A stretch of 64,000 bases of DNA, taken from NCBI GenBank assembly GCA_013390905.1, contig JACATG010000001.1, positions 124,001 through 188,000 on the forward strand. The letters are read 5' to 3'. Of the stretch, positions 1 to 64,000 are shown one piece after another. Source of the DNA: Marine Group I thaumarchaeote (GTDB lineage Archaea; Thermoproteota; Nitrososphaeria; Nitrososphaerales; Nitrosopumilaceae). Position 1 is the stretch's first letter. Each line of letters starts with the position of its first letter. The translations under genes were made by a program, and so were the position numbers. Below the pieces are notes generated by a model. That model was not told the DNA's origin. It was given only the letters and a program-made list of their open reading frames with translations, and did not search any database.

Positions 1-252
1 TTTTTTATCAGCACCAACATCAATTTGTGCTATTGATACCAAGTTCCCATTAGGAGCTTTAACAATAATGCTTACTGGAATACCATACAGAGATTGAACT
101 TCTCCTGTTACTAGAATTATTTCACCTTCTGAATAGGATGCTTTGTCTGTAGTAATAACAATCGAGCTTTGTATATCTCCAAATGTTGGTGTCATACCAG
201 TACTTACAATCAAAATTGCAGATAAGGCAAACACCATTAAATGAGCTTTCAT
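1..252 (-). CDS. Secreted protein, N-terminal part (runs off left edge)
   Basis: The frame is open for 84 codons from an ATG at 252 to the window edge. It starts with a short basic/hydrophobic leader (MKAHLMVFALSAILIVSTG) ending near TFGD, which reads as a signal peptide. After it comes 'TDKASYSEGEIILVTGEV', a beta-sandwich segment (macroglobulin/Ig-like) common in secreted archaeal proteins. The same 'Y..GE.I..(S/T)G' pattern occurs in the secreted protein at 12.5 kb. The gene diverges from rpoH. Its function cannot be told from this part; the C-terminal portion lies outside the window. Confidence 0.75.
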   Translation of the reverse strand, partial: MKAHLMVFALSAILIVSTGMTPTFGDIQSSIVITTDKASYSEGEIILVTGEVQSLYGIPVSIIVKAPNGNLVSIAQIDVGADKK

Positions 253-342
253 CAATTTTACGCCTAAATTTACATTATTTAATGTTATGAAAAAATTTAT
301 TGACAAACAAGAAAAAACACTTCTTGTAACGAATTTCAGACT

Positions 343-424
343 AGATATATATTAACCTGAACGTGAATTTTTGACAGTTTGTGTGTATTCTTTATTGTTA
401 CATTTAATGTTCCTTATGGAGGTG
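343..424 (+). promoter_or_regulatory. Promoter and ribosome binding site of the rpoH-rpoB-rpoA operon
   Basis: A TATA-like element (TAGATATATATTAA) lies at about 342-355, and a strong Shine-Dalgarno sequence GGAGGTG lies at 418-424, six bases before the rpoH ATG. The distance between them implies a leadered mRNA with a 5' UTR of roughly 50 nt. The 178-base interval from 253 to 430 holds only this and the promoter of the divergent secreted-protein gene. The transcription start itself is inferred. Confidence 0.6.
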
Positions 425-430
425 TTGTAG

Positions 431-682
431 ATGGCAATTAAGAAAAATCAGGTTCTAGTTCCTGATCATATCTATGTGCCAAAACATGAAATAATTCCCA
501 AACAAGAAGCTGAACAAGTTCTAAAAAAATATAATTGTAAACCAACCGAATTACCATTAATCTTTGTAAATGATCCTGCAATTTTGGGACTTGGTGTAAA
601 ACCAGGTGATATGATTAAGATTACCAGAAAAAGTCCAACTGCTGGTGAGAGTCTCTATTACAGATATGTGGTGGAATTATAG
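431..682 (+). CDS. rpoH: DNA-directed RNA polymerase subunit H (Rpb5-like)
   Basis: The 83-residue protein matches the archaeal H subunit, which corresponds to the C-terminal domain of eukaryotic Rpb5. It has the typical 'VPDHIYVPKHEIIP' start and the 'DPAILGLGVKPGDMIKITRKSPTAGESLYYRYV' type ending. Subunit H sits at the jaw of RNA polymerase and contacts downstream DNA. The ATG follows a GGAGGTG ribosome site. The stop at 682 directly abuts the rpoB ATG at 683, so the two are co-transcribed and probably translationally coupled, the standard archaeal rpoH-rpoB-rpoA order. Confidence 0.97.
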   Translation: MAIKKNQVLVPDHIYVPKHEIIPKQEAEQVLKKYNCKPTELPLIFVNDPAILGLGVKPGDMIKITRKSPTAGESLYYRYVVEL

Positions 683-3600
683 ATGGTGCACCCTTCTATA
701 AAACGCTGGCCAGTAATTCAAGATATCCTAAAACGTGAGGGTATTGCACGTCAACATCTTAATTCCTTTGATGAATTTTTAGACCGAGGTCTTCAAAGTA
801 TTATTAATGAAGTTGAAAAAATAGACATTGAAAACTCTGAATATCCTTACAAAATTCAACTAGGTAAAGTCAAGCTACAACAACCAAGAATGATGGAACT
901 TGATGGTTCTATTACTCATATATCACCAGCTGAAGCAAGATTGAGAAATGTTTCATACTCTGCACCTGTAATGCTGGAAGCTAGTGTTGTAGAGGATGGA
1001 AAAACTTTGGAATCTAGATTTGTTCATATTGGAGATGTTCCAGTTATGGCAAAATCAAATGCATGCATCTTACATAATTTCTCCACTCAAAAATTAATTG
1101 AACACGGAGAAGATCCAAAAGATCCAGGTGGTTATTTTATCATCAATGGTTCTGAAAGAGTCATTGTAGGATTAGAAGATCTTTCTTATAACAAAATTAT
1201 TGTTGATAGAGAAACTGTAGGTGGAAATATTGTTTTTAAGGCTAAAGTATATTCTTCAATTGTCGGTTATCGTGCAAAATTAGAACTTGTCATGAAAAAC
1301 GATGGATTAATTGTTGCTAGAATTCCTGGCTCCCCAGTTGATATCCCAGTTGTTACATTGATGCGAGCACTTGGATTAGAATCTGATAGAGAAATTGCTG
1401 CAGTAGTTTCATTGGTAGATGAAATTCAAGATGAATTAGAAGGTTCATTTGAAAAAGCTGGTGATGTTCCAACATCAAAAGATGCAATTGTCTACATTAG
1501 TAAAAGAATCGCACCTGGAATGTTAGAAGAATTCCAGATAAAACGCGCAGAAACTTTACTAGATTGGGGATTGTTGCCACACTTGGGTAAACATCCAGAA
1601 AACAGAAAAGAAAAAGCTCAATTCCTAGGTGAAGCAGCTTGTAAACTATTAGAATTAAAACTTGGATGGATTAATCCTGATGACAAAGACCACTATGGAA
1701 ACAAAGTCATAAAGTTTGCAGGACAAATGTTGGCAGACCTGTTTAGAACTGCATTTAGAAATCTTGTAAGAGACATGAAATATCAATTAGAAAGATCAGG
1801 CCAAAAACGTGGAATTAATGCAGTTGCTGCAGCAATTCGTCCAGGAATAATTACTGATAAACTAAACAACGCTATTGCAACAGGAAATTGGGGACGAGGA
1901 CGTGTTGGTGTTACTCAATTACTTGATAGAACTAACTATCTTTCAACAATTAGCCATCTTCGAAGAATTCAATCCCCTCTAAGTAGAACACAACCAAACT
2001 TTCAGGCAAGAGACTTGCATGCAACCCACTTTGGAAGAATTTGTCCAAGTGAAACCCCAGAAGGTTCGAATTGTGGTTTGGTAAAAAACTTGGCACTATC
2101 TGGAATTATTTCGGTTTATGTTCCCTCTGAAGAAATTATAGAAAAACTATATGATCTTGGAACTGTACATTTCTTTGATGCCAAAGAAGATTTGAAAAAA
2201 GATGGAACCAGAATATTTGTTGACGGTCGTCTAATTGGATATTATAAAGATGGTGAAGAACTAGCTGAATCACTTAGAAACCTTAGAAGAAACTCAAAAA
2301 TTCACTCTCACGTAGGTGTTTCATTTCATAGATCTGATGTTGAGGTTGCAACAAAAAGACTATATGTAAATTGCAATGCAGGACGTGTCTTACGACCATT
2401 AATCATTATCAAAAATAACAAACCATTACTAACCCAAGAACTACTGGATAAAATTACAAAGAAACTACTTTCTTGGACTGATCTTTTGAGAATGGGAGTC
2501 TTGGAAATGATTGATGCAAATGAAGAAGAAAACTGTTATGTTACTTTAGATGACAAAGATACAAAGAAGTATACTCACCTTGAAGTCTTTCCACCAGCAA
2601 TTCTTGGTGCAGGTGCTTCAATTATTCCATATCCTGAACATAATCAGTCTCCAAGAAATACATATGAATCTGCAATGGCAAAACAAAGTTTAGGATTCTC
2701 TACACCAATGATGAATACTAGTACCTATGTTAGGCAACACTTTATGTTATATCCACAAACTCCAATTGTTAACACAAAAGCAATGAAGCTTTTAGGATTA
2801 GAGGAGAGACCAGCTGGTCAGAATTGTATTGTTGCAGTATTGCCATTTGATGGTTATAATATTGAAGATGCCATCGTACTTAGTCAAGCATCCGTTGATA
2901 GAGGATTAGGAAGATCTTTCTTCTATAGAATCTATGATGCTGAAGCAAAACAATACCCCGGTGGAATGCGTGATAACTTTGAAATTCCAAATGCTGAAGA
3001 TAATATTAGAGGTTACAAGGGAGAACGCGCATACAGATTACTTGAAGAAGATGGGGTTGTTGCATCCGAATCTACAATTAAAGGAGGAGATATTTTGATT
3101 GGTAAAACTAGTCCTCCACGATTTATGGAAGAATATAGAGAGTTTGAATCAACTGGTCCATACAGACGAGACACCTCTGTTGGTGTTAGACCCTCTGAAA
3201 CAGGAGTTGTAGATACTGTTGTTATGACACAATCAAACGAAGGTGGAAAAATGTACAAAGTTAGAGCAAGAGATATGAGAATTCCTGAGATTGGCGATAA
3301 GTTTGCATCAAGACACGGACAAAAAGGTGTACTTGGAATTTTAGCTAAAGCAGAAGATTTACCATATACAGCTGAGGGAATGTCCCCCGATGTTTTGATT
3401 AATCCTCACGCATTCCCCTCAAGAATGACAGTTGGAATGATGATGGAATCAATTTGTGGAAAAGCTGCAGCATTTCGTGGAAAACGATTTGATGGTTCTG
3501 CATTTGTGGGAGAAAAAATGGATGAAGTCAAACCAGTGATGGATGCACATGGTTTCAAATATTCTGGTAAAGAAATTATGTATGATGGAAGAACAGGAAA

Positions 3601-4030
3601 ATCATTCCCAGTTGAAGTCTTTATTGGAATTGTATATTATCAAAAACTACATCACATGGTTGCCGATAAAATCCATGCTAGAGCACGTGGACAAGTTCAG
3701 ATGTTAACCAAACAACCAACAGAAGGAAGAGCAAGAGGCGGTGGATTGAGATTTGGTGAAATGGAAAGAGACTGTTTGATTGCTTATGGAGCCTCAATGA
3801 TCCTAAAAGATAGATTACTTGATGAGTCTGACAAATCTGATATCTTTGTATGTGAAAGATGTGGTTTGGTAGCTTACCATGATGTTAAACAAAGAAAATA
3901 TGTTTGTAGAGTTTGTGGTGATAAAGCCAAAGTATCATCCGTATCTGTAGCATATGCATTCAAATTGCTCTTACAAGAAATGCAGAGTCTTAACATTACA
4001 CCACGATTATTAATCAAGGAGAAGGTCTAA
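683..4030 (+). CDS. rpoB: DNA-directed RNA polymerase subunit B (unsplit)
   Basis: At 1115 residues this is a full-length, unsplit B subunit, unlike the B'/B'' split of many euryarchaea. Rpb2-like landmarks are in order: 'GGYFIINGSERVIV' near residue 150; 'RPGIITDKLNNAIATGNWG' mid-protein; 'ICPSETPEGSNCGLVKNLA' near 455-475; 'FDGYNIEDAIVLSQ'; 'GDKFASRHGQKGV' near 870; and a C-terminal zinc-binding segment (CERCGLVAY...CRVCGD) near 1055-1080. With rpoA it forms the catalytic cleft. Its TAA stop overlaps the rpoA ATG by one base. Confidence 0.98.
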   Translation: MVHPSIKRWPVIQDILKREGIARQHLNSFDEFLDRGLQSIINEVEKIDIENSEYPYKIQLGKVKLQQPRMMELDGSITHISPAEARLRNVSYSAPVMLEASVVEDGKTLESRFVHIGDVPVMAKSNACILHNFSTQKLIEHGEDPKDPGGYFIINGSERVIVGLEDLSYNKIIVDRETVGGNIVFKAKVYSSIVGYRAKLELVMKNDGLIVARIPGSPVDIPVVTLMRALGLESDREIAAVVSLVDEIQDELEGSFEKAGDVPTSKDAIVYISKRIAPGMLEEFQIKRAETLLDWGLLPHLGKHPENRKEKAQFLGEAACKLLELKLGWINPDDKDHYGNKVIKFAGQMLADLFRTAFRNLVRDMKYQLERSGQKRGINAVAAAIRPGIITDKLNNAIATGNWGRGRVGVTQLLDRTNYLSTISHLRRIQSPLSRTQPNFQARDLHATHFGRICPSETPEGSNCGLVKNLALSGIISVYVPSEEIIEKLYDLGTVHFFDAKEDLKKDGTRIFVDGRLIGYYKDGEELAESLRNLRRNSKIHSHVGVSFHRSDVEVATKRLYVNCNAGRVLRPLIIIKNNKPLLTQELLDKITKKLLSWTDLLRMGVLEMIDANEEENCYVTLDDKDTKKYTHLEVFPPAILGAGASIIPYPEHNQSPRNTYESAMAKQSLGFSTPMMNTSTYVRQHFMLYPQTPIVNTKAMKLLGLEERPAGQNCIVAVLPFDGYNIEDAIVLSQASVDRGLGRSFFYRIYDAEAKQYPGGMRDNFEIPNAEDNIRGYKGERAYRLLEEDGVVASESTIKGGDILIGKTSPPRFMEEYREFESTGPYRRDTSVGVRPSETGVVDTVVMTQSNEGGKMYKVRARDMRIPEIGDKFASRHGQKGVLGILAKAEDLPYTAEGMSPDVLINPHAFPSRMTVGMMMESICGKAAAFRGKRFDGSAFVGEKMDEVKPVMDAHGFKYSGKEIMYDGRTGKSFPVEVFIGIVYYQKLHHMVADKIHARARGQVQMLTKQPTEGRARGGGLRFGEMERDCLIAYGASMILKDRLLDESDKSDIFVCERCGLVAYHDVKQRKYVCRVCGDKAKVSSVSVAYAFKLLLQEMQSLNITPRLLIKEKV

Positions 4031-7000
4031 TGTCCATTCAAACAATAAAAAGAATTGCCGGAATTCGATTTTCAGTATGGTCTCCAACCGAAATTAGAAA
4101 ATATTCTGTTGCTGAAATTACTGCTCCAGAAACATACGATGAAGATGGAATGGCTGTTCAAGGAGGTCTTATGGATGGTAGACTTGGTACTCTTGAGCCT
4201 GGACAAAAATGTTTAACATGTGGAAACACAGCTGCAAGATGTCCTGGGCACTTTGGACATCTTGAACTTGCAGAGCCTATCTTACATATTGCATTTATTG
4301 ATAACATCTACAAACTATTACAATCAACATGTCGTTCTTGTGCAAGACTCAAAGTTCCTCAAAAAGATTTAGATGAATTCAAAAAAATCAAAACTAAAAA
4401 TGCTGCTTACACTGTAATTTCTCAAAAACGTATTCCAGAACAAATTATAGAGAAAGCAAAAAAAGCAAAAGAATGTCCTCATTGTGGAAAAACACAATAC
4501 GAGTTAATCTTTACAAAGCCAACAATCTTTGTTGAGAAAACTGAAATTGGTGAACATAGATTACTTCCAATTACCATTAGAGAAAGATTTACACAAATAC
4601 TTGACGAAGATTTAGAATTATTGAATTATGATCCTGTTACTGCTAGACCTGAATGGTTTATTCTTCAAGCATTTCCTGTTCCACCAGTAACCGTTAGACC
4701 ATCAATTATTCTTGAAACAGGAATAAGATCAGAAGATGATTTAACCCACAAAATGGTTGACATCATCAGAGTTAATCAAAGACTAAAAGAAAGTAAAGAT
4801 GCAGGAACTCCGCCACTTATTGTTCAAGACTTAGTTGACTTGTTACAGTATCACACTACAACATATTTTGATAACGAAGTTTCTGGAATCCCACAAGCAC
4901 ATCATCGTTCTGGCCGTCCTCTTAAAACATTAACTCAAAGATTAAAAGGAAAAGAAGGAAGATTCAGAGGTTCATTATCTGGAAAGAGAGTTGACTTTTC
5001 AAGTCGTACTGTTATCTCTCCAGATCCTAACTTGGATTTATCTGAAGTTGGAGTTCCTAAACAAGTTGCCATGAAACTAACTATTCCTGAAATTGTTACA
5101 GAATGGAACATTGATAGAATGAGAAAACTTGTGATTAATGGACCTGAAAATTTCCCAGGCGTAAACTATATTGTTAGACCTGACGGTGTAAAGATCAGAT
5201 TAGATTTTGTAGAAGATCGCTCTACAATTGCTGAAACACTTGAGATTGGATATCTAATTGAAAGACATCTCTCAGATGGTGATATTGTGATGTTTAACAG
5301 ACAACCATCACTCCATCAGATGTCTATTATGGCTCATTATGTCAAAGTACTTCCAGGTAAGACTTTTAGATTGCATCCTTCTGTATGTCCTCCATACAAC
5401 GCAGACTTTGATGGTGATGAGATGAACCTTCACGTTCCTCAAAGTGAAGAAGCAAGAGCAGAAGCAATTCTTTTGATGAGAGTTCAAGATCAATTAATCT
5501 CTCCAAGATATGGAGGTCCCATTATTGGGGCACTAAGAGACTTTGTTACTGGTGCATATCTCCTTACTAAAGATGATACAACTCTTACTGTCAAAGAATT
5601 TACAAACCTTGCTATGCTTGGTGGTTATACTGATCCGCTACCTAAACCTGCTACTAAAACAAAAGATGGACCAGCATATACTGGAAAACAACTATTTTCA
5701 TTATTTCTTCCAAAAGACTTTAACTATGTCCTCACATCAAAATGGTCCAAGGGAACACAAGGTAAACAAAAAGATGTTGTAATTAAAAATGGTGAACTAA
5801 TCAGTGGTGTTATTGATAAAGCTTCAATTGGCGCAGAAGAACCAGAAAGTGTGTTACATAGAATTGCAAAAGACTATGGCAATGAAGCTGGTAAAAACTT
5901 CCTTAACTCTATTCTAATTATGGTTAAACAATACATTACATCTTATGGTTTCAGCTATGGTTATGGTGATCTTGAAGTTCCAGAAAAAGACGTACAAAAG
6001 ATTAAAGATGATATTAAATCAACTTATGATATAGTCTCTGATTTGACTCATCAATACGAGAAAGGAACTCTCAAACTCACAAGAGGTATGAGACCCGAGG
6101 AGGCCTTGGAAGCATATATTGTCAACGAACTAGGTAAGGCAAGAGACAAAGCAGGATCTACTGCAGACAAATCCCTTGATGAGACTAATGCAGGAAGAAT
6201 TATGGCTACAACTGGTGCTCGAGGCTCATCCCTGAACATTGGTCAGATGGCAGGTGCCTTGGGTCAGCAATCAAGAAGAGGAAACAGATTACATGATGGT
6301 TTCCATAATCGAGCCTTAACACATTTCAAGGAACATGATCCTAATCCTGATGCACACGGATTTGTGAAATCCAATTATAGAGAAGGCCTTTCTACGTTAG
6401 AATTCTTTTTCCATGCAATGGGAGGTCGTGAGGGACTTGTAGACACTGCAGTTAGAACACAACAAAGCGGTTACATGCAACGCAGATTAATTAACGCATT
6501 AGAACACATTAGATTAGAATATGATGGAACAGTAAGAGATCCACACGGTCACATTGTTCAATTCATGTATGGTGAAGATGGAATAGATGTAGCAAAAAGT
6601 GATCATGGTGAAGCATTTAACGCTAGCAGACTAATTGAGTCTCAAACTATTATTGATTCTGGAAAGAAAGCTACAAAAGATGAAATTGATACTCTTGCCA
6701 AGAAATACACAAAGACACTCAATCCAAGATTAACTTCACTTCTAACTGATGCCTTACATGATTCTGACCTAAGCAAAGAAGGTGCAGAAATTGTATGTAA
6801 GAAAGGACTTGCACTTTACAACAAAGCCCAAGTGGAACCTGGACAAGCAGTAGGAATTATCACTGCTCAATCAATCGGTGAACCTGGCACTCAAATGACT
6901 TTGAGAACTTTCCACTTTGCAGGAATTAAAGAAAGAAACGTTACGTTGGGTCTTCCAAGACTAATTGAATTAGTTGATGCAAGAAAGAAACCTGTTACTC

Positions 7001-7821
7001 CAACTATGGACATCTATCTTGAAAAAGAATATAAAAAATCACGAGAAAAAGCAATTGAGGTTGCAAGACATGTATTACAAACTAAAGTAAGTGCATTAAT
7101 TGCTGATACTGAAACTGATTATTCTACTGAAATCAAACTAATTTTGAGCGAAAAAAGACTTAGAGAAAGAGGATGCACTATTGCAGAGGTAGAGGCAGCA
7201 CTTTCATCAAATAAAAAATTTAAGATTGAGACAACTGGCGAATTAATTGTCCTTAAATTAATTGATGAAGTTGATACTGCAACAGCAATTGCAATTAGAA
7301 ATAAAGTTCTTAATACTACAGTTAAAGGAGTTCCAGATATTGAGCGTGTTACATTAGTCCAAAAGGATGATGAATGGGTTATCCAAACAACTGGTTCTAA
7401 CATTGCGAAAGTACTTGAAGTCAAAGGAATTGACAAAAGAAATGTTAGAACAAACAATGTCTTTGAAATTGCAGGAACTTTGGGCATTGAAGCTGCAAGA
7501 AATTCATTAATTAATGAACTAAACCATACTTTAGAGGACCAAGGACTAGAAGTTGACAATAGATACATTATGTTAGTCTCTGACTTGATGTGTTCAAGAG
7601 GATATATGCAACAAATTGGTAGGCATGGGATTGCTGGCACTAAAGACAGTGTTCTTGCAAGAGCTGCATTTGAAATTACAGTGCCAACAATTGCACACGC
7701 TGCACTTGCTGGAGAAGTAGAACAACTCAAAGGAATCACCGAAAACGTAATTGTTGGATGCAATATTCCAATTGGAAGTGGTACTGTTGATTTATACATG
7801 CAAGTGAATAAGAAAAAATGA
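4030..7821 (+). CDS. rpoA: DNA-directed RNA polymerase subunit A, A' and A'' in one protein
   Basis: The 1263-residue protein joins what most archaea encode as two genes (A' about 880 residues, A'' about 390). Visible motifs are the N-terminal zinc element (CLTCGN..ARCPGHFGH, residues 49-68), the catalytic magnesium loop 'YNADFDGDEMNLHVPQ' near 455, the bridge-helix region around 'GFVKSNYREGLS' near 780, and the A''-type segment 'QAVGIITAQSIGEPGTQMTLRTFHFAG' near 940. No intein or frameshift is seen at the usual split point. An unsplit rpoA is characteristic of Thaumarchaeota and some deep relatives. The ATG overlaps the rpoB stop (TAATG). Confidence 0.98.
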   Translation: MSIQTIKRIAGIRFSVWSPTEIRKYSVAEITAPETYDEDGMAVQGGLMDGRLGTLEPGQKCLTCGNTAARCPGHFGHLELAEPILHIAFIDNIYKLLQSTCRSCARLKVPQKDLDEFKKIKTKNAAYTVISQKRIPEQIIEKAKKAKECPHCGKTQYELIFTKPTIFVEKTEIGEHRLLPITIRERFTQILDEDLELLNYDPVTARPEWFILQAFPVPPVTVRPSIILETGIRSEDDLTHKMVDIIRVNQRLKESKDAGTPPLIVQDLVDLLQYHTTTYFDNEVSGIPQAHHRSGRPLKTLTQRLKGKEGRFRGSLSGKRVDFSSRTVISPDPNLDLSEVGVPKQVAMKLTIPEIVTEWNIDRMRKLVINGPENFPGVNYIVRPDGVKIRLDFVEDRSTIAETLEIGYLIERHLSDGDIVMFNRQPSLHQMSIMAHYVKVLPGKTFRLHPSVCPPYNADFDGDEMNLHVPQSEEARAEAILLMRVQDQLISPRYGGPIIGALRDFVTGAYLLTKDDTTLTVKEFTNLAMLGGYTDPLPKPATKTKDGPAYTGKQLFSLFLPKDFNYVLTSKWSKGTQGKQKDVVIKNGELISGVIDKASIGAEEPESVLHRIAKDYGNEAGKNFLNSILIMVKQYITSYGFSYGYGDLEVPEKDVQKIKDDIKSTYDIVSDLTHQYEKGTLKLTRGMRPEEALEAYIVNELGKARDKAGSTADKSLDETNAGRIMATTGARGSSLNIGQMAGALGQQSRRGNRLHDGFHNRALTHFKEHDPNPDAHGFVKSNYREGLSTLEFFFHAMGGREGLVDTAVRTQQSGYMQRRLINALEHIRLEYDGTVRDPHGHIVQFMYGEDGIDVAKSDHGEAFNASRLIESQTIIDSGKKATKDEIDTLAKKYTKTLNPRLTSLLTDALHDSDLSKEGAEIVCKKGLALYNKAQVEPGQAVGIITAQSIGEPGTQMTLRTFHFAGIKERNVTLGLPRLIELVDARKKPVTPTMDIYLEKEYKKSREKAIEVARHVLQTKVSALIADTETDYSTEIKLILSEKRLRERGCTIAEVEAALSSNKKFKIETTGELIVLKLIDEVDTATAIAIRNKVLNTTVKGVPDIERVTLVQKDDEWVIQTTGSNIAKVLEVKGIDKRNVRTNNVFEIAGTLGIEAARNSLINELNHTLEDQGLEVDNRYIMLVSDLMCSRGYMQQIGRHGIAGTKDSVLARAAFEITVPTIAHAALAGEVEQLKGITENVIVGCNIPIGSGTVDLYMQVNKKK

Positions 7822-7853
7822 GGAACAAAAATTAAACTATCAAGTGAATAATT

Positions 7854-8078
7854 ATGTCTTATGAAATCTCAACATTAATGAATAACACTAAAGACAAACT
7901 TGTTACACTCAAATTGCGAAATACCAAAACTATTCAAGGCATCCTCAAAGAGTTTGACATCCACATGAATATGACCCTGGAAGATGCAGAAGATGTATCT
8001 GCTGAAAAACCTGAAAAACTTGGAAAGATTCTGATACGTGGTGATAACATTTTAACTATCTCTATGGATAAAGACTAA
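7854..8078 (+). CDS. Sm-like RNA-binding protein (LSm/SmAP)
   Basis: The 74-residue protein has the LSm fold: an Sm1 segment ('KLVTLKLRNTKTIQGILKEFDIHMNMTLEDAE') followed by a C-terminal Sm2 with the hallmark 'KILIRGDNILTIS'. Archaeal Sm proteins form hexameric or heptameric rings that bind U-rich RNA; the binding residues (HMN in Sm1, RGDN in Sm2) are present. It follows rpoA by 32 bases on the same strand and may be carried on the end of the RNA polymerase transcript. Confidence 0.93.
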   Translation: MSYEISTLMNNTKDKLVTLKLRNTKTIQGILKEFDIHMNMTLEDAEDVSAEKPEKLGKILIRGDNILTISMDKD

Positions 8079-8160
8079 TCATAGAAATTTATCCATCAAA
8101 CATTAAATTTAATCTTTGACAAATTTTATTATGTATATACTACTTCTGTACAGGTATAGC

Positions 8161-8362
8161 ATGAGCCTAAAAGTTGATGGTGAATATTGACGGCATGAAT
8201 GTAATAGGTGTGGGTATATTTGGTATTCTCAAAAAAAAAAAAATGCCAGGCACATGTGGTAAACAAAAATGTCGTTCACCATATTGGAATAAAAAAAGTG
8301 TGCGTAATCTTGTACAGGAATTAAAGAACCAGAATTTAAAAAATTCTGCAAAAAACAAGTAA
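8161..8362 (+). pseudogene. Broken small zinc-ribbon gene
   Basis: Reading from the ATG at 8161 gives MSLKVDGEY, then a TGA at 8188-8190, then 'RHECNRCGYIWYSQKKK'. The frame is lost in a run of 13 A (8231-8243). One frame over, translation continues as 'MPGTCGKQKCRSPYWNKK' and runs to the stop at 8360-8362. Joined, the pieces make a classic short zinc ribbon (CxxCG..W...C...CRSPYW) with a basic tail. Two lesions separate the halves: a stop where Trp (TGG) would be one base away, and one extra A. A TATA-like stretch (ATGTATATACTA) lies about 20-30 bases upstream. Homopolymer sequencing error could explain the frameshift but not the TGA. Confidence 0.6.
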
Positions 8363-8628
8363 ATTATAAAAAAAATAAATGACATTTTACCACTTTGATA
8401 AATTCAAAAAAAATTAAGACTTGAATTTACTTAACCATTTTTTCAATCTTGAATAATTATATTTTCCATGAACAAAAATCAACTAACTTTTTTGAAGAAC
8501 TAAGTCGTATATTTTCTTCTTTAGGTTCTCTATTTGGTTTTCTAAACTAAGTTTTTTATATTAAACTATGCTTGATTTTTCAATAAACGTATAAAGCCCT
8601 GTTAAGACGATTGTCATTAGGTAAACAC
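8363..8628. other. AT-rich gap between zinc-ribbon remnant and L30e
   Basis: No gene with a usable start was found here. The minus strand from 8560 to 8483 is open for about 25 codons and reads as an amphipathic coiled-coil tail (KKLSLENQIENLKKKIYDLV) without any start codon, so it may be a fragment of a lost gene or chance. The end of the interval (about 8520-8610) is presumably the promoter region of the L30e-nusA-S12-S7 group. Confidence 0.4.
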
Positions 8629-8952
8629 ATGAGTAAGATACTTGAAAAATCATTGAAAGATGCTCTCAAAGAAGACAAGTTAACATTTGGAGCTAAACAA
8701 GTTTTGAACTCTGTAAAAAATTCCAAGCTAGTTGTATTGTCTCAATCAGTTAAAAAAGAAATGTTTGAGAAAATTGAATTAGATGCAAAAAGAGAAAAAG
8801 TGCCATTAGTGAACTTTCGAGGAACATCAGTCGCATTGGGTAGATTGTGCGGCTTGCAATTTAGAATTTCAACACTTTCATTTACATCAATAACTGATGG
8901 TAACATCAAATCAATTCTAAAAGATACAGAAGCTGAGGAAAAAAATGAATAG
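8629..8952 (+). CDS. rpl30e: Ribosomal protein L30e (eL30)
   Basis: The 107-residue product fits the L7Ae/L30e fold: an N-terminal helix, 'FGAKQVLNSVKNSKLVVLSQSVKKEMFEKIELDAKREKVPLVNF', and the closing 'SVALGRLCGL.F' motif. It precedes NusA, S12 and S7, the conserved archaeal order. The ATG at 8629 was chosen over an in-frame TTG at 8611 because the protein then begins at the usual 'MSK..' position. The C-terminal tail is unusually acidic (DTEAEEKNE). Confidence 0.88.
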   Translation: MSKILEKSLKDALKEDKLTFGAKQVLNSVKNSKLVVLSQSVKKEMFEKIELDAKREKVPLVNFRGTSVALGRLCGLQFRISTLSFTSITDGNIKSILKDTEAEEKNE

Positions 8953-9015
8953 TTGTATTTCATTTTATCTAAGTTTAAATGAGACATTTTTGTTTGGAGA
9001 TAAATAGGACTTTTT

Positions 9016-9480
9016 ATGACACAAGCAATTAAAATCACAACTGAACAAATGCGTATGATATCTCTTTTCCAAAATGTTACAGGTGCCACTGCACGTGATT
9101 GTATTGAAGATGAAAAACAAGATAGAATAATTTTTGTAGTTAATTCTGGTAAAATGGGTTTGGCAATTGGCAAAGGCGGTGTTCATATCAAATCATTACA
9201 AAATATTCTCAAAAGAAATGTTGAGTTGGTAGAATTTGATGAAGATCCAGTAAAATTTTTGACTAATTTACTTAATTCAAAACTAGTTTCTGAAGTAAAA
9301 ATAAGTACACGACTAGATGGGTCAAAACAGGCAATTGTTATAGTAGACCCAAGAAAGAAAGGAATTGTTGTTGGAAGAGAAGGCAGGAATGCTGAGAAAG
9401 CAAGGCTACTTGCAAAACGATATTTTAACATTACAAACGTGCTGATTAACAGTCCTGAAAGGGCAACACTGGAGATATAA
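9016..9480 (+). CDS. nusA: Archaeal NusA-like transcription factor
   Basis: The 154-residue protein consists of the two KH domains of bacterial NusA without its N-terminal RNA-polymerase-binding or S1 domains, the normal archaeal form. The two KH GxxG loops are visible as 'GLAIGKGGVHIKSLQ' and 'GIVVGREGRNAEKAR'. It is thought to bind RNA during transcription or rRNA processing. It lies between L30e and S12, with S12 beginning four bases after its stop, so it belongs to this ribosomal operon. Confidence 0.93.
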   Translation: MTQAIKITTEQMRMISLFQNVTGATARDCIEDEKQDRIIFVVNSGKMGLAIGKGGVHIKSLQNILKRNVELVEFDEDPVKFLTNLLNSKLVSEVKISTRLDGSKQAIVIVDPRKKGIVVGREGRNAEKARLLAKRYFNITNVLINSPERATLEI

Positions 9481-9483
9481 TAT

Positions 9484-9921
9484 ATGAGAAAATCACCTCT
9501 TGGATTATTTGCTGGTAGGGTTTTGACCGCTAAGAAAAAGAAACAGAGATGGGCAATCTCTACTTACAAGAGAAGAAAACTTGGTATTGATAAAAAATCT
9601 GATCCTCTAGGAGGTGCACCTCAAGCAAGAGGTATTGTTTTAGAAAAAGTAGGTATTGCAGCAAAACAACCTAACTCTGCTATAAGAAAATGTGTTAGAG
9701 TTCAATTAATTAAAAATGGTAAAACCGTTACAGCATTTTTGCCACGAGATGGTGCACTGAACTTTATTGATGAACACGATGAGGTACACATTCAAGGCAT
9801 GGGTGCAACTCAAGGTGGTGCAATGGGAGATATTCCTGGCGTTAGATTCAAAGTTTTCAAAGTTAATGATACGTCACTTCACGAGTTGGTAATTGGTAAG
9901 AAAGAGAAACCAAGGAGATAG
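9484..9921 (+). CDS. rps12: Ribosomal protein S12 (uS12)
   Basis: The 145-residue protein is the decoding-centre protein of the small subunit. The conserved loop '[21 protein letters not shown]' and the second loop '[15 protein letters not shown]' are intact, and the length matches archaeal/eukaryotic S12 (S23 type). It lies two bases before the S7 start, the universal S12-S7 pairing. Confidence 0.97.
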
Positions 9922-9923
9922 AA

Positions 9924-10523
9924 ATGGCACAAACAAAGAATTTGTTATTATTTAGGAAATGGGATTTGTCAGATATTGAGGTCAAAGATCCTGGATTAAA
10001 GACTGCAATCTCGTTGAGAAAACAAATTTTGCCGTACACCTTTGGCCGTTCAGCACTCAAGAGATTTAACAAAGCTGATGTTAACCTTGTTGAACGATTA
10101 ATCAACAAGACAATGCACTTTGGAAAGAAATATGCAAAGAACACAGGAAGAATGACTGGAAAAAAGATCAAAGTTCTCAATACTGTAAAAACTGCATTTG
10201 ATATTATTGCACTAAAAACTGGACGAAATCCAGTTGAAGTTTTAGTTAGAGCAGTAGAGTTTTCTGCTCCAAACGAAGACACTACTAGAATTGTTTATGG
10301 TGGAACTGTATATCATGTCTCAGTTGATGTTGCTCCAATCAGAAGAGTTGACTTGGCTCTAAGATTCATCTCAGATGCAATTAAAGAGGCAACATTTTCC
10401 AACCCAAAACCAATTGAAGAACATATGGCTGAACAACTCATACTTGCATCTAATAATGACTCAAATGCTCCTTCTGTAAAGAAGAAAAATGAGTTAGAAC
10501 GTATAGCACAAGCATCAAGATAG
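9924..10523 (+). CDS. rps7: Ribosomal protein S7 (uS7)
   Basis: The 199-residue protein has the S7 signature around 'VERLINKTMHFGKKYAKNTGRM.GKK' and the C-terminal segment 'GGTVYHVSVDVAPIRRVDLALRFI', which contacts the head of the small subunit near the E site. It ends the rpo/str-type gene run; the tRNA-Gln gene on the other strand starts 12 bases downstream, so transcription must end close by. In most archaea EF-1alpha would follow; it is absent here. Confidence 0.97.
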   Translation: MAQTKNLLLFRKWDLSDIEVKDPGLKTAISLRKQILPYTFGRSALKRFNKADVNLVERLINKTMHFGKKYAKNTGRMTGKKIKVLNTVKTAFDIIALKTGRNPVEVLVRAVEFSAPNEDTTRIVYGGTVYHVSVDVAPIRRVDLALRFISDAIKEATFSNPKPIEEHMAEQLILASNNDSNAPSVKKKNELERIAQASR

Positions 10524-10535
10524 ACATTTTTTCAG

Positions 10536-10623
10536 TAGCCCGAGGCAGATTCGAACTGCCGTCTCCGCCTATCCACTCATGAGATCCAGAGGGCAGAATC
10601 CTTGACCGCTAGACTATCGGGCT
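10536..10623 (-). tRNA. tRNA-Gln (CTG) with a 15-nt intron
   Basis: Reading leftward, acceptor AGCCCGA pairs with TCGGGCT (discriminator A). The D arm is GTCTAGCGGTCAAGGAT and the T arm GGCAG-TTCGAAT-CTGCC. The anticodon stem CTGCC/GGCGG closes a loop CT-CTG-G-A once a 15-nt insert (10571-10585) is removed. That puts the intron after position 37, the canonical archaeal site, and gives a 73-nt mature tRNA. The 5'-A acceptor is typical of archaeal tRNA-Gln. Intron boundaries may shift by one or two bases. An AT-rich TATA-like element lies about 30 bases upstream on the minus strand. Confidence 0.9.
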
Positions 10624-10720
10624 ACCAAAACAAATTCTGGTGTTTTAGAATATAATCATTTACTGAAATCCCTTAATTCTAACTACATTAATAAAATCTG
10701 CAAAATATGTTATAACTTGA

Positions 10721-11425
10721 TTGTCTCAAAAAGAAATTGAAGAATCATTAAATTTGTTAGAAAAAGATTGGGATATTGATCCAATATTAAGAGAATTCAC
10801 TTTAGGCAAAGTTACTGATGTAGCTGATTATACCATAAAAGTAAAAGATGTAATCTTTCATGTGCCATATCTTAATTCTCAAAAGAAGTACATCTTATGG
10901 AAATGCTATTGGCCTGACTGTCACAACTGTTGTAATAGACAAGGTAGACTTCCGTTAACCTCTGATGATCTAATTACTATTGGGAAGGGTTTGAAGTATC
11001 AAAACACTTCAGACTTTATAAAAAATGAAACACTTACTGTAACTTATCAAGAACCAGGGCCATCAGGACAAATGACAACAATGACTACAATTAATCTAAA
11101 AAGAAAGAAAGATGAAACTGAAGCAGATGATGGAACACATATCTCATGTAGATTTTTAGATAATGAGGGAGACTGTAGCATGCATCCTGACAGACCTGGA
11201 GTATGCTATCTTTATCCATTTAGTACTTGGCTGGAAAACGAGAAAGGAAAAGCCCGTGTGCATGCAACTTTTCAGTTTACTGGTGACTGTCCAGGATTTT
11301 ATCTTGCAGAGAGTTTAGATCCTATGAAGGAAGAATTCAAGGAATACTCTAAAATTATTTACGATTACAATATGGCTTCTAACCGTACTAATAGAGATGG
11401 ATTGGGTTTAGTTAGTTTTAGTTAG
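10721..11425 (+). CDS. YkgJ-type cysteine-cluster protein
   Basis: The 234-residue protein holds the CxxxCC-type cluster 'CYWPDCHNCCNRQGRLPLT' near residues 62-80 and a downstream 'CRFLDNEGDCSMHPDRPGVCYLYPF' near 145-169, plus one more Cys in 'TGDCPGF'. This pattern defines the putative zinc- or iron-chelating YkgJ/UPF0153 family, whose biochemical role is unsettled. The start is a TTG at 10721, with no better ATG. Its 3' end overlaps the convergent FAD protein by four bases. Confidence 0.82.
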   Translation: MSQKEIEESLNLLEKDWDIDPILREFTLGKVTDVADYTIKVKDVIFHVPYLNSQKKYILWKCYWPDCHNCCNRQGRLPLTSDDLITIGKGLKYQNTSDFIKNETLTVTYQEPGPSGQMTTMTTINLKRKKDETEADDGTHISCRFLDNEGDCSMHPDRPGVCYLYPFSTWLENEKGKARVHATFQFTGDCPGFYLAESLDPMKEEFKEYSKIIYDYNMASNRTNRDGLGLVSFS

Positions 11426-12435
11426 GCTTTAGCCACTTTCATTAAATTACTAATCTTGATATCCATCCCAAATCTTTTTTCATGCTTTTTCATGTATAGA
11501 AATATTGCAATAAAGTCAGGTAATGCCTTAAAGAAATTAAAGTCCTTGTGGATTTTTTTTCTAACAAAATTAAACACCTTAGCATATACCTTAAAGTGTT
11601 TATCAACTGCCTTTTCATATGCTGCAAAGTCATGCATGTTATCTAGGAAAATATCGACGCACTGCATTGATGGAATAATTCCCTCACCTAACATTGCAAA
11701 GACTGTTCCAATTGATTCGCCAACGCCAACTACTTTTCCTGAATAGAATGGCTTGCATCTATCAGGTGTGGCCAATCTAATTGGACGTCCTTTGGTTTGG
11801 ATAACTTTACCTCCATATTTTTTCAAGAACTCATCAGTGACTTTTACGTGGTTCTTTTTGTAATCCCCAGCTCCAATATGTGCACATTTCTCCCCTAATG
11901 GAAAATACCAAAAGTATCCAGACATTCCTGGGAATGGTTCCAAGTAAAAGTCATCAAATGGTACGCCGTTTTCATATTCAACTTTGTACTCGTATGTTGG
12001 CAAGAAGAAATCCTCTTTTAGTTTTGGTAGATAAATTCTATGAAATCCTGTACAATCAATTATCATGTCATACTCTTTTTCTAGCTCTTCAAGCTTTGGT
12101 GCTGTTCCATAAAGTACTTTTGAATCTTTGATAAAATCTTTGATTAATCCTAATTTGTTATACGTACATAATCCATGTAATCCAATATCAAACTTTACAC
12201 CATTACCCATCTTGACTTTCATGGTTTTTCCCTCATGAATCATAAAGTCATCAAAATTTCTTCCAGTCTTTTCGCAGAACTTATCTAGCTCTGACTTTAT
12301 TGTTCCCCAAGCGCAGATAGAGTCATGTCTCTCTTCTACCATTCTCTCATATCCTACTATTTCGTGTTCAGAGTCTTTTAGTCTGGCCATGAGATAAGAG
12401 CCTGCTACTCCCATTCCCATAACTGCTATCTTCAT
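11422..12435 (-). CDS. FAD-dependent oxidoreductase of the geranylgeranyl reductase type
   Basis: The 337-residue protein starts with a dinucleotide-binding motif (MKIAVMGMGVAGSYLMARL). Also visible are 'MIIDCTGFHRIYLP', 'YFWYFPLGEKCAHIGAGDY' and 'VVGVGESIGTVFAMLGEGI', the FAD-contacting end segment of the geranylgeranyl reductase/PHBH group. In archaea such enzymes saturate isoprenoid lipid chains, but the family is broad and the substrate here is unknown. The frame extends 18 codons upstream; the start at 12435 was chosen because the Rossmann motif then begins at residue 2. Confidence 0.75.
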   Translation of the reverse strand: MKIAVMGMGVAGSYLMARLKDSEHEIVGYERMVEERHDSICAWGTIKSELDKFCEKTGRNFDDFMIHEGKTMKVKMGNGVKFDIGLHGLCTYNKLGLIKDFIKDSKVLYGTAPKLEELEKEYDMIIDCTGFHRIYLPKLKEDFFLPTYEYKVEYENGVPFDDFYLEPFPGMSGYFWYFPLGEKCAHIGAGDYKKNHVKVTDEFLKKYGGKVIQTKGRPIRLATPDRCKPFYSGKVVGVGESIGTVFAMLGEGIIPSMQCVDIFLDNMHDFAAYEKAVDKHFKVYAKVFNFVRKKIHKDFNFFKALPDFIAIFLYMKKHEKRFGMDIKISNLMKVAKA

Positions 12436-12522
12436 GATATTTTGGGATTTATTCATACCTAATAAAAATACATTCAGTGAGTAAACCAAAAGTTTAGTTA
12501 CTCCTAAGGAAAAATATACAAA

Positions 12523-13242
12523 GTGTTGATTACTAGATTTAACAAAATTTTCATCATTACTACAGTGTCATTATTTCTCGTAACTTCATTAGGATCTGAG
12601 GCTTTTGGTTATGGTGCTCCTCCTGTACAAAGCAGTGCTAACAACTACACTGTAGAGATATACTCTGATAGAGAATCATACAATCTTGGAGAAACAATAA
12701 CATTTTCTGGAAATGTCAACAAGTATGACGAAAACAGAAATTTACGGATTTCAATCTTTGATTCTAATAACAACTTTATTTCAACTAAGAAAACTCCAGT
12801 CAATATTGATGGCACATTCTCACATACTATAACACTAAATGAGAAATTCTCTGATGGGAAATATATTGTTAAAGCTCAGTATGGAAGTTCTCAATCAGTA
12901 GTAAAAAAAATGTCATTTGTGATAAGTTCCAATGACACATCTATGGAACAAAAATTACCTGCTACTGCCAAAGTTCCTGATTGGATTAAGTTTACTTCAG
13001 GCGTTTGGGTAGATGGAAACTCTTCAGATACTGAATTTATCAATGCAATTCAATTCCTTATTGCAGATAAAATTATTGTACTTCCTCCAACCGCACAAGG
13101 TTCTGATATGGCATCTAATGAAATTCCATCTTGGATTAAGTTCACTACCGGTGTTTGGGTAGATGGAAACTCTTCAGATAGTGAATTTGTTAGCGCACTT
13201 CAATTCTTGATCAAAGAAGGAATTATGAAGATATCAAACTAG
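12523..13242 (+). CDS. Secreted beta-sandwich protein with two WADG-type repeats
   Basis: The 239-residue protein has an N-terminal hydrophobic signal (FIITTVSLFLVTSLGSEAFG). Residues about 43-135 form an MG2/Ig-like domain ('DRESYNLGETITFSGNV'). Two C-terminal repeats follow of the form 'P.WIKFT.GVWVDGNSSD.EF..A.QFLI...I', near 151-190 and 205-238. These repeats belong to the same family as the 'WIKNNAGWWADG' repeats of the protein at 60.3 kb and are frequent in thaumarchaeal surface proteins. The likely start is GTG at 12523. It is probably an extracellular or envelope protein; partner or ligand unknown. Confidence 0.8.
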   Translation: MLITRFNKIFIITTVSLFLVTSLGSEAFGYGAPPVQSSANNYTVEIYSDRESYNLGETITFSGNVNKYDENRNLRISIFDSNNNFISTKKTPVNIDGTFSHTITLNEKFSDGKYIVKAQYGSSQSVVKKMSFVISSNDTSMEQKLPATAKVPDWIKFTSGVWVDGNSSDTEFINAIQFLIADKIIVLPPTAQGSDMASNEIPSWIKFTTGVWVDGNSSDSEFVSALQFLIKEGIMKISN

Positions 13243-13339
13243 AAATAATTTTAATTTAATTGGAAAAATATCTAGAAAAAAGAACTCGAGTATGATTATT
13301 TAGGCTCAGAATCTTGTTACATTTAGAAGAATTAAACAC

Positions 13340-13525
13340 ATGGTTCTAATAGTACCTAAAAAGCACTTTAGATCTGATATGAAGTATCTATGTAGAACCT
13401 GTAAGAAAGAATGTGATGATATTCCAACACATATGATGAAAGTGCACAAATTTTCAAAATCAATTATAGAGTCACAACTCAAATCAAACCCAAATACTTT
13501 TAAAAATGCTTTTGAAGTGTTATAA
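13340..13525 (+). CDS. Small C2H2 zinc-finger protein
   Basis: The 61-residue protein contains one finger, 'YLCRTCKKECDDIPTHMMKVHKF', with spacing C-x2-C-x9-H-x4-H. A helical tail 'SKSIIESQLKSNPNTFKNAF' follows. A start at ATG 13379 (MKYLCRTC) is an alternative. It ends 15 bases before the GGQ release-factor-like gene and is very probably co-transcribed with it. The function is not known; the pairing suggests a ribosome- or RNA-binding accessory (see findings). The opposite strand is also open here but has no recognisable protein features. Confidence 0.72.
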   Translation: MVLIVPKKHFRSDMKYLCRTCKKECDDIPTHMMKVHKFSKSIIESQLKSNPNTFKNAFEVL

Positions 13526-13540
13526 AAATAACAGAACACA

Positions 13541-14614
13541 ATGCAAGCAAAACTTGTGAAAAACAATCTCAAATCTATTGAGATCTCATCAATAGAGTGG
13601 TATTCCCTGAATCAATTCCTCTATGAGATAAAACAGATTGATTCTCCATGTGTATCTGTATACTATCCATATGGTAAGGGGAAAGAAACCATCTCGTTGT
13701 TACGAGAAACAAAGAGGAATGAGTCATTTGAAATAATTGAATCAGAAATCGAAAAAAGAATCACACACCTTAGGAAAAGTCCTTTCTCGGCAGGCAAGTT
13801 TGCAAAGACTCTATGTATTTTTGGATGGATAACGAACGGCAAAGTACACACTAAAGAAATTGGAACCTCAAAGAGACTTCCCTATATCTACATGGCAAGC
13901 AAAAGACCATACATCAAGCCATTCCGTGATATTCTCAAAACTAATCATGATGTTTTGCTAGTAACGCTTGATCAAAAATCTGCAAGAATACAGAAATTTC
14001 ATGGTAGTCAAATAATTCAAGAAGCTAAGCTTCGAATTGATCTACGAAGTAGACATAGAAAAGGTGGACAGAGTCAGGGGAGATTCCTAAGGGCAAGACA
14101 AACAAAGATTCATGTCTTCTTTAAGAAAATTGCAACTAAAGTCAGGAACATGGACTCTGATTCTGAATTAATTCTATTAGGTGGAATTGGTCCTGCAAAA
14201 ACAGAATTTTATGGTGAGCTAGATTCGGAGTTAGCAAATAAATGTCGATTTGTAAAAGACTTGTCTTTTTCTACTCCTATTCATGATATCTATAAGAAAA
14301 TAATCCATCACTTGTACCAGTATAGAAGAAAATATGTCACAGAGATTATTGAAAAATACGAAAAACTATTCAAAGAAGGACTAACTGCGAAGAGAAATGA
14401 CATTATCTACAAGGCATTGGAGATTGGAGCAGTAGATATGCTAATCGTCTCTGCAAACTATCATACCAACTCTCAATTCAAGAGTATAATGAAGATGCTA
14501 GAGATTGCTAGGAATAATTCCACTAGAATAGAGTTTGCAGTTTCTCCAAAAATAATTACAAAGCTAGATCTTCACAATTCAGTTTTAGCCATACTACGAT
14601 ACCGAATAAAATAA
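13541..14614 (+). CDS. eRF1-domain protein with GGQ motif (Vms1/aRF1-like)
   Basis: The 357-residue protein has the central eRF1 domain 2 with a GGQ loop, 'RHRKGGQSQGRFLRAR' (GGQ at 175-177). A domain-3-like part follows: 'LILLGGIGPAKTEFYGEL', then 'ALEIGAVDMLIVSANY'. GGQ is the loop that triggers peptidyl-tRNA hydrolysis. The NIKS and YxCxxxF codon-reading motifs of true aRF1 domain 1 are absent, and the protein is about 50-60 residues shorter than aRF1. It therefore looks like a stop-codon-independent paralogue, of the kind proposed for ribosome rescue (Vms1/ANKZF1 and the archaeal eRF1-like families). Activity is inferred, not shown. Confidence 0.82.
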   Translation: MQAKLVKNNLKSIEISSIEWYSLNQFLYEIKQIDSPCVSVYYPYGKGKETISLLRETKRNESFEIIESEIEKRITHLRKSPFSAGKFAKTLCIFGWITNGKVHTKEIGTSKRLPYIYMASKRPYIKPFRDILKTNHDVLLVTLDQKSARIQKFHGSQIIQEAKLRIDLRSRHRKGGQSQGRFLRARQTKIHVFFKKIATKVRNMDSDSELILLGGIGPAKTEFYGELDSELANKCRFVKDLSFSTPIHDIYKKIIHHLYQYRRKYVTEIIEKYEKLFKEGLTAKRNDIIYKALEIGAVDMLIVSANYHTNSQFKSIMKMLEIARNNSTRIEFAVSPKIITKLDLHNSVLAILRYRIK

Positions 14615-14704
14615 TTCCTTCAGCAATTCAGTATCTTAAGCACTAAGATATTTTGCGATTAATTATTTTCTTCAGTTTAGTTAGGATATGAACAAGACTT
14701 GTAA

Positions 14705-14819
14705 TGCCGGGGGCGGGTTTCGAACCCGCGACCTCCAGATTATGAGTATTGCCTTAGTTGGAGAACCGCTAGAGTTTACCAAATGAACTGGCACTCTAAC
14801 CAGGCTGAGCTACCCCGGC
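14705..14819 (-). tRNA. tRNA-Met (CAT), elongator type, with a 40-nt noncanonical intron
   Basis: Leftward, acceptor GCCGGGG pairs with CCCCGGC, discriminator A. The T arm is CGCGG-GTTCGAA-ACCCGC-like and the D arm GCTCAGCCTGGTTAGAG. Removing 14748-14787 joins CCAG to A-CTCATAA-TCTGG, giving a perfect stem CCAGA/TCTGG with anticodon CAT. The intron therefore sits between positions 30 and 31, inside the anticodon stem, not at the usual 37/38. Mature length is 75 nt. The sequence resembles archaeal elongator tRNA-Met rather than initiator. Confidence 0.9.
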
Positions 14820-14889
14820 ATGTATATGCCTGAAAAATTTGGGAAATTAAATGATTCTAAAATGTTTCAGATTTTTACTTTAGATCCTT

Positions 14890-16545
14890 TCACTCTGTAT
14901 TCTCATTCTTTACCCAAAGGAATTTCTTTTGTAATGCAGCTGTATACAATTTTCCCCATTCGACACCTACCTCATCAGTCCATGCCTTGATAACCCGAGG
15001 ATCTATGTAATTTCTCAAAGATGTTCCAAGATTGTAATCTCTGGTTTTTTCAGATAAATCAATTTGTAGCTTTAACTTTTCTACTCTTTCTCTGTGCTTC
15101 TGTTTTTGCTTTTTGATTTGTTCATTTAATGTCTTGATTCTTTTCTCTTTATTCTTCTTTTGAGTTTCAGTCTTTGGCTGACTTGATTCCACTTTTTTGA
15201 GAGTCTCTTGAGTTTTCTTTGAAGGCTGATCTTTTTCAGCATTTTTGATAGTATCTCGCTTCTTTTCTAATACCTGATCAAATGTCTTTGGAATGGTTCT
15301 CTTATGATTACACATTTTGGCAGCCTCAAGGTTTGCCATTTTTGCATGGTATAATTTCTCGTTTGCTGTCTTTCCTTTAATATTGTCATGTTCTACAAGA
15401 TAGTTTTTGACAACTGCTGTCGCAAGATATGTTCTAAACACCTTGGCAGTAAGTCCTTTTACAATACTGGAATAATATGCATTTACATGTCTTGAAGTAA
15501 TGTCATTAAAAATTTCGTCTTTAGGATTTTTCTTTTCAATTAGTTTTTTTAGATTTTTCTGAAATTGTTTGTCATGGCCTTCGACTATTATTGTTTCTTG
15601 CCATCTAACACTATCTTTTCCTAGAAAATCAAATTCAATTGCATCAGCAGTTATTTTGATATGTTCTTTTCTAAGAGTTGTAGCACCCACAGTGTCTGCT
15701 TCATCTGGATCCTTTTCGTCTCCTACTCTCATTGAAGTTCTGTAAATTAAATAACATGCTGTAGCAATTCTACTGATTTTTGGTTCCTTACTTTTCATAT
15801 CTTTTACAATTCTGTCTTTTATTTTGTCAATTTCCTTTGCAAGTTTTACTGCTTTTTCGTACTTTGCCTTGTCTCTATCTTGCTTTAATCCAGAAGAATC
15901 TGCAAGCCAGACATACTTTCTTTTCTGTGTAAGAAAATCCATCCAACTAGCTAACCACATAGAATTTTTATCATGAATAATCTTACCCCATTCTCCTTCA
16001 GGTACTTTTGCTTCTTTTCCAAGGTTTAGTGTAACATCTTTTGCAGAAACACGAGATTTCCATTTTCCTCGAATTGGATGCTCCCCTCTCCCAATGAATA
16101 TTCCTGGCGGTTCTGCCATGTAATTCCCAACTTCAACTTCCTTTCCATCCATGATAGCAATTCCATATTTTGTTTTCAAGTTTTCTCGCAGTTCTTTTCT
16201 TTTAACAGCAAGAGATTTTTTCTCCTCCTTAGTCATCATATTCTTGAGATCTTTTTCCTTGTCAACTACTTTGTAAGCATTTGAAAAATCAATGTCTTTA
16301 TATGAAATTTTTTTAAATTTTGAATTCAGAGTTTTGGCAAAATCTGCCGTAAAGTTTTTTTGAAAAACTTTGTCTTGAGCGTATGGCGTATCTTTCTTTT
16401 TTGCCCACTGGTAAATCATTTCTTCTTGGTTTAAGTCAAGATCAACACTTTCTCCTTTGATCTTTATCTTAACTCCTTGTGTTTCATAGGCAGGGGGAAA
16501 TAAGATTCCATTATGCTGTAGAGTTTCCCATTTCATTCTTTTCAC
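14890..16545 (-). CDS. DNA topoisomerase IB (eukaryote-like)
   Basis: The 551-residue protein carries the eukaryotic topoisomerase I core: N-terminal 'WETLQHNGILFPPAYE', 'EPPGIFIGRGEHPIRGKWK' near 147-165, the catalytic region 'CYLIYRTSMRVGDEKDPDEADTVG' with the active Arg, and a charged coiled-coil linker near 430-500. The C-terminal active site is 'TSLRNYIDPRVIKAW' with Tyr513. It relaxes positive and negative supercoils by a 3'-phosphotyrosine link. Among archaea this enzyme is a thaumarchaeal hallmark. The usual SKxxY motif reads SLRNY here. The gene is monocistronic-looking, flanked by tRNA-Met and an SDR gene. Confidence 0.95.
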   Translation of the reverse strand: MKRMKWETLQHNGILFPPAYETQGVKIKIKGESVDLDLNQEEMIYQWAKKKDTPYAQDKVFQKNFTADFAKTLNSKFKKISYKDIDFSNAYKVVDKEKDLKNMMTKEEKKSLAVKRKELRENLKTKYGIAIMDGKEVEVGNYMAEPPGIFIGRGEHPIRGKWKSRVSAKDVTLNLGKEAKVPEGEWGKIIHDKNSMWLASWMDFLTQKRKYVWLADSSGLKQDRDKAKYEKAVKLAKEIDKIKDRIVKDMKSKEPKISRIATACYLIYRTSMRVGDEKDPDEADTVGATTLRKEHIKITADAIEFDFLGKDSVRWQETIIVEGHDKQFQKNLKKLIEKKNPKDEIFNDITSRHVNAYYSSIVKGLTAKVFRTYLATAVVKNYLVEHDNIKGKTANEKLYHAKMANLEAAKMCNHKRTIPKTFDQVLEKKRDTIKNAEKDQPSKKTQETLKKVESSQPKTETQKKNKEKRIKTLNEQIKKQKQKHRERVEKLKLQIDLSEKTRDYNLGTSLRNYIDPRVIKAWTDEVGVEWGKLYTAALQKKFLWVKNENTE

Positions 16546-16612
16546 TTCAAAATTGCGGACTTTACAAAAACTGTATTCTATGTGTATATCAATTTAACGT
16601 ACAAGTGCGATA

Positions 16613-17443
16613 TCAGCTAGGAAATAGCTCTTTACTCATATATTTCTCAAATTCTAGATCTGTTTTCATCTTTTTTGCTTCCATAAACATGGCAGCATCA
16701 GATCCCACAATATATCGTGGCAAAATCTCATCATCGTGAATTGCCTTTATTATGATATTGGCAACTTGAGATGGTGCGGTTCCCATTTCTGCCATCATTT
16801 TAAGACCTGCAAGAATGTTATCAGTTAATGCCTTGTATTTAGGATCAGTTTTTGATTCCGGAACCTTCATTGAATTGTAAAAGTTTGTCTTGGTAACTCC
16901 AGGCTCAATTAAAGTAGTCTTAATTCCAAATTGACCAAGTTCGTATCTGAGACACTCACTTAATCCTTCTAATGCAAACTTTGAACTGATATAAGCTGGA
17001 GAACAAGGTAATCCAATTTTGCCAACAACTGAACTAATGTTTACGATTATTCCTGAATTCTGATTTCTCATAATTGGAGATACCTCCTGAATGATTCTTA
17101 CAATGCTAAAGAAATTAGTTTCAAACTGTTTTCTAAAATCATCAATTGATACATCTTCTGTACATCCAAACTGTCCGTATCCTGCGTTGTTTACTAAGAC
17201 ATCCAATCTCCCTCCATCTGTAACCACTTTATTGATTGCAGAAACTATTGATTCTTCTTTGTCAACATCTAGTTCTATTACATCTATTGAAAGATTTTCT
17301 TTTTTTGCTGAATGTTCTAACTCTACTGCCTTTCCAATATCTCTCATGCTTGCAAAAGTGTGAAAACCATCCCTTGCAAGTGCTAATGCAGTTTCTAATC
17401 CAATCCCTGATGAACTACCTGTGACAAGAGCTACTTTTTCCAT
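16613..17443 (-). CDS. Short-chain dehydrogenase/reductase (SDR)
   Basis: The 276-residue protein is a classical SDR. It shows the cofactor motif 'VTGSSSGIGLETA' at residues 7-19, 'NNAGYGQFG' near 89, catalytic Ser in 'VNISSVVG' and the YxxxK pair in 'AYISSKFAL', followed by 'IEPGVTKTNF'. It oxidises or reduces an alcohol/ketone with NAD(P)H; the substrate cannot be told. An acidic residue after the glycine motif is not obvious, so NADP preference is possible. It lies 42 bases downstream of the helicase gene on the same strand. Confidence 0.9.
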   Translation of the reverse strand: MEKVALVTGSSSGIGLETALALARDGFHTFASMRDIGKAVELEHSAKKENLSIDVIELDVDKEESIVSAINKVVTDGGRLDVLVNNAGYGQFGCTEDVSIDDFRKQFETNFFSIVRIIQEVSPIMRNQNSGIIVNISSVVGKIGLPCSPAYISSKFALEGLSECLRYELGQFGIKTTLIEPGVTKTNFYNSMKVPESKTDPKYKALTDNILAGLKMMAEMGTAPSQVANIIIKAIHDDEILPRYIVGSDAAMFMEAKKMKTDLEFEKYMSKELFPS

Positions 17444-17485
17444 ATCTGTGCTAGATTTTTGTTATATTTATCCCATTTTGATTTA

Positions 17486-19996
17486 TCATACTAATGGTCT
17501 ATCTCCTTCAGTAGAATCAATCAGCTCTGTTTTTTCACCATTACTAATTCTCTCCAGAATCTCTAATGCAGAATATTTGTGCAAGTATTCGTTATTGTTT
17601 CCACATCTATATGAGAACGTGCATCTTGGACATCCAGATTTGTTTTCACATGGACACTCTTTTACAATATACATACTTCTCTCAAGGGCTTTTTCAAATC
17701 TATCATACAATGCTTTAGTGGCACCACTTCCTCCTATTGCTCCATCATAGATGAAAATCAAGCCTGAAGTACCTAAAGATATGCCTCCCAAGTCTTGAGA
17801 TACCCCTCCTGTGATCATATTACTTCCCTCAATTACGACATGCTCTGTTGCATGATATCCACTGGCTTCAGTATAATCTTCATCTTCTGCTTTCCCAATA
17901 ACTTTGAGAGGTCTTGGTGCATGAAAAACAATTCCCTTGGTAACAAAATCATACTCTAGTGGAGTTTCAAGTAGTACTTTTTCTCCTTGAGTAATCTCTT
18001 GTCCTAGTTCTATATTGACATAACCATAAACCTTCTTTTGAATATGCAATTTACAAAATGCTACTTCCACACCCTTTGCCTTTCTTTTCTCAAAAACAGT
18101 TTCAATTGTTGGCCACTCTTCTGTAAGAGATTTTGTATAATATGGATAATCTCTTGGAATTTTTTCTAGTTTAGCATAATTTTTTCTGGGATAGTCAAAT
18201 TCTTTTACTTTGTAACGAATACCTGCCAAAAAATAGATTGCATCTTTATGTAGCTCCTCTAATGCAATTGGTAATATTCTATCCCCCACCTTTCTTTCAT
18301 TTAGGAAAATATCAATAGACTTCCCAATTCCCCTAATACTGTAATCATTTAACATAGAACTAATTTTGTTAAGATTTGGAATAATTCTATTATTAACAAC
18401 TAGAAGATTTTCTTTGATTATGTGGTGCTCTATTATCTCTTGATGTTCTTTTAGTTCATGTTTGGAAATTGGTTTGTCACATGCCATTGCTAAGACTTGA
18501 AATTCTTCTACAAACGGATTCTTTGGATCTATGTATATTTTTTCAGTGTCCTCAAAATAATCATCAGGATGATTCTTGTAGTATTGAGATATAGGATCGT
18601 TTCCCAACGCCAAAAATGCATATCCTCTTTGTCCCTTTCTTGCTGCTCTTCCAATTCTTTGAATTAGTCTGTTTACTGGAATAGTGGATGATATAACACA
18701 ATCAACATTACCTACATCTATGCCTAATTCAAGCGTAGGAGTACATGAAATTGCCTGCAGCTTATCTTCTTTGAATTGTTTTTCAACTGCAGTTCTATAA
18801 TTTGCCATCAAACCTGCCCTGTGAACTTTGATGTTGACTTTTTGTTTTTTTGCTTGTATTGCTAATAACTCAGAGTTTAGATGCGAGTTGTTAAACACCA
18901 TTGTCTTGTGATTTTTTTCAGTTAATTTCTTTGTCAGTTCTACCATCAATGCTCTTTGAGTTCTAAGAGATGGAAACAACATTACAAAATCTGTCTGACC
19001 CTTTTTTCCAGAACCATGAATAATTTGCATTTTTTCTCCAAACAACTGCTGACAAAATTCTTTTGCATCATCAAGTGTAGCTGATGCTGCAATAAACTGT
19101 AATTTGTTTCTACAAATCCTCTTGAGTCGTTTAATGATATAATGAACATTTGATCCAAAAATTCCTGAATACACATGTGCTTCATCTACTACAAGAACTC
19201 TTGTTGATGATAATAACGAAGAAAACTTTGTCTGATGACAAAGGTGATAATGTAAAATATCAAAATTTGTGACTAGAATGTGTGGCGGATTTTCAATAAT
19301 TTCTCTTCTTTCTGTTTGTTCTGTATCACCATCAAAAACTTTTACATTAATTCCAATCTTTTCTGCAAATTTTTGAATTTTGGGGTATTGATCTCGTGAT
19401 AAAGCTTTTGTCGGATACACAAAAATTGCAAAGACATTTCCATCACTTGCATCTTTTTTTATTCTTTGAATTACTGGAATTAAAAATGCCTCAGTTTTTC
19501 CTGATGCAGTAGGTGCTTCAATTACAACATTTTCTCCAAAGATAATTTCATGAATTGACTCTTCTTGAAATTTGTAAAATTGTTCTATCTTTAGTTCCTT
19601 TAGATGATCAGAAATGGATTCATCTAGTCCAAGGTCTTCAACTTTACAGCCCATTTTAGGCTCAGGACTCTTCAAAACCTTGTATTCTGAGATATAGTCT
19701 TTTTTTGAAAACAGAATCTCTTCTGTGATTTTATCTGGCTTGTTTTTACCAATCATTTCTTTTATTTCATTTTCTCCCCTAACAATTCCTTCTTTTTTTA
19801 GCTCTTCTGATAGTCCTTTTTCTGTAACTAAGCCTTGATCAAACCTTGAAAGAAATTCAAGAAATACCTCATCAACATTTTTTGAAAATTCTAATAGATC
19901 TTCGATACCACATTTTTCACAAGATATATGCATTTTTTTGTTGAATGTTTTCTGAATTTCCATTTTTGACTTACATTTTGGACATGAGAATTTCAA
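17486..19996 (-). CDS. DEAD/DEAH-box helicase with DUF1998 domain (MrfA/Hrq1-like)
   Basis: The 836-residue superfamily 2 helicase starts with a zinc ribbon (CPKCKSKM...CEKCG, residues 4-31). It then shows the Q-region 'FYKFQEESI', Walker A 'APTASGKTEAF' (around 160), DEAH in 'LVVDEAHVYSG', 'ASATLDDA', and motif VI 'QRIGRAARKGQ'. The C-terminal third is the DUF1998/MZB region ending in 'CPCENKSGCPRCTFSYRCG', a four-Cys metal site. Relatives act in DNA repair (bacterial MrfA, fungal Hrq1). The extra N-terminal ribbon is distinctive. The start is TTG at 19996. Confidence 0.88.
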   Translation of the reverse strand: MKFSCPKCKSKMEIQKTFNKKMHISCEKCGIEDLLEFSKNVDEVFLEFLSRFDQGLVTEKGLSEELKKEGIVRGENEIKEMIGKNKPDKITEEILFSKKDYISEYKVLKSPEPKMGCKVEDLGLDESISDHLKELKIEQFYKFQEESIHEIIFGENVVIEAPTASGKTEAFLIPVIQRIKKDASDGNVFAIFVYPTKALSRDQYPKIQKFAEKIGINVKVFDGDTEQTERREIIENPPHILVTNFDILHYHLCHQTKFSSLLSSTRVLVVDEAHVYSGIFGSNVHYIIKRLKRICRNKLQFIAASATLDDAKEFCQQLFGEKMQIIHGSGKKGQTDFVMLFPSLRTQRALMVELTKKLTEKNHKTMVFNNSHLNSELLAIQAKKQKVNIKVHRAGLMANYRTAVEKQFKEDKLQAISCTPTLELGIDVGNVDCVISSTIPVNRLIQRIGRAARKGQRGYAFLALGNDPISQYYKNHPDDYFEDTEKIYIDPKNPFVEEFQVLAMACDKPISKHELKEHQEIIEHHIIKENLLVVNNRIIPNLNKISSMLNDYSIRGIGKSIDIFLNERKVGDRILPIALEELHKDAIYFLAGIRYKVKEFDYPRKNYAKLEKIPRDYPYYTKSLTEEWPTIETVFEKRKAKGVEVAFCKLHIQKKVYGYVNIELGQEITQGEKVLLETPLEYDFVTKGIVFHAPRPLKVIGKAEDEDYTEASGYHATEHVVIEGSNMITGGVSQDLGGISLGTSGLIFIYDGAIGGSGATKALYDRFEKALERSMYIVKECPCENKSGCPRCTFSYRCGNNNEYLHKYSALEILERISNGEKTELIDSTEGDRPLV

Positions 19997-20091
19997 GATC
20001 TATTTGATAAGAAATGATTAGTGATTTATTGTTTGATCATTAGTATTGACCCATGACATTATTAAGCTAGGAAATAATCTTGAATTTAAAA

Positions 20092-20868
20092 ATGAAAAAG
20101 ATCGAAATCAACAAAATTTACAATTTGAATTGTATTGAAGGAATGAATTTAATTCCTAAAAATAAAATTGATCTTGTTATTACTGATCCTCCTTTTGCCA
20201 TTAACTTTAAAGCAAAAAAAGCAAATTACAACAGAACTTCATCTAGGGTTCTATCTGGATACACTGAAATCAAACCAGAGGATTACTATGATTTTTCATT
20301 TACGTGGATGAGTGAAGTTTTTCGAATTCTAAAAGATTCAGGGAGTATGTATGTTTTTTCAGGATGGAATAACCTCAAAGATATTTTGCGAGCATTGGAC
20401 GATGTTGGATTTGTTACTATTAACCATGTAATTTGGAAATATCAATTTGGCGTAGTAACTAAAAAGAAATTTGTTACTTCTCATTATCATTGTCTTTATG
20501 TCTGTAAAAATGACAAAAAGCGAAAATTCTTCCCATTTTCTAGGTTTAAAAAAGATGATAAAACAAAAGATGGAAGAAGTCTTCATTACAAAGACAAAGA
20601 GGATGTATGGGATATCAAAAGAGAATACTGGACTGGCTATGAAAAAACCCCAACTAAACTTCCTTCCGAATTAATTAAAAAATTATTGGAATATTCTAGT
20701 GAAAAGAAAGACATTGTATTTGATCCTTTTCTTGGGTCAGGACAGGTAGCAGTTGTAAGCAAATCTCTTAACAGAAGATTTCTTGGTTTTGAAATAGTTC
20801 CTGACTATTACAAATTTGCCAAAAAACGACTTGATAAAAATATGTACAGAATAAAGAAATCACAATAA
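20092..20868 (+). CDS. Solitary site-specific DNA methyltransferase (beta class)
   Basis: The 258-residue protein has motif IV 'DLVITDPPFAINF' near residue 25-40 and, later, motif I 'DPFLGSGQVAVV' near 215. That order is typical of beta-class amino-methyltransferases producing N6-methyladenine or N4-methylcytosine. The middle part (about 120-180), probably the target recognition region, is rich in Lys. No endonuclease gene lies nearby, so it looks like an orphan methylase. ATG 20092 was preferred over TTG 20080. Target sequence unknown. Confidence 0.9.
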   Translation: MKKIEINKIYNLNCIEGMNLIPKNKIDLVITDPPFAINFKAKKANYNRTSSRVLSGYTEIKPEDYYDFSFTWMSEVFRILKDSGSMYVFSGWNNLKDILRALDDVGFVTINHVIWKYQFGVVTKKKFVTSHYHCLYVCKNDKKRKFFPFSRFKKDDKTKDGRSLHYKDKEDVWDIKREYWTGYEKTPTKLPSELIKKLLEYSSEKKDIVFDPFLGSGQVAVVSKSLNRRFLGFEIVPDYYKFAKKRLDKNMYRIKKSQ

Positions 20869-20872
20869 TCTT

Positions 20873-21214
20873 TTAGTTATTTTCTGAATCATCTTTTTTC
20901 TTTTGACCCATCTTCTCAGAAATCATTTTTCGTAACTCATCATCTGTTTTTTCTATATTTACACCAACTGACTTAGCAATAGTTTCTAACTTTTCACGTT
21001 CTGTCTCTACTGGTCCTGAAATTTTTGGTACTTGATCTGATACTTCCTTCATCTGGTCTTGAATTTCATTTTTTGCTTTGTTGTATTCATTAACAGCTTT
21101 TCCAAGTTTTTTTGCAGCACCAGGAAGCTTTCCTGTTCCTAAAATCAAAACTATTGCAACAAAAATAATAATCATCCATTCGCTTCCAGCTATATTCAAT
21201 GAATAATCAAGCAT
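20873..21214 (-). CDS. tatA: Twin-arginine translocase subunit TatA
   Basis: The 113-residue protein has one N-terminal membrane helix (EWMIIIFVAIVLILGTGKLP), then an amphipathic helix 'GAAKKLGKAVNEYNKAKNEI' and an acidic/charged cytoplasmic tail ending DSENN. This is the TatA/TatB layout; TatA oligomerises to pass folded proteins across the membrane. The common FG hinge is replaced by LGTGKLP. No tatC is within the window. It converges with the methyltransferase gene, four bases between them. Confidence 0.92.
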   Translation of the reverse strand: MLDYSLNIAGSEWMIIIFVAIVLILGTGKLPGAAKKLGKAVNEYNKAKNEIQDQMKEVSDQVPKISGPVETEREKLETIAKSVGVNIEKTDDELRKMISEKMGQKKKDDSENN

Positions 21215-21278
21215 ATTCTATTATGCTCCAATTTGAAATTAAATGTAATGTTCTATGTTTATGCCTAAACAATCAATT

Positions 21279-22433
21279 TCATCTTTGGATTCTTCGTGGC
21301 TCCAGTTTCTTTCTTGATATTATAGCAAGAAGTGTAACTCCTATTCCTACTATACTAAATATCAAATATGGTGTTTGATCTCCAAATGATTGTGTGATTG
21401 GACCCGCAATAATTGGTCCTATTGCCCAACCAATTCCAAAAACTGTTTCATATGCGCCAATTATTTTTCCTGAAATTTCCTTTCTAGTTTTACTCAAAAT
21501 TATTTCTAACGTCAAGGGGAAAAATATGCTGAACCCAAAACCCATTAGAACTAATGAAGCTGCAAAAATAATGATTGAATCTGCAACAACTGATATGGCT
21601 AATCCAATTGATACTGCAATTGTTGCAGCAATCAAAGTCTGACTTGTTTTTCTTGCAAACTTTCCAACTAATGCCAGCGATACAACACGTGATATTCCAA
21701 AAACAAAATATAGTAACAAAATATCCGTAGCTGCCATTCCATTGTCATTTAGAAATGCTGGATAAATTGAGAGAATTATTCCAAAAGATGATGTACAGAA
21801 AATCAATAAAATTATCACTTCTGGAAATTTTTTCATTTCCTTAATTGATGAAAAAGAGAATCGTTCGTGATTGGTTCTAACTCTTTTTCTTGAGATTATG
21901 AGTGCAGCCATTATTGCAGTAGCTAGAATAAATGCTGTAATTTGGAATAGAATTCTGTAGGTAATATCAAGACCATCAAGGAATACTGTGCCTAGTAATG
22001 GACCTATCATAAATCCAATAACAAAAAACATTGTAAACCATGAGATGTTTTTTACTCTGTTTTTCTCTGAACTCTCAGTAGCGATAATAGCCTGACATGG
22101 TGGCCAAAAAAACGCATGAGCCACTCCTGTCATTATTCTGAATCCCATGATTTCTGGAACTGATTGTGCTATTGATAGAAGATAGATTGATGCTGAATTG
22201 ATTGCAACTCCCAATGCAAGTAGATATCCACTGTTAAACCTGTCAATGAGAATTCCTACAAAAAGTGGAATGAACATGTAGGGGATAAAATTGCTTAATC
22301 CAATTAATCCAAGTTCAGAATACGTAGCACCAATAACATTTTTTGCAAAAATGGGAAGAATTGGTCCATGTAATCCATATGAAATTCCTATGATTAAGGC
22401 AGTAATGTTGACTAGTATCAGAACTCTGCTCAT
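21279..22433 (-). CDS. Major facilitator superfamily transporter
   Basis: The 384-residue protein is strongly hydrophobic with about 12 predicted membrane segments. It has the MFS loop pattern 'GLSNFIPYMFIPLFVGILIDRF' after helix 2 and a similar but weaker repeat 'VSLALVGKFARKTSQTLIAA' in the second half. Such carriers export or import small solutes; the substrate is unknown. Its start overlaps the stop of the upstream UbiE-like methyltransferase by four bases (ATGA-type), so the two form an operon and may share a pathway. Confidence 0.9.
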   Translation of the reverse strand: MSRVLILVNITALIIGISYGLHGPILPIFAKNVIGATYSELGLIGLSNFIPYMFIPLFVGILIDRFNSGYLLALGVAINSASIYLLSIAQSVPEIMGFRIMTGVAHAFFWPPCQAIIATESSEKNRVKNISWFTMFFVIGFMIGPLLGTVFLDGLDITYRILFQITAFILATAIMAALIISRKRVRTNHERFSFSSIKEMKKFPEVIILLIFCTSSFGIILSIYPAFLNDNGMAATDILLLYFVFGISRVVSLALVGKFARKTSQTLIAATIAVSIGLAISVVADSIIIFAASLVLMGFGFSIFFPLTLEIILSKTRKEISGKIIGAYETVFGIGWAIGPIIAGPITQSFGDQTPYLIFSIVGIGVTLLAIISRKKLEPRRIQR

Positions 22434-23119
22434 TTGTATGCGGCAACCATTATTGCCCCACCCATAAGATCTTTCTCAAATTCTACTCTAGAAAATTTTT
22501 CTAGTAATAATCCTTCAAGCTTTTTGTTTTGAGGCCATCTTTTGAATGTACCATACAGTGTTCCAAACTTTAATCCAAGTCTTCCTCCTGCAATAAATGC
22601 AAGAATAGGGAGAATACATCTTAGATAAAATGAAACACCTGCTCTGATAAATGCCTCATCTGGTTTTCCTAAATCAACAATAACAAATCTACCATCTTTT
22701 TTCAATACTCGATGAATTTCAGAAATTGCAATTCTCAAATTGATTGCATCTCTCAATGAATATCCACACAAAACTGCATCAAACTCTTCATCTCTAAATG
22801 GAATGTGCTCAAAAACTCCATTTGCCATATCTGGTAATTTTTCAAAATGCATACTTGTGTTTTTGAGCATAGGTACTAGAGGATCAAAAAGTGTGATTGA
22901 AATTTTTCCATTAGTTTGTTTTAATGCGACCTTTGACATATTACCGAAACCAGAACCTGCATCTAAAATTTTGTTACCTGGAAATACTCTTTGTGAAATT
23001 CCACGATTTCTGTGCTCGCCATCTTTACCCAGTGAAATGATAGAATTTACTTTATCATAAACAGGAATAATCTCTCGAAGTACATCCATTACTTCGCCCC
23101 AATAACTTCCTAAACCCAT
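22430..23119 (-). CDS. UbiE/MenG-like SAM-dependent methyltransferase
   Basis: The 229-residue protein shows motif I 'KILDAGSGFGNMSKVA', then 'FEHIPFRDEEFDAVLCGYSLRD' and 'EIHRVLKKDGRFVIVDLGKP', the signature order of UbiE/COQ5 quinone methyltransferases. Archaeal homologues are candidates for methylating menaquinone-type or thermoplasmaquinone-type quinones, but the substrate is not proven. It is the first gene of a two-gene unit with the MFS transporter. Confidence 0.88.
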   Translation of the reverse strand: MGLGSYWGEVMDVLREIIPVYDKVNSIISLGKDGEHRNRGISQRVFPGNKILDAGSGFGNMSKVALKQTNGKISITLFDPLVPMLKNTSMHFEKLPDMANGVFEHIPFRDEEFDAVLCGYSLRDAINLRIAISEIHRVLKKDGRFVIVDLGKPDEAFIRAGVSFYLRCILPILAFIAGGRLGLKFGTLYGTFKRWPQNKKLEGLLLEKFSRVEFEKDLMGGAIMVAAYK

Positions 23120-23169
23120 AATTTATCGTCTATGAATACTTGTTTGAATAGTTTTCAAATCTAAAGCTT

Positions 23170-23895
23170 TTATTCTGTACTAAACTTTGATACGTTTTGA
23201 GAATAATTCTTTAAATCAGATTCAGAAACTTTCTCGAAAACTTTTGTTTTAGTTGTAACCTTTGCCATTTTAATGTCATCTATTCTATCTTTTTGTTCAT
23301 TTTTTAGATTAATTGCAGCAATAGCTAAAGATGATACATCATCTATACTCATGTCTGGTTTGTAATGTTTTTCCAAAAAGTCGTTTACATCGTCAGAACC
23401 TGCTCCAATTGCAACTGCTGCATATTGTACATAAGTTCCACTAGGATCAGTTACGTAGATTGATTCTCCTTTTTGATCAATACCTGCAATTATCAATGAA
23501 ACTCCATTTGGACGTACTCCAGAATATTGTGTAAACTGATGAGATTGATCTGCTAAATATTTGGCAATTGTTCCAATTTCAACAGACTCGTCATATGTCA
23601 TTCTATTTCCTTGTGAAAAGAATCTTGCATTATCTACTTGAATACGTGCATCTGGGATGTATCCTGCAGCGGCAATTCCAACATGGAAATCTACCTGAAA
23701 AATTTTTTGTGTAATACCTGTAGTTTGTAATGTTCGAGCTTTTTCTTCTACTGCTATGATAACTCCTTCTTTACTGCACACGCCAATTGCCAAAGTTCCT
23801 CTTTTTACAGTCTCCATGGCATATTCTACTTGGTATATTCTACCATCTGGAGAGTACATAGTAGGAGTCATATCGTAACCGCGTGATGCCATCAT
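23170..23895 (-). CDS. psmA: Proteasome subunit alpha
   Basis: The 241-residue protein carries the alpha-subunit signature at its N-terminus: 'YDMTPTMYSPDGRIYQVEYAMETVKRG'. This region gates the 20S core. The rest follows the Ntn-hydrolase fold without a catalytic Thr, as expected for alpha ('GVCSKEGVIIAVEE', 'GAGSDDVNDFLEKHY'). There are two adjacent ATG codons at the start. No beta subunit lies in the window. It is divergent from the winged-helix regulator at 24.0 kb. Confidence 0.96.
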   Translation of the reverse strand: MMASRGYDMTPTMYSPDGRIYQVEYAMETVKRGTLAIGVCSKEGVIIAVEEKARTLQTTGITQKIFQVDFHVGIAAAGYIPDARIQVDNARFFSQGNRMTYDESVEIGTIAKYLADQSHQFTQYSGVRPNGVSLIIAGIDQKGESIYVTDPSGTYVQYAAVAIGAGSDDVNDFLEKHYKPDMSIDDVSSLAIAAINLKNEQKDRIDDIKMAKVTTKTKVFEKVSESDLKNYSQNVSKFSTE

Positions 23896-24015
23896 AATAT
23901 CACGAGTTTATTCTCAGTCAATTTAAGCGTAATTATCTTGCTTGAAATTTACAATATGGAAAAGATGTGGACATAGAGTTTTAAGCAAAATTGGCCTTAA
24001 TTCCTTTAAGATAGT

Positions 24016-24399
24016 ATGACTAGTCAACTCTTAGAATTCAAAGAAATACTTAGATCAAGACCAACTTCTACGCAAAGAAAACCCGACAAGCAAACTAGAA
24101 AGCTGTTGCTTTACTTGTTTACAAGTACCAGAGGTGGATTTACTAGATTACGCATTATTATGTACTTACTTGATAAACCATACAACACACATCAACTAGC
24201 TAAGATACTTGATCTTGATTACAAAGCAGTTCAACATCACATGAAAGTATTAGAGAAAAATAATATGGTGTCAAAAATTGGCGAAAAATATGGAGCAATT
24301 TTCCACTTGTCAAATTTTCTTGAAATTAATATCAGTGCCCTTGATGAAGCAATTGAAAAACTAGCTAGAAAGATGAATTACAAAAAGGTCTATCTATAA
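24016..24399 (+). CDS. Winged helix-turn-helix transcriptional regulator
   Basis: The 127-residue protein contains an ArsR/MarR-like winged helix: 'GFTRLRIIMYLLDKPYNTHQLAKILDLDYKAVQHHMKVLEKNNMVSKIGEKYGAIFHLS'. The recognition helix is 'DYKAVQHHMKVL'. Both flanks are short; the N-terminus is basic (RSRPTSTQRKPDKQTRK). It has no obvious metal-binding or ligand domain. It is divergent from psmA and upstream of glutamate dehydrogenase; whether it controls either cannot be told from sequence. Confidence 0.88.
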   Translation: MTSQLLEFKEILRSRPTSTQRKPDKQTRKLLLYLFTSTRGGFTRLRIIMYLLDKPYNTHQLAKILDLDYKAVQHHMKVLEKNNMVSKIGEKYGAIFHLSNFLEINISALDEAIEKLARKMNYKKVYL

Positions 24400-24473
24400 T
24401 TTTATGTTCTGAAACTGCGATCAGAAATTTTCAACCAAAAATATATAATCTGACACTAGTAAATAAGATTAAC

Positions 24474-25748
24474 TTGTTCAAGAGTGATCCTTTTGCAAAT
24501 TCAACTAAACAAGTTAATGACGCATGTGATATTCTTGGGATTAAAGATAAAGGATTACGTGAATATCTTGCAATGCCAAACAAAGTTTTGAGAGTAAAGA
24601 TTCCAGTAAAAATGGATAATGGTAAAATTAGAATTTTCACAGGTTTTAGAAGTCAACATAACAATGATAGAGGTCCATACAAAGGAGGTATTCGTTACTT
24701 TAATCCAGAAGGTGGAGTTGAATACATGGAACGTGAAGTTATGGCACTTTCTTCATGGATGACTTGGAAATGTGCAGTTGTTGACATTCCACTAGGTGGC
24801 GCAAAGGGTGCAATCTATGTAAACCCAAAAACAGAAAAAATTAGTGATGCAGAATTAGAAAGATTAACAAGAGGATTTGCATTCAAAATTTCTGAAATTA
24901 TAGGACCTGAAAAAGATATTCCAGCACCTGATGTTTACACAACAGGTAGAGAGATGACACAAATCATGGATACATTTGGCAAACTAAATGGAAATAAACA
25001 TACTCCAGCTGTAATTACTGGAAAACCAATTTCAATGGGTGGCTCCCTTGCAAGAAATGTTGCAACAGGATTAGGAGCAGCATATTGTGTAAGAGAAGCA
25101 GCAAAGCAATTGAAACTGAATCTAAAAGGTGCCAAAGTTGTTTTACAAGGATTTGGAAACGCATCAACATTTACAGGAGAATCTCTTGAAAAGATGGGCG
25201 CTAAAGTAATTGCAGTTAGTGATTCTAAAGGTTCTATTTCTATTCCAAATGGTGCAAAGGTTAGTAAAATTTTAGAACACAAACAAAAGAAAGGCTCTGT
25301 TGTTGGATTTCCTGGAAGTAAAAAAATCTCAACTGAACAATTACTTACTACTAAATGTGATATTTTAGTTCCTGCCGCACTAGAAAATCAAATCAATGCA
25401 AAGATTGCTAAGAATCTTAAATGTAAAATTATCGCAGAAGCTGCTAATGGTCCAACATTGCCAGAAGCTGATCCAATTATTTACAAAAAGAAAATTTTGC
25501 TTATTCCTGATATTTTGGCCAACTCTGGTGGTGTTTGTATCTCATACTTGGAATGGGTACAAAATAACATGGGTTACTACTGGACATTTGATGAGGTCGC
25601 AAACAAGATGGAAAAAAACATCACAAAAGGTTTCAAGGATACATATGCCATTTCTAAAAAACACAAAATCAACATGAGAAAAGCTGCTATGGTTTTGGCT
25701 GTTGAAAGAGTAGTAGAAGCCTTTAATCAAAAAGGTATTTGGCCATAA
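24474..25748 (+). CDS. gdhA: Glutamate dehydrogenase
   Basis: The 424-residue protein is a family member of the hexameric Glu/Leu/Phe/Val dehydrogenases. The substrate domain shows 'GPYKGGIRYFNPEGGVEYMEREVMALSSWMTWKCAVVDIPLGGAKGAI', with catalytic lysines. The Rossmann domain starts with 'KVVLQGFGNASTFTGE', followed by 'VIAVSDSKGSI'. It interconverts 2-oxoglutarate plus ammonium with glutamate, an obvious nitrogen entry point in an ammonia oxidiser. The apparent start is TTG 24474; a TATA-like stretch (ATATATAATCT) lies about 30 bases upstream, suggesting a nearly leaderless mRNA. Confidence 0.95.
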   Translation: MFKSDPFANSTKQVNDACDILGIKDKGLREYLAMPNKVLRVKIPVKMDNGKIRIFTGFRSQHNNDRGPYKGGIRYFNPEGGVEYMEREVMALSSWMTWKCAVVDIPLGGAKGAIYVNPKTEKISDAELERLTRGFAFKISEIIGPEKDIPAPDVYTTGREMTQIMDTFGKLNGNKHTPAVITGKPISMGGSLARNVATGLGAAYCVREAAKQLKLNLKGAKVVLQGFGNASTFTGESLEKMGAKVIAVSDSKGSISIPNGAKVSKILEHKQKKGSVVGFPGSKKISTEQLLTTKCDILVPAALENQINAKIAKNLKCKIIAEAANGPTLPEADPIIYKKKILLIPDILANSGGVCISYLEWVQNNMGYYWTFDEVANKMEKNITKGFKDTYAISKKHKINMRKAAMVLAVERVVEAFNQKGIWP

Positions 25749-25750
25749 AC

Positions 25751-26128
25751 TTAGGCTAGATATGATTCATAACAAACTAGTTGTTCAATAAACATTATCT
25801 TACCTTTAGTAATTTCTCGAAGTTTTTTCTTAAAAGAAAGATCTATTTTTGTTCTTCTTTGCAATAGTTGAATTGTTTTTCCAGTTAATGTTCTACCTTT
25901 TTTGTCTCTGTCAAAAAGAATAATCAATCTTTTATATTTTGAAACTGAATCAGCGAAGTCAATCATTCCTCCAAATCTATGAAATTCTAAAATTTTACCC
26001 GAATAACCAAGTTTTTTTAATGCAATAGAATCTCTTTTTCCTTCAACAACTACCACACTATCTTTCATAGAGTTTAATTGAAAAATAAAATTCTTTAACT
26101 CTATAACTTCTTCTTCTGTAACAAGCAC
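25751..26128 (-). CDS. Small toprim-domain protein
   Basis: The 125-residue protein consists of little more than a toprim fold. It has the Glu motif 'SVVVVEGKRDSIALKKLGY' near residues 23-41, the DxD motif 'LIILFDRDKKGRTLTGK' near 70-86, and a C-terminal helix. Toprim domains bind magnesium in primases, topoisomerases and RNase M5-type nucleases; stand-alone archaeal versions are uncharacterised. The start is GTG at 26128. It converges with gdhA (two bases between) and diverges from the amidotransferase gene. Confidence 0.8.
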   Translation of the reverse strand: MLVTEEEVIELKNFIFQLNSMKDSVVVVEGKRDSIALKKLGYSGKILEFHRFGGMIDFADSVSKYKRLIILFDRDKKGRTLTGKTIQLLQRRTKIDLSFKKKLREITKGKIMFIEQLVCYESYLA

Positions 26129-26177
26129 ATTGTTTAATTCATTTTAACATATTAATCACTTTTCTCAATAGAAAATA

Positions 26178-26861
26178 ATGTCTAATGTTTTGCTTGTACA
26201 AAATAATAAAAGTGAAGGTTCTGGATATTTGGGCGTTCTTCTCAAAAATGATGGCTTTGAGATTACTTTAGTTAATGCAAAACATGAACCACTTCCTAAG
26301 AAAGATTTTTCACTTGTTATAATTTTAGGAGCACCTGAAAGTGCAAATGATGATTTACTATATCTTCAAGCAGAACAACAACTTATCAAAAACTGTGTTG
26401 AAAAAAATATTCCTGTATTGGGAATCTGTTTGGGTTCTCAACTAATTGCTAAAACTTTTGGTGCCAAAGTATACAGTGGACCAAAAAAGGAGATTGGATT
26501 TTATAATGATCTAAAAATTCATAACAACACCTCATTTTTTTCTGGCTTCAAAAATCCTTTTACTGTATTTCATTGGCATGAAGATACCTTTGATTTACCT
26601 GAAAACGCAGTTAGATTAGCCTCGTCTGAACATTATCTGAATCAAGCATTTCAATACAAAAGCGCAGTTGGATTACAATTTCATTTGGAGGTAAATGAGG
26701 ATATGGTCAATTTCTGGCTTGATAATACGGAAGAACAACTACAAAAAATTCCTTATATCAATCCACAAAAAATTCGATCAGATATTGATGAAAATATTTT
26801 AACTGTAAAATCAAATATGAAGAATTTTTACAACAACTTCAAATCATCATTCAATCTTTGA
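26178..26861 (+). CDS. Class I glutamine amidotransferase (GMP-synthase-like)
   Basis: The 227-residue protein has the class I GATase triad: Cys in 'VLGICLGSQLIAKTFGAKVY' (nucleophile elbow), His and Glu in 'SAVGLQFHLEVNEDMV'. It resembles the GuaA amidotransferase domain but has no ATP-pyrophosphatase partner beside it, so it may be a stand-alone glutaminase-type or glutamyl hydrolase-like enzyme. The substrate is unknown. It lies 42 bases before the acyl-CoA synthetase gene on the same strand, with an AT-rich stretch between. Confidence 0.82.
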   Translation: MSNVLLVQNNKSEGSGYLGVLLKNDGFEITLVNAKHEPLPKKDFSLVIILGAPESANDDLLYLQAEQQLIKNCVEKNIPVLGICLGSQLIAKTFGAKVYSGPKKEIGFYNDLKIHNNTSFFSGFKNPFTVFHWHEDTFDLPENAVRLASSEHYLNQAFQYKSAVGLQFHLEVNEDMVNFWLDNTEEQLQKIPYINPQKIRSDIDENILTVKSNMKNFYNNFKSSFNL

Positions 26862-26903
26862 CCAAAGTTTAATATACTTAGTTTTGATTTTATCGATTGA
26901 ACC

Positions 26904-29021
26904 ATGGTTGTGGTAAAGAAAATTTTTGAAGAAATTATTCAAACTAAACATAAAATCATCACCGAAGAATTATCAAAATCAATCCTCAAAAGTTATGGTG
27001 TTAAAGTTCCACCTTTTGCACTTGTAACCACTGTTGAGGATGCGGCAAAACAAGCAAAAAAGATTGGCTTTCCACTTGTAATGAAAGTAGTTTCACCACA
27101 AATTTTACATAAAACAGATGTCGGTGGTGTTAAAGTTGGATTAGAAAATATCAATGATGTAAAAAAGACATTCAATGACATGTATGGTCGCCTTTCTAAA
27201 AAGAAAGGAGTTGAAGTTAAAGGAATACTTCTTGAAAAGATGGTTCCAAAAGGTGTTGAATTAATTGTTGGTCTTCAAAATGATTCTCAATTTGGTCCTG
27301 TAATTATGGTTGGACTAGGTGGCATCATGACAGAAGTGATGAAAGATGTCGCATTTAGAATGCTACCAATTACAACTTCAGATGCAAAATCAATGATAAA
27401 TGAACTCAAAGGATCAAAACTTCTCAAAGGATTCAGAGGAAGCGCACCAATTGATCTTAATATGGTTTCACAAATGTTGGTTAGAATTGGAAAACTAGGA
27501 GTAGAAAATGCTGACCACTTCAATAGCATTGATTTTAACCCAGTAATTGTTTATCCAAAATCTTACTTTGTAGTAGACGCAAAAATTATTCTTAATGATA
27601 CGGTAAAGAAAAATTCCATCTCAAAAGCTAAACCAAACATTACATCAATGGAGTCATTCTTTACTCCGAAGGCTGTTGCACTAGTTGGCGCATCTGCAAC
27701 ACCTGGAAAGATTGGTAATTCTGTATTAGATGCACTTGGAAAACAAGATTACAAAGGTAAAGTGTATCCAATTAATCCTAAACAAAAGTCAATTCTTGGA
27801 ATCAAATGTTATCCATTATTAGATGCAATAAAAGCAAAGATTGATCTGGTTGTTGTCTGTATTGATCTTGCAGCATGTGGATCTATTATGAAAACATGTG
27901 CTAAGAAAGGAATTCATAATGTTGTAATAGTTTCTGGTGGCGGTAAAGAGCTTGGTGGTAACAGGGCCGCAATGGAAGCTGAAGTAAAAGAATTAGCCCT
28001 AAAACACAAAATCCGTGTAATTGGTCCTAATTGTATTGGAATGTTTAATGCAGCAAATAGACTTGATTGCGCATTCCAAGGACAAGATAGAATGATACGT
28101 TCAAAATTAGGAAATGTTGCATTTTTCTCACAAAGTGGAACCATGGGAATTAGTATGTTAGAAAGTGCTGATTTGTTTGGTTTATCAAAAATGATCAGTT
28201 ATGGTAATCGCTCTGATGTTGATGAAGCAGACATGATATGGTATGCTGCAAATGATCCTCAAACAAAAGTAATTGGATTATACGTTGAAGGATTTGGTGA
28301 TGGACGAAAATTCATCAATACTGCAAAGCGTGTAATGAAAGAAAAGAAGAAACCAATCGTTATTTGGAAGAGTGGAAGAACTGCTCTTGGTGCTAAACAA
28401 GCAGCATCACATACAGGTTCTCTTGGAGGTTCAAATGCTATTATCATGGGTGCATTCAAACAAGCAGGAATTATCTCAGTTGATAGTTATCAAGAACTAG
28501 TTGGAGTCTTAAAGGCGCTAGCATGGCAACCTCCTGCAAAGGGTAATCGTATTGCTATGACTAGTAATGGTGCCGGTCCAATGATTGGTGGAATTGATCA
28601 TTTAGAAAGATTAGGTCTTACAATAGGAAAGCTGTCGCCACGACTTCTCAAAAAAATAAAGGCTCGCTTTCCACCAACTGTTCCTATTCATAATGGTAAT
28701 CCAGCAGATGTAGGTGGTGGTGCAACTGCAGATGACTACCGATTTGTCATTCAGCAATTTTATGATGAAAAGAATATTGACATTGCTATGCCATGGTTTG
28801 TCTTCCAAGATGATCCACTTGAAGAAACAATTGTTGGTTATCTTGATGATTTCTCAAAGAAAAAAAAGAAACCAATACTAGTTGGCTGTAATGGTGGCCC
28901 ATATACTGAAAAAATGATAAAATTGGTTGAGAAACACAATATTCCAGTTTACCAGGACATTCGAACTTGGATTGCAGCTGCATCTGCATTAGCTCAATGG
29001 GGTAAAGTACGTGGAAAATAG
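26904..29021 (+). CDS. Acyl-CoA synthetase (ADP-forming), probable 3-hydroxypropionyl-CoA synthetase
   Basis: The 705-residue protein fuses an N-terminal ATP-grasp domain (residues about 10-235; '[26 protein letters not shown]') to a CoA-binding/ligase module from about 250 ('[23 protein letters not shown]'). The phosphohistidine region is '[14 protein letters not shown]'. This is the ADP-forming acetyl-CoA synthetase family in beta-alpha order. It sits directly before an enoyl-CoA hydratase, the gene order I recall for the characterised Nitrosopumilus 3-hydroxypropionyl-CoA synthetase of the energy-efficient 3HP/4HB cycle. Substrate assignment (3HP versus 4HB or acetate) is therefore an inference from context. 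Confidence 0.88.
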
Positions 29022-29819
<798 letters not shown>

Positions 29820-29949
29820 ATATTTCTAACTTTCTTCTTATTTAATTCAACTTTGAAAATTACCAATGTTTGATGATGATAAAGTTATTGGAATTACCAT
29901 TCAAATGACCTTGGTACCTAACAAGTTATAGACTAGTTTGTAGATTATT

Positions 29950-30390
29950 TTGATATTGAACATAAAGGACCCAAATAAAATATTTAGAAGATCCATTATC
30001 AAAGGTTTCTTTGAACCTCAACTGATTAATCTAGATTTTAAAAAATCATCAGTTAAACATCCTTCTATAAATGGTGATGGTCTAATGCAATCTGATCTGC
30101 TTCATGTATTTTTTGATATAGAGACTGGTTCTGATTATCCTGACGGGGATGAGTGGTTTATCGTAGATATGTTATTTCCTTATGATGTAAAACTTCCTGA
30201 TAATTTGAAAGGAACAGATTATTTTACAACTATCTTAGTTGATGAAGGAAAAACATATTGGCATCACCGTGAACTCATTCGTTACAAGTATGGAAAATCC
30301 AAGAGACTAGATTCTGCTTTGGAATTTATAGAATCAAAATACAAAGAACTTCATAAATTGTTAGAACCGTTACAGAAAGATCTCAAGTAA
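29950..30390 (+). CDS. Conserved-looking hypothetical protein
   Basis: The 146-residue soluble protein has no recognised domain. It is acidic in the middle ('DLLHVFFDIETGSDYPDGDEWFIVDMLFPYDVKLPDNLKG') and ends in a charged helix (SALEFIESKYKELHKLLEPLQKDLK). The mixed beta-then-helix pattern suggests a compact alpha/beta fold. Its start is uncertain (TTG 29950, or TTG 29956). It converges with the next unknown gene, overlapping by eight bases. No function is proposed. Confidence 0.6.
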   Translation: MILNIKDPNKIFRRSIIKGFFEPQLINLDFKKSSVKHPSINGDGLMQSDLLHVFFDIETGSDYPDGDEWFIVDMLFPYDVKLPDNLKGTDYFTTILVDEGKTYWHHRELIRYKYGKSKRLDSALEFIESKYKELHKLLEPLQKDLK

Positions 30391-30925
30391 TCTCTTTCCA
30401 TGAATCTTCCTTGAAAATATATTTCTTATTTTCAGATGATACTGTATCAATACGCCACCTAACTGATTTTAAATCAAACTTGTACATAATTTCTGAAATT
30501 CCTGATGGTAGTTTTTTAGGATCAAGGTGATATGGCAATAATTCTAAAACAAAATCAATTTTCTCCACAGCATTATTGAACCAATGTCTGTCCTCACTAT
30601 CAACAGTAAAAATAATTTTCGGATTTCCAGAAAAACTGATTATAATTTTTAAAGCGTTTCTACCACCCCTTCTTCTTTTAATTTCTTTGAAAAGCGCTTT
30701 GACTTTGTCCCATCGCTTGAAATCAAACCATTGAAAAAATGCTTCATTAAATAGAAGAGGAATTTCAACCTCTAAGAAACTCACAAAATTCTCATCATTT
30801 GGTTCAATTTCATCTTGAATGACAGTGAAACGAGAGTTTAGAAATTCATAAAGAACTTGAATTTCCCATGGCGAAATCCCATAATACCGTAATGTTGTCT
30901 TCAACTTTTCTGGCAATAATTTCAA
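30383..30925 (-). CDS. Hypothetical protein
   Basis: The 180-residue soluble protein is not recognised. It is rich in aromatic and charged residues ('FNEAFFQWFDFKRWDKVKALFKEIKRRRGGRNALKIIISF'), with alternating helical and strand-like segments ('NPKIIFTVDSEDRHWFNNAVEKIDFVLELL'). No cysteines, signal peptide or membrane segments are present. The start is TTG at 30925. It lies between two other unknowns, so context gives no clue. Confidence 0.6.
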   Translation of the reverse strand: MKLLPEKLKTTLRYYGISPWEIQVLYEFLNSRFTVIQDEIEPNDENFVSFLEVEIPLLFNEAFFQWFDFKRWDKVKALFKEIKRRRGGRNALKIIISFSGNPKIIFTVDSEDRHWFNNAVEKIDFVLELLPYHLDPKKLPSGISEIMYKFDLKSVRWRIDTVSSENKKYIFKEDSWKEIT

Positions 30926-31021
30926 ATCATAAAAATTGTAATTAAAGCTTCAAACCAAGTAATATTGGGTCAAATTCACCTTAAAATTAAAATTATATGG
31001 TACGAGTTAGTTATTTCAGAC

Positions 31022-31342
31022 ATGAAGAAAGAATATGTAGTAAAAAGTATTGATGCAGCACCTGATGGGGCACCATATGTGATAGTCTCATTATCCTCAA
31101 TTAAAGATCTTAAAGAAGGAACTCAAAACCCACAATCTTCTTTTGGTACCCCAAAAGTGATGGGATTTTCAAACATGAATGATATGATGAAGGATCTAAA
31201 CAAAATGTTTGCTGGTGGTACGGGAATGCAAAGTGGTACTACTCAATTAAAACTCGAAATGCATGAATACAAAGACATGGGTCTTGCAGTTGGAGATAAG
31301 GTATTTTTAGAATTAACCAAAGCTGAAACTCTGGGAGTTTAA
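31022..31342 (+). CDS. Hypothetical protein, probable small beta-barrel
   Basis: The 106-residue protein starts 'MKKEYVVKSIDAAPDGAPYVIVSLSSIKDLK'. Its centre is Gly/Met-rich ('GFSNMNDMMKDLNKMFAGGTGMQSG'), and it ends with a strand-rich segment 'TQLKLEMHEYKDMGLAVGDKVFLELTKAE'. The halves look like one beta fold interrupted by a flexible Met-rich insertion. ATG 31022 was chosen; the frame extends 19 codons further upstream without typical coding character. Function unknown. Confidence 0.6.
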   Translation: MKKEYVVKSIDAAPDGAPYVIVSLSSIKDLKEGTQNPQSSFGTPKVMGFSNMNDMMKDLNKMFAGGTGMQSGTTQLKLEMHEYKDMGLAVGDKVFLELTKAETLGV

Positions 31343-31343
31343 A

Positions 31344-31898
31344 CTATAAAATTGTGTTGAAATATTTCCAACCATAAAAAGCAACAACAGTCACAATTAC
31401 AAATACCATTGGCTTCCATGCAAATACTGGAAGACTCGGTGATGCAAGTTTAACTTTATAGTTATCTAAAATCACGTGGACATTTTTCTTTATTTTATCA
31501 TGCCAAATGCTATACTCTACCTGGTATTTTTTTAGAATCTCTTCGACTTCATAAATGACTGGGGTTCTCTGAGAGAACAGATGTTGAAGATAGTCTCTTG
31601 AAACCTCTACTTCTGCATGAATTCCGATTAATCCTTTTTTAAGATTAACCATTCTAATGTGCATTTCCCATGGTTTTTTTAACTTTAGATTAAGTCCACT
31701 TCCAATTTGTTCTGGTTGCTTATGCTCAAATTTTACCTTGGTAAATCCCTCCTTCATAAAAATTTTCGTCAATTCATCAAAACTCTTCTTTACAACTACA
31801 TGAAGTTGTTCAACCCCTTTCTTATTATCAACATCAATCTTGTGTTTTAATCCATTAAGAAATGAAATTGTTTTTGGATATGTTGTAACATATTCCAT
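31344..31898 (-). CDS. Tail-anchored membrane protein of unknown function
   Basis: The 184-residue protein has a soluble N-terminal part of about 150 residues, including 'HVVVKKSFDELTKIFMKEGFTKVKFEHKQPEQIGSGLNLKLKKPWEMHIRMV'. One hydrophobic helix lies at the very C-terminus (VFVIVTVVAFYGWKYF). The layout suggests a cytoplasmic domain anchored by its tail. The soluble part contains alternating strand/helix segments reminiscent of polyketide-cyclase-like folds, but this is only an impression. It converges with the 31.0-kb gene (one base between). Confidence 0.65.
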   Translation of the reverse strand: MEYVTTYPKTISFLNGLKHKIDVDNKKGVEQLHVVVKKSFDELTKIFMKEGFTKVKFEHKQPEQIGSGLNLKLKKPWEMHIRMVNLKKGLIGIHAEVEVSRDYLQHLFSQRTPVIYEVEEILKKYQVEYSIWHDKIKKNVHVILDNYKVKLASPSLPVFAWKPMVFVIVTVVAFYGWKYFNTIL

Positions 31899-31945
31899 AA
31901 TTCGTTTCCAAAAAACCTCTATTTAAAGCAGAATAAACTAGAATT

Positions 31946-32722
31946 CTAGATCTTTACAGGGTTTGATAATCCTCTAACGTAAACACATTGATCCGGGGAT
32001 ATTGCCATCTCTGAATGATTGATTTCTCTATCCGTAAGTTTTGCACCTGAATTTCTAACTATGGCAAATGGTTTTGACTCGGCACCTTCGCCCATCTTGT
32101 GATTTGCAATTGTTGCAAGATTATCAACTACTGCCTGAAATGTTACTTTTAATGGATTACCGTCAAGATCTTTTTTTGCCCTCATATCTAAAACTGGTTC
32201 AATCCCGGCGCATGCTATTGCAACTCCTGATGTCCCAATTCTTGCTGGCATTAATCTACTATCAACTAGAATTATTCCAACATGAATAAACAATTTTAAG
32301 AAAATTTTTCTGTGAATCTGTTCTGCAATAAGATATGGATTTGTTGGATATAGAATTACTCTTCCTTTTTTTACATTAGATTTGTCAATGCCGGCATTTG
32401 GTGCCATTATGTTATCTGCTGACGTAATTACAAATCCAGCAATACCGCCAAAAATTTTATCAGACTCCCTGATAATAATTTCAGCAATTTCAGGTTTTAA
32501 CCGAAACTTTTTTGAAATTTCTGAACCTTCATCTGAGATTTTGATTTTTTGTAATTCAATAATCCTTCCCTGTGAATTTGAGATATATTTTGTTGAAATT
32601 ACTAAAACATCTCCATCTTGTAATTTTGTATTATTTTTTTCTAATGTTTCAACTAAGACCTCAAAAACATCAAATTTTTCTTCCATTCTCTCTGCTAAAA
32701 GTGGTAAAACGGTTAGGTTCAT
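31946..32722 (-). CDS. cofE: Coenzyme F420-0:L-glutamate ligase
   Basis: The 258-residue protein matches CofE, which adds gamma-linked glutamates to F420-0 using GTP. Landmarks are 'LQDGDVLVISTKYISNSQGRII' at residues 37-58, 'NAGIDKSNV' and 'VGIILVDSRLMPARIGTSGVAIACAGIEPVLDMRAKKDLDGNPLKVTFQAVVDNLA'. It implies an F420 cofactor system, as expected in thaumarchaea. It is divergent from the first leuC gene, with about 70 bases between. Confidence 0.93.
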   Translation of the reverse strand: MNLTVLPLLAERMEEKFDVFEVLVETLEKNNTKLQDGDVLVISTKYISNSQGRIIELQKIKISDEGSEISKKFRLKPEIAEIIIRESDKIFGGIAGFVITSADNIMAPNAGIDKSNVKKGRVILYPTNPYLIAEQIHRKIFLKLFIHVGIILVDSRLMPARIGTSGVAIACAGIEPVLDMRAKKDLDGNPLKVTFQAVVDNLATIANHKMGEGAESKPFAIVRNSGAKLTDREINHSEMAISPDQCVYVRGLSNPVKI

Positions 32723-32795
32723 AATATTCTGAGCACTTCTTTTCTTTTTTATTGTTCTGAAAAGCTTTTAATCTGCAGAACAAGCTTTTGTGTTT

Positions 32796-34067
32796 ATGAA
32801 TATTGTTGAGAAAATTCTTGCACGTGCATCTGGGAAATCTAAAGTCTCTCCAGATGATGTTATTTTTGCTAATGTTGACAAGGTAATGCTTCATGATGTC
32901 TCAGGACCGGGTGTCATCAAAGTCTTTGAGAAACTAAAGAATCAAGGAATTTCGGTTGATAAATTATGGGATCCTACAAAAGTTTGGGTAGCAGAAGATC
33001 ACTTTGTTCCTTCCGCAGATAAAGTTTCAGCAGAAAATATTGTAAAATTATCTAACTTTACAAAAAAATATGGAATTGAAAAACATTTCAAATATGGTAT
33101 GGGGCAATACGGTATTTGTCATACATTGTCTCATGAAGAAGCTTTGGTAATGCCAGGTGATGTTTATGTTGGTGGAGATTCTCACACTAATACGACTGGT
33201 GCTTTAGGTGCATTTGCTTGTGGATTAGGACATACTGATATTGCTTATGTCTTATTGAATGGAAAGATTTGGTTTAAGGTTCCAGAAACTTACTACTTCA
33301 AGATAAATGGAAAATTACCAGATCATGTAATGGCTAAAGATTTGATTCTCAAAATAATTGGGGATATAGGAACTGATGGTGGTACATATAGAACCATGCA
33401 GTTTGGTGGAAGTGGAGTTGATGAAATGTCTGTACAAAGCAGACTAACATTATGTAATATGACCACTGAAGCAGGTGCAAAGAATGGAATTGTTGAACCA
33501 GATCAAAAAGTGATTGATTATCTTACTAGTAGAGGAGCCACAAATGTAAATTTAGTTAATGGTGACGATGATACAGAATACGCCAAAGTATTTGAATATG
33601 AAAGTTCAGAGATGGAACCTCTTGTTGCAAAACCATTTTCTCCTGATAATATTTCAGTTGTCAGAGAAGCTCCATCTGTTGAATTGGATAAATCATACAT
33701 TGGATCTTGTACCGGTGCAAAATACGAAGATTTGGTAGCAGTAGCAAAAATTCTCAAAGGAAGAAAAGTAAAGATTAGGACAGAAATTTTACCTGCAGCA
33801 ATTTCAATTTATCAACGTGCCATGGAAAATGGCCTTTTGAAAATTTTCTTAGATGCTGGTGCAACAATTGGACCTCCAACCTGTGGAGCATGTTGTGGTG
33901 CTCATATGGGTGTCTTGGCAAAAGATGAAATCTGTATCAGCACTACAAATCGAAACTTTCCAGGCAGAATGGGTCATATTGAATCACAAACATATCTTTC
34001 GTCTCCTTTGGTTGCAGCAGCCTCTGCAGTTACTGGCAAAATCACTGATCCGAGGGATTTGAAATGA
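32796..34067 (+). CDS. leuC: 3-isopropylmalate dehydratase-family large subunit, archaeal type
   Basis: The 423-residue protein is an aconitase-superfamily large subunit. The iron-sulfur ligands are seen in 'YIGSCTGAKYEDL' and in 'GPPTCGACCGAHMGVLAKDEICISTTNRNFPGRMG'; 'GDSHTNTTGALGAFACGLG' is the substrate-proximal segment. The length fits the archaeal LeuC/homoaconitase/DmdA group (about 420). The ATG at 32796 gives 'MNIVEKILARASGK', the usual start. It overlaps its small subunit by four bases. It could dehydrate isopropylmalate, citramalate or homocitrate; sequence alone does not decide. Confidence 0.88.
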   Translation: MNIVEKILARASGKSKVSPDDVIFANVDKVMLHDVSGPGVIKVFEKLKNQGISVDKLWDPTKVWVAEDHFVPSADKVSAENIVKLSNFTKKYGIEKHFKYGMGQYGICHTLSHEEALVMPGDVYVGGDSHTNTTGALGAFACGLGHTDIAYVLLNGKIWFKVPETYYFKINGKLPDHVMAKDLILKIIGDIGTDGGTYRTMQFGGSGVDEMSVQSRLTLCNMTTEAGAKNGIVEPDQKVIDYLTSRGATNVNLVNGDDDTEYAKVFEYESSEMEPLVAKPFSPDNISVVREAPSVELDKSYIGSCTGAKYEDLVAVAKILKGRKVKIRTEILPAAISIYQRAMENGLLKIFLDAGATIGPPTCGACCGAHMGVLAKDEICISTTNRNFPGRMGHIESQTYLSSPLVAAASAVTGKITDPRDLK

Positions 34068-34555
34068 AAGGAAATATCATAAAATATGCCCAAGACAATA
34101 TTGATACTGATGTAATTATTCCCGGTCAATATCTAAAAGTGCATGATTATGCTGAACTTGCAACTCACGCCATGGAGGGATTAGATCCTGATTTTCACTC
34201 TAAGGTAAAAGAAGGTGATTTTATTTTATCTGGTAGAAATTTTGGATGTGGTTCATCTCGTGAGCATGCTCCTATTGCTTTGTCCCATTCTGGAATAAAG
34301 GCCGTACTTGCATTATCTTTTGCAAGAATTTTTTATCGAAATGCAGTTGATGGTGCGTTTTTGTTACCAATTGAAATTGATAAAGATGCATATGATGGAA
34401 TTTCAGAAGGTGATGAAATAGATATTTCACTATCTACTAATGAAATTAAAAACATTACTAAACATCAGACATACAAAATGAAACCCTTTTCGGAAATCAT
34501 CGGTAAGATAATTGCTGCAGGTGGTCTCTTCAAGTATAAGCCAGATCAGGATTAA
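34064..34555 (+). CDS. leuD: 3-isopropylmalate dehydratase-family small subunit, archaeal type
   Basis: The 163-residue swivelling-domain subunit pairs with the preceding large subunit. Visible motifs are '[14 protein letters not shown]' near the N-terminus and '[29 protein letters not shown]' around residues 50-78. This is the short archaeal LeuD form. Its ATG overlaps the large-subunit stop (ATGA), and its stop lies one base before the ATG of the second large subunit, so all four dehydratase genes form one transcription unit. Confidence 0.9.
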
Positions 34556-34556
34556 A

Positions 34557-35972
34557 ATGGGAAAAACTCTTTTTGAAAAAATTTGGGAGTCTCATATTGT
34601 TGTTGAAAAACAAAATGGTCCTTCTCTAATCTATATTGATAGACATCTTGTACATGAAGTAACATCACCTCAAGCCTTTGATGGATTACGTATGAATAAA
34701 AGAAAAGTTCGAAGACCTGATTTAACTATCGCTACAATGGATCATAATGTTCCAACAAATGACAGGTCACTTCCTATATTGGATCAAACTTCAGCTGTCC
34801 AAATCCAAACTTTGGAAAAAAACTGTAAAGATTTTGGAATTAAATTATTTGATATTAATAGTCCTAATCAAGGAATTGTTCATGTGATTGGCCCTCAACT
34901 TGGAATCACACTGCCTGGTACTACAATTGTTTGTGGTGATAGTCATACATCAACTCATGGGGCTTTTGGAGCATTAGCTCTTGGAATCGGAACTAGTGAG
35001 GTTGAACATGTTTTAACATCGCAAACCTTATGGTTAGAAAAACCAAAATCATTTGAAATTAAAGTAGAGGGAAAAAGAAAGAATCCCCATGCAGTTACTG
35101 CAAAAGATATAGTACTTTCAATTATCAAAAATATTGGAACTGGGGGAGGAACTGGTACTGTAATTGAATATCGTGGTCAGGGCATCACTGATCTTTCAAT
35201 GGAGCAAAGAATGACCATTTGTAACATGTCCGTTGAGGCTGGATCACGTGCAGGTTTGATTGAACCTGATGAAAAGGCCTTTGATTATCTCAGAGGTAGG
35301 CAATACACCCCAAAAAACTATGAATCCCTTGTTGATAACTGGAAAGAACATCTAAAAACAGACAGTGACGCAAAATTTGAAAAACAATTTACTTTGAATA
35401 TTAGTGACATTGCACCTCAAGTCAGTTGGGGTACAAATCCCGGAATGACTTGTGATGTAACTGAATCAATACCCTCTCCTGATGAATTTTCCAAAGGTGA
35501 TCCTAATCAAAAGAAAAGTGCAGAAAAAGCCCTCGAGTACATGGATCTTGAACCCGGAACTCCAATCACTGACATTAAAATCGATAGAGTGTTTATCGGA
35601 TCATGTACAAATGCAAGATTAGAAGATCTCATTGAAGCATCCAAAGTTATCAAAAAACAAAAAATTTCAACAAATGTTAAAGCTATGGTTGTTCCAGGTT
35701 CTCAGATGGTAAAAAAAGAAGCTGAAGAACTAGGTCTTGACAAAATTTTCATTAATGCAAATTTTGAATGGAGAGAAGCTGGATGTAGCATGTGTCTTGG
35801 CATGAATCCTGATATCTTGTCTCCTGGTGAAAGATGTGCCAGTACATCAAACAGAAATTTTGAAGGTAGACAGGGAACTGGTGGAAGAACTCATTTAGTA
35901 AGTCCTGTGATGGCAGCAGCAGCTGCAATTAAAGGACACTTTGTAGATGTCAGAGAATTGGATCTGAGTTAG
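34557..35972 (+). CDS. leuC: 3-isopropylmalate dehydratase large subunit, bacterial type
   Basis: The 471-residue protein is the longer bacterial-type LeuC. It begins '[15 protein letters not shown]' and has '[20 protein letters not shown]', '[29 protein letters not shown]', and cluster ligands in '[13 protein letters not shown]' and '[34 protein letters not shown]'. It isomerises 2-isopropylmalate to 3-isopropylmalate in leucine synthesis. ATG 34557 was chosen over an upstream in-frame codon inside leuD. This copy is clearly a different subfamily from the leuC just upstream. Confidence 0.95.
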
Positions 35973-35973
35973 A

Positions 35974-36558
35974 ATGGAACCTTTCAAAAAAGTAAAGAGT
36001 ATCATAACTCCACTTGATCAAGTAAATGTTGATACTGATCAAATTGTTCCAAAACAATTCCTGAAATTGGTTCACAAGTCTGGATTTGGCAAATTTTTGT
36101 TCTATAATTGGCGATATGATGAAAATGAGAAGATTAAACCTGATTTTGTCTTAAATGATTCAAAATATAATAATTCTAAAATTTTGGTAACAGGAGATAA
36201 TTTTGGGTGTGGCTCCAGCAGGGAACATGCAATTTGGGCACTTTTAGACTATGGTTTTTCTGTAATCATTGCACCTTCTTTTGCAGATATTTTCTTTAGT
36301 AATTGCTTCAAAAATGGGTTTTTACCAATTTCATTAGATCAAAAAATAGTTGAGAAACTACAACAAGAAGTAGATATAATTGAAGTAGATCTGGAAACAC
36401 AAATCATCAAAACTTCTTCTGAAGAGATATCCTTTAAGATAGATCCTTACAAGAAAAAAATTCTCTTAGAAGGTTTAGATGATATTGCACAAACTTTACA
36501 ATTTGAAAACAAAATATCTGAATTTGAAAGAAAGTCTAAAGTCCCATCTGTTTTATAA
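35974..36558 (+). CDS. leuD: 3-isopropylmalate dehydratase small subunit, bacterial type
   Basis: The 194-residue protein is the bacterial-size LeuD: 'ITPLDQVNVDTDQIVPKQFLKLV' at residues 11-33, 'GFGKFLFYNWRYDENEKIKPDFVLN', and '[33 protein letters not shown]'. It completes the second LeuCD pair; only one base separates it from its large subunit. The 3' end overlaps the convergent nucleotidyltransferase gene by 23 bases. Confidence 0.95.
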   Translation: MEPFKKVKSIITPLDQVNVDTDQIVPKQFLKLVHKSGFGKFLFYNWRYDENEKIKPDFVLNDSKYNNSKILVTGDNFGCGSSREHAIWALLDYGFSVIIAPSFADIFFSNCFKNGFLPISLDQKIVEKLQQEVDIIEVDLETQIIKTSSEEISFKIDPYKKKILLEGLDDIAQTLQFENKISEFERKSKVPSVL

Positions 36559-37255
36559 TTTTCATTACCATTTTTTCATTTCTTTCTAGAGCCATAGGCG
36601 ATTCTACATCAATCCATTCTTTGTTCCCAATGTCATAAGCACTAATTTTCCCTTCTTTTGACAGCTGTTGTAAAATATCATATGATAGATTGATCTTATT
36701 TTGTTTTTGTTTTGCCTTGATTCGTTTAATGACGTCTTTTCCAAGTATGTAGATGCCTAAACATTCAGATAACTGCAATTTCATAACAGGTTTTTCTTTG
36801 AATTCTTTTATGATTCCATCTTCTACAATTGCAAATCCTGTTTCTTCTCTTCTTTTTGTTCTAGTTGCAATACATGCAGAACTATTTTTTTCTCTGAAAA
36901 ATTCTCTCATCTTTTTTAGATCTATTGCACACAAGTTATCTACAAACCATAACAAAAATTCTGATTCACCTTTGAGCTTTTTCTCAATATGTAGTAGATC
37001 TCCTCCTGTACCACTTTGTGAATCTTGAACAAAAGTGATATTTTTTTGATTTCCATAATAGTTTTTTATTTGTCCTCCCAATCCATTAAAATCTGAAATT
37101 ATTATAATCTCTTTTACAAAACTGAATGATTTTAGATATTTTATAACATAATCAATCAATGGCTTATCATTAATGGGGGTCATTGCTTTTGGAAAATATT
37201 CAGTATAAGGTTTACCTCTAGTTCCCTTACCGCCTGCTAAAATTATAGCCTTCAC
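36536..37255 (-). CDS. Sugar-phosphate nucleotidyltransferase
   Basis: The 239-residue protein has the nucleotidyltransferase signature 'MKAIILAGGKGTRGKPYTEYFPKAMTPINDKPLIDYVI' at the N-terminus. The metal-binding region is 'LLWFVDNLCAIDL', with D-N where many enzymes have GD. It resembles glucose-1-phosphate thymidylyl/uridylyltransferases without the C-terminal left-handed helix domain. It makes an NDP-sugar for glycan or lipid decoration; the sugar and nucleotide are unknown. It begins three bases after the S9 stop and seems attached to that ribosomal operon. Confidence 0.87.
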   Translation of the reverse strand: MKAIILAGGKGTRGKPYTEYFPKAMTPINDKPLIDYVIKYLKSFSFVKEIIIISDFNGLGGQIKNYYGNQKNITFVQDSQSGTGGDLLHIEKKLKGESEFLLWFVDNLCAIDLKKMREFFREKNSSACIATRTKRREETGFAIVEDGIIKEFKEKPVMKLQLSECLGIYILGKDVIKRIKAKQKQNKINLSYDILQQLSKEGKISAYDIGNKEWIDVESPMALERNEKMVMKIIKQMGL

Positions 37256-37258
37256 AGT

Positions 37259-37708
37259 CTAACGGTAGGATTTTTGTTTTCTTGCTCTTGCACCTGGTCC
37301 ACCAAATTTCTTTGGTTCTTTTCGTCTGGCATCTCCGCTTATTAGATATTTATCAAATTCTGTGATTCGTTTTCTAAGATCTTCCCTAGTAGATTTTGGA
37401 AATGGATGTTCCTTTGGTTCTTTTTTAGATTTTGTCCATCCTGTAAGCGCTCTTGATATTCCAGTTGCAATAGCACTGGCTTGTCCCATAAAACCTCCTC
37501 CTCTCACTCTAACAGAAATATCTATTTTCTCTCTCAAATCACCTGTGATTTCTAATGGTACCAAAATTACTTCACGAGCAGTTTCTTGTGGAATCATTTC
37601 AACTGGAACATTGTTAATTCTAACTTTACCTCGTCCTTTTGTAATATAGACATGTGCACTGGCTGTTTTTCTAGTTGCAAAATAAATTTCAGTTTTTGGA
37701 GTTGTCAT
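37259..37708 (-). CDS. rps9: Ribosomal protein S9 (uS9)
   Basis: The 149-residue protein has the S9 core '[25 protein letters not shown]', '[25 protein letters not shown]', and the basic C-terminal tail ending '[14 protein letters not shown]', which reaches the P-site tRNA. Its start overlaps the L13 stop by four bases. The order rpoD-L18e-L13-S9 is the conserved archaeal cluster; rpoN and rpoK, which often follow, are replaced here by the nucleotidyltransferase. Confidence 0.97.
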
Positions 37709-38169
37709 TCAGTCCATCCTATTACTCTGCATAATTCTGCCATTGTAGTATAATTTGATGTAGATTTTTTAATTTTCGCTTTTTCAAATTGAATTTTTTT
37801 AAATGATTTTAATTCTTTTGGAGAACCAATGTAAGTTCTAAGTCTTTGATGTGATTCTTTACCTGATGGTTTTCTATCATATGGTAACATTCCACGAATC
37901 ATTTTTGCCATAATTGTATCAGGTCTTCTGTAATGTACTGGTCCATGTTTTGGATTAATAACACTGTTAATTTCCAAAAATTCTCTATATTCTTTGATTT
38001 GATTACTTTTTGTTCCACTCATCATAATTTTATCACAATTTACAACTGAAACTCTGTTTCCATTAATTAGTAACTTTGCTACATTTGATGATAATCTTCC
38101 AGCAATATGATTTGTTGCATCAACTACAATTGGCCTATCTGTTCTAACAACTGTTTCTTGACTAGCCAA
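37705..38169 (-). CDS. rpl13: Ribosomal protein L13 (uL13)
   Basis: The 154-residue protein shows '[36 protein letters not shown]' and '[40 protein letters not shown]', the archaeal L13 pattern. Its start overlaps the L18e stop by eight bases, so translation is likely coupled. It is a large-subunit assembly protein. Confidence 0.97.
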
Positions 38170-38509
38170 GCAGCATTACTCCTTTCCCAGTAGGATTCTG
38201 CTCAATAAGATCTGAAAAACTAATAATCTTTCCACCGCTACCAATGATTTTATTTGCAGCAAAATGTGAAATTGAAAATGAACACAATGTAATTTTGTGA
38301 GGAACGTTACCTGTTCCAAGAACTTTTCCTGGACAGACTACTGTATCGTTTTCTTTTGTTAGCTGACCAATCCTCTTCAAGTTGATATCTCTTCTTGCAA
38401 TGGATGGCTTTAATGCATATTTTGCCAATTTTGCCCAAATTGGAGCATCATTTTTGATTGATGCCTTTTTTAGATCTTTGGCCATACGTATAACCACTTG
38501 ATTAGTCAT
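38162..38509 (-). CDS. rpl18e: Ribosomal protein L18e (eL18)
   Basis: The 115-residue protein fits L18e, the L15-related large-subunit protein: 'APIWAKLAKYALKPSIARRDINLKRIGQLTKENDTVVCPGKVLGTGNVPHKITLCSFSISH'. It lies between rpoD (45 bases upstream) and L13. The N-terminal frame could start at an internal ATG (MAKDLKKAS) nine residues later; the family length is compatible with both. Confidence 0.95.
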   Translation of the reverse strand: MTNQVVIRMAKDLKKASIKNDAPIWAKLAKYALKPSIARRDINLKRIGQLTKENDTVVCPGKVLGTGNVPHKITLCSFSISHFAANKIIGSGGKIISFSDLIEQNPTGKGVMLLG

Positions 38510-38554
38510 GTGAATAATGCGGTTTAAAACCCAAATATAATGTATCTTTTTGGT

Positions 38555-39193
38555 TTATTCTTTGATTTGATTAATCATTTCTTTGAATTCGCCTAATCTA
38601 TTACTCACTTCGTCTACACCTGCAAGAATAATTTTCTCTGGATCTAGAGCACCAGTTGATTCTACAGTGAGTATACTTTCATCTTTTTTGTCTGTCTCTA
38701 TAAGAGTTGAAATATTTGCTGAGTTCCATTTAGCATGATCTGTTCCGCGTCCAAGTCTTGCGTAACATTCAATTTTAACTCGTTGACCTGGAGCTAGCTG
38801 AACAATTGAAATTTTATCTGAAACTGGTTTTATCGAATCATCTTCAGAGGATAACTCGTTTGAAAAGACAGTTCTTGTCACATCTGATTCTCCTGTATCT
38901 AAAACTAGCATGACTTTGCAGTTTGAACAACCAGATTCACTGTTACAATCACATTTGGATGGTTCATTAAATCTAGACAAGTCGGTTGTTATTGGAATTA
39001 ACCCTAATCTATGTGCCAAACCTTCATCTGGCAGTACCGAAGAATTTTCTATAATGTCTACTGTGTCAATTGCAAAGATTGGAACACCATTTAGACAGAT
39101 GCGTCTAAGTGCATTTGCGTATTGAATGGGAACTCCTTTTAGTTTTACAGATATTTTTTGACTATCTTTCTTAACCACTTCTAGAGATGACAA
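38555..39193 (-). CDS. rpoD: DNA-directed RNA polymerase subunit D (Rpb3-like)
   Basis: The 212-residue protein matches archaeal subunit D, the counterpart of Rpb3 and of one bacterial alpha. It has the assembly motif 'GVPIQYANALRRICLNGVPIFAIDTVDIIENSSVLPDEGLAHRLGLIP'. A cysteine group 'KCDCNSESGCSNCKVM' near residues 80-95 matches the position of the Fe-S-cluster domain known in some archaeal D subunits (Sulfolobus). Here four Cys are present, so a cluster is plausible. It heads the L18e-L13-S9 operon and is divergent from SBDS. Confidence 0.95.
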   Translation of the reverse strand: MSSLEVVKKDSQKISVKLKGVPIQYANALRRICLNGVPIFAIDTVDIIENSSVLPDEGLAHRLGLIPITTDLSRFNEPSKCDCNSESGCSNCKVMLVLDTGESDVTRTVFSNELSSEDDSIKPVSDKISIVQLAPGQRVKIECYARLGRGTDHAKWNSANISTLIETDKKDESILTVESTGALDPEKIILAGVDEVSNRLGEFKEMINQIKE

Positions 39194-39280
39194 ATCTTGA
39201 ACAAAATCTTCAAAGTCCCCATAAATATCTAGCTAGTTTTACGTATAGATAAATACCAAATTATCATACATGTTTTAGAA

Positions 39281-39967
39281 ATGGTTGATGTTACAGTAGT
39301 TAGATATTCCTTTGAGGGAGAAAAATTTGAGATTTTGGTTAAGCCTGACCCAGCATTGGATTACAAGCTAGGCAAGAAAAAGGATGTTTCTGCAGTTTTG
39401 GTTTCAGAGGAAATTTACACTGATTCGGGAAAAGGCACAAAGCCTGGAAATGAAAAATTACTCAAGGCTTTCAAAACTGAAGACAAGACTGAAATTGCTC
39501 AGATAATTCTTCAGAAAGGTGATCTGAATCTTACAACTGACCAAAGACGAAAAATGATTGATGAAAAGAAAAAACAGATTGTTGAGTTTGTCGCCAAGAC
39601 ATACGTAGATCCTAAAACTCACTTACCTCATCCTCCAATAAGAGTTGAGCAAGCAATGAAAGATGCCAGAGTTTCAGTTGATCCTCAAAAAAGCGTAGAC
39701 GAACAAGTACAAGACATTGTTGAAAAATTGCGTTCAATTATTGCTCTTAAATCTGAGAATCTGCAATTGGAAATTATTATTCCTGCACAATATGCATCTC
39801 AATCATATGCTGTTCTCAAATCTGTAGGTTCTCTAAAAAATGAAGAATGGCAAAATAACGGTTCTTTGAAAGCAATACTAGAAATACCTGCTGCAGCAAG
39901 GCCAAACGTGATTGATAAATTGGGTTCTATAACCAAAGGTTCTGCTTCAGTTGAGGTAATTAAGTAA
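39281..39967 (+). CDS. Ribosome maturation protein SBDS
   Basis: The 228-residue protein has the three SBDS domains: the N-terminal FYSH domain ('YSFEGEKFEILVKPDPALDYKLGKKKDVSAVLVSEEIYTDSGKG'), the central helical domain ('TDQRRKMIDEKKKQIVEFVAKTYVDPKTHLPHPPIRVEQAM'), and a C-terminal ferredoxin-like domain. With an EF-2-type GTPase it releases eIF6 from new large subunits. It leads the exosome operon; its TAA overlaps the rrp4 ATG by one base. Confidence 0.96.
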   Translation: MVDVTVVRYSFEGEKFEILVKPDPALDYKLGKKKDVSAVLVSEEIYTDSGKGTKPGNEKLLKAFKTEDKTEIAQIILQKGDLNLTTDQRRKMIDEKKKQIVEFVAKTYVDPKTHLPHPPIRVEQAMKDARVSVDPQKSVDEQVQDIVEKLRSIIALKSENLQLEIIIPAQYASQSYAVLKSVGSLKNEEWQNNGSLKAILEIPAAARPNVIDKLGSITKGSASVEVIK

Positions 39968-40647
39968 TGGAAAATAAAAGAAAATATGTTATTCCAGGTG
40001 ATCTGGTAACTACAGGACCTTTTAGACCTGAACAAAATGTTATACTTGAAGGAAATAAGATAATTTCTACATCTATAGGAATTTCTGAAATTTATGATGA
40101 CTCTGTTAGAGTAATTCCCTTAACTGGAAAATATATTCCAAAAATTGATGACTTAGTCATTGGCAAAGTCCTTTCTCATACGTCACTGTCATGGGAATTA
40201 GATATCAATTCTTGTTATGTTGGATTCTTACCAGCACAGGATGTCTTTGGACGAGACTTTTCTGCTCATGCTGATGAACTTTCTTCAAAACTAAAAACAG
40301 GAGATCTTGTTGCTGCAAGAATTGCTAATTTTGATAGAACAAGAGATCCACTGATAACAATTTCTGATAGAGATTTAGGTAAAATCGACTCTGGAACCTT
40401 GGTAAAAATCTCTCCAAGTAAGGTTCCACGCCTAATTGGAAAGAGAGGTAGCATGATTCAGATGATAGAACAGGCAACTAATGCTGCAGTAACAATTGGT
40501 CAAAATGGATGGGTGGTGGTTTCATGCGAATCCCACGAGGGATTATTAAAGGCTAAAAAAGCCATTCAAATGGTTAATGAGAAAGCACACGTTGCAAATT
40601 TGACTGATCAAGTGAAAAAAATGTTAGAATCAAAGAGTGAATCATAA
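39967..40647 (+). CDS. rrp4: Exosome RNA-binding protein Rrp4
   Basis: The 226-residue protein has the N-terminal Rrp4 domain ('VIPGDLVTTGPFRPEQNVILEGNKIISTSIGI'), an S1 domain ('DDLVIGKVLSHTSLSWELDINSCYVGFLP') and a KH domain with GxxG-type loop ('PRLIGKRGSMIQMIEQATNA'). It forms the RNA-entry cap on the Rrp41-Rrp42 ring. It overlaps both neighbours by one base (TAATG at each side). Confidence 0.96.
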   Translation: MENKRKYVIPGDLVTTGPFRPEQNVILEGNKIISTSIGISEIYDDSVRVIPLTGKYIPKIDDLVIGKVLSHTSLSWELDINSCYVGFLPAQDVFGRDFSAHADELSSKLKTGDLVAARIANFDRTRDPLITISDRDLGKIDSGTLVKISPSKVPRLIGKRGSMIQMIEQATNAAVTIGQNGWVVVSCESHEGLLKAKKAIQMVNEKAHVANLTDQVKKMLESKSES

Positions 40648-41381
40648 TGGGTGGAAGAGAAGCAACAATGGTCCTGTTGGACGAAAATGGAATTCGTTGT
40701 GACGGAAGAAAAGTCGACGAAACAAGAAAAATTACGATTAAAGCTGGTGTATTAAAAAACGCGGATGGATCTGCTTACATTGAATTTGGTGATAATAAAA
40801 TACTAGTTGGAATATTTGGTCCAAGAGATGTTCATCCAAAACACATGTCTGATACAGATACGGGAATTTTACGAGTTAGATATCATATGGAACCATTTTC
40901 TGTTACTGAAAGAAAAAATCCCGCTCCTTCAAGAAGAGAAATTGAAATTTCCAAAGTAATCAAAGAGGCATTAGAGCCTGCAGTTATGTTAGAAAAATTT
41001 CCAAGAACAGCAGTTGATGTATTTATCGAAATCTTGCAAGCAGATGGTGGTACTAGATGCGCTGCACTCTCTGCAGCTTCTGTTGCACTAGCAGATGCTG
41101 GAATCCCAATGAGAGATCTGGTTGCAGCATGTGCTTCAGGTAAAGTAGCAGATACTATAGTTCTTGATGTTAACAATGAAGAGGACCAAGCAGGTCAAGC
41201 AGATATGCCAATTGGTTACATGCCAAATCTTAAAAAAATTACGTTATTACAATTAGATGGTATCCTAACTCCTGAGGAATATAAAAAATGCGTAGAAGTT
41301 GGGGTCAATGGCTGTAAAATTGTTTATGAATTACAAAAGAAAGCACTCACTGACAAATACTTTGGAAATGGAAGCGATTAG
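40647..41381 (+). CDS. rrp41: Exosome catalytic subunit Rrp41
   Basis: The 244-residue RNase PH-fold protein has 'IRCDGRKVDETRKITIKAGVL', phosphate/RNA-binding 'MEPFSVTERKNPAPSRREIEISKVI', and the catalytic 'VNNEEDQAGQADMPIGYMPN' segment containing the active-site Asp. Rrp41 is the phosphorolytic subunit of the archaeal exosome. The start is ATG 40647 overlapping the rrp4 stop. Confidence 0.96.
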   Translation: MGGREATMVLLDENGIRCDGRKVDETRKITIKAGVLKNADGSAYIEFGDNKILVGIFGPRDVHPKHMSDTDTGILRVRYHMEPFSVTERKNPAPSRREIEISKVIKEALEPAVMLEKFPRTAVDVFIEILQADGGTRCAALSAASVALADAGIPMRDLVAACASGKVADTIVLDVNNEEDQAGQADMPIGYMPNLKKITLLQLDGILTPEEYKKCVEVGVNGCKIVYELQKKALTDKYFGNGSD

Positions 41382-41383
41382 AA

Positions 41384-42202
41384 ATGGCATCACATTCTGT
41401 TATTGATGAATTAAAAAAAACACAAATCCTTGAATTACTGGAACAAGGAAAAAGAGTAGACGGACGAGCACTAGATGAACCACGAGAAATATCAATTGAA
41501 ACTAATGCAATTCCTAAAGCAAACGGTTCAGCAAAAGTGCGACTTGGTGATACCGAAGTTTTATGTGGAGTAAAAATTCAACCAGACAGACCTTTCCCAG
41601 ATATGGGTGACAAAGGAATTTTTATATGTACTGCTGAACTATTGCCACTTTCACATCCTACTGTTGAAACTGGACCACCACAACCTCATGTAATTGAATT
41701 GGCACGAGTTACTGATAGGGGAATTAGAGAAAGTCATATGATTGATCTGTCACAATTAGTTATTGAAAAAGACAAATCAGTTGTTGGTGTATTTGCTGAT
41801 ATTGTAGTTATCGATTATGATGGAAATCTCTTTGATGCATGCTCTTATGCTGCTACTGCTGCATTGCTTACATCTACAACCCCAAAATGGACCATGGTTG
41901 ATGATAAACCAACACTTGTTGACGGCGAAGAATCTCCATTACCAACCACAACAATTCCTGCATCTGTAACTATGGGCAAGATTGGAAATCACATTATTGT
42001 TGATCCAAATGGAGATGAGTGGGATAGCATGGATGCTAGAATTACAATTACTACTAATTCTGATGGAAACATTTGTGCTTTGCAAAAAGGTGGAAGTGAT
42101 GGATTTACACAAGAAGAAATTGTACAGTGTGGAGAAATTTCTGTCAGAGTAGGCGCAAAAATTAGAGAGAAATTAAAAGAAGCTCAACAGGGAAGTCAAT
42201 AA
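41384..42202 (+). CDS. rrp42: Exosome subunit Rrp42
   Basis: The 272-residue RNase PH-fold protein has 'QGKRVDGRALDEPREISIETNAIPKANGSAKVRLGDTEVLCGVK', and a C-terminal domain with 'DACSYAATAALLTSTTPKW' and 'GKIGNHIIVDPNGDEWDSMDARITI'. It lacks the phosphate-site Arg pair and catalytic Asp pattern seen in Rrp41, as expected for the structural partner that completes the hexameric ring. It starts two bases after rrp41. Confidence 0.96.
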   Translation: MASHSVIDELKKTQILELLEQGKRVDGRALDEPREISIETNAIPKANGSAKVRLGDTEVLCGVKIQPDRPFPDMGDKGIFICTAELLPLSHPTVETGPPQPHVIELARVTDRGIRESHMIDLSQLVIEKDKSVVGVFADIVVIDYDGNLFDACSYAATAALLTSTTPKWTMVDDKPTLVDGEESPLPTTTIPASVTMGKIGNHIIVDPNGDEWDSMDARITITTNSDGNICALQKGGSDGFTQEEIVQCGEISVRVGAKIREKLKEAQQGSQ

Positions 42203-42203
42203 A

Positions 42204-42416
42204 ATGGCAAAAGCAAAAAAATCTCTAAAAGGGTTAGGTGCAAGATATGGAATTAAGCTTAGGAAGCAGTATACAAAAATCCATTTTCAACTAAAACAAA
42301 AGCGAGCCTGCCCTGAATGTGGTTCAAAGAAATTTGGTAGAGATGCCGTGGGAATTTGGTCTTGTAAAAAATGTGGCCTTAAAGTAGCTGGAACTGCATA
42401 TGACATTAAACTTTAG
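42204..42416 (+). CDS. rpl37ae: Ribosomal protein L37Ae (eL43)
   Basis: The 70-residue zinc-ribbon ribosomal protein reads 'LGARYGIKLRKQYTKI...KRACPECGSKKFGRDAVGIWSCKKCGLKVAG', with CxxC-x14-CxxC metal ligands. It lies one base after rrp42, its usual position. The next gene, pcc1, starts inside its last codons (17-base overlap). The rpoP gene that often follows L37Ae in other archaea is not here. Confidence 0.95.
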   Translation: MAKAKKSLKGLGARYGIKLRKQYTKIHFQLKQKRACPECGSKKFGRDAVGIWSCKKCGLKVAGTAYDIKL

Positions 42417-42645
42417 TGCAAAAATAATAATTGACGCAAATGACAAAACAAGGGCAATTTATGATTCTGTAAATACTGACAACGAATTTTATCCAGAAAA
42501 TCCTGTAAAGACTGAGATTAAATTTAATGAAAAGATTAGTATCTCAGTTGAATCTGAACATTTACCTCACTTGAGAGCAAATCTTAACTCTACACTTAGA
42601 CTAATCCAAGTCAGCTATGATTCAATTGAATCGGTAAAGATATAA
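42400..42645 (+). CDS. pcc1: KEOPS complex subunit Pcc1
   Basis: The 81-residue protein fits Pcc1: 'ARAIYDSVNTDNEFYPENPVKTEIKF'-like N-terminal half and a C-terminal 'SEHLPHLRANLNSTLRLIQVSYDSIESV', the conserved helix-and-strand end. Pcc1 dimers scaffold the KEOPS complex that makes t6A37 in tRNA. Its position after the exosome genes and L37Ae is typical. The start (ATG 42400) overlaps L37Ae by 17 bases, implying coupling. Confidence 0.87.
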   Translation: MTLNFSAKIIIDANDKTRAIYDSVNTDNEFYPENPVKTEIKFNEKISISVESEHLPHLRANLNSTLRLIQVSYDSIESVKI

Positions 42646-42668
42646 TGAAATAAATTTTTTGGTAAATT

Positions 42669-43058
42669 ATGTCTGCAGGACAAATGCCTCCATGGCTTCA
42701 AGAACAACTAATGAAATTACAACAATCTCAACAAAACCTCCAATCTATCATGACTCAAAAACAACATCTTGGAATGGAAAAAGCAGAAACAGAAAAAGCT
42801 CTTGAGGAATTAGAGAAAATAGCAGATAGTGATGTGGTATTCAAACATGCCGGTACTGTCTTGATTAAATCAACAAAACAAGAACTGATTAGCGAATTAG
42901 AAGAAAAACAAGAGATGGCAAAAACACGTGTTACAGTTCTTGAAAAGCAAGAAACTCGTGTCAAAGAATCTCTCAAAGAACAAGAATCAAAAATTAATGA
43001 AATGATGAAAGCTGGTTCTACAAAATCTCCACCAGCAGAAAATAATCCTAGAAAATAA
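42669..43058 (+). CDS. pfdB: Prefoldin subunit beta
   Basis: The 129-residue protein is two long coiled-coil helices around a beta hairpin: 'WLQEQLMKLQQSQQNLQSIMTQKQHLGMEKAETEKALEELEKI', hairpin 'VVFKHAGTVLIKSTKQELISELEEKQEMAKTRV', then a second helix. This is the beta-type prefoldin that forms alpha2-beta4 jellyfish-like chaperones delivering proteins to the thermosome. It ends the SBDS-exosome operon. Confidence 0.94.
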   Translation: MSAGQMPPWLQEQLMKLQQSQQNLQSIMTQKQHLGMEKAETEKALEELEKIADSDVVFKHAGTVLIKSTKQELISELEEKQEMAKTRVTVLEKQETRVKESLKEQESKINEMMKAGSTKSPPAENNPRK

Positions 43059-43124
43059 TCCTAGAAAGTAATCTATAACACTGATTTCAAATAAGATATT
43101 AACAAATCTTTACAAACAGTATGT

Positions 43125-43811
43125 ATGAAATTAGAAAACCTTCGAATAATTGTAGACGAAAGAGAGCGGAAAAGTGGAATTCCAGAACTTCTAAAGTCGG
43201 TTGGCTTGAACGTTGAGATGAAGACACTTCCAATAGGTGATTATATTGTTGCACCAGAAACCATTGTAGAGAGAAAGAGCATTCGTGATCTAATGTCATC
43301 TGTTTTTGATGGAAGACTCTTTGATCAGTGTTCTAGACTCAAAGAACATTTCCAATATCCTATTGTACTGATAGAGGGAAATGTTGACGAAATTGAAGAA
43401 ATCACTGAGAATCCATTGATATTCTATGGGGCTATTTCTACTGTTGTTCTTGATTTTAAAATTCCAGTAATTCCTACTCCTAATGCAATTCATACAGCTA
43501 AATTATTAGTGTCATTATGTTCCAGAAAAGATTCTCCAAAGGGTCCTTATCTGAAGAAAATCAAAAAATCTTCTGATTTACAAAAGCAACAACTTTCAGT
43601 TCTTTGCAGTTTGCCAGGAATAGGAGAGAAATTTGCAGTTAGAATGCTTGAGAAATTTGGAACTCCCTTCAAAGTTTTCACTGCAACTGCTACTGAGCTG
43701 GCAAAAGTTGAAGGATTAGGTGAAGCGCGAGCAAAGAAAATCAGAAAAATGTTAGAATCTACAAGTAAATTTCTCAAAAAGTCTAACCAAAAAACTTTGC
43801 ATGATACATAG
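43125..43811 (+). CDS. XPF-type structure-specific endonuclease (helicase-less)
   Basis: The 228-residue protein has an ERCC4 nuclease domain ('IIVDERERKSGIPELL', 'DYIVAPETIVERKSIRDLMSSVFDGRLFDQ'; active-site ERKxxxD) and a C-terminal double helix-hairpin-helix ('LCSLPGIGEKFAVRMLEKFG', 'KVEGLGEARAKKIRKML'). It is the short crenarchaeal-type XPF, without the Hef helicase, that cuts branched DNA usually together with PCNA. The last residues SNQKTLHDT resemble a weakened PCNA-interaction motif (Q..L). Confidence 0.93.
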   Translation: MKLENLRIIVDERERKSGIPELLKSVGLNVEMKTLPIGDYIVAPETIVERKSIRDLMSSVFDGRLFDQCSRLKEHFQYPIVLIEGNVDEIEEITENPLIFYGAISTVVLDFKIPVIPTPNAIHTAKLLVSLCSRKDSPKGPYLKKIKKSSDLQKQQLSVLCSLPGIGEKFAVRMLEKFGTPFKVFTATATELAKVEGLGEARAKKIRKMLESTSKFLKKSNQKTLHDT

Positions 43812-43842
43812 CAGTTCATTTATTGAATGGTGCGGAAAGTGA

Positions 43843-44322
43843 TTAGCCCTTGAGTAATTTTCTTTTTAACGGAGTTCCACATATTGGACACTCTATTTTA
43901 TTAGTATAGTTAGTTCTGCATGCTGGACAATAGTGAACCCATTTTCCAACATCTTTTATTCCTTGAGTCATAATTGGCGATATTTTTAAACCTAAATTCT
44001 TTGCTACATTTGATATTGCAAAATCATCACTAATTATTTCACCATTCATTTCAATGCATAATGCAATGATTGAAATGTCTTGTTTTGATAACTGTGGAAA
44101 ATCTCCAGTATCTTTTGCTGCCTTTATTGCAGCCGCTGTTGATTCTTTGTCTGGCTCTCTAATTTTCAGTTTTTTAGTTTCAAGCAAAGTTCCAAGAGCA
44201 TCATGATTTTTCTTTATGTGTTTGATTTCATCATAAGCAAGAGATGTGGTGTAGTAATTATTAGATGATCTAAATGGAACTCCTGCATAAAATGCACTGG
44301 CATCTAAAATTCTAAAATCCAA
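43843..44322 (-). CDS. nob1: rRNA maturation endonuclease Nob1 (PIN + zinc ribbon)
   Basis: The 159-residue protein starts with a PIN nuclease domain ('FRILDASAFYAGVPF', 'LSKQDISIIALCIEMNGEIISDDFAISNVAKNLG', with acidic metal ligands). It ends with a zinc ribbon 'HYCPACRTNYTNKIECPICGTPL'. Nob1 cuts pre-16S rRNA at the 3' end. Its start overlaps the stop of the NAD kinase gene by 11 bases, so these two leftward genes are linked. Confidence 0.92.
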   Translation of the reverse strand: MDFRILDASAFYAGVPFRSSNNYYTTSLAYDEIKHIKKNHDALGTLLETKKLKIREPDKESTAAAIKAAKDTGDFPQLSKQDISIIALCIEMNGEIISDDFAISNVAKNLGLKISPIMTQGIKDVGKWVHYCPACRTNYTNKIECPICGTPLKRKLLKG

Positions 44323-45127
44323 GTTTACTCATTTGTCTCAGTCCTCGTTTTTTCAATCTTACAAAGACCGCTGGTTTTTTGTATTTCTTAATAATTATTG
44401 GTTCTCCATATCCTGCAGCTTTGATCACCTGTGCATCCATCACAATGTTGCAGTCATGAGAACATGTAATCTCAATCTTTTCATCTGGTACTACAATTGA
44501 CGCTAATCTGTATACTGGTGCAACAGGGGTGATAATTAAAACACCCAAACTTTCATGCAAAATTGGTCCGCCTAATGAAAACGAGTGACCCGTAGATCCA
44601 CTAGGAGTTGCAATAATTACTCCATCCATTTTTTGTTTTACGATATCATTTTGAAATTTTATTTTAATTTCTGCAGTTTTAGTCAAGTTTGTTCTACCAA
44701 TGTAGATCTCATTTAATGCTGGTGGAAATTCTTTTCCCCCACAAGACGCAACTACTCTTATTCTTTTGTCTAAGAAGAATTTATTTTTTAAAATTTGATT
44801 TATTGTTTCATCAAATTCTTCAATTGTTATCTCTGATAGAATTCCTCTATTTCCGCCTACGTTGATTGTTAGAATTGGTGTTTCATTCACCAGGTTTCTA
44901 AAAACTCGAAGAGTTGTTCCATCTCCACCAAGAGTGATAACAAGGTCTAGTTTTACCTTTTTTAATTCCTCTAACGTATCAATTTTTTTTGCTCCCCTTA
45001 CTTCAATTGGTGAAATTGTATAGACTGTCAATTTTTTTGCCAAAAGTTTTTTTACAACATCTTTTCCAGCTTGTTCTGATTCTTTCGAACCAACTTTACT
45101 AATCACTGCAACTTTTTGAAGTTTCAA
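44312..45127 (-). CDS. nadK: NAD kinase
   Basis: The 271-residue protein has the kinase motif 'VITLGGDGTTLRVFRNL', the 'ILTINVGGNRGILSEI' loop and 'DGVIIATPSGSTGHSFSLGGP', which bind NAD. It phosphorylates NAD to NADP. The open frame extends 25 codons further, but a TTG at 45127 gives the usual start (LKLQKVAVIS) and leaves room for promoters in the 88-base divergent interval to the rhodanese gene, which carries AT-rich TATA-like runs. Confidence 0.93.
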   Translation of the reverse strand: MKLQKVAVISKVGSKESEQAGKDVVKKLLAKKLTVYTISPIEVRGAKKIDTLEELKKVKLDLVITLGGDGTTLRVFRNLVNETPILTINVGGNRGILSEITIEEFDETINQILKNKFFLDKRIRVVASCGGKEFPPALNEIYIGRTNLTKTAEIKIKFQNDIVKQKMDGVIIATPSGSTGHSFSLGGPILHESLGVLIITPVAPVYRLASIVVPDEKIEITCSHDCNIVMDAQVIKAAGYGEPIIIKKYKKPAVFVRLKKRGLRQMSKLGF

Positions 45128-45215
45128 GCAGTTCTTCTGAATTCTGTTAACATAAAAATGATATTTTTTATGTATTGTAAAAACAATTAAGTATGAAAAC
45201 ATATCCGTACAAATT

Positions 45216-46061
45216 ATGAGTTACGCACATCCCGAAGTTTTAGTAGATACTGAATGGGTATCAAAAAATCCACCTAATGATAATATGAAATTAGTGGAAG
45301 TTGATTATGATCCAGTAAATGGATATCAAAAAGGTCACATTAATGGCGCTAGTCTCATCTGGTGGAAACGTGACATTAACGATCCAGTTACAAGAGATAT
45401 CATTAACAAAAAACAATTTGAAGCATTAATGTCAAAAAATGGAATTACTTCAGACACTGAAGTAATTCTTTATGGTGACTTTAACAATTGGTTTGCAGCA
45501 TTTGTTTTCTGGGTTTTCAAATACTATGGACATAAAAATCTAAAGATTATGAATGGTGGAAGAAAAAAATGGGAATTAGAAAACAAAGATTACACAACTG
45601 ATGAACCACAAATGACATCAACAACATACAACGCACAACCTCCAGATGAAGGATTACGTGCTTATCTATACGATGTTAACAGAATATTGGGAAGAGAAGA
45701 CTCTGTTATGGTTGATGTAAGATCACCTGCTGAATTTTCTGGCGAAATTACTGCTCCTCCAGAATATCCGATGGAACATGCACAAAGGGGTGGACATATT
45801 CCTGGCGCAAATAATATTCCATGGGCAACTGCAGTTAATGATGCTGATGGAACATTCAAAACAGTTGAAGAATTAAAACAAAATTATGAATCAAAAGGTG
45901 TGACACCCGACAAAGATGTAATATGTTATTGTAGAATTGGAGAAAGATCATCACATAGTTGGTTTGTTCTAAAATATCTACTGGGATATCCAATGGTTCG
46001 GAACTATGATGGTTCTTGGACTGAATGGGGTAACATGATAGGAAATCCTGTGGAAAAATAA
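45216..46061 (+). CDS. Two-domain sulfurtransferase (rhodanese)
   Basis: The 281-residue protein has two rhodanese domains. The first (residues 8-130) is inactive, with 'LYGDFNNWFAAFVFWVFKYYG'. The second carries the persulfide Cys in 'DVICYCRIGERSSHSW'. It is probably a thiosulfate or 3-mercaptopyruvate:cyanide sulfurtransferase. The active loop CRIGERSS is thiosulfate-type (CRxGxR). No signal peptide is present. It is followed closely by a small unknown gene. Confidence 0.92.
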   Translation: MSYAHPEVLVDTEWVSKNPPNDNMKLVEVDYDPVNGYQKGHINGASLIWWKRDINDPVTRDIINKKQFEALMSKNGITSDTEVILYGDFNNWFAAFVFWVFKYYGHKNLKIMNGGRKKWELENKDYTTDEPQMTSTTYNAQPPDEGLRAYLYDVNRILGREDSVMVDVRSPAEFSGEITAPPEYPMEHAQRGGHIPGANNIPWATAVNDADGTFKTVEELKQNYESKGVTPDKDVICYCRIGERSSHSWFVLKYLLGYPMVRNYDGSWTEWGNMIGNPVEK

Positions 46062-46134
46062 ATTGCTTCTAGACCTTCCTGTTCTAAAGAAAGGCTCTTT
46101 TTATTTTATCAAAGACAGCAACACAGATTTTATC

Positions 46135-46374
46135 ATGGAAGACAAAACCAAAAGAGGTCTTACTGTAAAAGAGACATCTATAGATGAAAAACTAAACGTC
46201 AAAGCTGATAAGGGAATGATTCATGATATGGATGGCATTGGACACTGGGTTCCTATAAGATGGTATTTTCCCAAGAATTCTTATGATTTATCACAGGTAA
46301 TGATGCACGCCGAAGCAATGGAAAAAAAATACACCGAACTTCGAGAACTTACATGCCCAGATGATAATGACTGA
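46135..46374 (+). CDS. Small protein of unknown function
   Basis: The 79-residue protein starts 'MEDKTKRGLTVKETSIDEKLNVKADKGMIHDMDGIGHWVPIRWYFPKNSYD' and ends in an acidic helix with a single Cys (LRELTCPDDND). It has no known domain. The frame extends upstream to a TTG at 46063, but a TATA-like ATTTTATC at about 46102-46109 lies 26-33 bases before ATG 46135, favouring a leaderless start there. It sits between rhodanese and the ferredoxin fusion. Confidence 0.55.
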   Translation: MEDKTKRGLTVKETSIDEKLNVKADKGMIHDMDGIGHWVPIRWYFPKNSYDLSQVMMHAEAMEKKYTELRELTCPDDND

Positions 46375-46411
46375 CAAACATTTTTAACTAAATTAGAGGT
46401 ATAAAAATCGG

Positions 46412-47356
46412 ATGTCATTACTATTAAAAGATCGAGTATGGACAATGGAAGCTTCAACTGCAAAACGTGGTGTTTATCCACTACATGGGTACAAAATTGG
46501 ACTTTACAGACTACCAATTAAACTAGTAGATCCAGCAGAAATAAAATCAATACATGATGGACTCAAAAAGACATTTGAAATGGATATGTATGCTGATAGA
46601 ATTTATGCAACATATCGCTGGCAAGAACAAAACAAGAATGATCCTGATGCAAAAGGATACGAAGAAGTTGAGTTATCTATTACAGTTGAAATTGTTACTG
46701 GCGAAGTAGTTGATATTATTTATCAAATTTTTCCAATTGAAAAATTTGGTGACCCTAATTGGGTTCAAGATTACAGAAAGAAAGCTGATCATTTTGCAAA
46801 AATGGTAATTGACACTATTTTACGTAACACTATCTTGGCGGACAAGATGATTTCTTACTATGTAAAAACCGAAAAAATTTCTGAGATTGCTGCCATTCAA
46901 AAACTTGAAGAGCTTACTCCTTTGGCAAAAATTGTCCTTGGTGCAAAAGCCAAAGCCATTGAAGTAGTAGAAGAAGGTGAAGAAGATGAAGGAGAAATTG
47001 AAATTCCAGATGGTGCTAAACCAGGCCCAATTGATGTTGAATACAAATCAAAAATGAAATTATCTGCAGGATATGACGCAGCTGGATATACTATCAAAAC
47101 TTGGGGACGAAGAGGTACAAACAATGGAATTATGGGAGTTTGGGGAGAATTTGTTTCAGTAGATTATGACATCTGTATTGCAGATGGTGGATGTATTGAA
47201 GCGTGTCCCGTAGATGTTTATGAGTGGTTTGACACTCCAGGAAACCCTGCATCAGATAAGAAACCATTAATGTCAAAAGAACCTGATTGCATATTTTGTC
47301 TTGCTTGTGAAGGTGTTTGCCCACCCCAAGCAATTAAGATCTATGAGATAAAATAG
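46412..47356 (+). CDS. Ferredoxin domain fused to an unknown N-terminal domain
   Basis: The 314-residue protein has an unrecognised soluble N-terminal region (about 1-205), a short acidic linker ('EEGEEDEGEIE'), and a C-terminal ferredoxin resembling the archaeal Zfx family. The cluster motifs are 'CIADGGCIEACPVDVYEWFDTPGNPASDKKP' (C-x5-C-x3-CP) and 'CIFCLACEGVCPPQAIKIYE' (CxxCxxxCP), fitting two clusters. The histidines that bind zinc in Sulfolobus Zfx are not seen upstream. It is probably an electron carrier with its own partner domain. Start ATG 46412. Confidence 0.82.
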   Translation: MSLLLKDRVWTMEASTAKRGVYPLHGYKIGLYRLPIKLVDPAEIKSIHDGLKKTFEMDMYADRIYATYRWQEQNKNDPDAKGYEEVELSITVEIVTGEVVDIIYQIFPIEKFGDPNWVQDYRKKADHFAKMVIDTILRNTILADKMISYYVKTEKISEIAAIQKLEELTPLAKIVLGAKAKAIEVVEEGEEDEGEIEIPDGAKPGPIDVEYKSKMKLSAGYDAAGYTIKTWGRRGTNNGIMGVWGEFVSVDYDICIADGGCIEACPVDVYEWFDTPGNPASDKKPLMSKEPDCIFCLACEGVCPPQAIKIYEIK

Positions 47357-47410
47357 TTTCAATTTTTTGCAAGTATAAATATCGAAACACGATTCTGAGA
47401 AATTAGGGAT

Positions 47411-49483
47411 ATGGCAATTAATCCTTTCACTATGTTTATTTTTGATTTGTTTATTATATCAGCTATCATAATTATTGCATATACTTGCAATTTTTACTAT
47501 CTGGCATTTCTTTCTCGAAAAAGAAAAGATGTTTTGCCTACTGTTGATCTAGGAACCCCGTCAATTACAATTCAACTTCCAATATACAACGAAAAGTATG
47601 TTGCAAAGAGACTTGTAGATGCGGTATGTAACATAGATTATCCAAAAGAAAAAATGAGGATTATGGTGTTAGATGATTCTGATGATGATACTGTTGAATT
47701 GGTTAGAAATGTGGTTGATGATTACAAAAAACAGGGATTCCTAATTGAACATGTAAGACGTGGAACAAGAGATGGATACAAAGCAGGTGCTCTGAAACAC
47801 GCTATGCAGACAACAAATTCCGAATTTGTTGCTATATTTGATGCTGACTTTATTCCTCCAACATGGTTTCTCAAACGAGCAATTCCCTACTTTGCAAAAT
47901 CAAACATTGGCCTTATTCAATGCCGTTGGGGACATGTAAATGAAAATTACTCTACAATTACTCAAGCACAGGCACTTGCTCTTGACTTTCATTTTCTTAT
48001 CGAACAAAAAGCAAAAAGCAATTCTCACCTCTTCATGAATTTTAATGGCACTGCTGGAATTTGGAAACGTGAATGTATTGAAGATGCTGGAGGTTGGCAT
48101 ACTGCTACACTAGTTGAAGACCTTGATCTGAGTTACAGAGCACAAATGAAAGGATGGAAATGTATATTCTTACCTGACATTGTAGTTGATGCAGAACTTC
48201 CTGCTCAGATGAATGCAGCTAAAAGACAACAATTCCGTTGGGCAAAAGGCTCTATTCAATGTGCAGTAAAACTACTTTTTGATATTACCATTAAACGAAA
48301 AGTTGCAGTTGAAGCAAAGATTCAAGCATTCATCCAACTGACTCGCCATATTGTTTTTCCGTTAATGCTGATACAGTTTTTGGCATTGCCAATTTTGTTA
48401 GCAGGGCAAGTTAATCTTTATGTGGTTAGTTTTCTTCCTGTCATAACAATTGCAGTATATCTTGTAATGGGGCCAGGTGCATACCTCGTGATTATGCAGG
48501 GTATGTATCACAAGTCATGGAAGTCAAAAGCAAAGATACTGCCAGCATTGTTAGTCTACAATGCTGGACTATCCGTAAACAACACTGTTGCAGTCTTTGA
48601 TGCAGTACTTGGGAAGAAAAATGAATTTCTTAGAACTCCAAAATATGGAATCATAACAAAAGATGATGATTGGCGAGACAAGGCATACAATTTACCTTTT
48701 TCACAAACTACTCTTTTGGAAATATTTTTTGGTGTATATGGAATTATGGCAATCTTTATTTCGATCTTTTCAAACAATCCTATATTTGTACCAATTATTG
48801 GATTGCAAACTGTTGGATTTTTCTATATTGCCTACATGAGTCTATCTCATACGCGATTTCAAAGAAATAAATCAAGTGATAACCACGTAATGACTAAGAA
48901 CGAGAAAATGGCAAAAATTGTTTACAAACTTTCCATGATTGGAATTATTGGGATTATTGTTTTTGGAGGATTTATGGCAATCACTGGTTACAACACCGAC
49001 ATTTACCCTCTTGATAGGATGAGAGGACATCTTGATGGAATTATTGGTTCGTCTGATCCTGTCGCAATTCGTGCCCATTTGGTGGCAATTCAAGAAGATT
49101 TGAATATTGTAATGGAAAATCCAAATCTGCTTGAAACAACAAATACAAATGGTGACGTTATTGCCAAAAATCCAGTTTGGATATTTCCTACAGACTCTAC
49201 AAATTTCATTAGAATACAAAATGATGTGAACTTTATGCTTACAGGTGTTGAGAAAATCTCAGCTGTTCCAAAGGATAGCTCTGCATATCATACAGGAATG
49301 ATCGATGTTAGTGATAGGGCCTTACAGTTAAGAATCAACATTATGGATGCAACTCCGTACATGTATGTTAGTGCTCCAAACGTACTGTATAGTGTAATTT
49401 GGGTTGTTGCAATATTGGCTATCTTTACTGCATTAAAAAGAAAGAAAGAACAACTCAAAGAAGCTGATGAACTAGGAGTTTAA
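47411..49483 (+). CDS. Membrane glycosyltransferase, family 2 (cellulose-synthase-like)
   Basis: The 690-residue protein has an N-terminal membrane helix and a GT2 domain with 'IQLPIYNEKYVAKRLVDAV', 'VLDDSDDDTVELV', the DxD site in 'AIFDADFIPPTWFL', the catalytic Asp in 'TLVEDLDLSYRAQ', and QxxRW as 'QQFRWAKGS'. Several membrane helices follow, and a C-terminal extracytoplasmic region of about 120 residues precedes a last helix. This is the processive beta-glycan/hyaluronan synthase layout, suggesting surface polysaccharide synthesis with coupled export. Its stop overlaps the convergent coiled-coil gene by four bases. Confidence 0.9.
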   Translation: MAINPFTMFIFDLFIISAIIIIAYTCNFYYLAFLSRKRKDVLPTVDLGTPSITIQLPIYNEKYVAKRLVDAVCNIDYPKEKMRIMVLDDSDDDTVELVRNVVDDYKKQGFLIEHVRRGTRDGYKAGALKHAMQTTNSEFVAIFDADFIPPTWFLKRAIPYFAKSNIGLIQCRWGHVNENYSTITQAQALALDFHFLIEQKAKSNSHLFMNFNGTAGIWKRECIEDAGGWHTATLVEDLDLSYRAQMKGWKCIFLPDIVVDAELPAQMNAAKRQQFRWAKGSIQCAVKLLFDITIKRKVAVEAKIQAFIQLTRHIVFPLMLIQFLALPILLAGQVNLYVVSFLPVITIAVYLVMGPGAYLVIMQGMYHKSWKSKAKILPALLVYNAGLSVNNTVAVFDAVLGKKNEFLRTPKYGIITKDDDWRDKAYNLPFSQTTLLEIFFGVYGIMAIFISIFSNNPIFVPIIGLQTVGFFYIAYMSLSHTRFQRNKSSDNHVMTKNEKMAKIVYKLSMIGIIGIIVFGGFMAITGYNTDIYPLDRMRGHLDGIIGSSDPVAIRAHLVAIQEDLNIVMENPNLLETTNTNGDVIAKNPVWIFPTDSTNFIRIQNDVNFMLTGVEKISAVPKDSSAYHTGMIDVSDRALQLRINIMDATPYMYVSAPNVLYSVIWVVAILAIFTALKRKKEQLKEADELGV

Positions 49484-50871
49484 GAAATATTCAGATCTTT
49501 TCTAATTTCATCTACTGCTCTAATTCCATAAATGTCTCTTACTTGCTGAATTCTTACTGCCTCTTTAAACATGTGTCTTCCAATCGCATTTGTTAAAATT
49601 GAATACACATCACTAAATCGAATCTCCCACTTGTCTGCACAATCAAAAATTTTACTTATTGCCCATTGTCTTACTTCATAAGGTAGTGGAATCTTTTCAT
49701 CTAATTCTATTGAAATTCTATCAAACAGATTAACAATATTTGCAGTCTGAGACGCCATCTTTTCAAGATCTTTTGCATCTCCATACTTTGATTCTGCATT
49801 CATTCTGATACCTGATTGATATTCTGAAAGCTTTAACAATACCATCATCTCTTGTGATGAATCACTTGATGCCTTGCTTGTAACATTTTTGACTGCTTGT
49901 ATCTCTTCAAATAATTTTTCAGATTTTTTATGAAATTCTGCAGTTGATGCATCCTGTCTTTTTACAATATCTGAAACCGAAGCCATTTTTTGTTCAATAC
50001 TATTAATTTTACCTTCAAGTTCTTTGATAGATTCTAAGCTTAAACCCTCTACAGAATTTGTCTTTAGCACTATAGTGTCAAACTGTTGTTTGAGCCCATC
50101 AATTACGCCTCCCAATGAATCAATTTTTGAGGCTTTAGAGGATATTGCATCAATTGTGATCTTAATTGCCTCTAATTCAGTATTAAGATTTGAAGTAAAT
50201 GATGTTCCTTCAACAATTTTTCCAAGTTCTTGTTTAAGACTTTCAATAATTTGAGTTCCTACTCCTACTCCAGTTTTTCCTGAAATCTCTTCTATGCTAT
50301 TTTTTAGTTTACCTATTTCAGAACTAATCTCTGAAAATGAGTCTGCTTTTCCAGAAACCTTCCTGAGCTCATCTCTAACATCATCAATCCTCTGAGCAAT
50401 TTTGATAATCATTTGAGAATTATTTTTAATTGAATCTACACTATCTCTTACTTCTTGTGATACTGACTTTGATGATTTTTGAAAATCAGAAATTCTGTTT
50501 ATTTCTTCTTGCAATTTAGCAGTTTGGTCATTGATCTTATGGACTAGATTAGATTGTGCTCTTACTTGACTTAATCCGGAGTATAGTTTTTGTGTGTCTG
50601 CCTCTATGGTGTTAATTTGTTTTGATTGTTTTTGAATGTGTTCTAATGTAGATGTTAATGTATCTATCATTCCTTTCATTGATACTAGGACCTTTTGATT
50701 TTCACCAAAAATTTTTGACATGACTTTGATCTCTTTTTGCAAAGCCTTGTTAGAATCAGAAAATGATGCAACATTCTTGAGTAATACTGATGGACTTGGT
50801 TCCCTTTTCGTAATTTTTCTTGTTTGGCTTACTGCTTTAGTTGTTTTCTTCTTTGCAGTTCTTTTAGCCAT
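49480..50871 (-). CDS. Long coiled-coil protein with Lys/Arg-rich N-terminus
   Basis: The 463-residue protein starts with a basic stretch (MAKRTAKKKTTKAVSQTRKITKRE). A nearly continuous coiled coil follows to about residue 330, rich in Ser, Lys, Gln and Ile with regular heptads. A globular C-terminal domain closes it ('RISIELDEKIPLPYEVRQWAISKIFDCADKWEIRFSDVYSILTNAIGRHMFKEAVRIQQVRDIYGI'). It has no membrane segment. The basic tail could bind DNA; the coil resembles chemoreceptor- or SMC-type spacers. No family assignment can be made. It converges with the glycosyltransferase. Confidence 0.7.
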   Translation of the reverse strand: MAKRTAKKKTTKAVSQTRKITKREPSPSVLLKNVASFSDSNKALQKEIKVMSKIFGENQKVLVSMKGMIDTLTSTLEHIQKQSKQINTIEADTQKLYSGLSQVRAQSNLVHKINDQTAKLQEEINRISDFQKSSKSVSQEVRDSVDSIKNNSQMIIKIAQRIDDVRDELRKVSGKADSFSEISSEIGKLKNSIEEISGKTGVGVGTQIIESLKQELGKIVEGTSFTSNLNTELEAIKITIDAISSKASKIDSLGGVIDGLKQQFDTIVLKTNSVEGLSLESIKELEGKINSIEQKMASVSDIVKRQDASTAEFHKKSEKLFEEIQAVKNVTSKASSDSSQEMMVLLKLSEYQSGIRMNAESKYGDAKDLEKMASQTANIVNLFDRISIELDEKIPLPYEVRQWAISKIFDCADKWEIRFSDVYSILTNAIGRHMFKEAVRIQQVRDIYGIRAVDEIRKDLNIS

Positions 50872-50933
50872 ATAGATTAAATTAAAAATTTGATGATAAA
50901 AAAAGTTAGCTCTAAAATAAAAAAGGTAAAGAG

Positions 50934-51041
50934 TTACTTGTTTACAACTTGTGGCTCATGAAGTAATTCATGAAAGGTCTTTTCAGCCAAACCATTCGCT
51001 GTATCAATAAACCCTCTTGTGCAATATTCACATTGAATCAT
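50934..51041 (-). CDS. 35-residue C2H2-like miniprotein
   Basis: A 36-codon frame encodes MIQCEYCTRGFIDTANGLAEKTFHELLHEPQVVNK. The CxxC and HxxxH pairs (C4, C7, H24, H28) are spaced like a single small zinc finger. It is too short for usual gene calling. Its ATG lies immediately next to a 25-base inverted repeat (51042-51066) that could be an operator. It sits between the coiled-coil gene and the antiporter gene, on the coiled-coil strand. Confidence 0.6.
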   Translation of the reverse strand: MIQCEYCTRGFIDTANGLAEKTFHELLHEPQVVNK

Positions 51042-51066
51042 ATAGTACGGTATAGTACCGTACTAT
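51042..51066. promoter_or_regulatory. Inverted repeat, 11-bp arms, before the C2H2 miniprotein
   Basis: The arms ATAGTACGGTA and TACCGTACTAT are exact reverse complements around the three bases TAG. The repeat directly abuts the start of the 35-residue zinc-finger gene on the minus strand. In archaea such a site at a start codon would overlap the promoter/leader and act as an operator or an RNA hairpin. It could also serve the rightward antiporter gene 235 bases away, though this is less likely. Confidence 0.55.
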
Positions 51067-51268
51067 TAATAATCGGGTAATTACAACGTAACCAATTATG
51101 CAGTCAGATACCCCAGGTCATATCTCTACATTTTATTCAGATGACCTAATCATCACTCTGCATTTGATAATGAATAACTTGGAATAAAGAGGTAAACATA
51201 ATCATCGAGCCTGTTTTCAATTATTTACTATTCTACTAATTTAATTTCTAAATTTTTAATGTGTGATC
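51067..51268. other. Intergenic region upstream of the antiporter
   Basis: No convincing gene is seen in these 202 bases. One short plus-strand frame (51098-51187, 29 codons) is open but has no distinctive features. The stretch contains a spaced inverted pair GGTCAT...ATGACC (51117-51147), of unknown meaning, and increasing AT content toward the antiporter start. Confidence 0.4.
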
Positions 51269-51294
51269 ATTTTTAAACAAATTTGTTTAAAAAT
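51269..51294. promoter_or_regulatory. 26-bp perfect palindrome at the antiporter start
   Basis: The half-site ATTTTTAAACAAA is followed with no spacer by its exact reverse complement. It ends six bases before the ATG at 51301 and includes TTTAAA elements that could act as a TATA box. A perfect 26-mer is unlikely by chance even in AT-rich DNA, and its place over the promoter/leader suggests a dimeric repressor operator. Confidence 0.6.
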
Positions 51295-51300
51295 AATATT

Positions 51301-52626
51301 ATGCAAAATATTCTACTTCAATTAGATACAAGTGAAATTCAAAACACTATTGATAATACTGTTACTACTTTAATTGAACAGATAACTCCCGAGCTTCCTC
51401 ACACTAGTTTTATCACTGATTTAGCTTTTATCATGATTATTGGTGCTATAGTTACACTTGCATTTTTTAAAATAAAACAACCCTTGATCATTGGTTATCT
51501 ATTTGCAGGAATGTTGCTTGGTCCTCTCTCTCCATTTTGGTCATGGCTTTTACCTGAAGGAGGTCCTACTAGTGCTTTAGGCGGTGTAGGAATTTTATCT
51601 GATATTGAGGCATTGAATCTTTTTGCTGAAATTGGTGTCATCTTACTTCTTTTTGTAATCGGTATTGAATTTCCATATTCAAAAATCAAAAGTATTGGTC
51701 GTAAGGCAATTGGAATTGGAAATATAGGATTATTCTTGACAATGGGTGTCATATTTTACGTGTCTACTTTGCTTGGACTACAATTCATGGATGCATTATT
51801 TATTTCCGCAGCATTATCAATATCAAGTACTGCAATTATTGTTAAGATTTTTGAGGATACAGGACAAATCAAAAAAGAATCTTCTTTACTTGTACTAGGT
51901 ATTTTAATTGTTGAAGATGTAATTGCAGTCATTCTGATTTCTTCATTACAATCTATTGCCTTAGTTGGAACTGTATCTATAGAATCTATTATTGCAGTAG
52001 TGGCCGTTGCAATTGCTCTTATTGTTGGAACATTTACTATTGGAACCCGTGTAATTCCTCCACTAATTGATAGAGTTGCAGCCACAGAACATCGTGAAAT
52101 TTTACTACTTAGTGTTCTTGGTCTCTGTTTTGGATATGCGTTATTTGCAAACATTGTAGGATTATCTGTAGCAATTGGAGCATTTTTGGCAGGTGTGCTT
52201 GTTGCTGAATCCAAATCAGCCGAAGTCTCAAAACTTCTTTCAAGTCCAATTAAAGACATGTTTGTAGCCATATTCTTTATCTCGGTTGGTGCACTGATGG
52301 ATGTTTCCCAGCTTGAAAATTACATTGTTATAGCTATTGTTTTGATTGCAGTTTCTATTGGCATGAAATTTGGAGGTAATATGCTTGGAAATATCATATT
52401 TAGACAAAAACGTGGAAAGGCACTTCGTTCTGCATTTTCCTTAGCTGCTCCAAGAGGCGAATTCTCAATTGTAATTGTAAAGGTTGGTGCAGATATGGGT
52501 GCAGTTAGTGCCTTTTTGTTCCCTATGATAGGTATGATTTCTATAATTACCGCAATTATTACACCTTTTTTGATGAAAGCTGGTGATAAAATAATTCCTG
52601 CAATAGAAAAGAAAGAAGATGTCTGA
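51301..52626 (+). CDS. Cation:proton antiporter (CPA2 family)
   Basis: The 441-residue membrane protein has about 12 hydrophobic segments. CPA2/Kef-type hallmarks include 'KIKQPLIIGYLFAGMLLGPLSPFW', 'EIGVILLLFVIGIEF', 'ALSISSTAIIVKIFED', 'LGILIVEDVIAVILIS' and 'IGAFLAGVLVAES'. It exchanges Na+ or K+ for H+. It lacks the C-terminal TrkA-N domain of KefB/KefC, but the next gene overlaps by eight bases and could supply a regulatory subunit. ATG 51301 was preferred to TTG 51283, which lies inside the 26-bp palindrome. Confidence 0.9.
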   Translation: MQNILLQLDTSEIQNTIDNTVTTLIEQITPELPHTSFITDLAFIMIIGAIVTLAFFKIKQPLIIGYLFAGMLLGPLSPFWSWLLPEGGPTSALGGVGILSDIEALNLFAEIGVILLLFVIGIEFPYSKIKSIGRKAIGIGNIGLFLTMGVIFYVSTLLGLQFMDALFISAALSISSTAIIVKIFEDTGQIKKESSLLVLGILIVEDVIAVILISSLQSIALVGTVSIESIIAVVAVAIALIVGTFTIGTRVIPPLIDRVAATEHREILLLSVLGLCFGYALFANIVGLSVAIGAFLAGVLVAESKSAEVSKLLSSPIKDMFVAIFFISVGALMDVSQLENYIVIAIVLIAVSIGMKFGGNMLGNIIFRQKRGKALRSAFSLAAPRGEFSIVIVKVGADMGAVSAFLFPMIGMISIITAIITPFLMKAGDKIIPAIEKKEDV

Positions 52627-53071
52627 TGAGCTAAAGAGACTGTTAGATCAAGTTCATGATGGAATTACCACTTTTGATTTTGATGGTAAAAAAACCCCCT
52701 GCATTATCATTAAAGAGAAAAAATACGATGAAATGCTCTCAAAAGTTGCTGGACAATCTTTATCGATTAATACTGATCTAAATATTCTTCAAGATGGATT
52801 AGGAAATGTTTTTGTTGAAATTACTTTAACATTTTCAAAAGGAAATATTGTTGAAAAATTTTTAGTTAACGCAAAATCTGATCTTTCATTTTTTGAATCT
52901 CTTGCAAAAACCTCTATGCTAGCACTCTCTTCTCCGCATTCTCATTACGGAAAAGATAATGTGTTTATGATTCAATTGCCTCGACCAGAAAAAGCTCATG
53001 ATGCACTGGAAATTATTCAGAATGGATTAGCAAAGAAATCAAAGATAAATGGTGCAGTTACCGGGATTTGA
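52619..53071 (+). CDS. Small soluble protein coupled to the antiporter gene
   Basis: The 150-residue protein is not recognised: 'MSDELKRLLDQVHDGITTFDFDGKKTPCIIIKEKKYDEML' then strand-rich 'NTDLNILQDGLGNVFVEITLTFSKGNIVEKFLVNAKSDLSFFESLAKTSML'. It overlaps the antiporter by eight bases, so the two are co-translated. Its last codons and stop lie inside the tRNA-Gly gene of the other strand (20-base overlap); the stop TGA is formed by the T-loop sequence. A regulatory role for the antiporter is a guess from position. Confidence 0.65.
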   Translation: MSDELKRLLDQVHDGITTFDFDGKKTPCIIIKEKKYDEMLSKVAGQSLSINTDLNILQDGLGNVFVEITLTFSKGNIVEKFLVNAKSDLSFFESLAKTSMLALSSPHSHYGKDNVFMIQLPRPEKAHDALEIIQNGLAKKSKINGAVTGI

Positions 53072-53126
53072 ACCCGGGTCACTAACTTGGCAAGCTAGAA
53101 TATTAACCAAACTGTACTATAACTGC
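53052..53126 (-). tRNA. tRNA-Gly (GCC)
   Basis: Leftward, acceptor GCAGTTA pairs with TAACTGC, discriminator A. The anticodon stem CTAGC/GTTAG closes the loop TTGCCAA with anticodon GCC. The T arm is CCCGG-GTTCAAA-TCCCGG-like. No intron; 75 nt. Its 3' end overlaps the C-terminus of the gene at 52619-53071 on the opposite strand by 20 bases. Confidence 0.95.
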
Positions 53127-53189
53127 AACAATCCTAGAGGCTAAATTTGGATATTAAACTGTTTTTAACTATTTCAAACAAGATACATT

Positions 53190-53453
53190 ATGGATAAAAT
53201 TCTTCTAAAGAAAATGGAGCAAAAAATTCAAGATACAATTTCAAACAAGGATGAAATTAAACAATTAATCCAATTTCTTTCAAACATAGATAATTCAAAA
53301 TCATTTGCTTTAGGTATTGTAGTAGGTAGAATTTACAACTCCTTTTACTATCAATCTAAAAGAATTCTTAATCGAGAACCCACTAAAGAAGAATTTGAAG
53401 AATTTTTAGAATTACTCAAAACCAAGAAATCTAATTTAGAAAATTTATGGTGA
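53190..53453 (+). CDS. Small helical protein of unknown function
   Basis: The 87-residue protein is predicted to be almost wholly helical, with a central hydrophobic piece 'KSFALGIVVGRIYNSFYYQSKRIL' flanked by charged helices. No cysteines or known motif. It is acidic-basic mixed and probably cytosolic. It overlaps the convergent L10e gene by nine bases at the 3' end. Not recognised. Confidence 0.6.
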   Translation: MDKILLKKMEQKIQDTISNKDEIKQLIQFLSNIDNSKSFALGIVVGRIYNSFYYQSKRILNREPTKEEFEEFLELLKTKKSNLENLW

Positions 53454-53954
53454 CGGCTTGTTCCATTCTAACACTGTGATTGATGGAGTACCTGCTAATT
53501 TTACACATGCACCTTTGAGTGCTTTCTTTGCTGCCTCTAAATGATCATTACCATTAACATATAGTTCCATTATGCATTGACCGTGTTTGACTCTAGCACC
53601 TAAACTTGTGGCTTTACCCCATGATCTTCTCATTCCTTCTGAAATTCTATCTGCTCCTGCAGTTGCAATCTGTTTGTTTTCTCTTAGAAGAATGTGTGGA
53701 TAAATTCTAAGTCTGGAATAATAACCTGTTTCGCCAGTTGTTTTCTCTAATGTCTTGTTTGCTGCCAATCTGGTTGATTCAATTGCCATGTGTCTGATCT
53801 GCATCTTTTCATTGAGACTTAATTGAACACGATATTGATATGTTCCTCTTTTACCACCTTGAAATTTTGCAATTTTAATCTGTGGTTTACCTTTAATGTA
53901 CTCTTTTCTGGTATAAGCTTGCCCTCTTCCTCTTCTGTAATTGGCACCATGCAT
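53445..53954 (-). CDS. rpl10e: Ribosomal protein L10e (uL16)
   Basis: The 169-residue protein reads 'MHGANYRRGRGQAYTRKEYIKGKPQIKIAKFQGGKRGTYQYRVQLSLNEKMQIRHMAIESTRLAANKTL' and has the 'PHILLRENKQIATAGADRISEGMRRSWGKATSLGARVKHGQ' region. It matches archaeal L10e/bacterial L16, which sits near the A-site tRNA elbow. It is a single-gene unit here, divergent from endA. Confidence 0.96.
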   Translation of the reverse strand: MHGANYRRGRGQAYTRKEYIKGKPQIKIAKFQGGKRGTYQYRVQLSLNEKMQIRHMAIESTRLAANKTLEKTTGETGYYSRLRIYPHILLRENKQIATAGADRISEGMRRSWGKATSLGARVKHGQCIMELYVNGNDHLEAAKKALKGACVKLAGTPSITVLEWNKPSP

Positions 53955-54052
53955 AACATCCTCAAACCAGAATGCCCATATTTTAACGGTTAACCAGCAT
54001 TTGTTCCTACTATCTAATGCTTATATGGAAATCCTTTGGCTTTCTCTTCATC

Positions 54053-54616
54053 ATGGAAGAAACTCCTTTAGTCAAGGGCGAGATAATTTCAGGCCAAACT
54101 TGCATCTCTGATAAGAACATGATTCATGAACTAGAACAAAAGGGATATGGCGAAATCGAAAAAGAAAAATTATTCCTAAAACAATTTGAGACTCTCTACT
54201 TACTATACGCAAAAAGACTAGTTCTAAAGAAGGGCAGTAAGCAAATTGATTTTAATTCTTTCATGAGTCTTTCTCAAAAAACAAATCCTGAAATTCTAAC
54301 CAAATTTTTGATATATCGTGATCTTCGAAACCGCGGTTATGTTGTAAAGGACGGTTTTGGGTTTGGTTCTGACTTTAGAGTTTATGAAAGGGGACACTTT
54401 GGAGAAAAGGGAGCAAAATTTCTAATCTTTGGTCTTAATGAAGGACAACAAGAAAAGATAGGCAATCTGCAGAAAAAGATTGAAGAGATTACTCAGATGG
54501 GCAAAGAACCAATTATTGCAGTCATTGAACGTCGTGGCGAGATTATCTATTATAAAATCAATAGAATGAATTTCAATGAAAACAAAGCTAGATTGGAAGA
54601 ATCATTTCAGCTTTAA
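54053..54616 (+). CDS. endA: tRNA-splicing endonuclease EndA
   Basis: The 187-residue protein has the EndA two-domain layout: N-terminal alpha-beta part, then the catalytic domain 'FLIYRDLRNRGYVVKDGFGFGSDFRVYERGHFGEKGAKFLIFGLNEG'. The general-base Tyr is Y111 in FRVYERG. The Lys is K151 in 'MGKEPIIAVI', followed by 'GEIIYYKI'. The catalytic His expected ten residues after the Tyr is not at its usual place; the only nearby His is H115, four residues after. The enzyme cuts bulge-helix-bulge introns such as those of tRNA-Gln and tRNA-Met here. ATG 54053 was chosen over ATG 54017. Confidence 0.92.
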   Translation: MEETPLVKGEIISGQTCISDKNMIHELEQKGYGEIEKEKLFLKQFETLYLLYAKRLVLKKGSKQIDFNSFMSLSQKTNPEILTKFLIYRDLRNRGYVVKDGFGFGSDFRVYERGHFGEKGAKFLIFGLNEGQQEKIGNLQKKIEEITQMGKEPIIAVIERRGEIIYYKINRMNFNENKARLEESFQL

Positions 54617-55269
54617 TCCTGATATAGCCACTCAGATGAATATTTTAAAAGATTATTTTTTATTGCATACATAAAATCATAAACTTGTACGTATTTTGTC
54701 TTGTTTTCCCACAGCTCCTCAAAATCTTTCACCTTTCTTTCAACCCTTGATTTGTCATTCCATGACGTAAACACATCTACGGATTCAAAATCTGTTGTTT
54801 GAGTAGAAAATGATTCACTAGAAGTACCAGTAAATGCAACAATTTGATCATGCTCATCCCTAAATATTCCGATTCTTTCTGAAAATGAATTTGTAACTTG
54901 TTCTGAATTTGGGATTGCGATCTTTAGTTGAATTTGACCATTGTCAAACAATTTTGCAATTTTCTCAATTTTGGTATTTTTGATTTGTTTTCCTTCAAAT
55001 GATTTCGTGTATTTTTCATCAAAGATTTTTGTAAATAGATTAAGATCTGATGCTCTAAATCTGTGGCCTGTAACAATTCTTAATTTTGCCTTACCCATAA
55101 CAAAATTATCAAATGCCATAGATATTGTAGCTAACGTCTGAATCGACAAAAAGTCAACGCATCTATTATACTCAATACAATTACTTAGGCAAGGAAAGAA
55201 AAATTCTGATGCAATGTCGTTTCTGTCTGAACGATATTCTTCTTGGAGTTCAATTTCTCTTAGACCCAA
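54613..55269 (-). CDS. Stand-alone PLD-like domain related to helicase N-termini
   Basis: The 218-residue protein starts 'GLREIELQEEYRSDRNDIASEFFFPCLSNCIEYNRCVDFLS' and has 'SERIGIFRDEHDQIVAFTGTSSESFSTQTTDFESVDVFTSWN'. This matches my memory of the N-terminal phospholipase-D-like domain of large DEAD/restriction-type helicases of defence loci, but here no helicase follows: the protein stops at WLYQD. No intact HxK catalytic motif is seen. It may be a truncated remnant or a stand-alone form. The start is TTG 55269. It overlaps endA by four bases at the 3' end. Confidence 0.6.
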   Translation of the reverse strand: MGLREIELQEEYRSDRNDIASEFFFPCLSNCIEYNRCVDFLSIQTLATISMAFDNFVMGKAKLRIVTGHRFRASDLNLFTKIFDEKYTKSFEGKQIKNTKIEKIAKLFDNGQIQLKIAIPNSEQVTNSFSERIGIFRDEHDQIVAFTGTSSESFSTQTTDFESVDVFTSWNDKSRVERKVKDFEELWENKTKYVQVYDFMYAIKNNLLKYSSEWLYQD

Positions 55270-55358
55270 TAATAATGAGCCTTGATTTTGTTATTTAAAG
55301 AAACTATCTTGAAATCTTTGAATGAAAAATACAAATTTAGTAATATTGTAAACTAATT

Positions 55359-56207
55359 ATGGAAAGAATTTGTTGGGCTAACACTGAAAATTTTGATGAC
55401 GCAGAATTTGTCATAGTTGGCATTCCTGATGAATCAGAATCACATGCATTAAGAAAAGGAACCGAAGAAGCACCATTCAAAATTCGTCAAATATCTAATC
55501 TTCGTGACTCTTTTGAACGGAACGGGAAAATCTCTCTTGGGCGTCCTTTTCAAGGCTCTGAAAAAAAAGTTTATGATATCGGAAATATTAATCGGCCTCA
55601 GATTGAAAATATCTATGATAAAATTTCTACATCTTCAAAAATTCCTATCTCAATTGGAGGTGATCACTCTATTTCTAGACAAATAATTAACGCATTGGCA
55701 AAAAGACATGGAAAAATTTCTTTGGTATATTTTGATGCTCATCCTGACTTTGTAAGTTCAACTACAAACTACTACGGTTCTGTTGTAAATGATGTTCTGT
55801 CAAATATTGAAATTGCCTCTAGTGTTCAAATAGGAATTAGAACTCCAGAACAAGAAGAATTGGATAATATCAAAAAATATCATCTAGAAGTAATTACTCC
55901 TTTTGATATACAAAAGCATGGAATTAAACTAGTAACAAATTCAGTACTACACCGATTGGGCGATAAAGTGTATGTTTCATTTGATATGGATTGTGTTGAT
56001 CCTGCATATGCTCCGGGTGTTTCTGTTCCGGTCCCAATGGGTTTGAACAGTACCGATGCGGTTTATCTGTTAAAAGAAATAGCCAAGAAAGGAATTATAG
56101 GCATGGATATTATGGAAGTCTGTCCAAGCTTTGATGTAAAAGATCGAACATCACATTTGGCTTCTAGGATAATTTCTGAGGTGCTTTACTCATCAGGTGA
56201 AATATGA
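55359..56207 (+). CDS. Arginase/agmatinase-family ureohydrolase
   Basis: The 282-residue protein has the dinuclear-manganese motifs of ureohydrolases: 'ISIGGDHSIS' (His), 'LVYFDAHPDF' (D-AH-D) and 'VYVSFDMDCVDPAYAPG' (D-D). It splits a guanidino compound (agmatine or arginine) to urea and an amine. Urea could supply ammonia or be exported; the amine product would lead to putrescine or ornithine. It overlaps the aldehyde dehydrogenase gene by 11 bases. Whether arginase or agmatinase cannot be decided from motifs. Confidence 0.88.
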   Translation: MERICWANTENFDDAEFVIVGIPDESESHALRKGTEEAPFKIRQISNLRDSFERNGKISLGRPFQGSEKKVYDIGNINRPQIENIYDKISTSSKIPISIGGDHSISRQIINALAKRHGKISLVYFDAHPDFVSSTTNYYGSVVNDVLSNIEIASSVQIGIRTPEQEELDNIKKYHLEVITPFDIQKHGIKLVTNSVLHRLGDKVYVSFDMDCVDPAYAPGVSVPVPMGLNSTDAVYLLKEIAKKGIIGMDIMEVCPSFDVKDRTSHLASRIISEVLYSSGEI

Positions 56208-57780
56208 CTTGTCTGAATTTGAAAATGAATACACATGGGGTAAAGCAGTAGTTAGTAAATCTACCGATAAATTTCATGCATATTTTGACAAAGCAATAGA
56301 CGAAGTACAAAAAGAGCTTGGAAAAAAATATCCCTTAATAATTAATGGAAAAGAAGTCTATTCTGATGATTGTTTTACAGCAAGTTCCCCTTCAGATACT
56401 CGAATTGTAGTAGCAGAATTTCCAAAAGCATCTACAGATGACACACTAAATGCTATATCTTGTGCAAAAAATGCATTTGAAAAGTGGAGTAACACTACAT
56501 ATCAAAAAAGAGCTGAAATATTCAGAGACTGCGCCAATATTTTTTCCAGCAGAAAATTCTTTTTGGCAGCCATAATGACATTTGAGAATGGAAAGAATCG
56601 TATTGAATCTATGGGAGATATGGATGAAACCATTGACTTTATGAGATTTTATGCATTACAACTAGAAAAAAATGATGGATTTTGTAAACATACTTTTCAT
56701 CCAAACCCTCATGAAAAAACACAAACAATCATGAAACCTTATGGTGTTTGGGGAATAATTGCTCCGTTTAACTTTCCTTCCGCAATTGCAATAGGAATGA
56801 CTACTGCTGCATTGATCACCGGAAACACTACAGTTCTAAAGCCTGCAAGCGATACTCCATTATCGTCATTTCAGTTTGCAAAAATCTTGTATCCTAAACT
56901 TCCAGAGGGTGCAATCAATTTTGTAACAGGTTCTGGAAGTATTGTAGGAAAAGCTCTGATTGAAAGTCCTGATGTTGATGGCATAGCATTTACTGGTTCT
57001 CGCGAAGTGGGGATGAAAGGATTTCAAGAATTTACAAAATCTACTTCAAAACCTTTCATTTCTGAGATGGGGGGAAAAAATCCTGTAATTGTTACAAAAT
57101 ATGCTGATTTAGAAAAAGCGTCTGATGGTGTATTGAATGCTGCTTTTGGATTTGGAGGACAAAAATGCAGTGCATGCTCTAGAGTTTATGTTCAAAACGA
57201 AGTTGCAGATCAATTTATTTCAAAACTTGTTGAAAAAACAAAAAACTTGAAAATTGGAATGCCCTGGAAAATGGATGTATTTTTAGGTCCTGTGATCAAC
57301 AAAGAAGCAAAAACAAAATTTGAAAATGCTGTAAACATGGCAAAGAAAGATGGAGAAATTCTTACGGGAGGTTCAGTATTGACCTCACCAGAATTTGAAA
57401 ATGGTTATTTTGTAGAACCTACAATAGTTACAAATTTACCTGAAGAACATAAACTTGTAAAAGAAGAATTATTCTTGCCATTTTTATGCATTCAAAAATA
57501 TGATAAATTTGATGATGCAATTCAACTTGCAAATCAAACAGAATATGGTCTTACTGCCGGTATTTTTAGTAATGATAAAAAACAGTTAGATGAGTTTTTT
57601 TCAAAAATTCAAGCTGGAGTAGTTTACACTAATCGTTTTGCTAGTGCAACTACTGCAGCTTTGGTTTCAAGTCAGCCCTTTGTTGGATGGAAAAATTCAG
57701 GTTCTACTGGAAAGGGTGCTGGTGGTGAAAACTATTTGCAACAGTTTATGAGATCTCAGACTCAGACACGATGTGATTGA
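56197..57780 (+). CDS. Aldehyde dehydrogenase, probable 1-pyrroline-5-carboxylate dehydrogenase
   Basis: The 527-residue protein is an ALDH with 'GVWGIIAPFNFPSAIAIGMTTAALITGNTTVLKPASDTP', the active Glu in 'KPFISEMGGKNPVIV' and the nucleophile Cys in 'FGFGGQKCSACSRVYVQ'. The FGFGGQKCSACSR segment is characteristic of P5C dehydrogenases, which turn P5C/glutamate semialdehyde into glutamate. This agrees with the proline dehydrogenase gene that converges with it (19-base overlap). Start is GTG 56197, coupled to the ureohydrolase gene. Confidence 0.9.
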   Translation: MKYDLSEFENEYTWGKAVVSKSTDKFHAYFDKAIDEVQKELGKKYPLIINGKEVYSDDCFTASSPSDTRIVVAEFPKASTDDTLNAISCAKNAFEKWSNTTYQKRAEIFRDCANIFSSRKFFLAAIMTFENGKNRIESMGDMDETIDFMRFYALQLEKNDGFCKHTFHPNPHEKTQTIMKPYGVWGIIAPFNFPSAIAIGMTTAALITGNTTVLKPASDTPLSSFQFAKILYPKLPEGAINFVTGSGSIVGKALIESPDVDGIAFTGSREVGMKGFQEFTKSTSKPFISEMGGKNPVIVTKYADLEKASDGVLNAAFGFGGQKCSACSRVYVQNEVADQFISKLVEKTKNLKIGMPWKMDVFLGPVINKEAKTKFENAVNMAKKDGEILTGGSVLTSPEFENGYFVEPTIVTNLPEEHKLVKEELFLPFLCIQKYDKFDDAIQLANQTEYGLTAGIFSNDKKQLDEFFSKIQAGVVYTNRFASATTAALVSSQPFVGWKNSGSTGKGAGGENYLQQFMRSQTQTRCD

Positions 57781-58634
57781 ATCAACGAGCTTCCCAGTAA
57801 TAGTATGTTTCTTTTTCTTTCCTTGATTCGTCGAATTGAATATGGCAACCAATTTACACCATATGGAATGTACTCTGAAACAACAAATTTCTTTTTGACT
57901 AAATCTAACTTGAATTCCTCTCTTATACCTTTTAGAAATTGAAACTCAAATTTTCTGGGATACTTTTTTGATAGACTTTGTGCTTTTTGAATAATTTTGG
58001 TATCATGTGATGCAATAGCAAATTCATTACCTTTTTTGAATAATATCTTCATTAGTTTTATAAAATTATTGTCCACATCTTTTTTTGTTTTGAATGCTAT
58101 GTTTGCTTTTTCTCTGTATGCGCCTTTTACTAGACGAATTTTTGCACCCATGCCTATCAAATCATTTAGATCATTGTCTGTTCGTTTGAGATTAGCTTGC
58201 AAGGCAATCCCTAATCTTTCATATTTTGAAAAGAATGTATGATAAATCTCTATGGTTTCATCTGTGTGTTCTGATGATTCCATATCCAACCAAACAAAAA
58301 CATGCGCATTACGAGCTTTCTGTATGATTTTCTCAAAATTTCTATTGCATTCTTTTTGACTAATTGAAAGACCAATTTGTGTTGGCTTTATTGAAATGGC
58401 CCCACGAATTTTCCATTTTCTAAAGGAATTTACAATTTTTTGATATTCCTCTAAAACTACTTTGATTTGTTTTTTTGATGTATGATACTCCCCTAATTTG
58501 TTTATGATTGCATGTCTTCGTAAACTGTATGCACTTTTTGCTGCGATTAACGCATCATCAACAGTATCACCTGCAATCCACTGTTTTGCTATCTTAAACA
58601 AAACCTTCTCCATTAACTGCATACCTGAGACCAC
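57762..58634 (-). CDS. Proline dehydrogenase
   Basis: The roughly 290-residue TIM-barrel protein matches the small stand-alone proline dehydrogenases: 'GAISIKPTQIGLSIS', 'HVFVWLDMESSEHTDETIEIY', 'LGIALQANLKRTDNDLNDL', 'IRLVKGAYREKANIAF', 'FAIASHDTKII', 'FEFQFLKGIREE' and 'VSEYIPYGVNWLPYSIRRIKER'. It oxidises proline to P5C with FAD and passes electrons to quinone. Start could be GTG 58634 or an ATG a few codons later (MEKVLFKI, 58613). It converges with the P5C dehydrogenase gene. Confidence 0.93.
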   Translation of the reverse strand: MVSGMQLMEKVLFKIAKQWIAGDTVDDALIAAKSAYSLRRHAIINKLGEYHTSKKQIKVVLEEYQKIVNSFRKWKIRGAISIKPTQIGLSISQKECNRNFEKIIQKARNAHVFVWLDMESSEHTDETIEIYHTFFSKYERLGIALQANLKRTDNDLNDLIGMGAKIRLVKGAYREKANIAFKTKKDVDNNFIKLMKILFKKGNEFAIASHDTKIIQKAQSLSKKYPRKFEFQFLKGIREEFKLDLVKKKFVVSEYIPYGVNWLPYSIRRIKERKRNILLLGSSLIQSHRV

Positions 58635-58741
58635 GTTAAGTTTTCATCCTTAGTGATTATATTATTTTAGATAAATTCTGACATAATATAATAAAAAAAT
58701 CTGCAATCTTCTCCAGAGTTAGTATTACACCAAAAATGTTA

Positions 58742-58816
58742 TGCTCCCATCGGGATTTGAACCCGAGTCTTTGGCTTGAGAAGCCAAAATGCTTAACCGG
58801 ACTACACTATAGGAGC
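58742..58816 (-). tRNA. tRNA-Glu (CTC)
   Basis: Leftward, acceptor GCTCCTA pairs with TGGGAGC (one T-G pair), discriminator A. The anticodon stem TTGGC/GCCAA closes the loop TTCTCAA with anticodon CTC. The T arm is TCGGG-TTCAAAT-CCCGA. No intron; 75 nt. It is flanked by AT-rich spacers, with about 105 bases on either side. Confidence 0.93.
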
Positions 58817-58920
58817 CTGATAAAAAACAATCTCAATCTCAATTTAAAGGAAATGCTTGAATGAATTTGTAAAACTTTGTAAGTTGATTCCTTTATAGAA
58901 AAATCAAATATATCAATCAC

Positions 58921-59805
58921 ATGGATATTGAAAAATTCGTAGCAGAAAACGGATTATCTGATTTTCCAATTGGTTTAGGCGGTTGTAGAATTACTGATTT
59001 ACATTTTGATTCATGTGAGTATGACATTGTTGTTTTTGATGAAAAATCAGAACCAGAAAAAATTGTTAAATCTGGAAATGAGTTTGTAATGATTCATCAT
59101 GCTTCCTTGTCTGAAACTCTATCAAAAAAACTTCTTCAATATGACAAACTACAGATAATTCAAGATGAATCATGGGATTTACGTATGCTATTATCAAAAA
59201 TCAACGAAAAGCGTTCCTCACTCTTTACTGATTTTGCAAAAAATTGTTTAATTGAATCTATGTTTTGTTGTCAAAAAACTAAAGAAGCAATTCAAACATC
59301 TGATGTTTTTGCTCCATGTTGGCAAAAATGTGCTTCTTACTATTTAGCTGATGCCATATCTTCTTTAAACAACCACAGAACAAGTCCTTCTCATATGCTA
59401 AACTTGCTTCGAAAATTTGGAAAAAGTCCAATTAATGAGCGTATCTCAGTTGTCACTCAAACAGTTGGAATTGAAAGAGCTACTCCAACTTTGCTTGAAC
59501 GTATGCTAAAGTCAACTATTGGATTTTCTGATTTAGTTGAAAAAAATAACCATTCTCAAATTATTCAGCAAAAACATGATTACTTTTTAAAAAATTCAAT
59601 GCTTTCTGACTGCTACTTCTATTTTGGTTATATTAACAAAGAGAATTTTATAAAAATTAAGGATACTTTGAACAGGAATCAAGATCTCATCTATATTCTG
59701 AAGATTGCTTTTGATATTGAATCTGATTCTAATTTATTATTACAACAAGCAGAACTTGTCCAGAAATCCTGTAATGAGATACTTGAGATAGTCTCTAAAG
59801 CGTGA
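58921..59805 (+). CDS. Hypothetical protein with conserved-looking cysteines
   Basis: The 294-residue soluble protein is not recognised. It opens 'LGGCRITDLHFDSCEYDIVVFDEKSEP', has an alpha/beta start, then a largely helical body with 'LIESMFCCQKTKEAIQTSDVFAPCWQKCASYYLADAISSLNNHRTSPSHMLNLLRKFGK'. Six cysteines and several histidines are in this half. The C-terminal 100 residues are helical. No signal peptide or membrane segment. It is possibly an archaeal lineage-specific enzyme; nothing more can be said. Confidence 0.65.
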   Translation: MDIEKFVAENGLSDFPIGLGGCRITDLHFDSCEYDIVVFDEKSEPEKIVKSGNEFVMIHHASLSETLSKKLLQYDKLQIIQDESWDLRMLLSKINEKRSSLFTDFAKNCLIESMFCCQKTKEAIQTSDVFAPCWQKCASYYLADAISSLNNHRTSPSHMLNLLRKFGKSPINERISVVTQTVGIERATPTLLERMLKSTIGFSDLVEKNNHSQIIQQKHDYFLKNSMLSDCYFYFGYINKENFIKIKDTLNRNQDLIYILKIAFDIESDSNLLLQQAELVQKSCNEILEIVSKA

Positions 59806-59858
59806 ATTTCTAGTATATGGTGCTAACCTTTTAAAACAAGTAAGATTACTGGTTTGAC

Positions 59859-60011
59859 ATGGTAGATCAAGCATGTGGCTGTGAAGCAGATAGCGGCGAT
59901 CCTGATTACTCATGTGATTGTGCAATGCAAGGTCATTGTATTTGTAGTGCAGATTGCAAATGTACAACCGATGTTTGTAAAGAGGCTGTCGGACAATTAT
60001 CATCAGTATAA
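59859..60011 (+). CDS. 50-residue cysteine-rich (metallothionein-like) protein
   Basis: The 51-codon frame encodes a protein with nine cysteines: CGC at 6-8, CDC at 19-21, CIC at 27-29, CKC at 33-35 (spaced ADCKC) and C40, plus His26. Repeated CxC units and acidic residues (EADSGDPDY) are the usual composition of metallothioneins and small metal-buffer proteins. A TTTTAAAA box lies at about 59829-59836, about 25 bases before the ATG, typical of a leaderless archaeal promoter. It is too short for normal calling and appears unannotated by length alone. Confidence 0.78.
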   Translation: MVDQACGCEADSGDPDYSCDCAMQGHCICSADCKCTTDVCKEAVGQLSSV

Positions 60012-60046
60012 GACAACCAATTACAATCTCATTTTTATTTTTTAAA

Positions 60047-60214
60047 TTAATCTTCTTCTTCCTCAAAACCCCAAGATTTCACTAATTCTTTTTGGAACTT
60101 GTCAGCTTGTTTTCCGTCTAGTGCAAATCCACAGTTCTTGTGCGTTGGAACTACAGTCATTCCATCCATTTTGAACTCTACTTCAAACAAGTGAACTTTT
60201 GGGCATTCACACAT
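60047..60214 (-). CDS. 55-residue Cys/His protein
   Basis: The 56-codon frame encodes MCECPKVHLFEVEFKMDGMT-VVPTHKNCGFALDGKQADK and an acidic end (GFEEEED). Ligand-like residues are C2, C4, H8, H25 and C28. It converges with the cysteine-rich gene at 59859-60011 (35 bases between). The combination of strands and a helical end gives a real-protein feel. Function unknown; a metal-binding role is a guess. Confidence 0.65.
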   Translation of the reverse strand: MCECPKVHLFEVEFKMDGMTVVPTHKNCGFALDGKQADKFQKELVKSWGFEEEED

Positions 60215-60334
60215 TTCTGAATTTAAGTAAATTTTCCTCTATATTTGCTTATTTGAATAACATATTGTTATCCATTTTTCTCATTTTTTACAAATCTGAA
60301 TAACGTTTAACTAGGATATTTCGTAATTATTCTC

Positions 60335-61837
60335 GTGAATCAATTTATTATTGTATTTATGTTCTTGACTATTGTCTCTAGTTTTGGGTTTTCAAATCTT
60401 TCTTATGGTCAGGGCACTGGTACAGCTGGTGGTGTTAATGTTGAAGGTTCGTGGTATTTGGGTGAGGGCCTCAAAGATGGAGATTATTTTGAATATTCTA
60501 TGTGTGAAATAGATCTTAACGACTGTGCACCTATTAAATTGAAAATGTGGATCAAGGGAACCATATCACATGAAACTGAAACATTATGGGATGTAAGAGT
60601 TGTAATCATTGATGGCAATAAGATCATCAAAGGTTCATGGGGTCTTGGTAAAACTTCTCCTGAACCTATAACATTTGATGATGATCTCTTTCATTATGCT
60701 ATAGCATTCAAGTCTTCTTTGGCTTGGTTAGGTGCTTTTGCTACTGGAACTGAAGGTGATCGAATTCATGGACCACAAAAGTTCACAGCTCCTGCATGGG
60801 GAAAAATAGGTGCAATTGGTGGTGCTCAATTAATTCCAATACGAGAAGAAACAATAATTGTTCCTGCGGGAACTGTTGATACAATTGTTGTTGGTTGGTA
60901 TAGTGGTGATTGGAATGAAATCTGGATAGTAGATAATTTTCCTTATCCTGTTAAAGCAATAACTTATACCTGGATTACCACAGGCATTCCTCCAATAATG
61001 CATCAATACACTTTGTTAGATTATCAAGAAAATGTAATGGATGATCCTTTCAAAGATGTTGTAGAAACAATCCCAAAAGAAGAGTTATTTGGATGCACTA
61101 CAGAATTTCCTAATTATATCGGTAAACATGTTACTACAAAACCTAATCATACCATACTGGTTCAGTACAATTATGCTCCAGAATTTCCTATGGAGGGCTG
61201 TAATATTGACTGGAAAATTAACTTCATGAATCCGTATAATGATATTGAATTTATAGATCAGCTTCATTATGATATTTGGGTTCTGGATGAGGATGGGAAT
61301 AAACTGCGTTCATATGCAGAAGACCTTGGAAAAACAGAACTGTTTAATGGATTCGGTCAGGTTCATATTCTTCTCCCAGTAGAAGAAGACGCAGGACTTG
61401 TCCGCTATGTAATATTTGTTCATGGCACAGGACCAGAATATGAAATCCCTGATGCCAAAATGGGTGGATATGTTACTATAGAAATTGAAATAGACAAGAA
61501 TCCTCTCTATGAAAAATCTATTGTAACTACACCAACCACTCAAGACTTGGATGAAAAATCTAATGAAATTCCATCATGGATAAAAAACAATGCAGGCTGG
61601 TGGGCTGATGGTTCAATTGATGACGATTCTTTTATTCAAGGCCTTCAATTTTTGATCAAAGAAGGAATTATGCAGATTCCTCCAACTACACAAGGTATTG
61701 GTAGTGGTACCAATGAAATTCCATCATGGATAAAAAACAATGCAGGCTGGTGGGCTGATGGTTCAATTGATGACGATTCTTTTATTCAAGGCCTTCAATT
61801 TTTGATCAAAGAAGGAATTATGACTATTTCTTCTTGA
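60335..61837 (+). CDS. Large secreted protein with two near-identical WADG repeats
   Basis: The 500-residue protein has a signal peptide (FIIVFMFLTIVSSFGFSNLSYGQG), a beta-rich body of about 390 residues with several Trp/Gly strands and few Cys (probably disulfides), and two C-terminal repeats 'NEIPSWIKNNAGWWADGSIDDDSFIQGLQFLIKEGIM' separated by a short linker. The start is GTG 60335. It is probably attached to or part of the cell surface. The repeats may anchor it or bind other surface proteins. Relative of the secreted protein at 12.5 kb. Confidence 0.85.
   Translation: MNQFIIVFMFLTIVSSFGFSNLSYGQGTGTAGGVNVEGSWYLGEGLKDGDYFEYSMCEIDLNDCAPIKLKMWIKGTISHETETLWDVRVVIIDGNKIIKGSWGLGKTSPEPITFDDDLFHYAIAFKSSLAWLGAFATGTEGDRIHGPQKFTAPAWGKIGAIGGAQLIPIREETIIVPAGTVDTIVVGWYSGDWNEIWIVDNFPYPVKAITYTWITTGIPPIMHQYTLLDYQENVMDDPFKDVVETIPKEELFGCTTEFPNYIGKHVTTKPNHTILVQYNYAPEFPMEGCNIDWKINFMNPYNDIEFIDQLHYDIWVLDEDGNKLRSYAEDLGKTELFNGFGQVHILLPVEEDAGLVRYVIFVHGTGPEYEIPDAKMGGYVTIEIEIDKNPLYEKSIVTTPTTQDLDEKSNEIPSWIKNNAGWWADGSIDDDSFIQGLQFLIKEGIMQIPPTTQGIGSGTNEIPSWIKNNAGWWADGSIDDDSFIQGLQFLIKEGIMTISS
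61562..61672 (+). repeat. 111-bp direct repeat, copy 1
   Basis: This segment of the WADG-repeat protein gene is identical, by eye, to 61712-61822, offset by 150 bases. It encodes 'NEIPSWIK...KEGIM'. Absence of even silent differences points to recent duplication or gene conversion. Confidence 0.9.
61712..61822 (+). repeat. 111-bp direct repeat, copy 2
   Basis: Second copy of the repeat at 61562-61672. The 39 bases between the copies encode the linker QIPPTTQGIGSGT; after the second copy only a few codons (TISS) remain before the stop. Confidence 0.9.
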
Positions 61838-61888
61838 TATTATCTACATTCAAATTGATAAAATATATTAAAAAATAACGAGTGAATA

Positions 61889-62248
61889 ATGGTAAGTATT
61901 TTTAGATATCCAAAACGCCATCTGAAAAAATTAATCAGAGAAGGTGAATATGTAGAAGCCATTGAATTAGGAGATCGTTTGGAATTTAAATTCTCCAATG
62001 ATCCTGATTTTATGTTTATCATGGGAGGTGTTTACGTTATTTTAGAAGACCCAAAAAAAGCACTTCCATATTATGAAAAAGCATTTCAACTAGACAACAA
62101 TGATGTTGAAACACTTAAACTCAAAACTGATGTTCATTTGGCCCTGCAACAAAAAGATGAAGCAATAGATTGTTGTAAGCGAATTGTAAACTTAGAGCCA
62201 AAAAACTATGAGGCCAAAGAATTACTTGAAGAACTTGAAAACCTCTAA
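61889..62248 (+). CDS. Tetratricopeptide-repeat protein
   Basis: The 119-residue protein consists of about three TPR units: 'YVEAIELGDRLEFKFSNDPDFMFIMGGVYVILEDPKKALPYYEKAFQLDNNDVETLKLKTDVHLALQQKDEAIDCCKRIVNLEPKNYEAKELLEEL'. TPRs are protein-interaction scaffolds; partner unknown. A TATA-like AAATATATTAAA lies about 20-30 bases before the ATG at 61889. Confidence 0.85.
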   Translation: MVSIFRYPKRHLKKLIREGEYVEAIELGDRLEFKFSNDPDFMFIMGGVYVILEDPKKALPYYEKAFQLDNNDVETLKLKTDVHLALQQKDEAIDCCKRIVNLEPKNYEAKELLEELENL

Positions 62249-62257
62249 TTGAAAGAC

Positions 62258-62743
62258 TTATTCCTTCTTTTTCATCTGATAGACATTTTCCATTAACCAA
62301 TCACAGAACGCTGTTACATTTTCATTAAATTCTGTCCAGATGTGTAGTGAATGAGGCAAGATGTCAATCTTCCAATTATCTGTGAAGACTCTTACTCCCT
62401 CTTTACCTTCATACATGTATGCATCTTCAGTTTTTATATCTCCAAGCATCTCTTTTGCTTTTTGTTTGATTAACTCTCTATCTATCGGAAATCTTTTTCG
62501 CTCATAATCAATAATCAAACTCAAATCCCTTTTTCCATACATGTCAAATTCATCAATCCTTCCTTCTTTTGGAAAATTTACTACTAGCTTGATATTGTAT
62601 TTTTTGCCAACTTCTTTACCAATCTCCACAATTCTAGTATATGCCATCCCCTGATTTTTCTTTATAAGGAATCTGATTTGTGCCATGTCTCTTTTTAGTT
62701 GAGCTTGAAGATCAGAAGTCAATTCAGAAAATATCATCATCAT
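62258..62743 (-). CDS. Hypothetical protein
   Basis: The 161-residue protein is not recognised. The first third is helical (SELTSDLQAQLKRDMAQIRFLIKKNQGMAYTRIVEIGKEVGKKY). The middle has strand-turn segments (IKLVVNFPKEGRIDEFDMYGKRDLSLIIDYERKRFPID), and the end 'VRVFTDNWKIDILPHSLHIWTEFNENVTAFCDWLMENV' looks like a folded alpha/beta domain. Three adjacent ATG codons at the start leave it uncertain by one or two residues. Confidence 0.65.
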   Translation of the reverse strand: MMMIFSELTSDLQAQLKRDMAQIRFLIKKNQGMAYTRIVEIGKEVGKKYNIKLVVNFPKEGRIDEFDMYGKRDLSLIIDYERKRFPIDRELIKQKAKEMLGDIKTEDAYMYEGKEGVRVFTDNWKIDILPHSLHIWTEFNENVTAFCDWLMENVYQMKKKE

Positions 62744-62821
62744 ATCACATGAAAATTCCTTTTATAATCATTAATTTTCTGTCAGGATTGGTTTTTTTAG
62801 AACTTAGTTTAAAGCTAGAAC

Positions 62822-63466
62822 ATGGCAATGCCACAAGGCTATGACGGTACCAGAACTGATGATGAATCGGAGAGAACTACTAATGTTGATGAATACAGAC
62901 GAACTTGCATTGATTTCATTGAAGATATTTCTCATAACTATGAGGAATGGGTTGATTATTACAAATTGCCTGAGGATGAAGACAAAAGAAGACGTGAAGG
63001 AATTCGCGCAACCATTACAAGAACAAATGAATGGATTGCAAAGGTTGCTCAATCTATCAAAGCAGTTGATATTGTTATGAACGATGGAATCCAAAAGATG
63101 GCCGAATCAACTGCCGGTAAACCCCTTGAGATTGGAATTTTTATAAATCATAAATCTAGCTTTACTGAAACAAAACCTGGAATTATTGATGTTATCGTTA
63201 AAGCAAGTGGAAGAAAGGGAAGAAAAACTAAACTTGGGTTTCATTTTAAAGATGATAGATTTAGAATAGAATCAACTTGTGGGGCATATTTTGATGAAAC
63301 TGATTTACCTACTGAAGAACTTGAAATGATGGATATACATCTGAAACTTCATGCAGAAAATGCCAAACAGCGCGATGTTATCTCATTTACGGTAACTGTC
63401 TGTGATGTTGAGAACGATGTTGAATTTGACAGAAGAGGAGTTACAACAATAGTTCATCTGGTGTGA
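62822..63466 (+). CDS. Hypothetical protein
   Basis: The 214-residue protein has a charged helical first half (NVDEYRRTCIDFIEDISHNYEEWVDYYKLPEDEDKRRREGIRATITRTNEWIAKVAQSIKAVD). The second half is beta-rich ('LEIGIFINHKSSFTETKPGIIDVIVKASGRKGRKTKLGFHFKDDRFRI'). No signal peptide or membrane segment. It is not a member of a family I recognise. It converges with the beta-propeller remnant, one base between. Confidence 0.65.
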   Translation: MAMPQGYDGTRTDDESERTTNVDEYRRTCIDFIEDISHNYEEWVDYYKLPEDEDKRRREGIRATITRTNEWIAKVAQSIKAVDIVMNDGIQKMAESTAGKPLEIGIFINHKSSFTETKPGIIDVIVKASGRKGRKTKLGFHFKDDRFRIESTCGAYFDETDLPTEELEMMDIHLKLHAENAKQRDVISFTVTVCDVENDVEFDRRGVTTIVHLV

Positions 63467-63467
63467 C

Positions 63468-63815
63468 TTAACGTAGAATCTCTTCCTCAAGATACTCAAT
63501 AAATTTTCCAGTGTTTTCTAGTTTTATTAAATTAATTTCTTCTAGGTCATTAAAGGAATTCATCTTTAGATATCTTTCTGATACAGTATACAAGACATCA
63601 TCAATATAGAATGTCCTTGCATTTCCCATTCCATAATAACGTGAGTCATCTGCAGAGTGGGTAATGATTCCTTTGAGATTAAAACCATCTGAACTGTTCA
63701 AATCAAATACATAGAATCCATTCCAGCGATTGTAATCAGGTGCAAACATCTTGGAACTTGAATTTTCATTCAGGCTTTCCGCATCACCACTAATTGGAAT
63801 TAAGCGTGACTTCAA
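63468..63815 (-). pseudogene. C-terminal fragment of a beta-propeller protein
   Basis: The 115-residue reading frame reads 'YNRWNGFYVFDLNSSDGFNLKGIITHSADDSRYYGMGNARTFYIDDVLYTVSERYLKMNSFNDLEEINLIKL', matching the last blade of large secreted beta-propeller proteins (Beta_propel type, usually about 600 residues). The signal peptide and all other blades are missing. The frame has a stop just before its TTG start, and it overlaps the upstream gene by 26 bases. It is more likely a truncated remnant than a working gene, unless expressed from an internal ATG (63749). Confidence 0.55.
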
Positions 63816-64000
63816 TTGTTACCCTCTTCTCTTTTGCTTTTTTTTCACCCGGATATTTTAACTGGGAAATTTTTTTACTTAGTTCTTCATCTGTTACTAA
63901 CTTTGCCTTTCCTAAAAAAATAAAATTATTGTATTCTATTTTTACTTCAGAATTTATCAAGGCATTTTTAAACCAGTCTCCATCTGGTTTGTGTCTAGAA
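63790..64000 (-). CDS. C-terminal part of a probable flavin/F420 split-barrel oxidoreductase
   Basis: The open frame enters from the right edge and ends at TAG 63790-63792, 69 residues: 'HKPDGDWFKNALINSEVKIEYNNFIFLGKAKLVTDEEL' then a basic end (YPGEKKAKEKRVTIEVTLNSN). The 'DWFKNAL...VKIEY...GKAKLV' pattern resembles the C-terminal half of small deazaflavin/pyridoxamine-oxidase-like split barrels. The N-terminal half is outside the window, so the assignment is tentative. Confidence 0.45.
   Translation of the reverse strand, partial: SRHKPDGDWFKNALINSEVKIEYNNFIFLGKAKLVTDEELSKKISQLKYPGEKKAKEKRVTIEVTLNSN

Follow-up and report, generated by a model that had tools for sequence, protein, structure and literature searches.

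In the prevailing view, the rescue of stalled archaeal ribosomes falls mainly to aPelota and ABCE1. These split the ribosome without cleaving the peptidyl-tRNA, and the nascent chain has then still to be released; a dedicated release GTPase is not known in these organisms. Among the non-canonical members of the aeRF1 superfamily, aeRF-1 paralogues with a conserved glutamine have been proposed as rescue hydrolases (Burroughs & Aravind 2019, PMC6514570). In the same study, the VLRF-1 proteins were described as lacking a Pelota domain, and the Rei1-type finger of Vms1 as having been added later, in eukaryotes, to a core that derives from bacteria (bVLRF-1). No literature on Nitrosopumilus aRF1 paralogues was found.

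The window (the whole 64,000-nucleotide stretch of DNA that was analysed) comes from a Nitrosopumilaceae genome of 1.23 Mb that is 98.5% complete. An open reading frame at 13340-13525 (+) encodes 61 amino acids with the motif CRTC-x9-HMMKVH, of the form CxxC-x9-HxxxxH, and is followed by a second at 13541-14614 (+), which encodes 357 amino acids with GGQ at residues 175-177. The two frames share strand and reading frame and are separated by 15 nucleotides, with one TAA between them, in agreement with the initial annotation of adjacent same-strand genes 15 bases apart. The finger that it described was likewise present, C2H2 being a motif match and the zinc ligands putative. Homologues of the finger protein start at M14, which points to ATG 13379 as the likely start of a stand-alone 48-amino-acid form (13379-13525 (+)), and many homologues of the GGQ protein start at the position of V7, corresponding to a possible GTG start at 13559. 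Judging by these homologues, translation of both genes may begin further downstream than the open reading frames do, and the intergenic gap may be 33 nucleotides.

The GGQ gene is transcribed towards a tRNA gene at 14705-14819 (-) with an insert of approximately 44 nucleotides near the anticodon, which was identified with Rfam RF00005 (49.9 bits) and missed by ARAGORN in its bacterial, no-intron setting. Elsewhere in the window, a reading of the translations identified SBDS-like, Rrp4-, Rrp41- and Rrp42-like frames in a row at 39281-42202 (+), the usual archaeal exosome operon. A solitary DNA methyltransferase-like frame with DPPFAINF and DPFLGSGQ motifs was present at 20080-20868 (+).

The source genome also encodes a canonical aRF1 (G000:C2) of 434 amino acids, which carries NIKS and YRCDDHF and scored 423 bits against TIGR03676. 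The Pelota model TIGR00111 matched aPelota (C12) as the only protein over its cutoff and the aRF1 below it, with no match to the GGQ protein in the genome search. A homologue of the NFACT/RqcH type (NEMF-type) was present at C16. As a canonical aRF1 with both codon-reading motifs is present, the GGQ gene encodes a true extra factor, and its initial designation as a release-factor paralogue was confirmed.

The 357-amino-acid protein was assigned to the aeRF1 superfamily from its Pfam eRF1_2 and eRF1_3 matches, its alignment with the aRF1 of the same genome, an AlphaFold2 model and Foldseek analysis. It is predicted to comprise a shortened codon-reading N domain, a GGQ middle domain and a Pelota-type C domain without the zinc ribbon. 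The eRF1_2 match (E = 4.9e-12, 46.7 bits) is, as a sequence match, far beyond chance. It was accompanied by matches to acVLRF1, to baeRF family 10 (PF18854, 40.5 bits against a cutoff of 27.1), a model that also matches control genomes of other archaea, and, weakly, to eRF1_3, which was matched in 35/35 aligned members (best E 3.3e-5). The aRF1 model TIGR03676 matched at E = 5e-22 with 78.3 bits, under its cutoff of 234.7. Only eRF1-type domains were identified in the whole-protein Pfam scan, which detected neither a fused finger nor ankyrin repeats, VTC or VIM, and the sequence carries no coiled-coil extension of the aVLRF-1 type.

In the alignment with the aRF1 of the same genome, 11 aRF1 residues (GTADNIKSDLT) have no counterpart in the GGQ protein, so that the NIKS loop is gone. 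Residues 55-62 (RETKRNES; 13703-13726 (+)) form a short turn in its place, with model helices at 47-56 and 61-79. The YRCDDHF of aRF1 reads YMASKRP and the C-domain zinc ribbon is missing; the GGQ loop and the basic helix after it are kept. The alignment thus bears out what had been noted at first sight, namely GGQ at residues 175-177 with neither NIKS nor YxCxxxF. The GGQ motif (G175, G176 and Q177; 14063-14071 (+)), which lies inside RHRKGGQSQGRFLRARQTKIHVFFKK, is invariant in 35 aligned members reaching down to 64% identity, as are R171, H172, K174, S178, Q179, R181 and F182. GGQ was also present in further loci and in relatives at 43-54% identity. Among deeper relatives, L147 and L148 read GGQSA, and L146 (2291-3316) and L149 (203-1267) read GGWSQ, with tryptophan for the canonical catalytic glutamine and the glutamine two positions on kept. 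The gene is under purifying selection (dN 0.056, dS 0.54, window versus L004).

The AlphaFold2 model, built from the family alignment, had a mean pLDDT of 77.7 and included a C-terminal alpha/beta domain. Foldseek analysis placed the archaeal aRF1 4af1 best (E 1.4e-16), Pelota matched at an E of about 1e-10, and the highest global TM-scores (0.49-0.55) were obtained with Balon structures. Flexibility in the domain arrangement keeps the global TM values modest, and the E-value ranking is thus the more reliable guide. A structural comparison with Vms1 had been suggested for the predicted complex of the two proteins; the model of the GGQ protein did not favour Vms1, which ranked 49th (E 5.8e-3, TM 0.25, 5% identity), with aRF1, Balon and Pelota far ahead. 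Against the sequences of the PDB, the family profile matched aRF1/eRF1 together with a single Pelota and a single Balon; Vms1 chains were absent from the matches at E<=10.

Of the 200 Nitrosopumilaceae genomes sampled, 49 carried the GGQ gene, and several closed genomes had no copy. Members were also detected, at 230-260 bits, in a small number of other families belonging to the same order; outside that order, only canonical aRF1s and no GGQ paralogue were seen in the phylum sample. The paralogue is split, truncated or frame-broken at three loci (L153, L156 and L157), these sequences indicating repeated decay. Given the patchy distribution and the broken or split copies, the gene is accessory and dispensable. 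The tree united all 14 tested members of the family (100/100), and a long stem separated them from the 19 canonical aRF1s. A single aVLRF-1 (L166, 817-1959 (-), genome G371) was found among 398 phylum genomes; it is textbook-like, with an N-terminal coiled coil, KKGGSSQARF and no Pelota domain, and the plasmid search identified no further aVLRF-1. Plasmid-borne second prf1 (aRF-1) genes, a further set of aRF1 paralogues, were present in at least 13 haloarchaeal plasmid records, and a second prf1 on the Haloferax mediterranei plasmid pHME132 (L165, 2752-3828) lies near a MazF-family toxin gene.

The finger protein belongs to a family of 48-50 amino acids that was detected in 38 of the 200 Nitrosopumilaceae genomes, in up to five copies per genome, with several relatives carrying 3-5. 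The source genome has a second copy at C13:23077-23235 (L155, 2096-2248 (+)), and elsewhere the finger adjoins varied unrelated genes. On these sequences, it is a spreading small-protein family, independent of the GGQ gene. Besides C5, C8, H18 and H23 of the 48-amino-acid form, a third cysteine (C12) is invariant. The AlphaFold2 model (pLDDT 91.4) shows strands and two helices. No finger family, C2H2 or Rei1-type model of Pfam was matched, the search against the PDB identified nothing significant, and the structure search with the model gave no significant match among solved structures. A weak structural match was noted to AFV1p06 (2lvh; prob 0.33, E 1.7), for which a 2013 study found no thaumarchaeal homologue (PMC3541406). 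Like AFV1p06 and the Haloferax zinc-finger micro-proteins, the window finger is a stand-alone protein of ~50 amino acids with one finger; however, its ligand spacing differs from that of AFV1p06, and the match at E 1.7 is not significant. The low dS of the finger gene was also considered as a sign of a hidden RNA or a recent transfer, and both were rejected, as the whole region is ~95% identical among the three genomes that carry the pair.

The two genes had been interpreted as a split Vms1/ANKZF1, in which the finger and the GGQ protein would form one complex, the finger docking on the large subunit and positioning the hydrolase. A total of 60 GGQ loci were examined, 55 with at least 500 nucleotides of upstream sequence, and the finger lay directly upstream of the GGQ gene in two of them (L003 and L004) and in the window only. 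Strand and frame are shared in all three; these loci are ~95% identical in DNA across the region and represent one lineage. At L006 and L010, the finger lies on the same strand 2.5 kb and 3.4 kb upstream, respectively, and unrelated genes fill the interval. Across the 200 genomes, the GGQ gene was present in 49, the finger in 38, both in 16 and the adjacent pair in 2; 33/49 GGQ genomes had no detectable finger, and 22 finger genomes had no GGQ gene. The finger occurred in 16/49 GGQ genomes versus 22/151 others, with ~9 expected (Fisher p = 0.011, and 0.03 within genus, both uncorrected for kinship). A loose association would be compatible with this weak co-occurrence; a conserved two-gene system would not.

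The adjacency, the same-strand fingers further upstream at L006 and L010 and the co-occurrence are all in keeping with a complex of this kind. Set against them are adjacency in only 2/49 GGQ genomes, most of which have no finger nearby (an outcome that the initial annotation had named beforehand as refuting), the multi-copy finger scattered beside unrelated genes, the lack of sequence similarity between the finger and Rei1-type or other C2H2 models, the retained Pelota domain and the poor structural match to Vms1. We consider a split Vms1 highly improbable. If the finger of Vms1 is a late eukaryotic addition, as described in PMC6514570, an archaeal neighbour pair cannot be the ancestral split form, which is in line with the gene context. 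The finger was rejected as a partner of the GGQ protein on gene context, adjacency being confined to three near-identical loci, and the best explanation is a chance neighbour in one lineage, not a required partner. The proposed rescue system therefore survives in part: a release or rescue-type activity of the GGQ protein is plausible from its sequence, and the partnership with the finger is unsupported by gene context.

We interpret the product of 13541-14614 as a ribosome-rescue factor that would hydrolyse peptidyl-tRNA from the A site without reading a codon, an interpretation to which we assign a probability of approximately 0.5 from the sequence and the model. The tRNA-shaped factor would enter the A site of a ribosome that holds no readable stop codon, as in stalled or damaged translation. 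GGQ-dependent hydrolysis of the peptidyl-tRNA would then free the peptide, and delivery would be by aEF1A, probably as for aRF1 and aPelota. Counted in favour were the three-domain aRF1-like architecture with the NIKS loop excised and YxCxxxF and the zinc ribbon lost, the GGQ loop and basic helix strictly conserved in Nitrosopumilaceae, the invariant GGQ with its flanking R/K/H, purifying selection, and the structural matches to aRF1 and Balon. The coexistence with a separate canonical aRF1, aPelota and the NFACT homologue, and the confinement of the finger adjacency to three loci, were counted likewise. Counted against it were the GGWSQ of L146 and L149, which shows that parts of the wider family do without the canonical glutamine, the patchy and in places broken gene, and the detectable whole-protein matches to models of ribosome hibernation factors (Rv2629 and AOC03_06830). 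Furthermore, aPelota is expected in all genomes for rescue already.

Hydrolysis could also take place later, in a Vms1/VLRF1-like role after splitting by aPelota and ABCE1, where the protein would free nascent chains from the obstructed 50S subunit together with the NFACT (RqcH/NEMF-type) homologue that the genome encodes; the finger would not be needed. The GGQSQ of the family satisfies the GGxSQ pattern of aVLRF-1 and acVLRF-1 (PMC6514570) as well as GGQ, the GGWSQ of L146 and L149 fits GGxSQ alone, and acVLRF1 is the best Pfam M-domain match for the deeper relatives L146 and L150. However, several crenarchaeal-type canonical aRF1s carry GGQSQ too; the motif therefore does not prove kinship with VLRF-1, and its value as a unique signature bridging aRF1 and VLRF-1 is weakened. 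The PF18859 (acVLRF1) match was rejected as proof of membership, since canonical aRF1s score higher, up to 57 bits. In the free tree, the family and the aVLRF-1 L166 do not come together; a forced grouping with this one long-branched sequence was not rejected (AU p = 0.22). With the Pelota domain kept, the aVLRF-1 coiled coil absent and Vms1 so distant in the structure and profile searches, we regard such a role as unlikely; the GGQ gene by itself may still have a distant affinity to VLRF-1. We are equally doubtful of a Balon-like hibernation factor, which would occupy idle ribosomes at their A site when ammonia oxidisers starve. The leading TM-scores and the two hibernation-factor models point in this direction, and Nitrosopumilaceae have been reported to have no identifiable hibernation factors (2026 survey, PMC13324472). 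However, Balon is defined by the absence of NIKS and GGQ (PMC10901736; criterion in PMC13324472), an active GGQ would destroy the peptidyl-tRNA, and a gene carried by a quarter of the family's genomes leaves the reported gap unfilled. Hibernation would suit the GGW-bearing L146 and L149 better than the window's own subfamily. A backup or conditional release factor that reads stop codons through different residues would account for the aRF1-like architecture and the GGQ, and some crenarchaeal-type canonical aRF1s also have no literal NIKS. Here, the entire NIKS-bearing loop is missing, not the letters alone, YxCxxxF is lost, and the genome has a complete canonical aRF1, which makes ordinary termination very improbable.

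A GGQ protein that has lost its codon reader, in genomes that also encode a canonical aRF1, aPelota and an NFACT homologue, can be tested directly as a candidate for nascent-chain release, and the family bears on the descent of the VLRF-1, baeRF and Balon proteins from aRF1. More speculatively, and with low confidence, the family may be an undescribed archaeal group of codon-blind release factors between the classical aRF1 (GGQ) and the VLRF-1/baeRF branches, with GGQSQ in its members and GGQSA or GGWSQ in relatives. It would serve as a rescue hydrolase beside aPelota in ammonia-oxidising archaea and illustrate a possible route from aRF1 to VLRF-1-type factors. The superfamily itself is known; the three-domain archaeal variant, with GGQ kept and the NIKS loop and zinc ribbon lost, is set apart from aVLRF-1, baeRF-1, Balon and aPelota by their descriptions, and may already be included in the family list of the 2019 survey.

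Of the known systems, classical archaeal aRF1 (TIGR03676; 4af1, 3agk) is the best match in both sequence and structure, and shares with the GGQ protein the three-domain order, the GGQ loop with its basic helix and the Pelota-type C domain. The GGQ protein differs in having no NIKS loop, YxCxxxF or C-domain zinc ribbon, in scoring far under the aRF1 cutoff and in forming a separate monophyletic, long-branched clade. Balon, Rv2629 and Msmeg1130 have the same three-domain aeRF1 fold without NIKS; Balon has no GGQ (PMC10901736), whereas GGQ is invariant in the window subfamily. The absence of codon-reading motifs and a sequence compatible with GGxSQ (GGQSQ, GGWSQ) are shared with aVLRF-1 (L166, by architecture and motif) and acVLRF-1, but in aVLRF-1 a coiled coil precedes the core and the Pelota domain is absent (PMC6514570; L166 conforms), the reverse of the GGQ protein. 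Vms1/ANKZF1 (eVLRF-1) belongs to the same superfamily and is likewise proposed to hydrolyse peptidyl-tRNA outside ordinary termination, but carries the fused finger, ankyrin repeats, VTC and VIM that the GGQ protein lacks. The baeRF-1 family 10, the second-best Pfam match, shares a conserved catalytic glutamine and is predicted to be active; it is described as bacterial, whereas the window family is archaeal. Finally, aPelota/Dom34 has no GGQ, and the protein encoded in the window carries it.

Follow-up and report, generated by a model that had tools for sequence, protein, structure and literature searches.

Metallothioneins are proteins of low mass in which cysteine makes up about 15-30% of the residues, with CxC motifs and few or no aromatic residues and histidines; high conservation outside the cysteines is unusual for them. 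The beta domain of the animal proteins binds three Zn or Cd. The bacterial metallothioneins SmtA, BmtA and NmtA are of small size and use histidine as well as cysteine, and we take PF02069 to be their Pfam model. In the part of the source used here, these three are described as small, cytosolic and Cys-rich (PMC8790569). How copper is held inside the cells of marine ammonia-oxidising archaea is not settled. These archaea are very abundant and depend on copper enzymes. The Csp copper-storage proteins belong, as we understand it, to the family PF03860 (DUF326). According to the sections of one study on which we draw, Csp has been proposed as a copper store in the soil species Nitrososphaera viennensis, where it carries 18 Cys, or 15.3% of the sequence (PMC7785015). 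For the marine N. maritimus, the same sections propose only an unknown chaperone other than CopC, which would deliver Cu to CopD (PMC7785015). In the present study, we describe a conserved, family-wide protein with nine cysteines which, together with its membrane-bound twin, is a concrete and easily expressed candidate for metal buffering.

A conserved gene with nine cysteines

The features of the locus are given below, with positions counted in the window, that is, the whole stretch of 64,000 nucleotides that was analysed.

58921-59805, + strand: upstream gene of 294 aa, syntenic, with no Pfam or NCBIfam match
59822-59842, + strand: putative promoter with the extended TATA element GCTAACCTTTTAAAACAAGTA, recognised by the TATA spacing and the conservation of CTAACCTTTTAAAANAAGT
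59859-60011, + strand: stand-alone gene of the metallothionein-like candidate P0001, 50 aa with nine Cys, recognised by homologues, pN/pS and frame conservation
59913-59963, + strand: core CDC-x5-CxC-x3-CxC, whose Cys are spaced as at the beginning of the beta domain in animal metallothioneins
60047-60214, - strand: convergent gene of 55 aa, with near-invariant C2, C4, H8, H25 and C28 among 67 homologues
60335-61837, + strand: gene of the downstream 500-aa protein, without Pfam match and with two near-identical terminal repeats (NEIPSWIKNNAGWWADGSIDDDSFIQGLQFLIKEGIM)

When the sequence was re-read, the 50-codon frame with ATG, stop and nine Cys of the preliminary description was present at 59859-60011, and its translation is MVDQACGCEADSGDPDYSCDCAMQGHCICSADCKCTTDVCKEAVGQLSSV. 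The Cys are placed at 6, 8, 19, 21, 27, 29, 33, 35 and 40, which is 9 of 50 residues (18%). CxC units had been announced at five places; the nine positions stand, but they make up four CxC pairs and one lone Cys (C40). Such a density had also been held to be hard to explain by chance. In 60 first-order Markov simulations of the window, stop-to-stop segments of 35-70 aa with at least nine Cys had a mean count of 0.03 and a maximum of 1, in agreement with that claim, but the window itself contains two of them, so it is conservation that decides. The second segment, of 51 aa at 51915-52070 (+ strand), may be a mere shadow frame within some coding gene. Because of it, the Cys count alone is only fair evidence for a gene and no proof.

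Homologues were abundant. A protein search of 100 relatives at E <= 10 gave matches in 63, comprising 59 of 60 genomes of the same genus (own genome included) and four weak ones outside the genus. For the wider searches a profile of 13 rows, built from the own genus, was used. It matched 181 of 200 sampled genomes of the family at E <= 0.1, or 179 without two weak matches (G201 and G242, E > 0.02) which were counted as noise; among the good genomes of the family the figure was 116 of 119 (115 without G201), and all 24 single-contig genomes matched. The 19 family genomes that gave no match are all drafts, each with at least 20 contigs. By the tool's tally all 22 genera of the family have a match, and the suggestion that homologues be sought in related genomes was thus answered positively (179/200 genomes, 22/22 genera). 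Among 300 genomes drawn from the class (family included), four outside the family matched part of the profile (E 0.005 to 0.043). In f8, another family of the same order and presumably that of Nitrososphaera, 5 of 70 genomes gave weak matches only (best E 0.005 to 0.05). Since the matches outside the family (E 0.005 or more) covered the profile in part and the nine-Cys pattern was found in 0 of the 4 loci checked, they were rejected as noise. The search for named homologues started from 183 candidate stretches; 156 could be confirmed, and the best 80 of the 156 were retained. Titles among these 80 include Nitrosopumilus, Nitrosarchaeum, Nitrosotenuis, Nitrosopelagicus, Nitrosomarinus, Cenarchaeum and others, which places the host of P0001 among these ammonia-oxidising archaea.

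The nine-Cys domain was present in 161 of 168 loci; the remaining seven had all been picked up by weak matches (E 0.005 to 0.475). Its 89 distinct sequences show two Cys spacings only, CxC-x(9 or 10)-CDC-x5-CxC-x3-CxC-x4-C, with x10 in 62 and x9 in 27; the search expression required nine Cys in CxC order and allowed gaps wider than those found. In divergent genera many non-Cys residues are altered and all nine Cys are kept. The free form measures 46-51 aa in 82 distinct homologues. Within the first 44 positions, 26 are identical in all 82 of these (mostly closer) homologues, including the nine Cys and the start Met, and the conserved stretches outside the Cys are DQACGCE, GDP and MQ. No CxxC occurs in the domain among the 82, His26 is variable (67 H, 15 A), and the one aromatic position holds Tyr in 81 and Phe in 1. 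Searched as a DNA pattern, the core spacing has three sites in the own genome (control 0), namely the two copies of the domain and a TGC-rich site at C13:51133.

Among the distinct stand-alone homologues, selected by the nine-Cys pattern in the coding frame, all 82 keep this frame open, and the frameshifts that were to count against the gene do not appear in the orthologous interval. For the remaining five frames the corresponding counts are 2, 0, 24, 0 and 58 of the 82; an antisense gene was rejected, as no other frame is open in all of them (best 58/82). Compared with 81 others, the P0001 gene has a median pS of 0.57 (near saturation) and a median pN of 0.042. The pooled pN/pS of 0.077 in this comparison (0.124 over all pairs) shows the constraint relative to the synonymous rate that the preliminary description had proposed to look for.

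The surroundings of the gene are also conserved. At the 72 stand-alone loci among the best 80 of 156, the 500-aa gene lies downstream in 71, the 294-aa gene upstream in 69 and the convergent 55-aa gene in 67. The comparison covered flanks of 3 kb or less per locus, within which none of these three neighbours was seen at the eight fused loci described below. In the most distant cases, L069 and L111, the upstream neighbour is 28-30% identical and the P0001 homologue 83% and 81%. The convergent 55-aa protein, for which no Pfam or NCBIfam family was matched, is possibly a second small metal-binding protein, and the 500-aa product is probably secreted. As the three neighbours tested by Pfam gave no family, no metal gene was recognised beside P0001.

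A leaderless-type promoter had been reported and is indeed present. The TATA-type box TTTTAAAA lies at 59829-59836, with its centre 26 bp upstream of the ATG, and 81 of the 82 distinct stand-alone loci have a TTTAAA-type box with its centre 25, 26 or 27 bp upstream of the ATG; the extended element CTAACCTTTTAAAANAAGT is exact in 51 of 82. In archaeal promoters, a TATA box at such a distance implies that transcription begins at the ATG or next to it, which would make the mRNA of the free gene probably leaderless. In the own genome, the extended element had one match at <= 3 mismatches, P0001's own, and the reversed-pattern control had one forward and one reverse match. A regulon with this element in common was discarded, because the matches (the gene itself) were no more numerous than those of the control.

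Overall, the gene occurs throughout the family, keeps its synteny and is subject to strong purifying selection. A chance Cys-rich frame that is no gene could point to the second nine-Cys segment at 51915-52070, but it is hardly credible and is ruled out by the family-wide conservation, the synteny, the low pN/pS of 0.077 and the promoter at a fixed distance. Together, these results establish the frame at 59859-60011 as a real gene.

A second copy of the domain in a membrane protein

The domain also forms the C-terminal end of a membrane protein of ~455-510 aa, which in the own genome is found outside the window.

About G000:C11:313843-315222 (L031 3844-5223): membrane protein P0002 with the second copy of the domain

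By eye, the sequence of this protein runs from a signal-like segment at the N-terminus through an outer part and one hydrophobic span to Lys/Arg residues and a Pro/Gln-rich tail. Because the hydrophobic span is followed by Lys/Arg charges, the tail domain is read as probably lying on the cytosolic side. The outer part had no Pfam match above the cut-off, and the best Pfam match of P0002, PF21158, was weak (15.8 bits vs a cut-off of 24.2). The AlphaFold model of the membrane protein, made with 7 rows, reached a pLDDT of 34.7. The gene next to it looks, in our judgement, like a CofD-type transferase.

The two copies of the domain in the own genome differ by 9 of 144 nt. In many genomes of the same genus the fused domain is ~44-56% identical to P0001, but a subset carries a fused domain of the free type. 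The fused copy L055 of genome B12T1B11 has its own free copy L068 as the nearest of 82 free copies (97.6%). For the pair L031/L001 (95.1%), the own free copy is tied with one other as nearest, and each of the other seven of the nine free-type fused copies is closer to between 6 and 56 free copies of other genomes than to its own; here L073 was paired with L046 (same DNA as L061) and L058 with L049 (same DNA as L063). The claim of a general gene conversion between the copies was therefore narrowed, the own free copy being nearest in 1/9, tied in 1/9 and surpassed in 7/9. The comparison supports a recent gene conversion in B12T1B11 (L055/L068), a recent conversion is possible in the second genome (L031/L001), and an older replacement could lie behind the remaining seven.

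Possible function of the domain

We believe that P0001 would be a small cytosolic protein which holds a metal cluster through its nine Cys thiolates and works like a metallothionein, storing, buffering or relaying a soft metal, and we put the probability of this at roughly 0.68. A metal-thiolate cluster is suggested by the nine thiolates, of which eight belong to CxC pairs, and by the lack of both CxxC and a conserved His. With 50 aa, 18% Cys and nine Cys in 89 of 89 sequences (selected by the nine-Cys expression), the protein has the mass and Cys content of metallothioneins, and its four CxC agree with their motifs, next to one aromatic residue and the variable His26. The domain would serve in two forms, as the free protein and as the tail of the membrane protein. 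The free form may act as a cytosolic buffer of Cu(I) or Zn(II), and the tethered form may hold or receive metal at the inner face of the membrane. As to the metal, Cu(I) is our first guess and Zn(II) the second. Copper is favoured because of the physiology of ammonia oxidisers and of the distribution of DUF326, which was found in 22 of 70 genomes of family f8 and in 2 of 200 of P0001's family, the reverse of the P0001 domain; this contrast is one between two clades and does not count as independent evidence, and 48 of the 70 genomes of f8 are without a DUF326 match.

In the databases, the tests made place P0001 outside the named metallothionein families of Pfam. It had no Pfam match at E <= 1, and PF00131 (Metallothio) was absent for it at E <= 1 and at E <= 10. 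No match above cut-off in Pfam, NCBIfam or PADLOC was obtained for P0001, the membrane protein and the neighbours P0003 and P0004, or in Pfam for P0006. A permissive Pfam scan of 54 members at E <= 10, in which the HMMER filters can drop very weak matches, reported three families: PF00131 for 15 members (best E 0.0077), Metallothio_5 for 1 (E 6.6) and PF22906, an oxidase-domain model, weakly for 50 (best E 0.021). The prokaryotic metallothionein model PF02069 and DUF326 were not among these three, and DUF326 had no match in the own genome. The best sequence match in the PDB was a UBR box, presumably a zinc-binding domain (E 0.0093 for the profile, 0.14 for P0001 by itself), and the alignment takes in part of the Cys only. 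The structure model of P0001 is of low confidence (pLDDT 61.5), with a C-terminal helix at residues 38-48. In the open-access literature searched, neither a description of the protein nor the phrase 'archaeal metallothionein' was found. The term metallothionein-like in the preliminary description is therefore apt, and the interpretation behind it holds in part: the nine Cys at fixed spacing, the four CxC, the 50 aa and the partial identity with the beta-domain spacing agree with it, but no convincing metallothionein Pfam match does.

Several of these results speak against the metallothionein reading, namely the high conservation outside the Cys, the UBR box and no metallothionein as best match among solved structures, the lack of a recognised metal gene beside P0001, the low-confidence model and the report of PF22906 for more members than PF00131. 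The main rival, which we regard as unlikely, is a zinc-structured adaptor or regulatory module, in which one to three Zn would fold the domain and a partner would be recognised; the tail copy would bring this partner to the membrane, with the free copy as a competitor or regulator. The conserved DQACGCE, GDP and MQ, the helix at 38-48 in the low-confidence model, the reuse of the domain as a tail module and the marginal UBR-box match (E 0.0093) suit such a module, but it would have neither CxxC zinc knuckles nor a conserved His, divergent genera alter many non-Cys residues and keep all nine Cys, and a single structural zinc would not require as many as nine thiolates. It is quite improbable that the product is a Cys-based redox or disulfide-rich peptide, acting as a thiol buffer or secreted; the high Cys content by itself would allow this, but the Cys number is odd, the CxC spacing is fixed, the free form shows no signal peptide by eye, and the tail copy, following a hydrophobic span and Lys/Arg, is read as cytosolic.

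The metallothionein-like reading can be extended, tentatively and with a good deal of doubt, to a first archaeal metallothionein family, free and membrane-tethered, in which recombination would keep the copies similar in some lineages. Such a family would act as a marine copper reservoir in place of the Csp of soil relatives, and the tethered copy would pass Cu(I) between membrane and cytosol. If metal is bound, an archaeal branch with a tethered form would be added to the metallothioneins; we know of no membrane-tethered metallothionein from anywhere else.

Comparison with known metal-binding proteins

Csp of N. viennensis is likewise a Cys-rich proposed copper store of an ammonia-oxidising archaeon, as far as the sections drawn on describe it (PMC7785015). 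In contrast to P0001, it is over twice as long, as follows from 18 Cys at 15.3% of the sequence in these sections, and DUF326 was reported for 0 of the 54 P0001 members. P0001 resembles SmtA, BmtA and NmtA in being small, Cys-rich and presumably cytosolic, but differs from them in that PF02069 was not reported for the 54 members. The comparison with the beta domain of animal metallothioneins (PF00131) shows differences outside the core: the core is followed by x2-CxC-x2-C in the 4mt2 chain and by x4-C in the P0001 domain, whose first CxC lies 9-10 residues upstream of the core. As for the likeness, both have nine Cys per domain, as seen in the PDB 4mt2 chain, and the spacing CxC-x5-CxC-x3-CxC is that of the first six Cys of 4mt2. 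Furthermore, 10 of 20 residues of the core are identical with 4mt2, and 9 of 20 with human MT-2. The simplest reading of this likeness to the animal beta domain is convergence.
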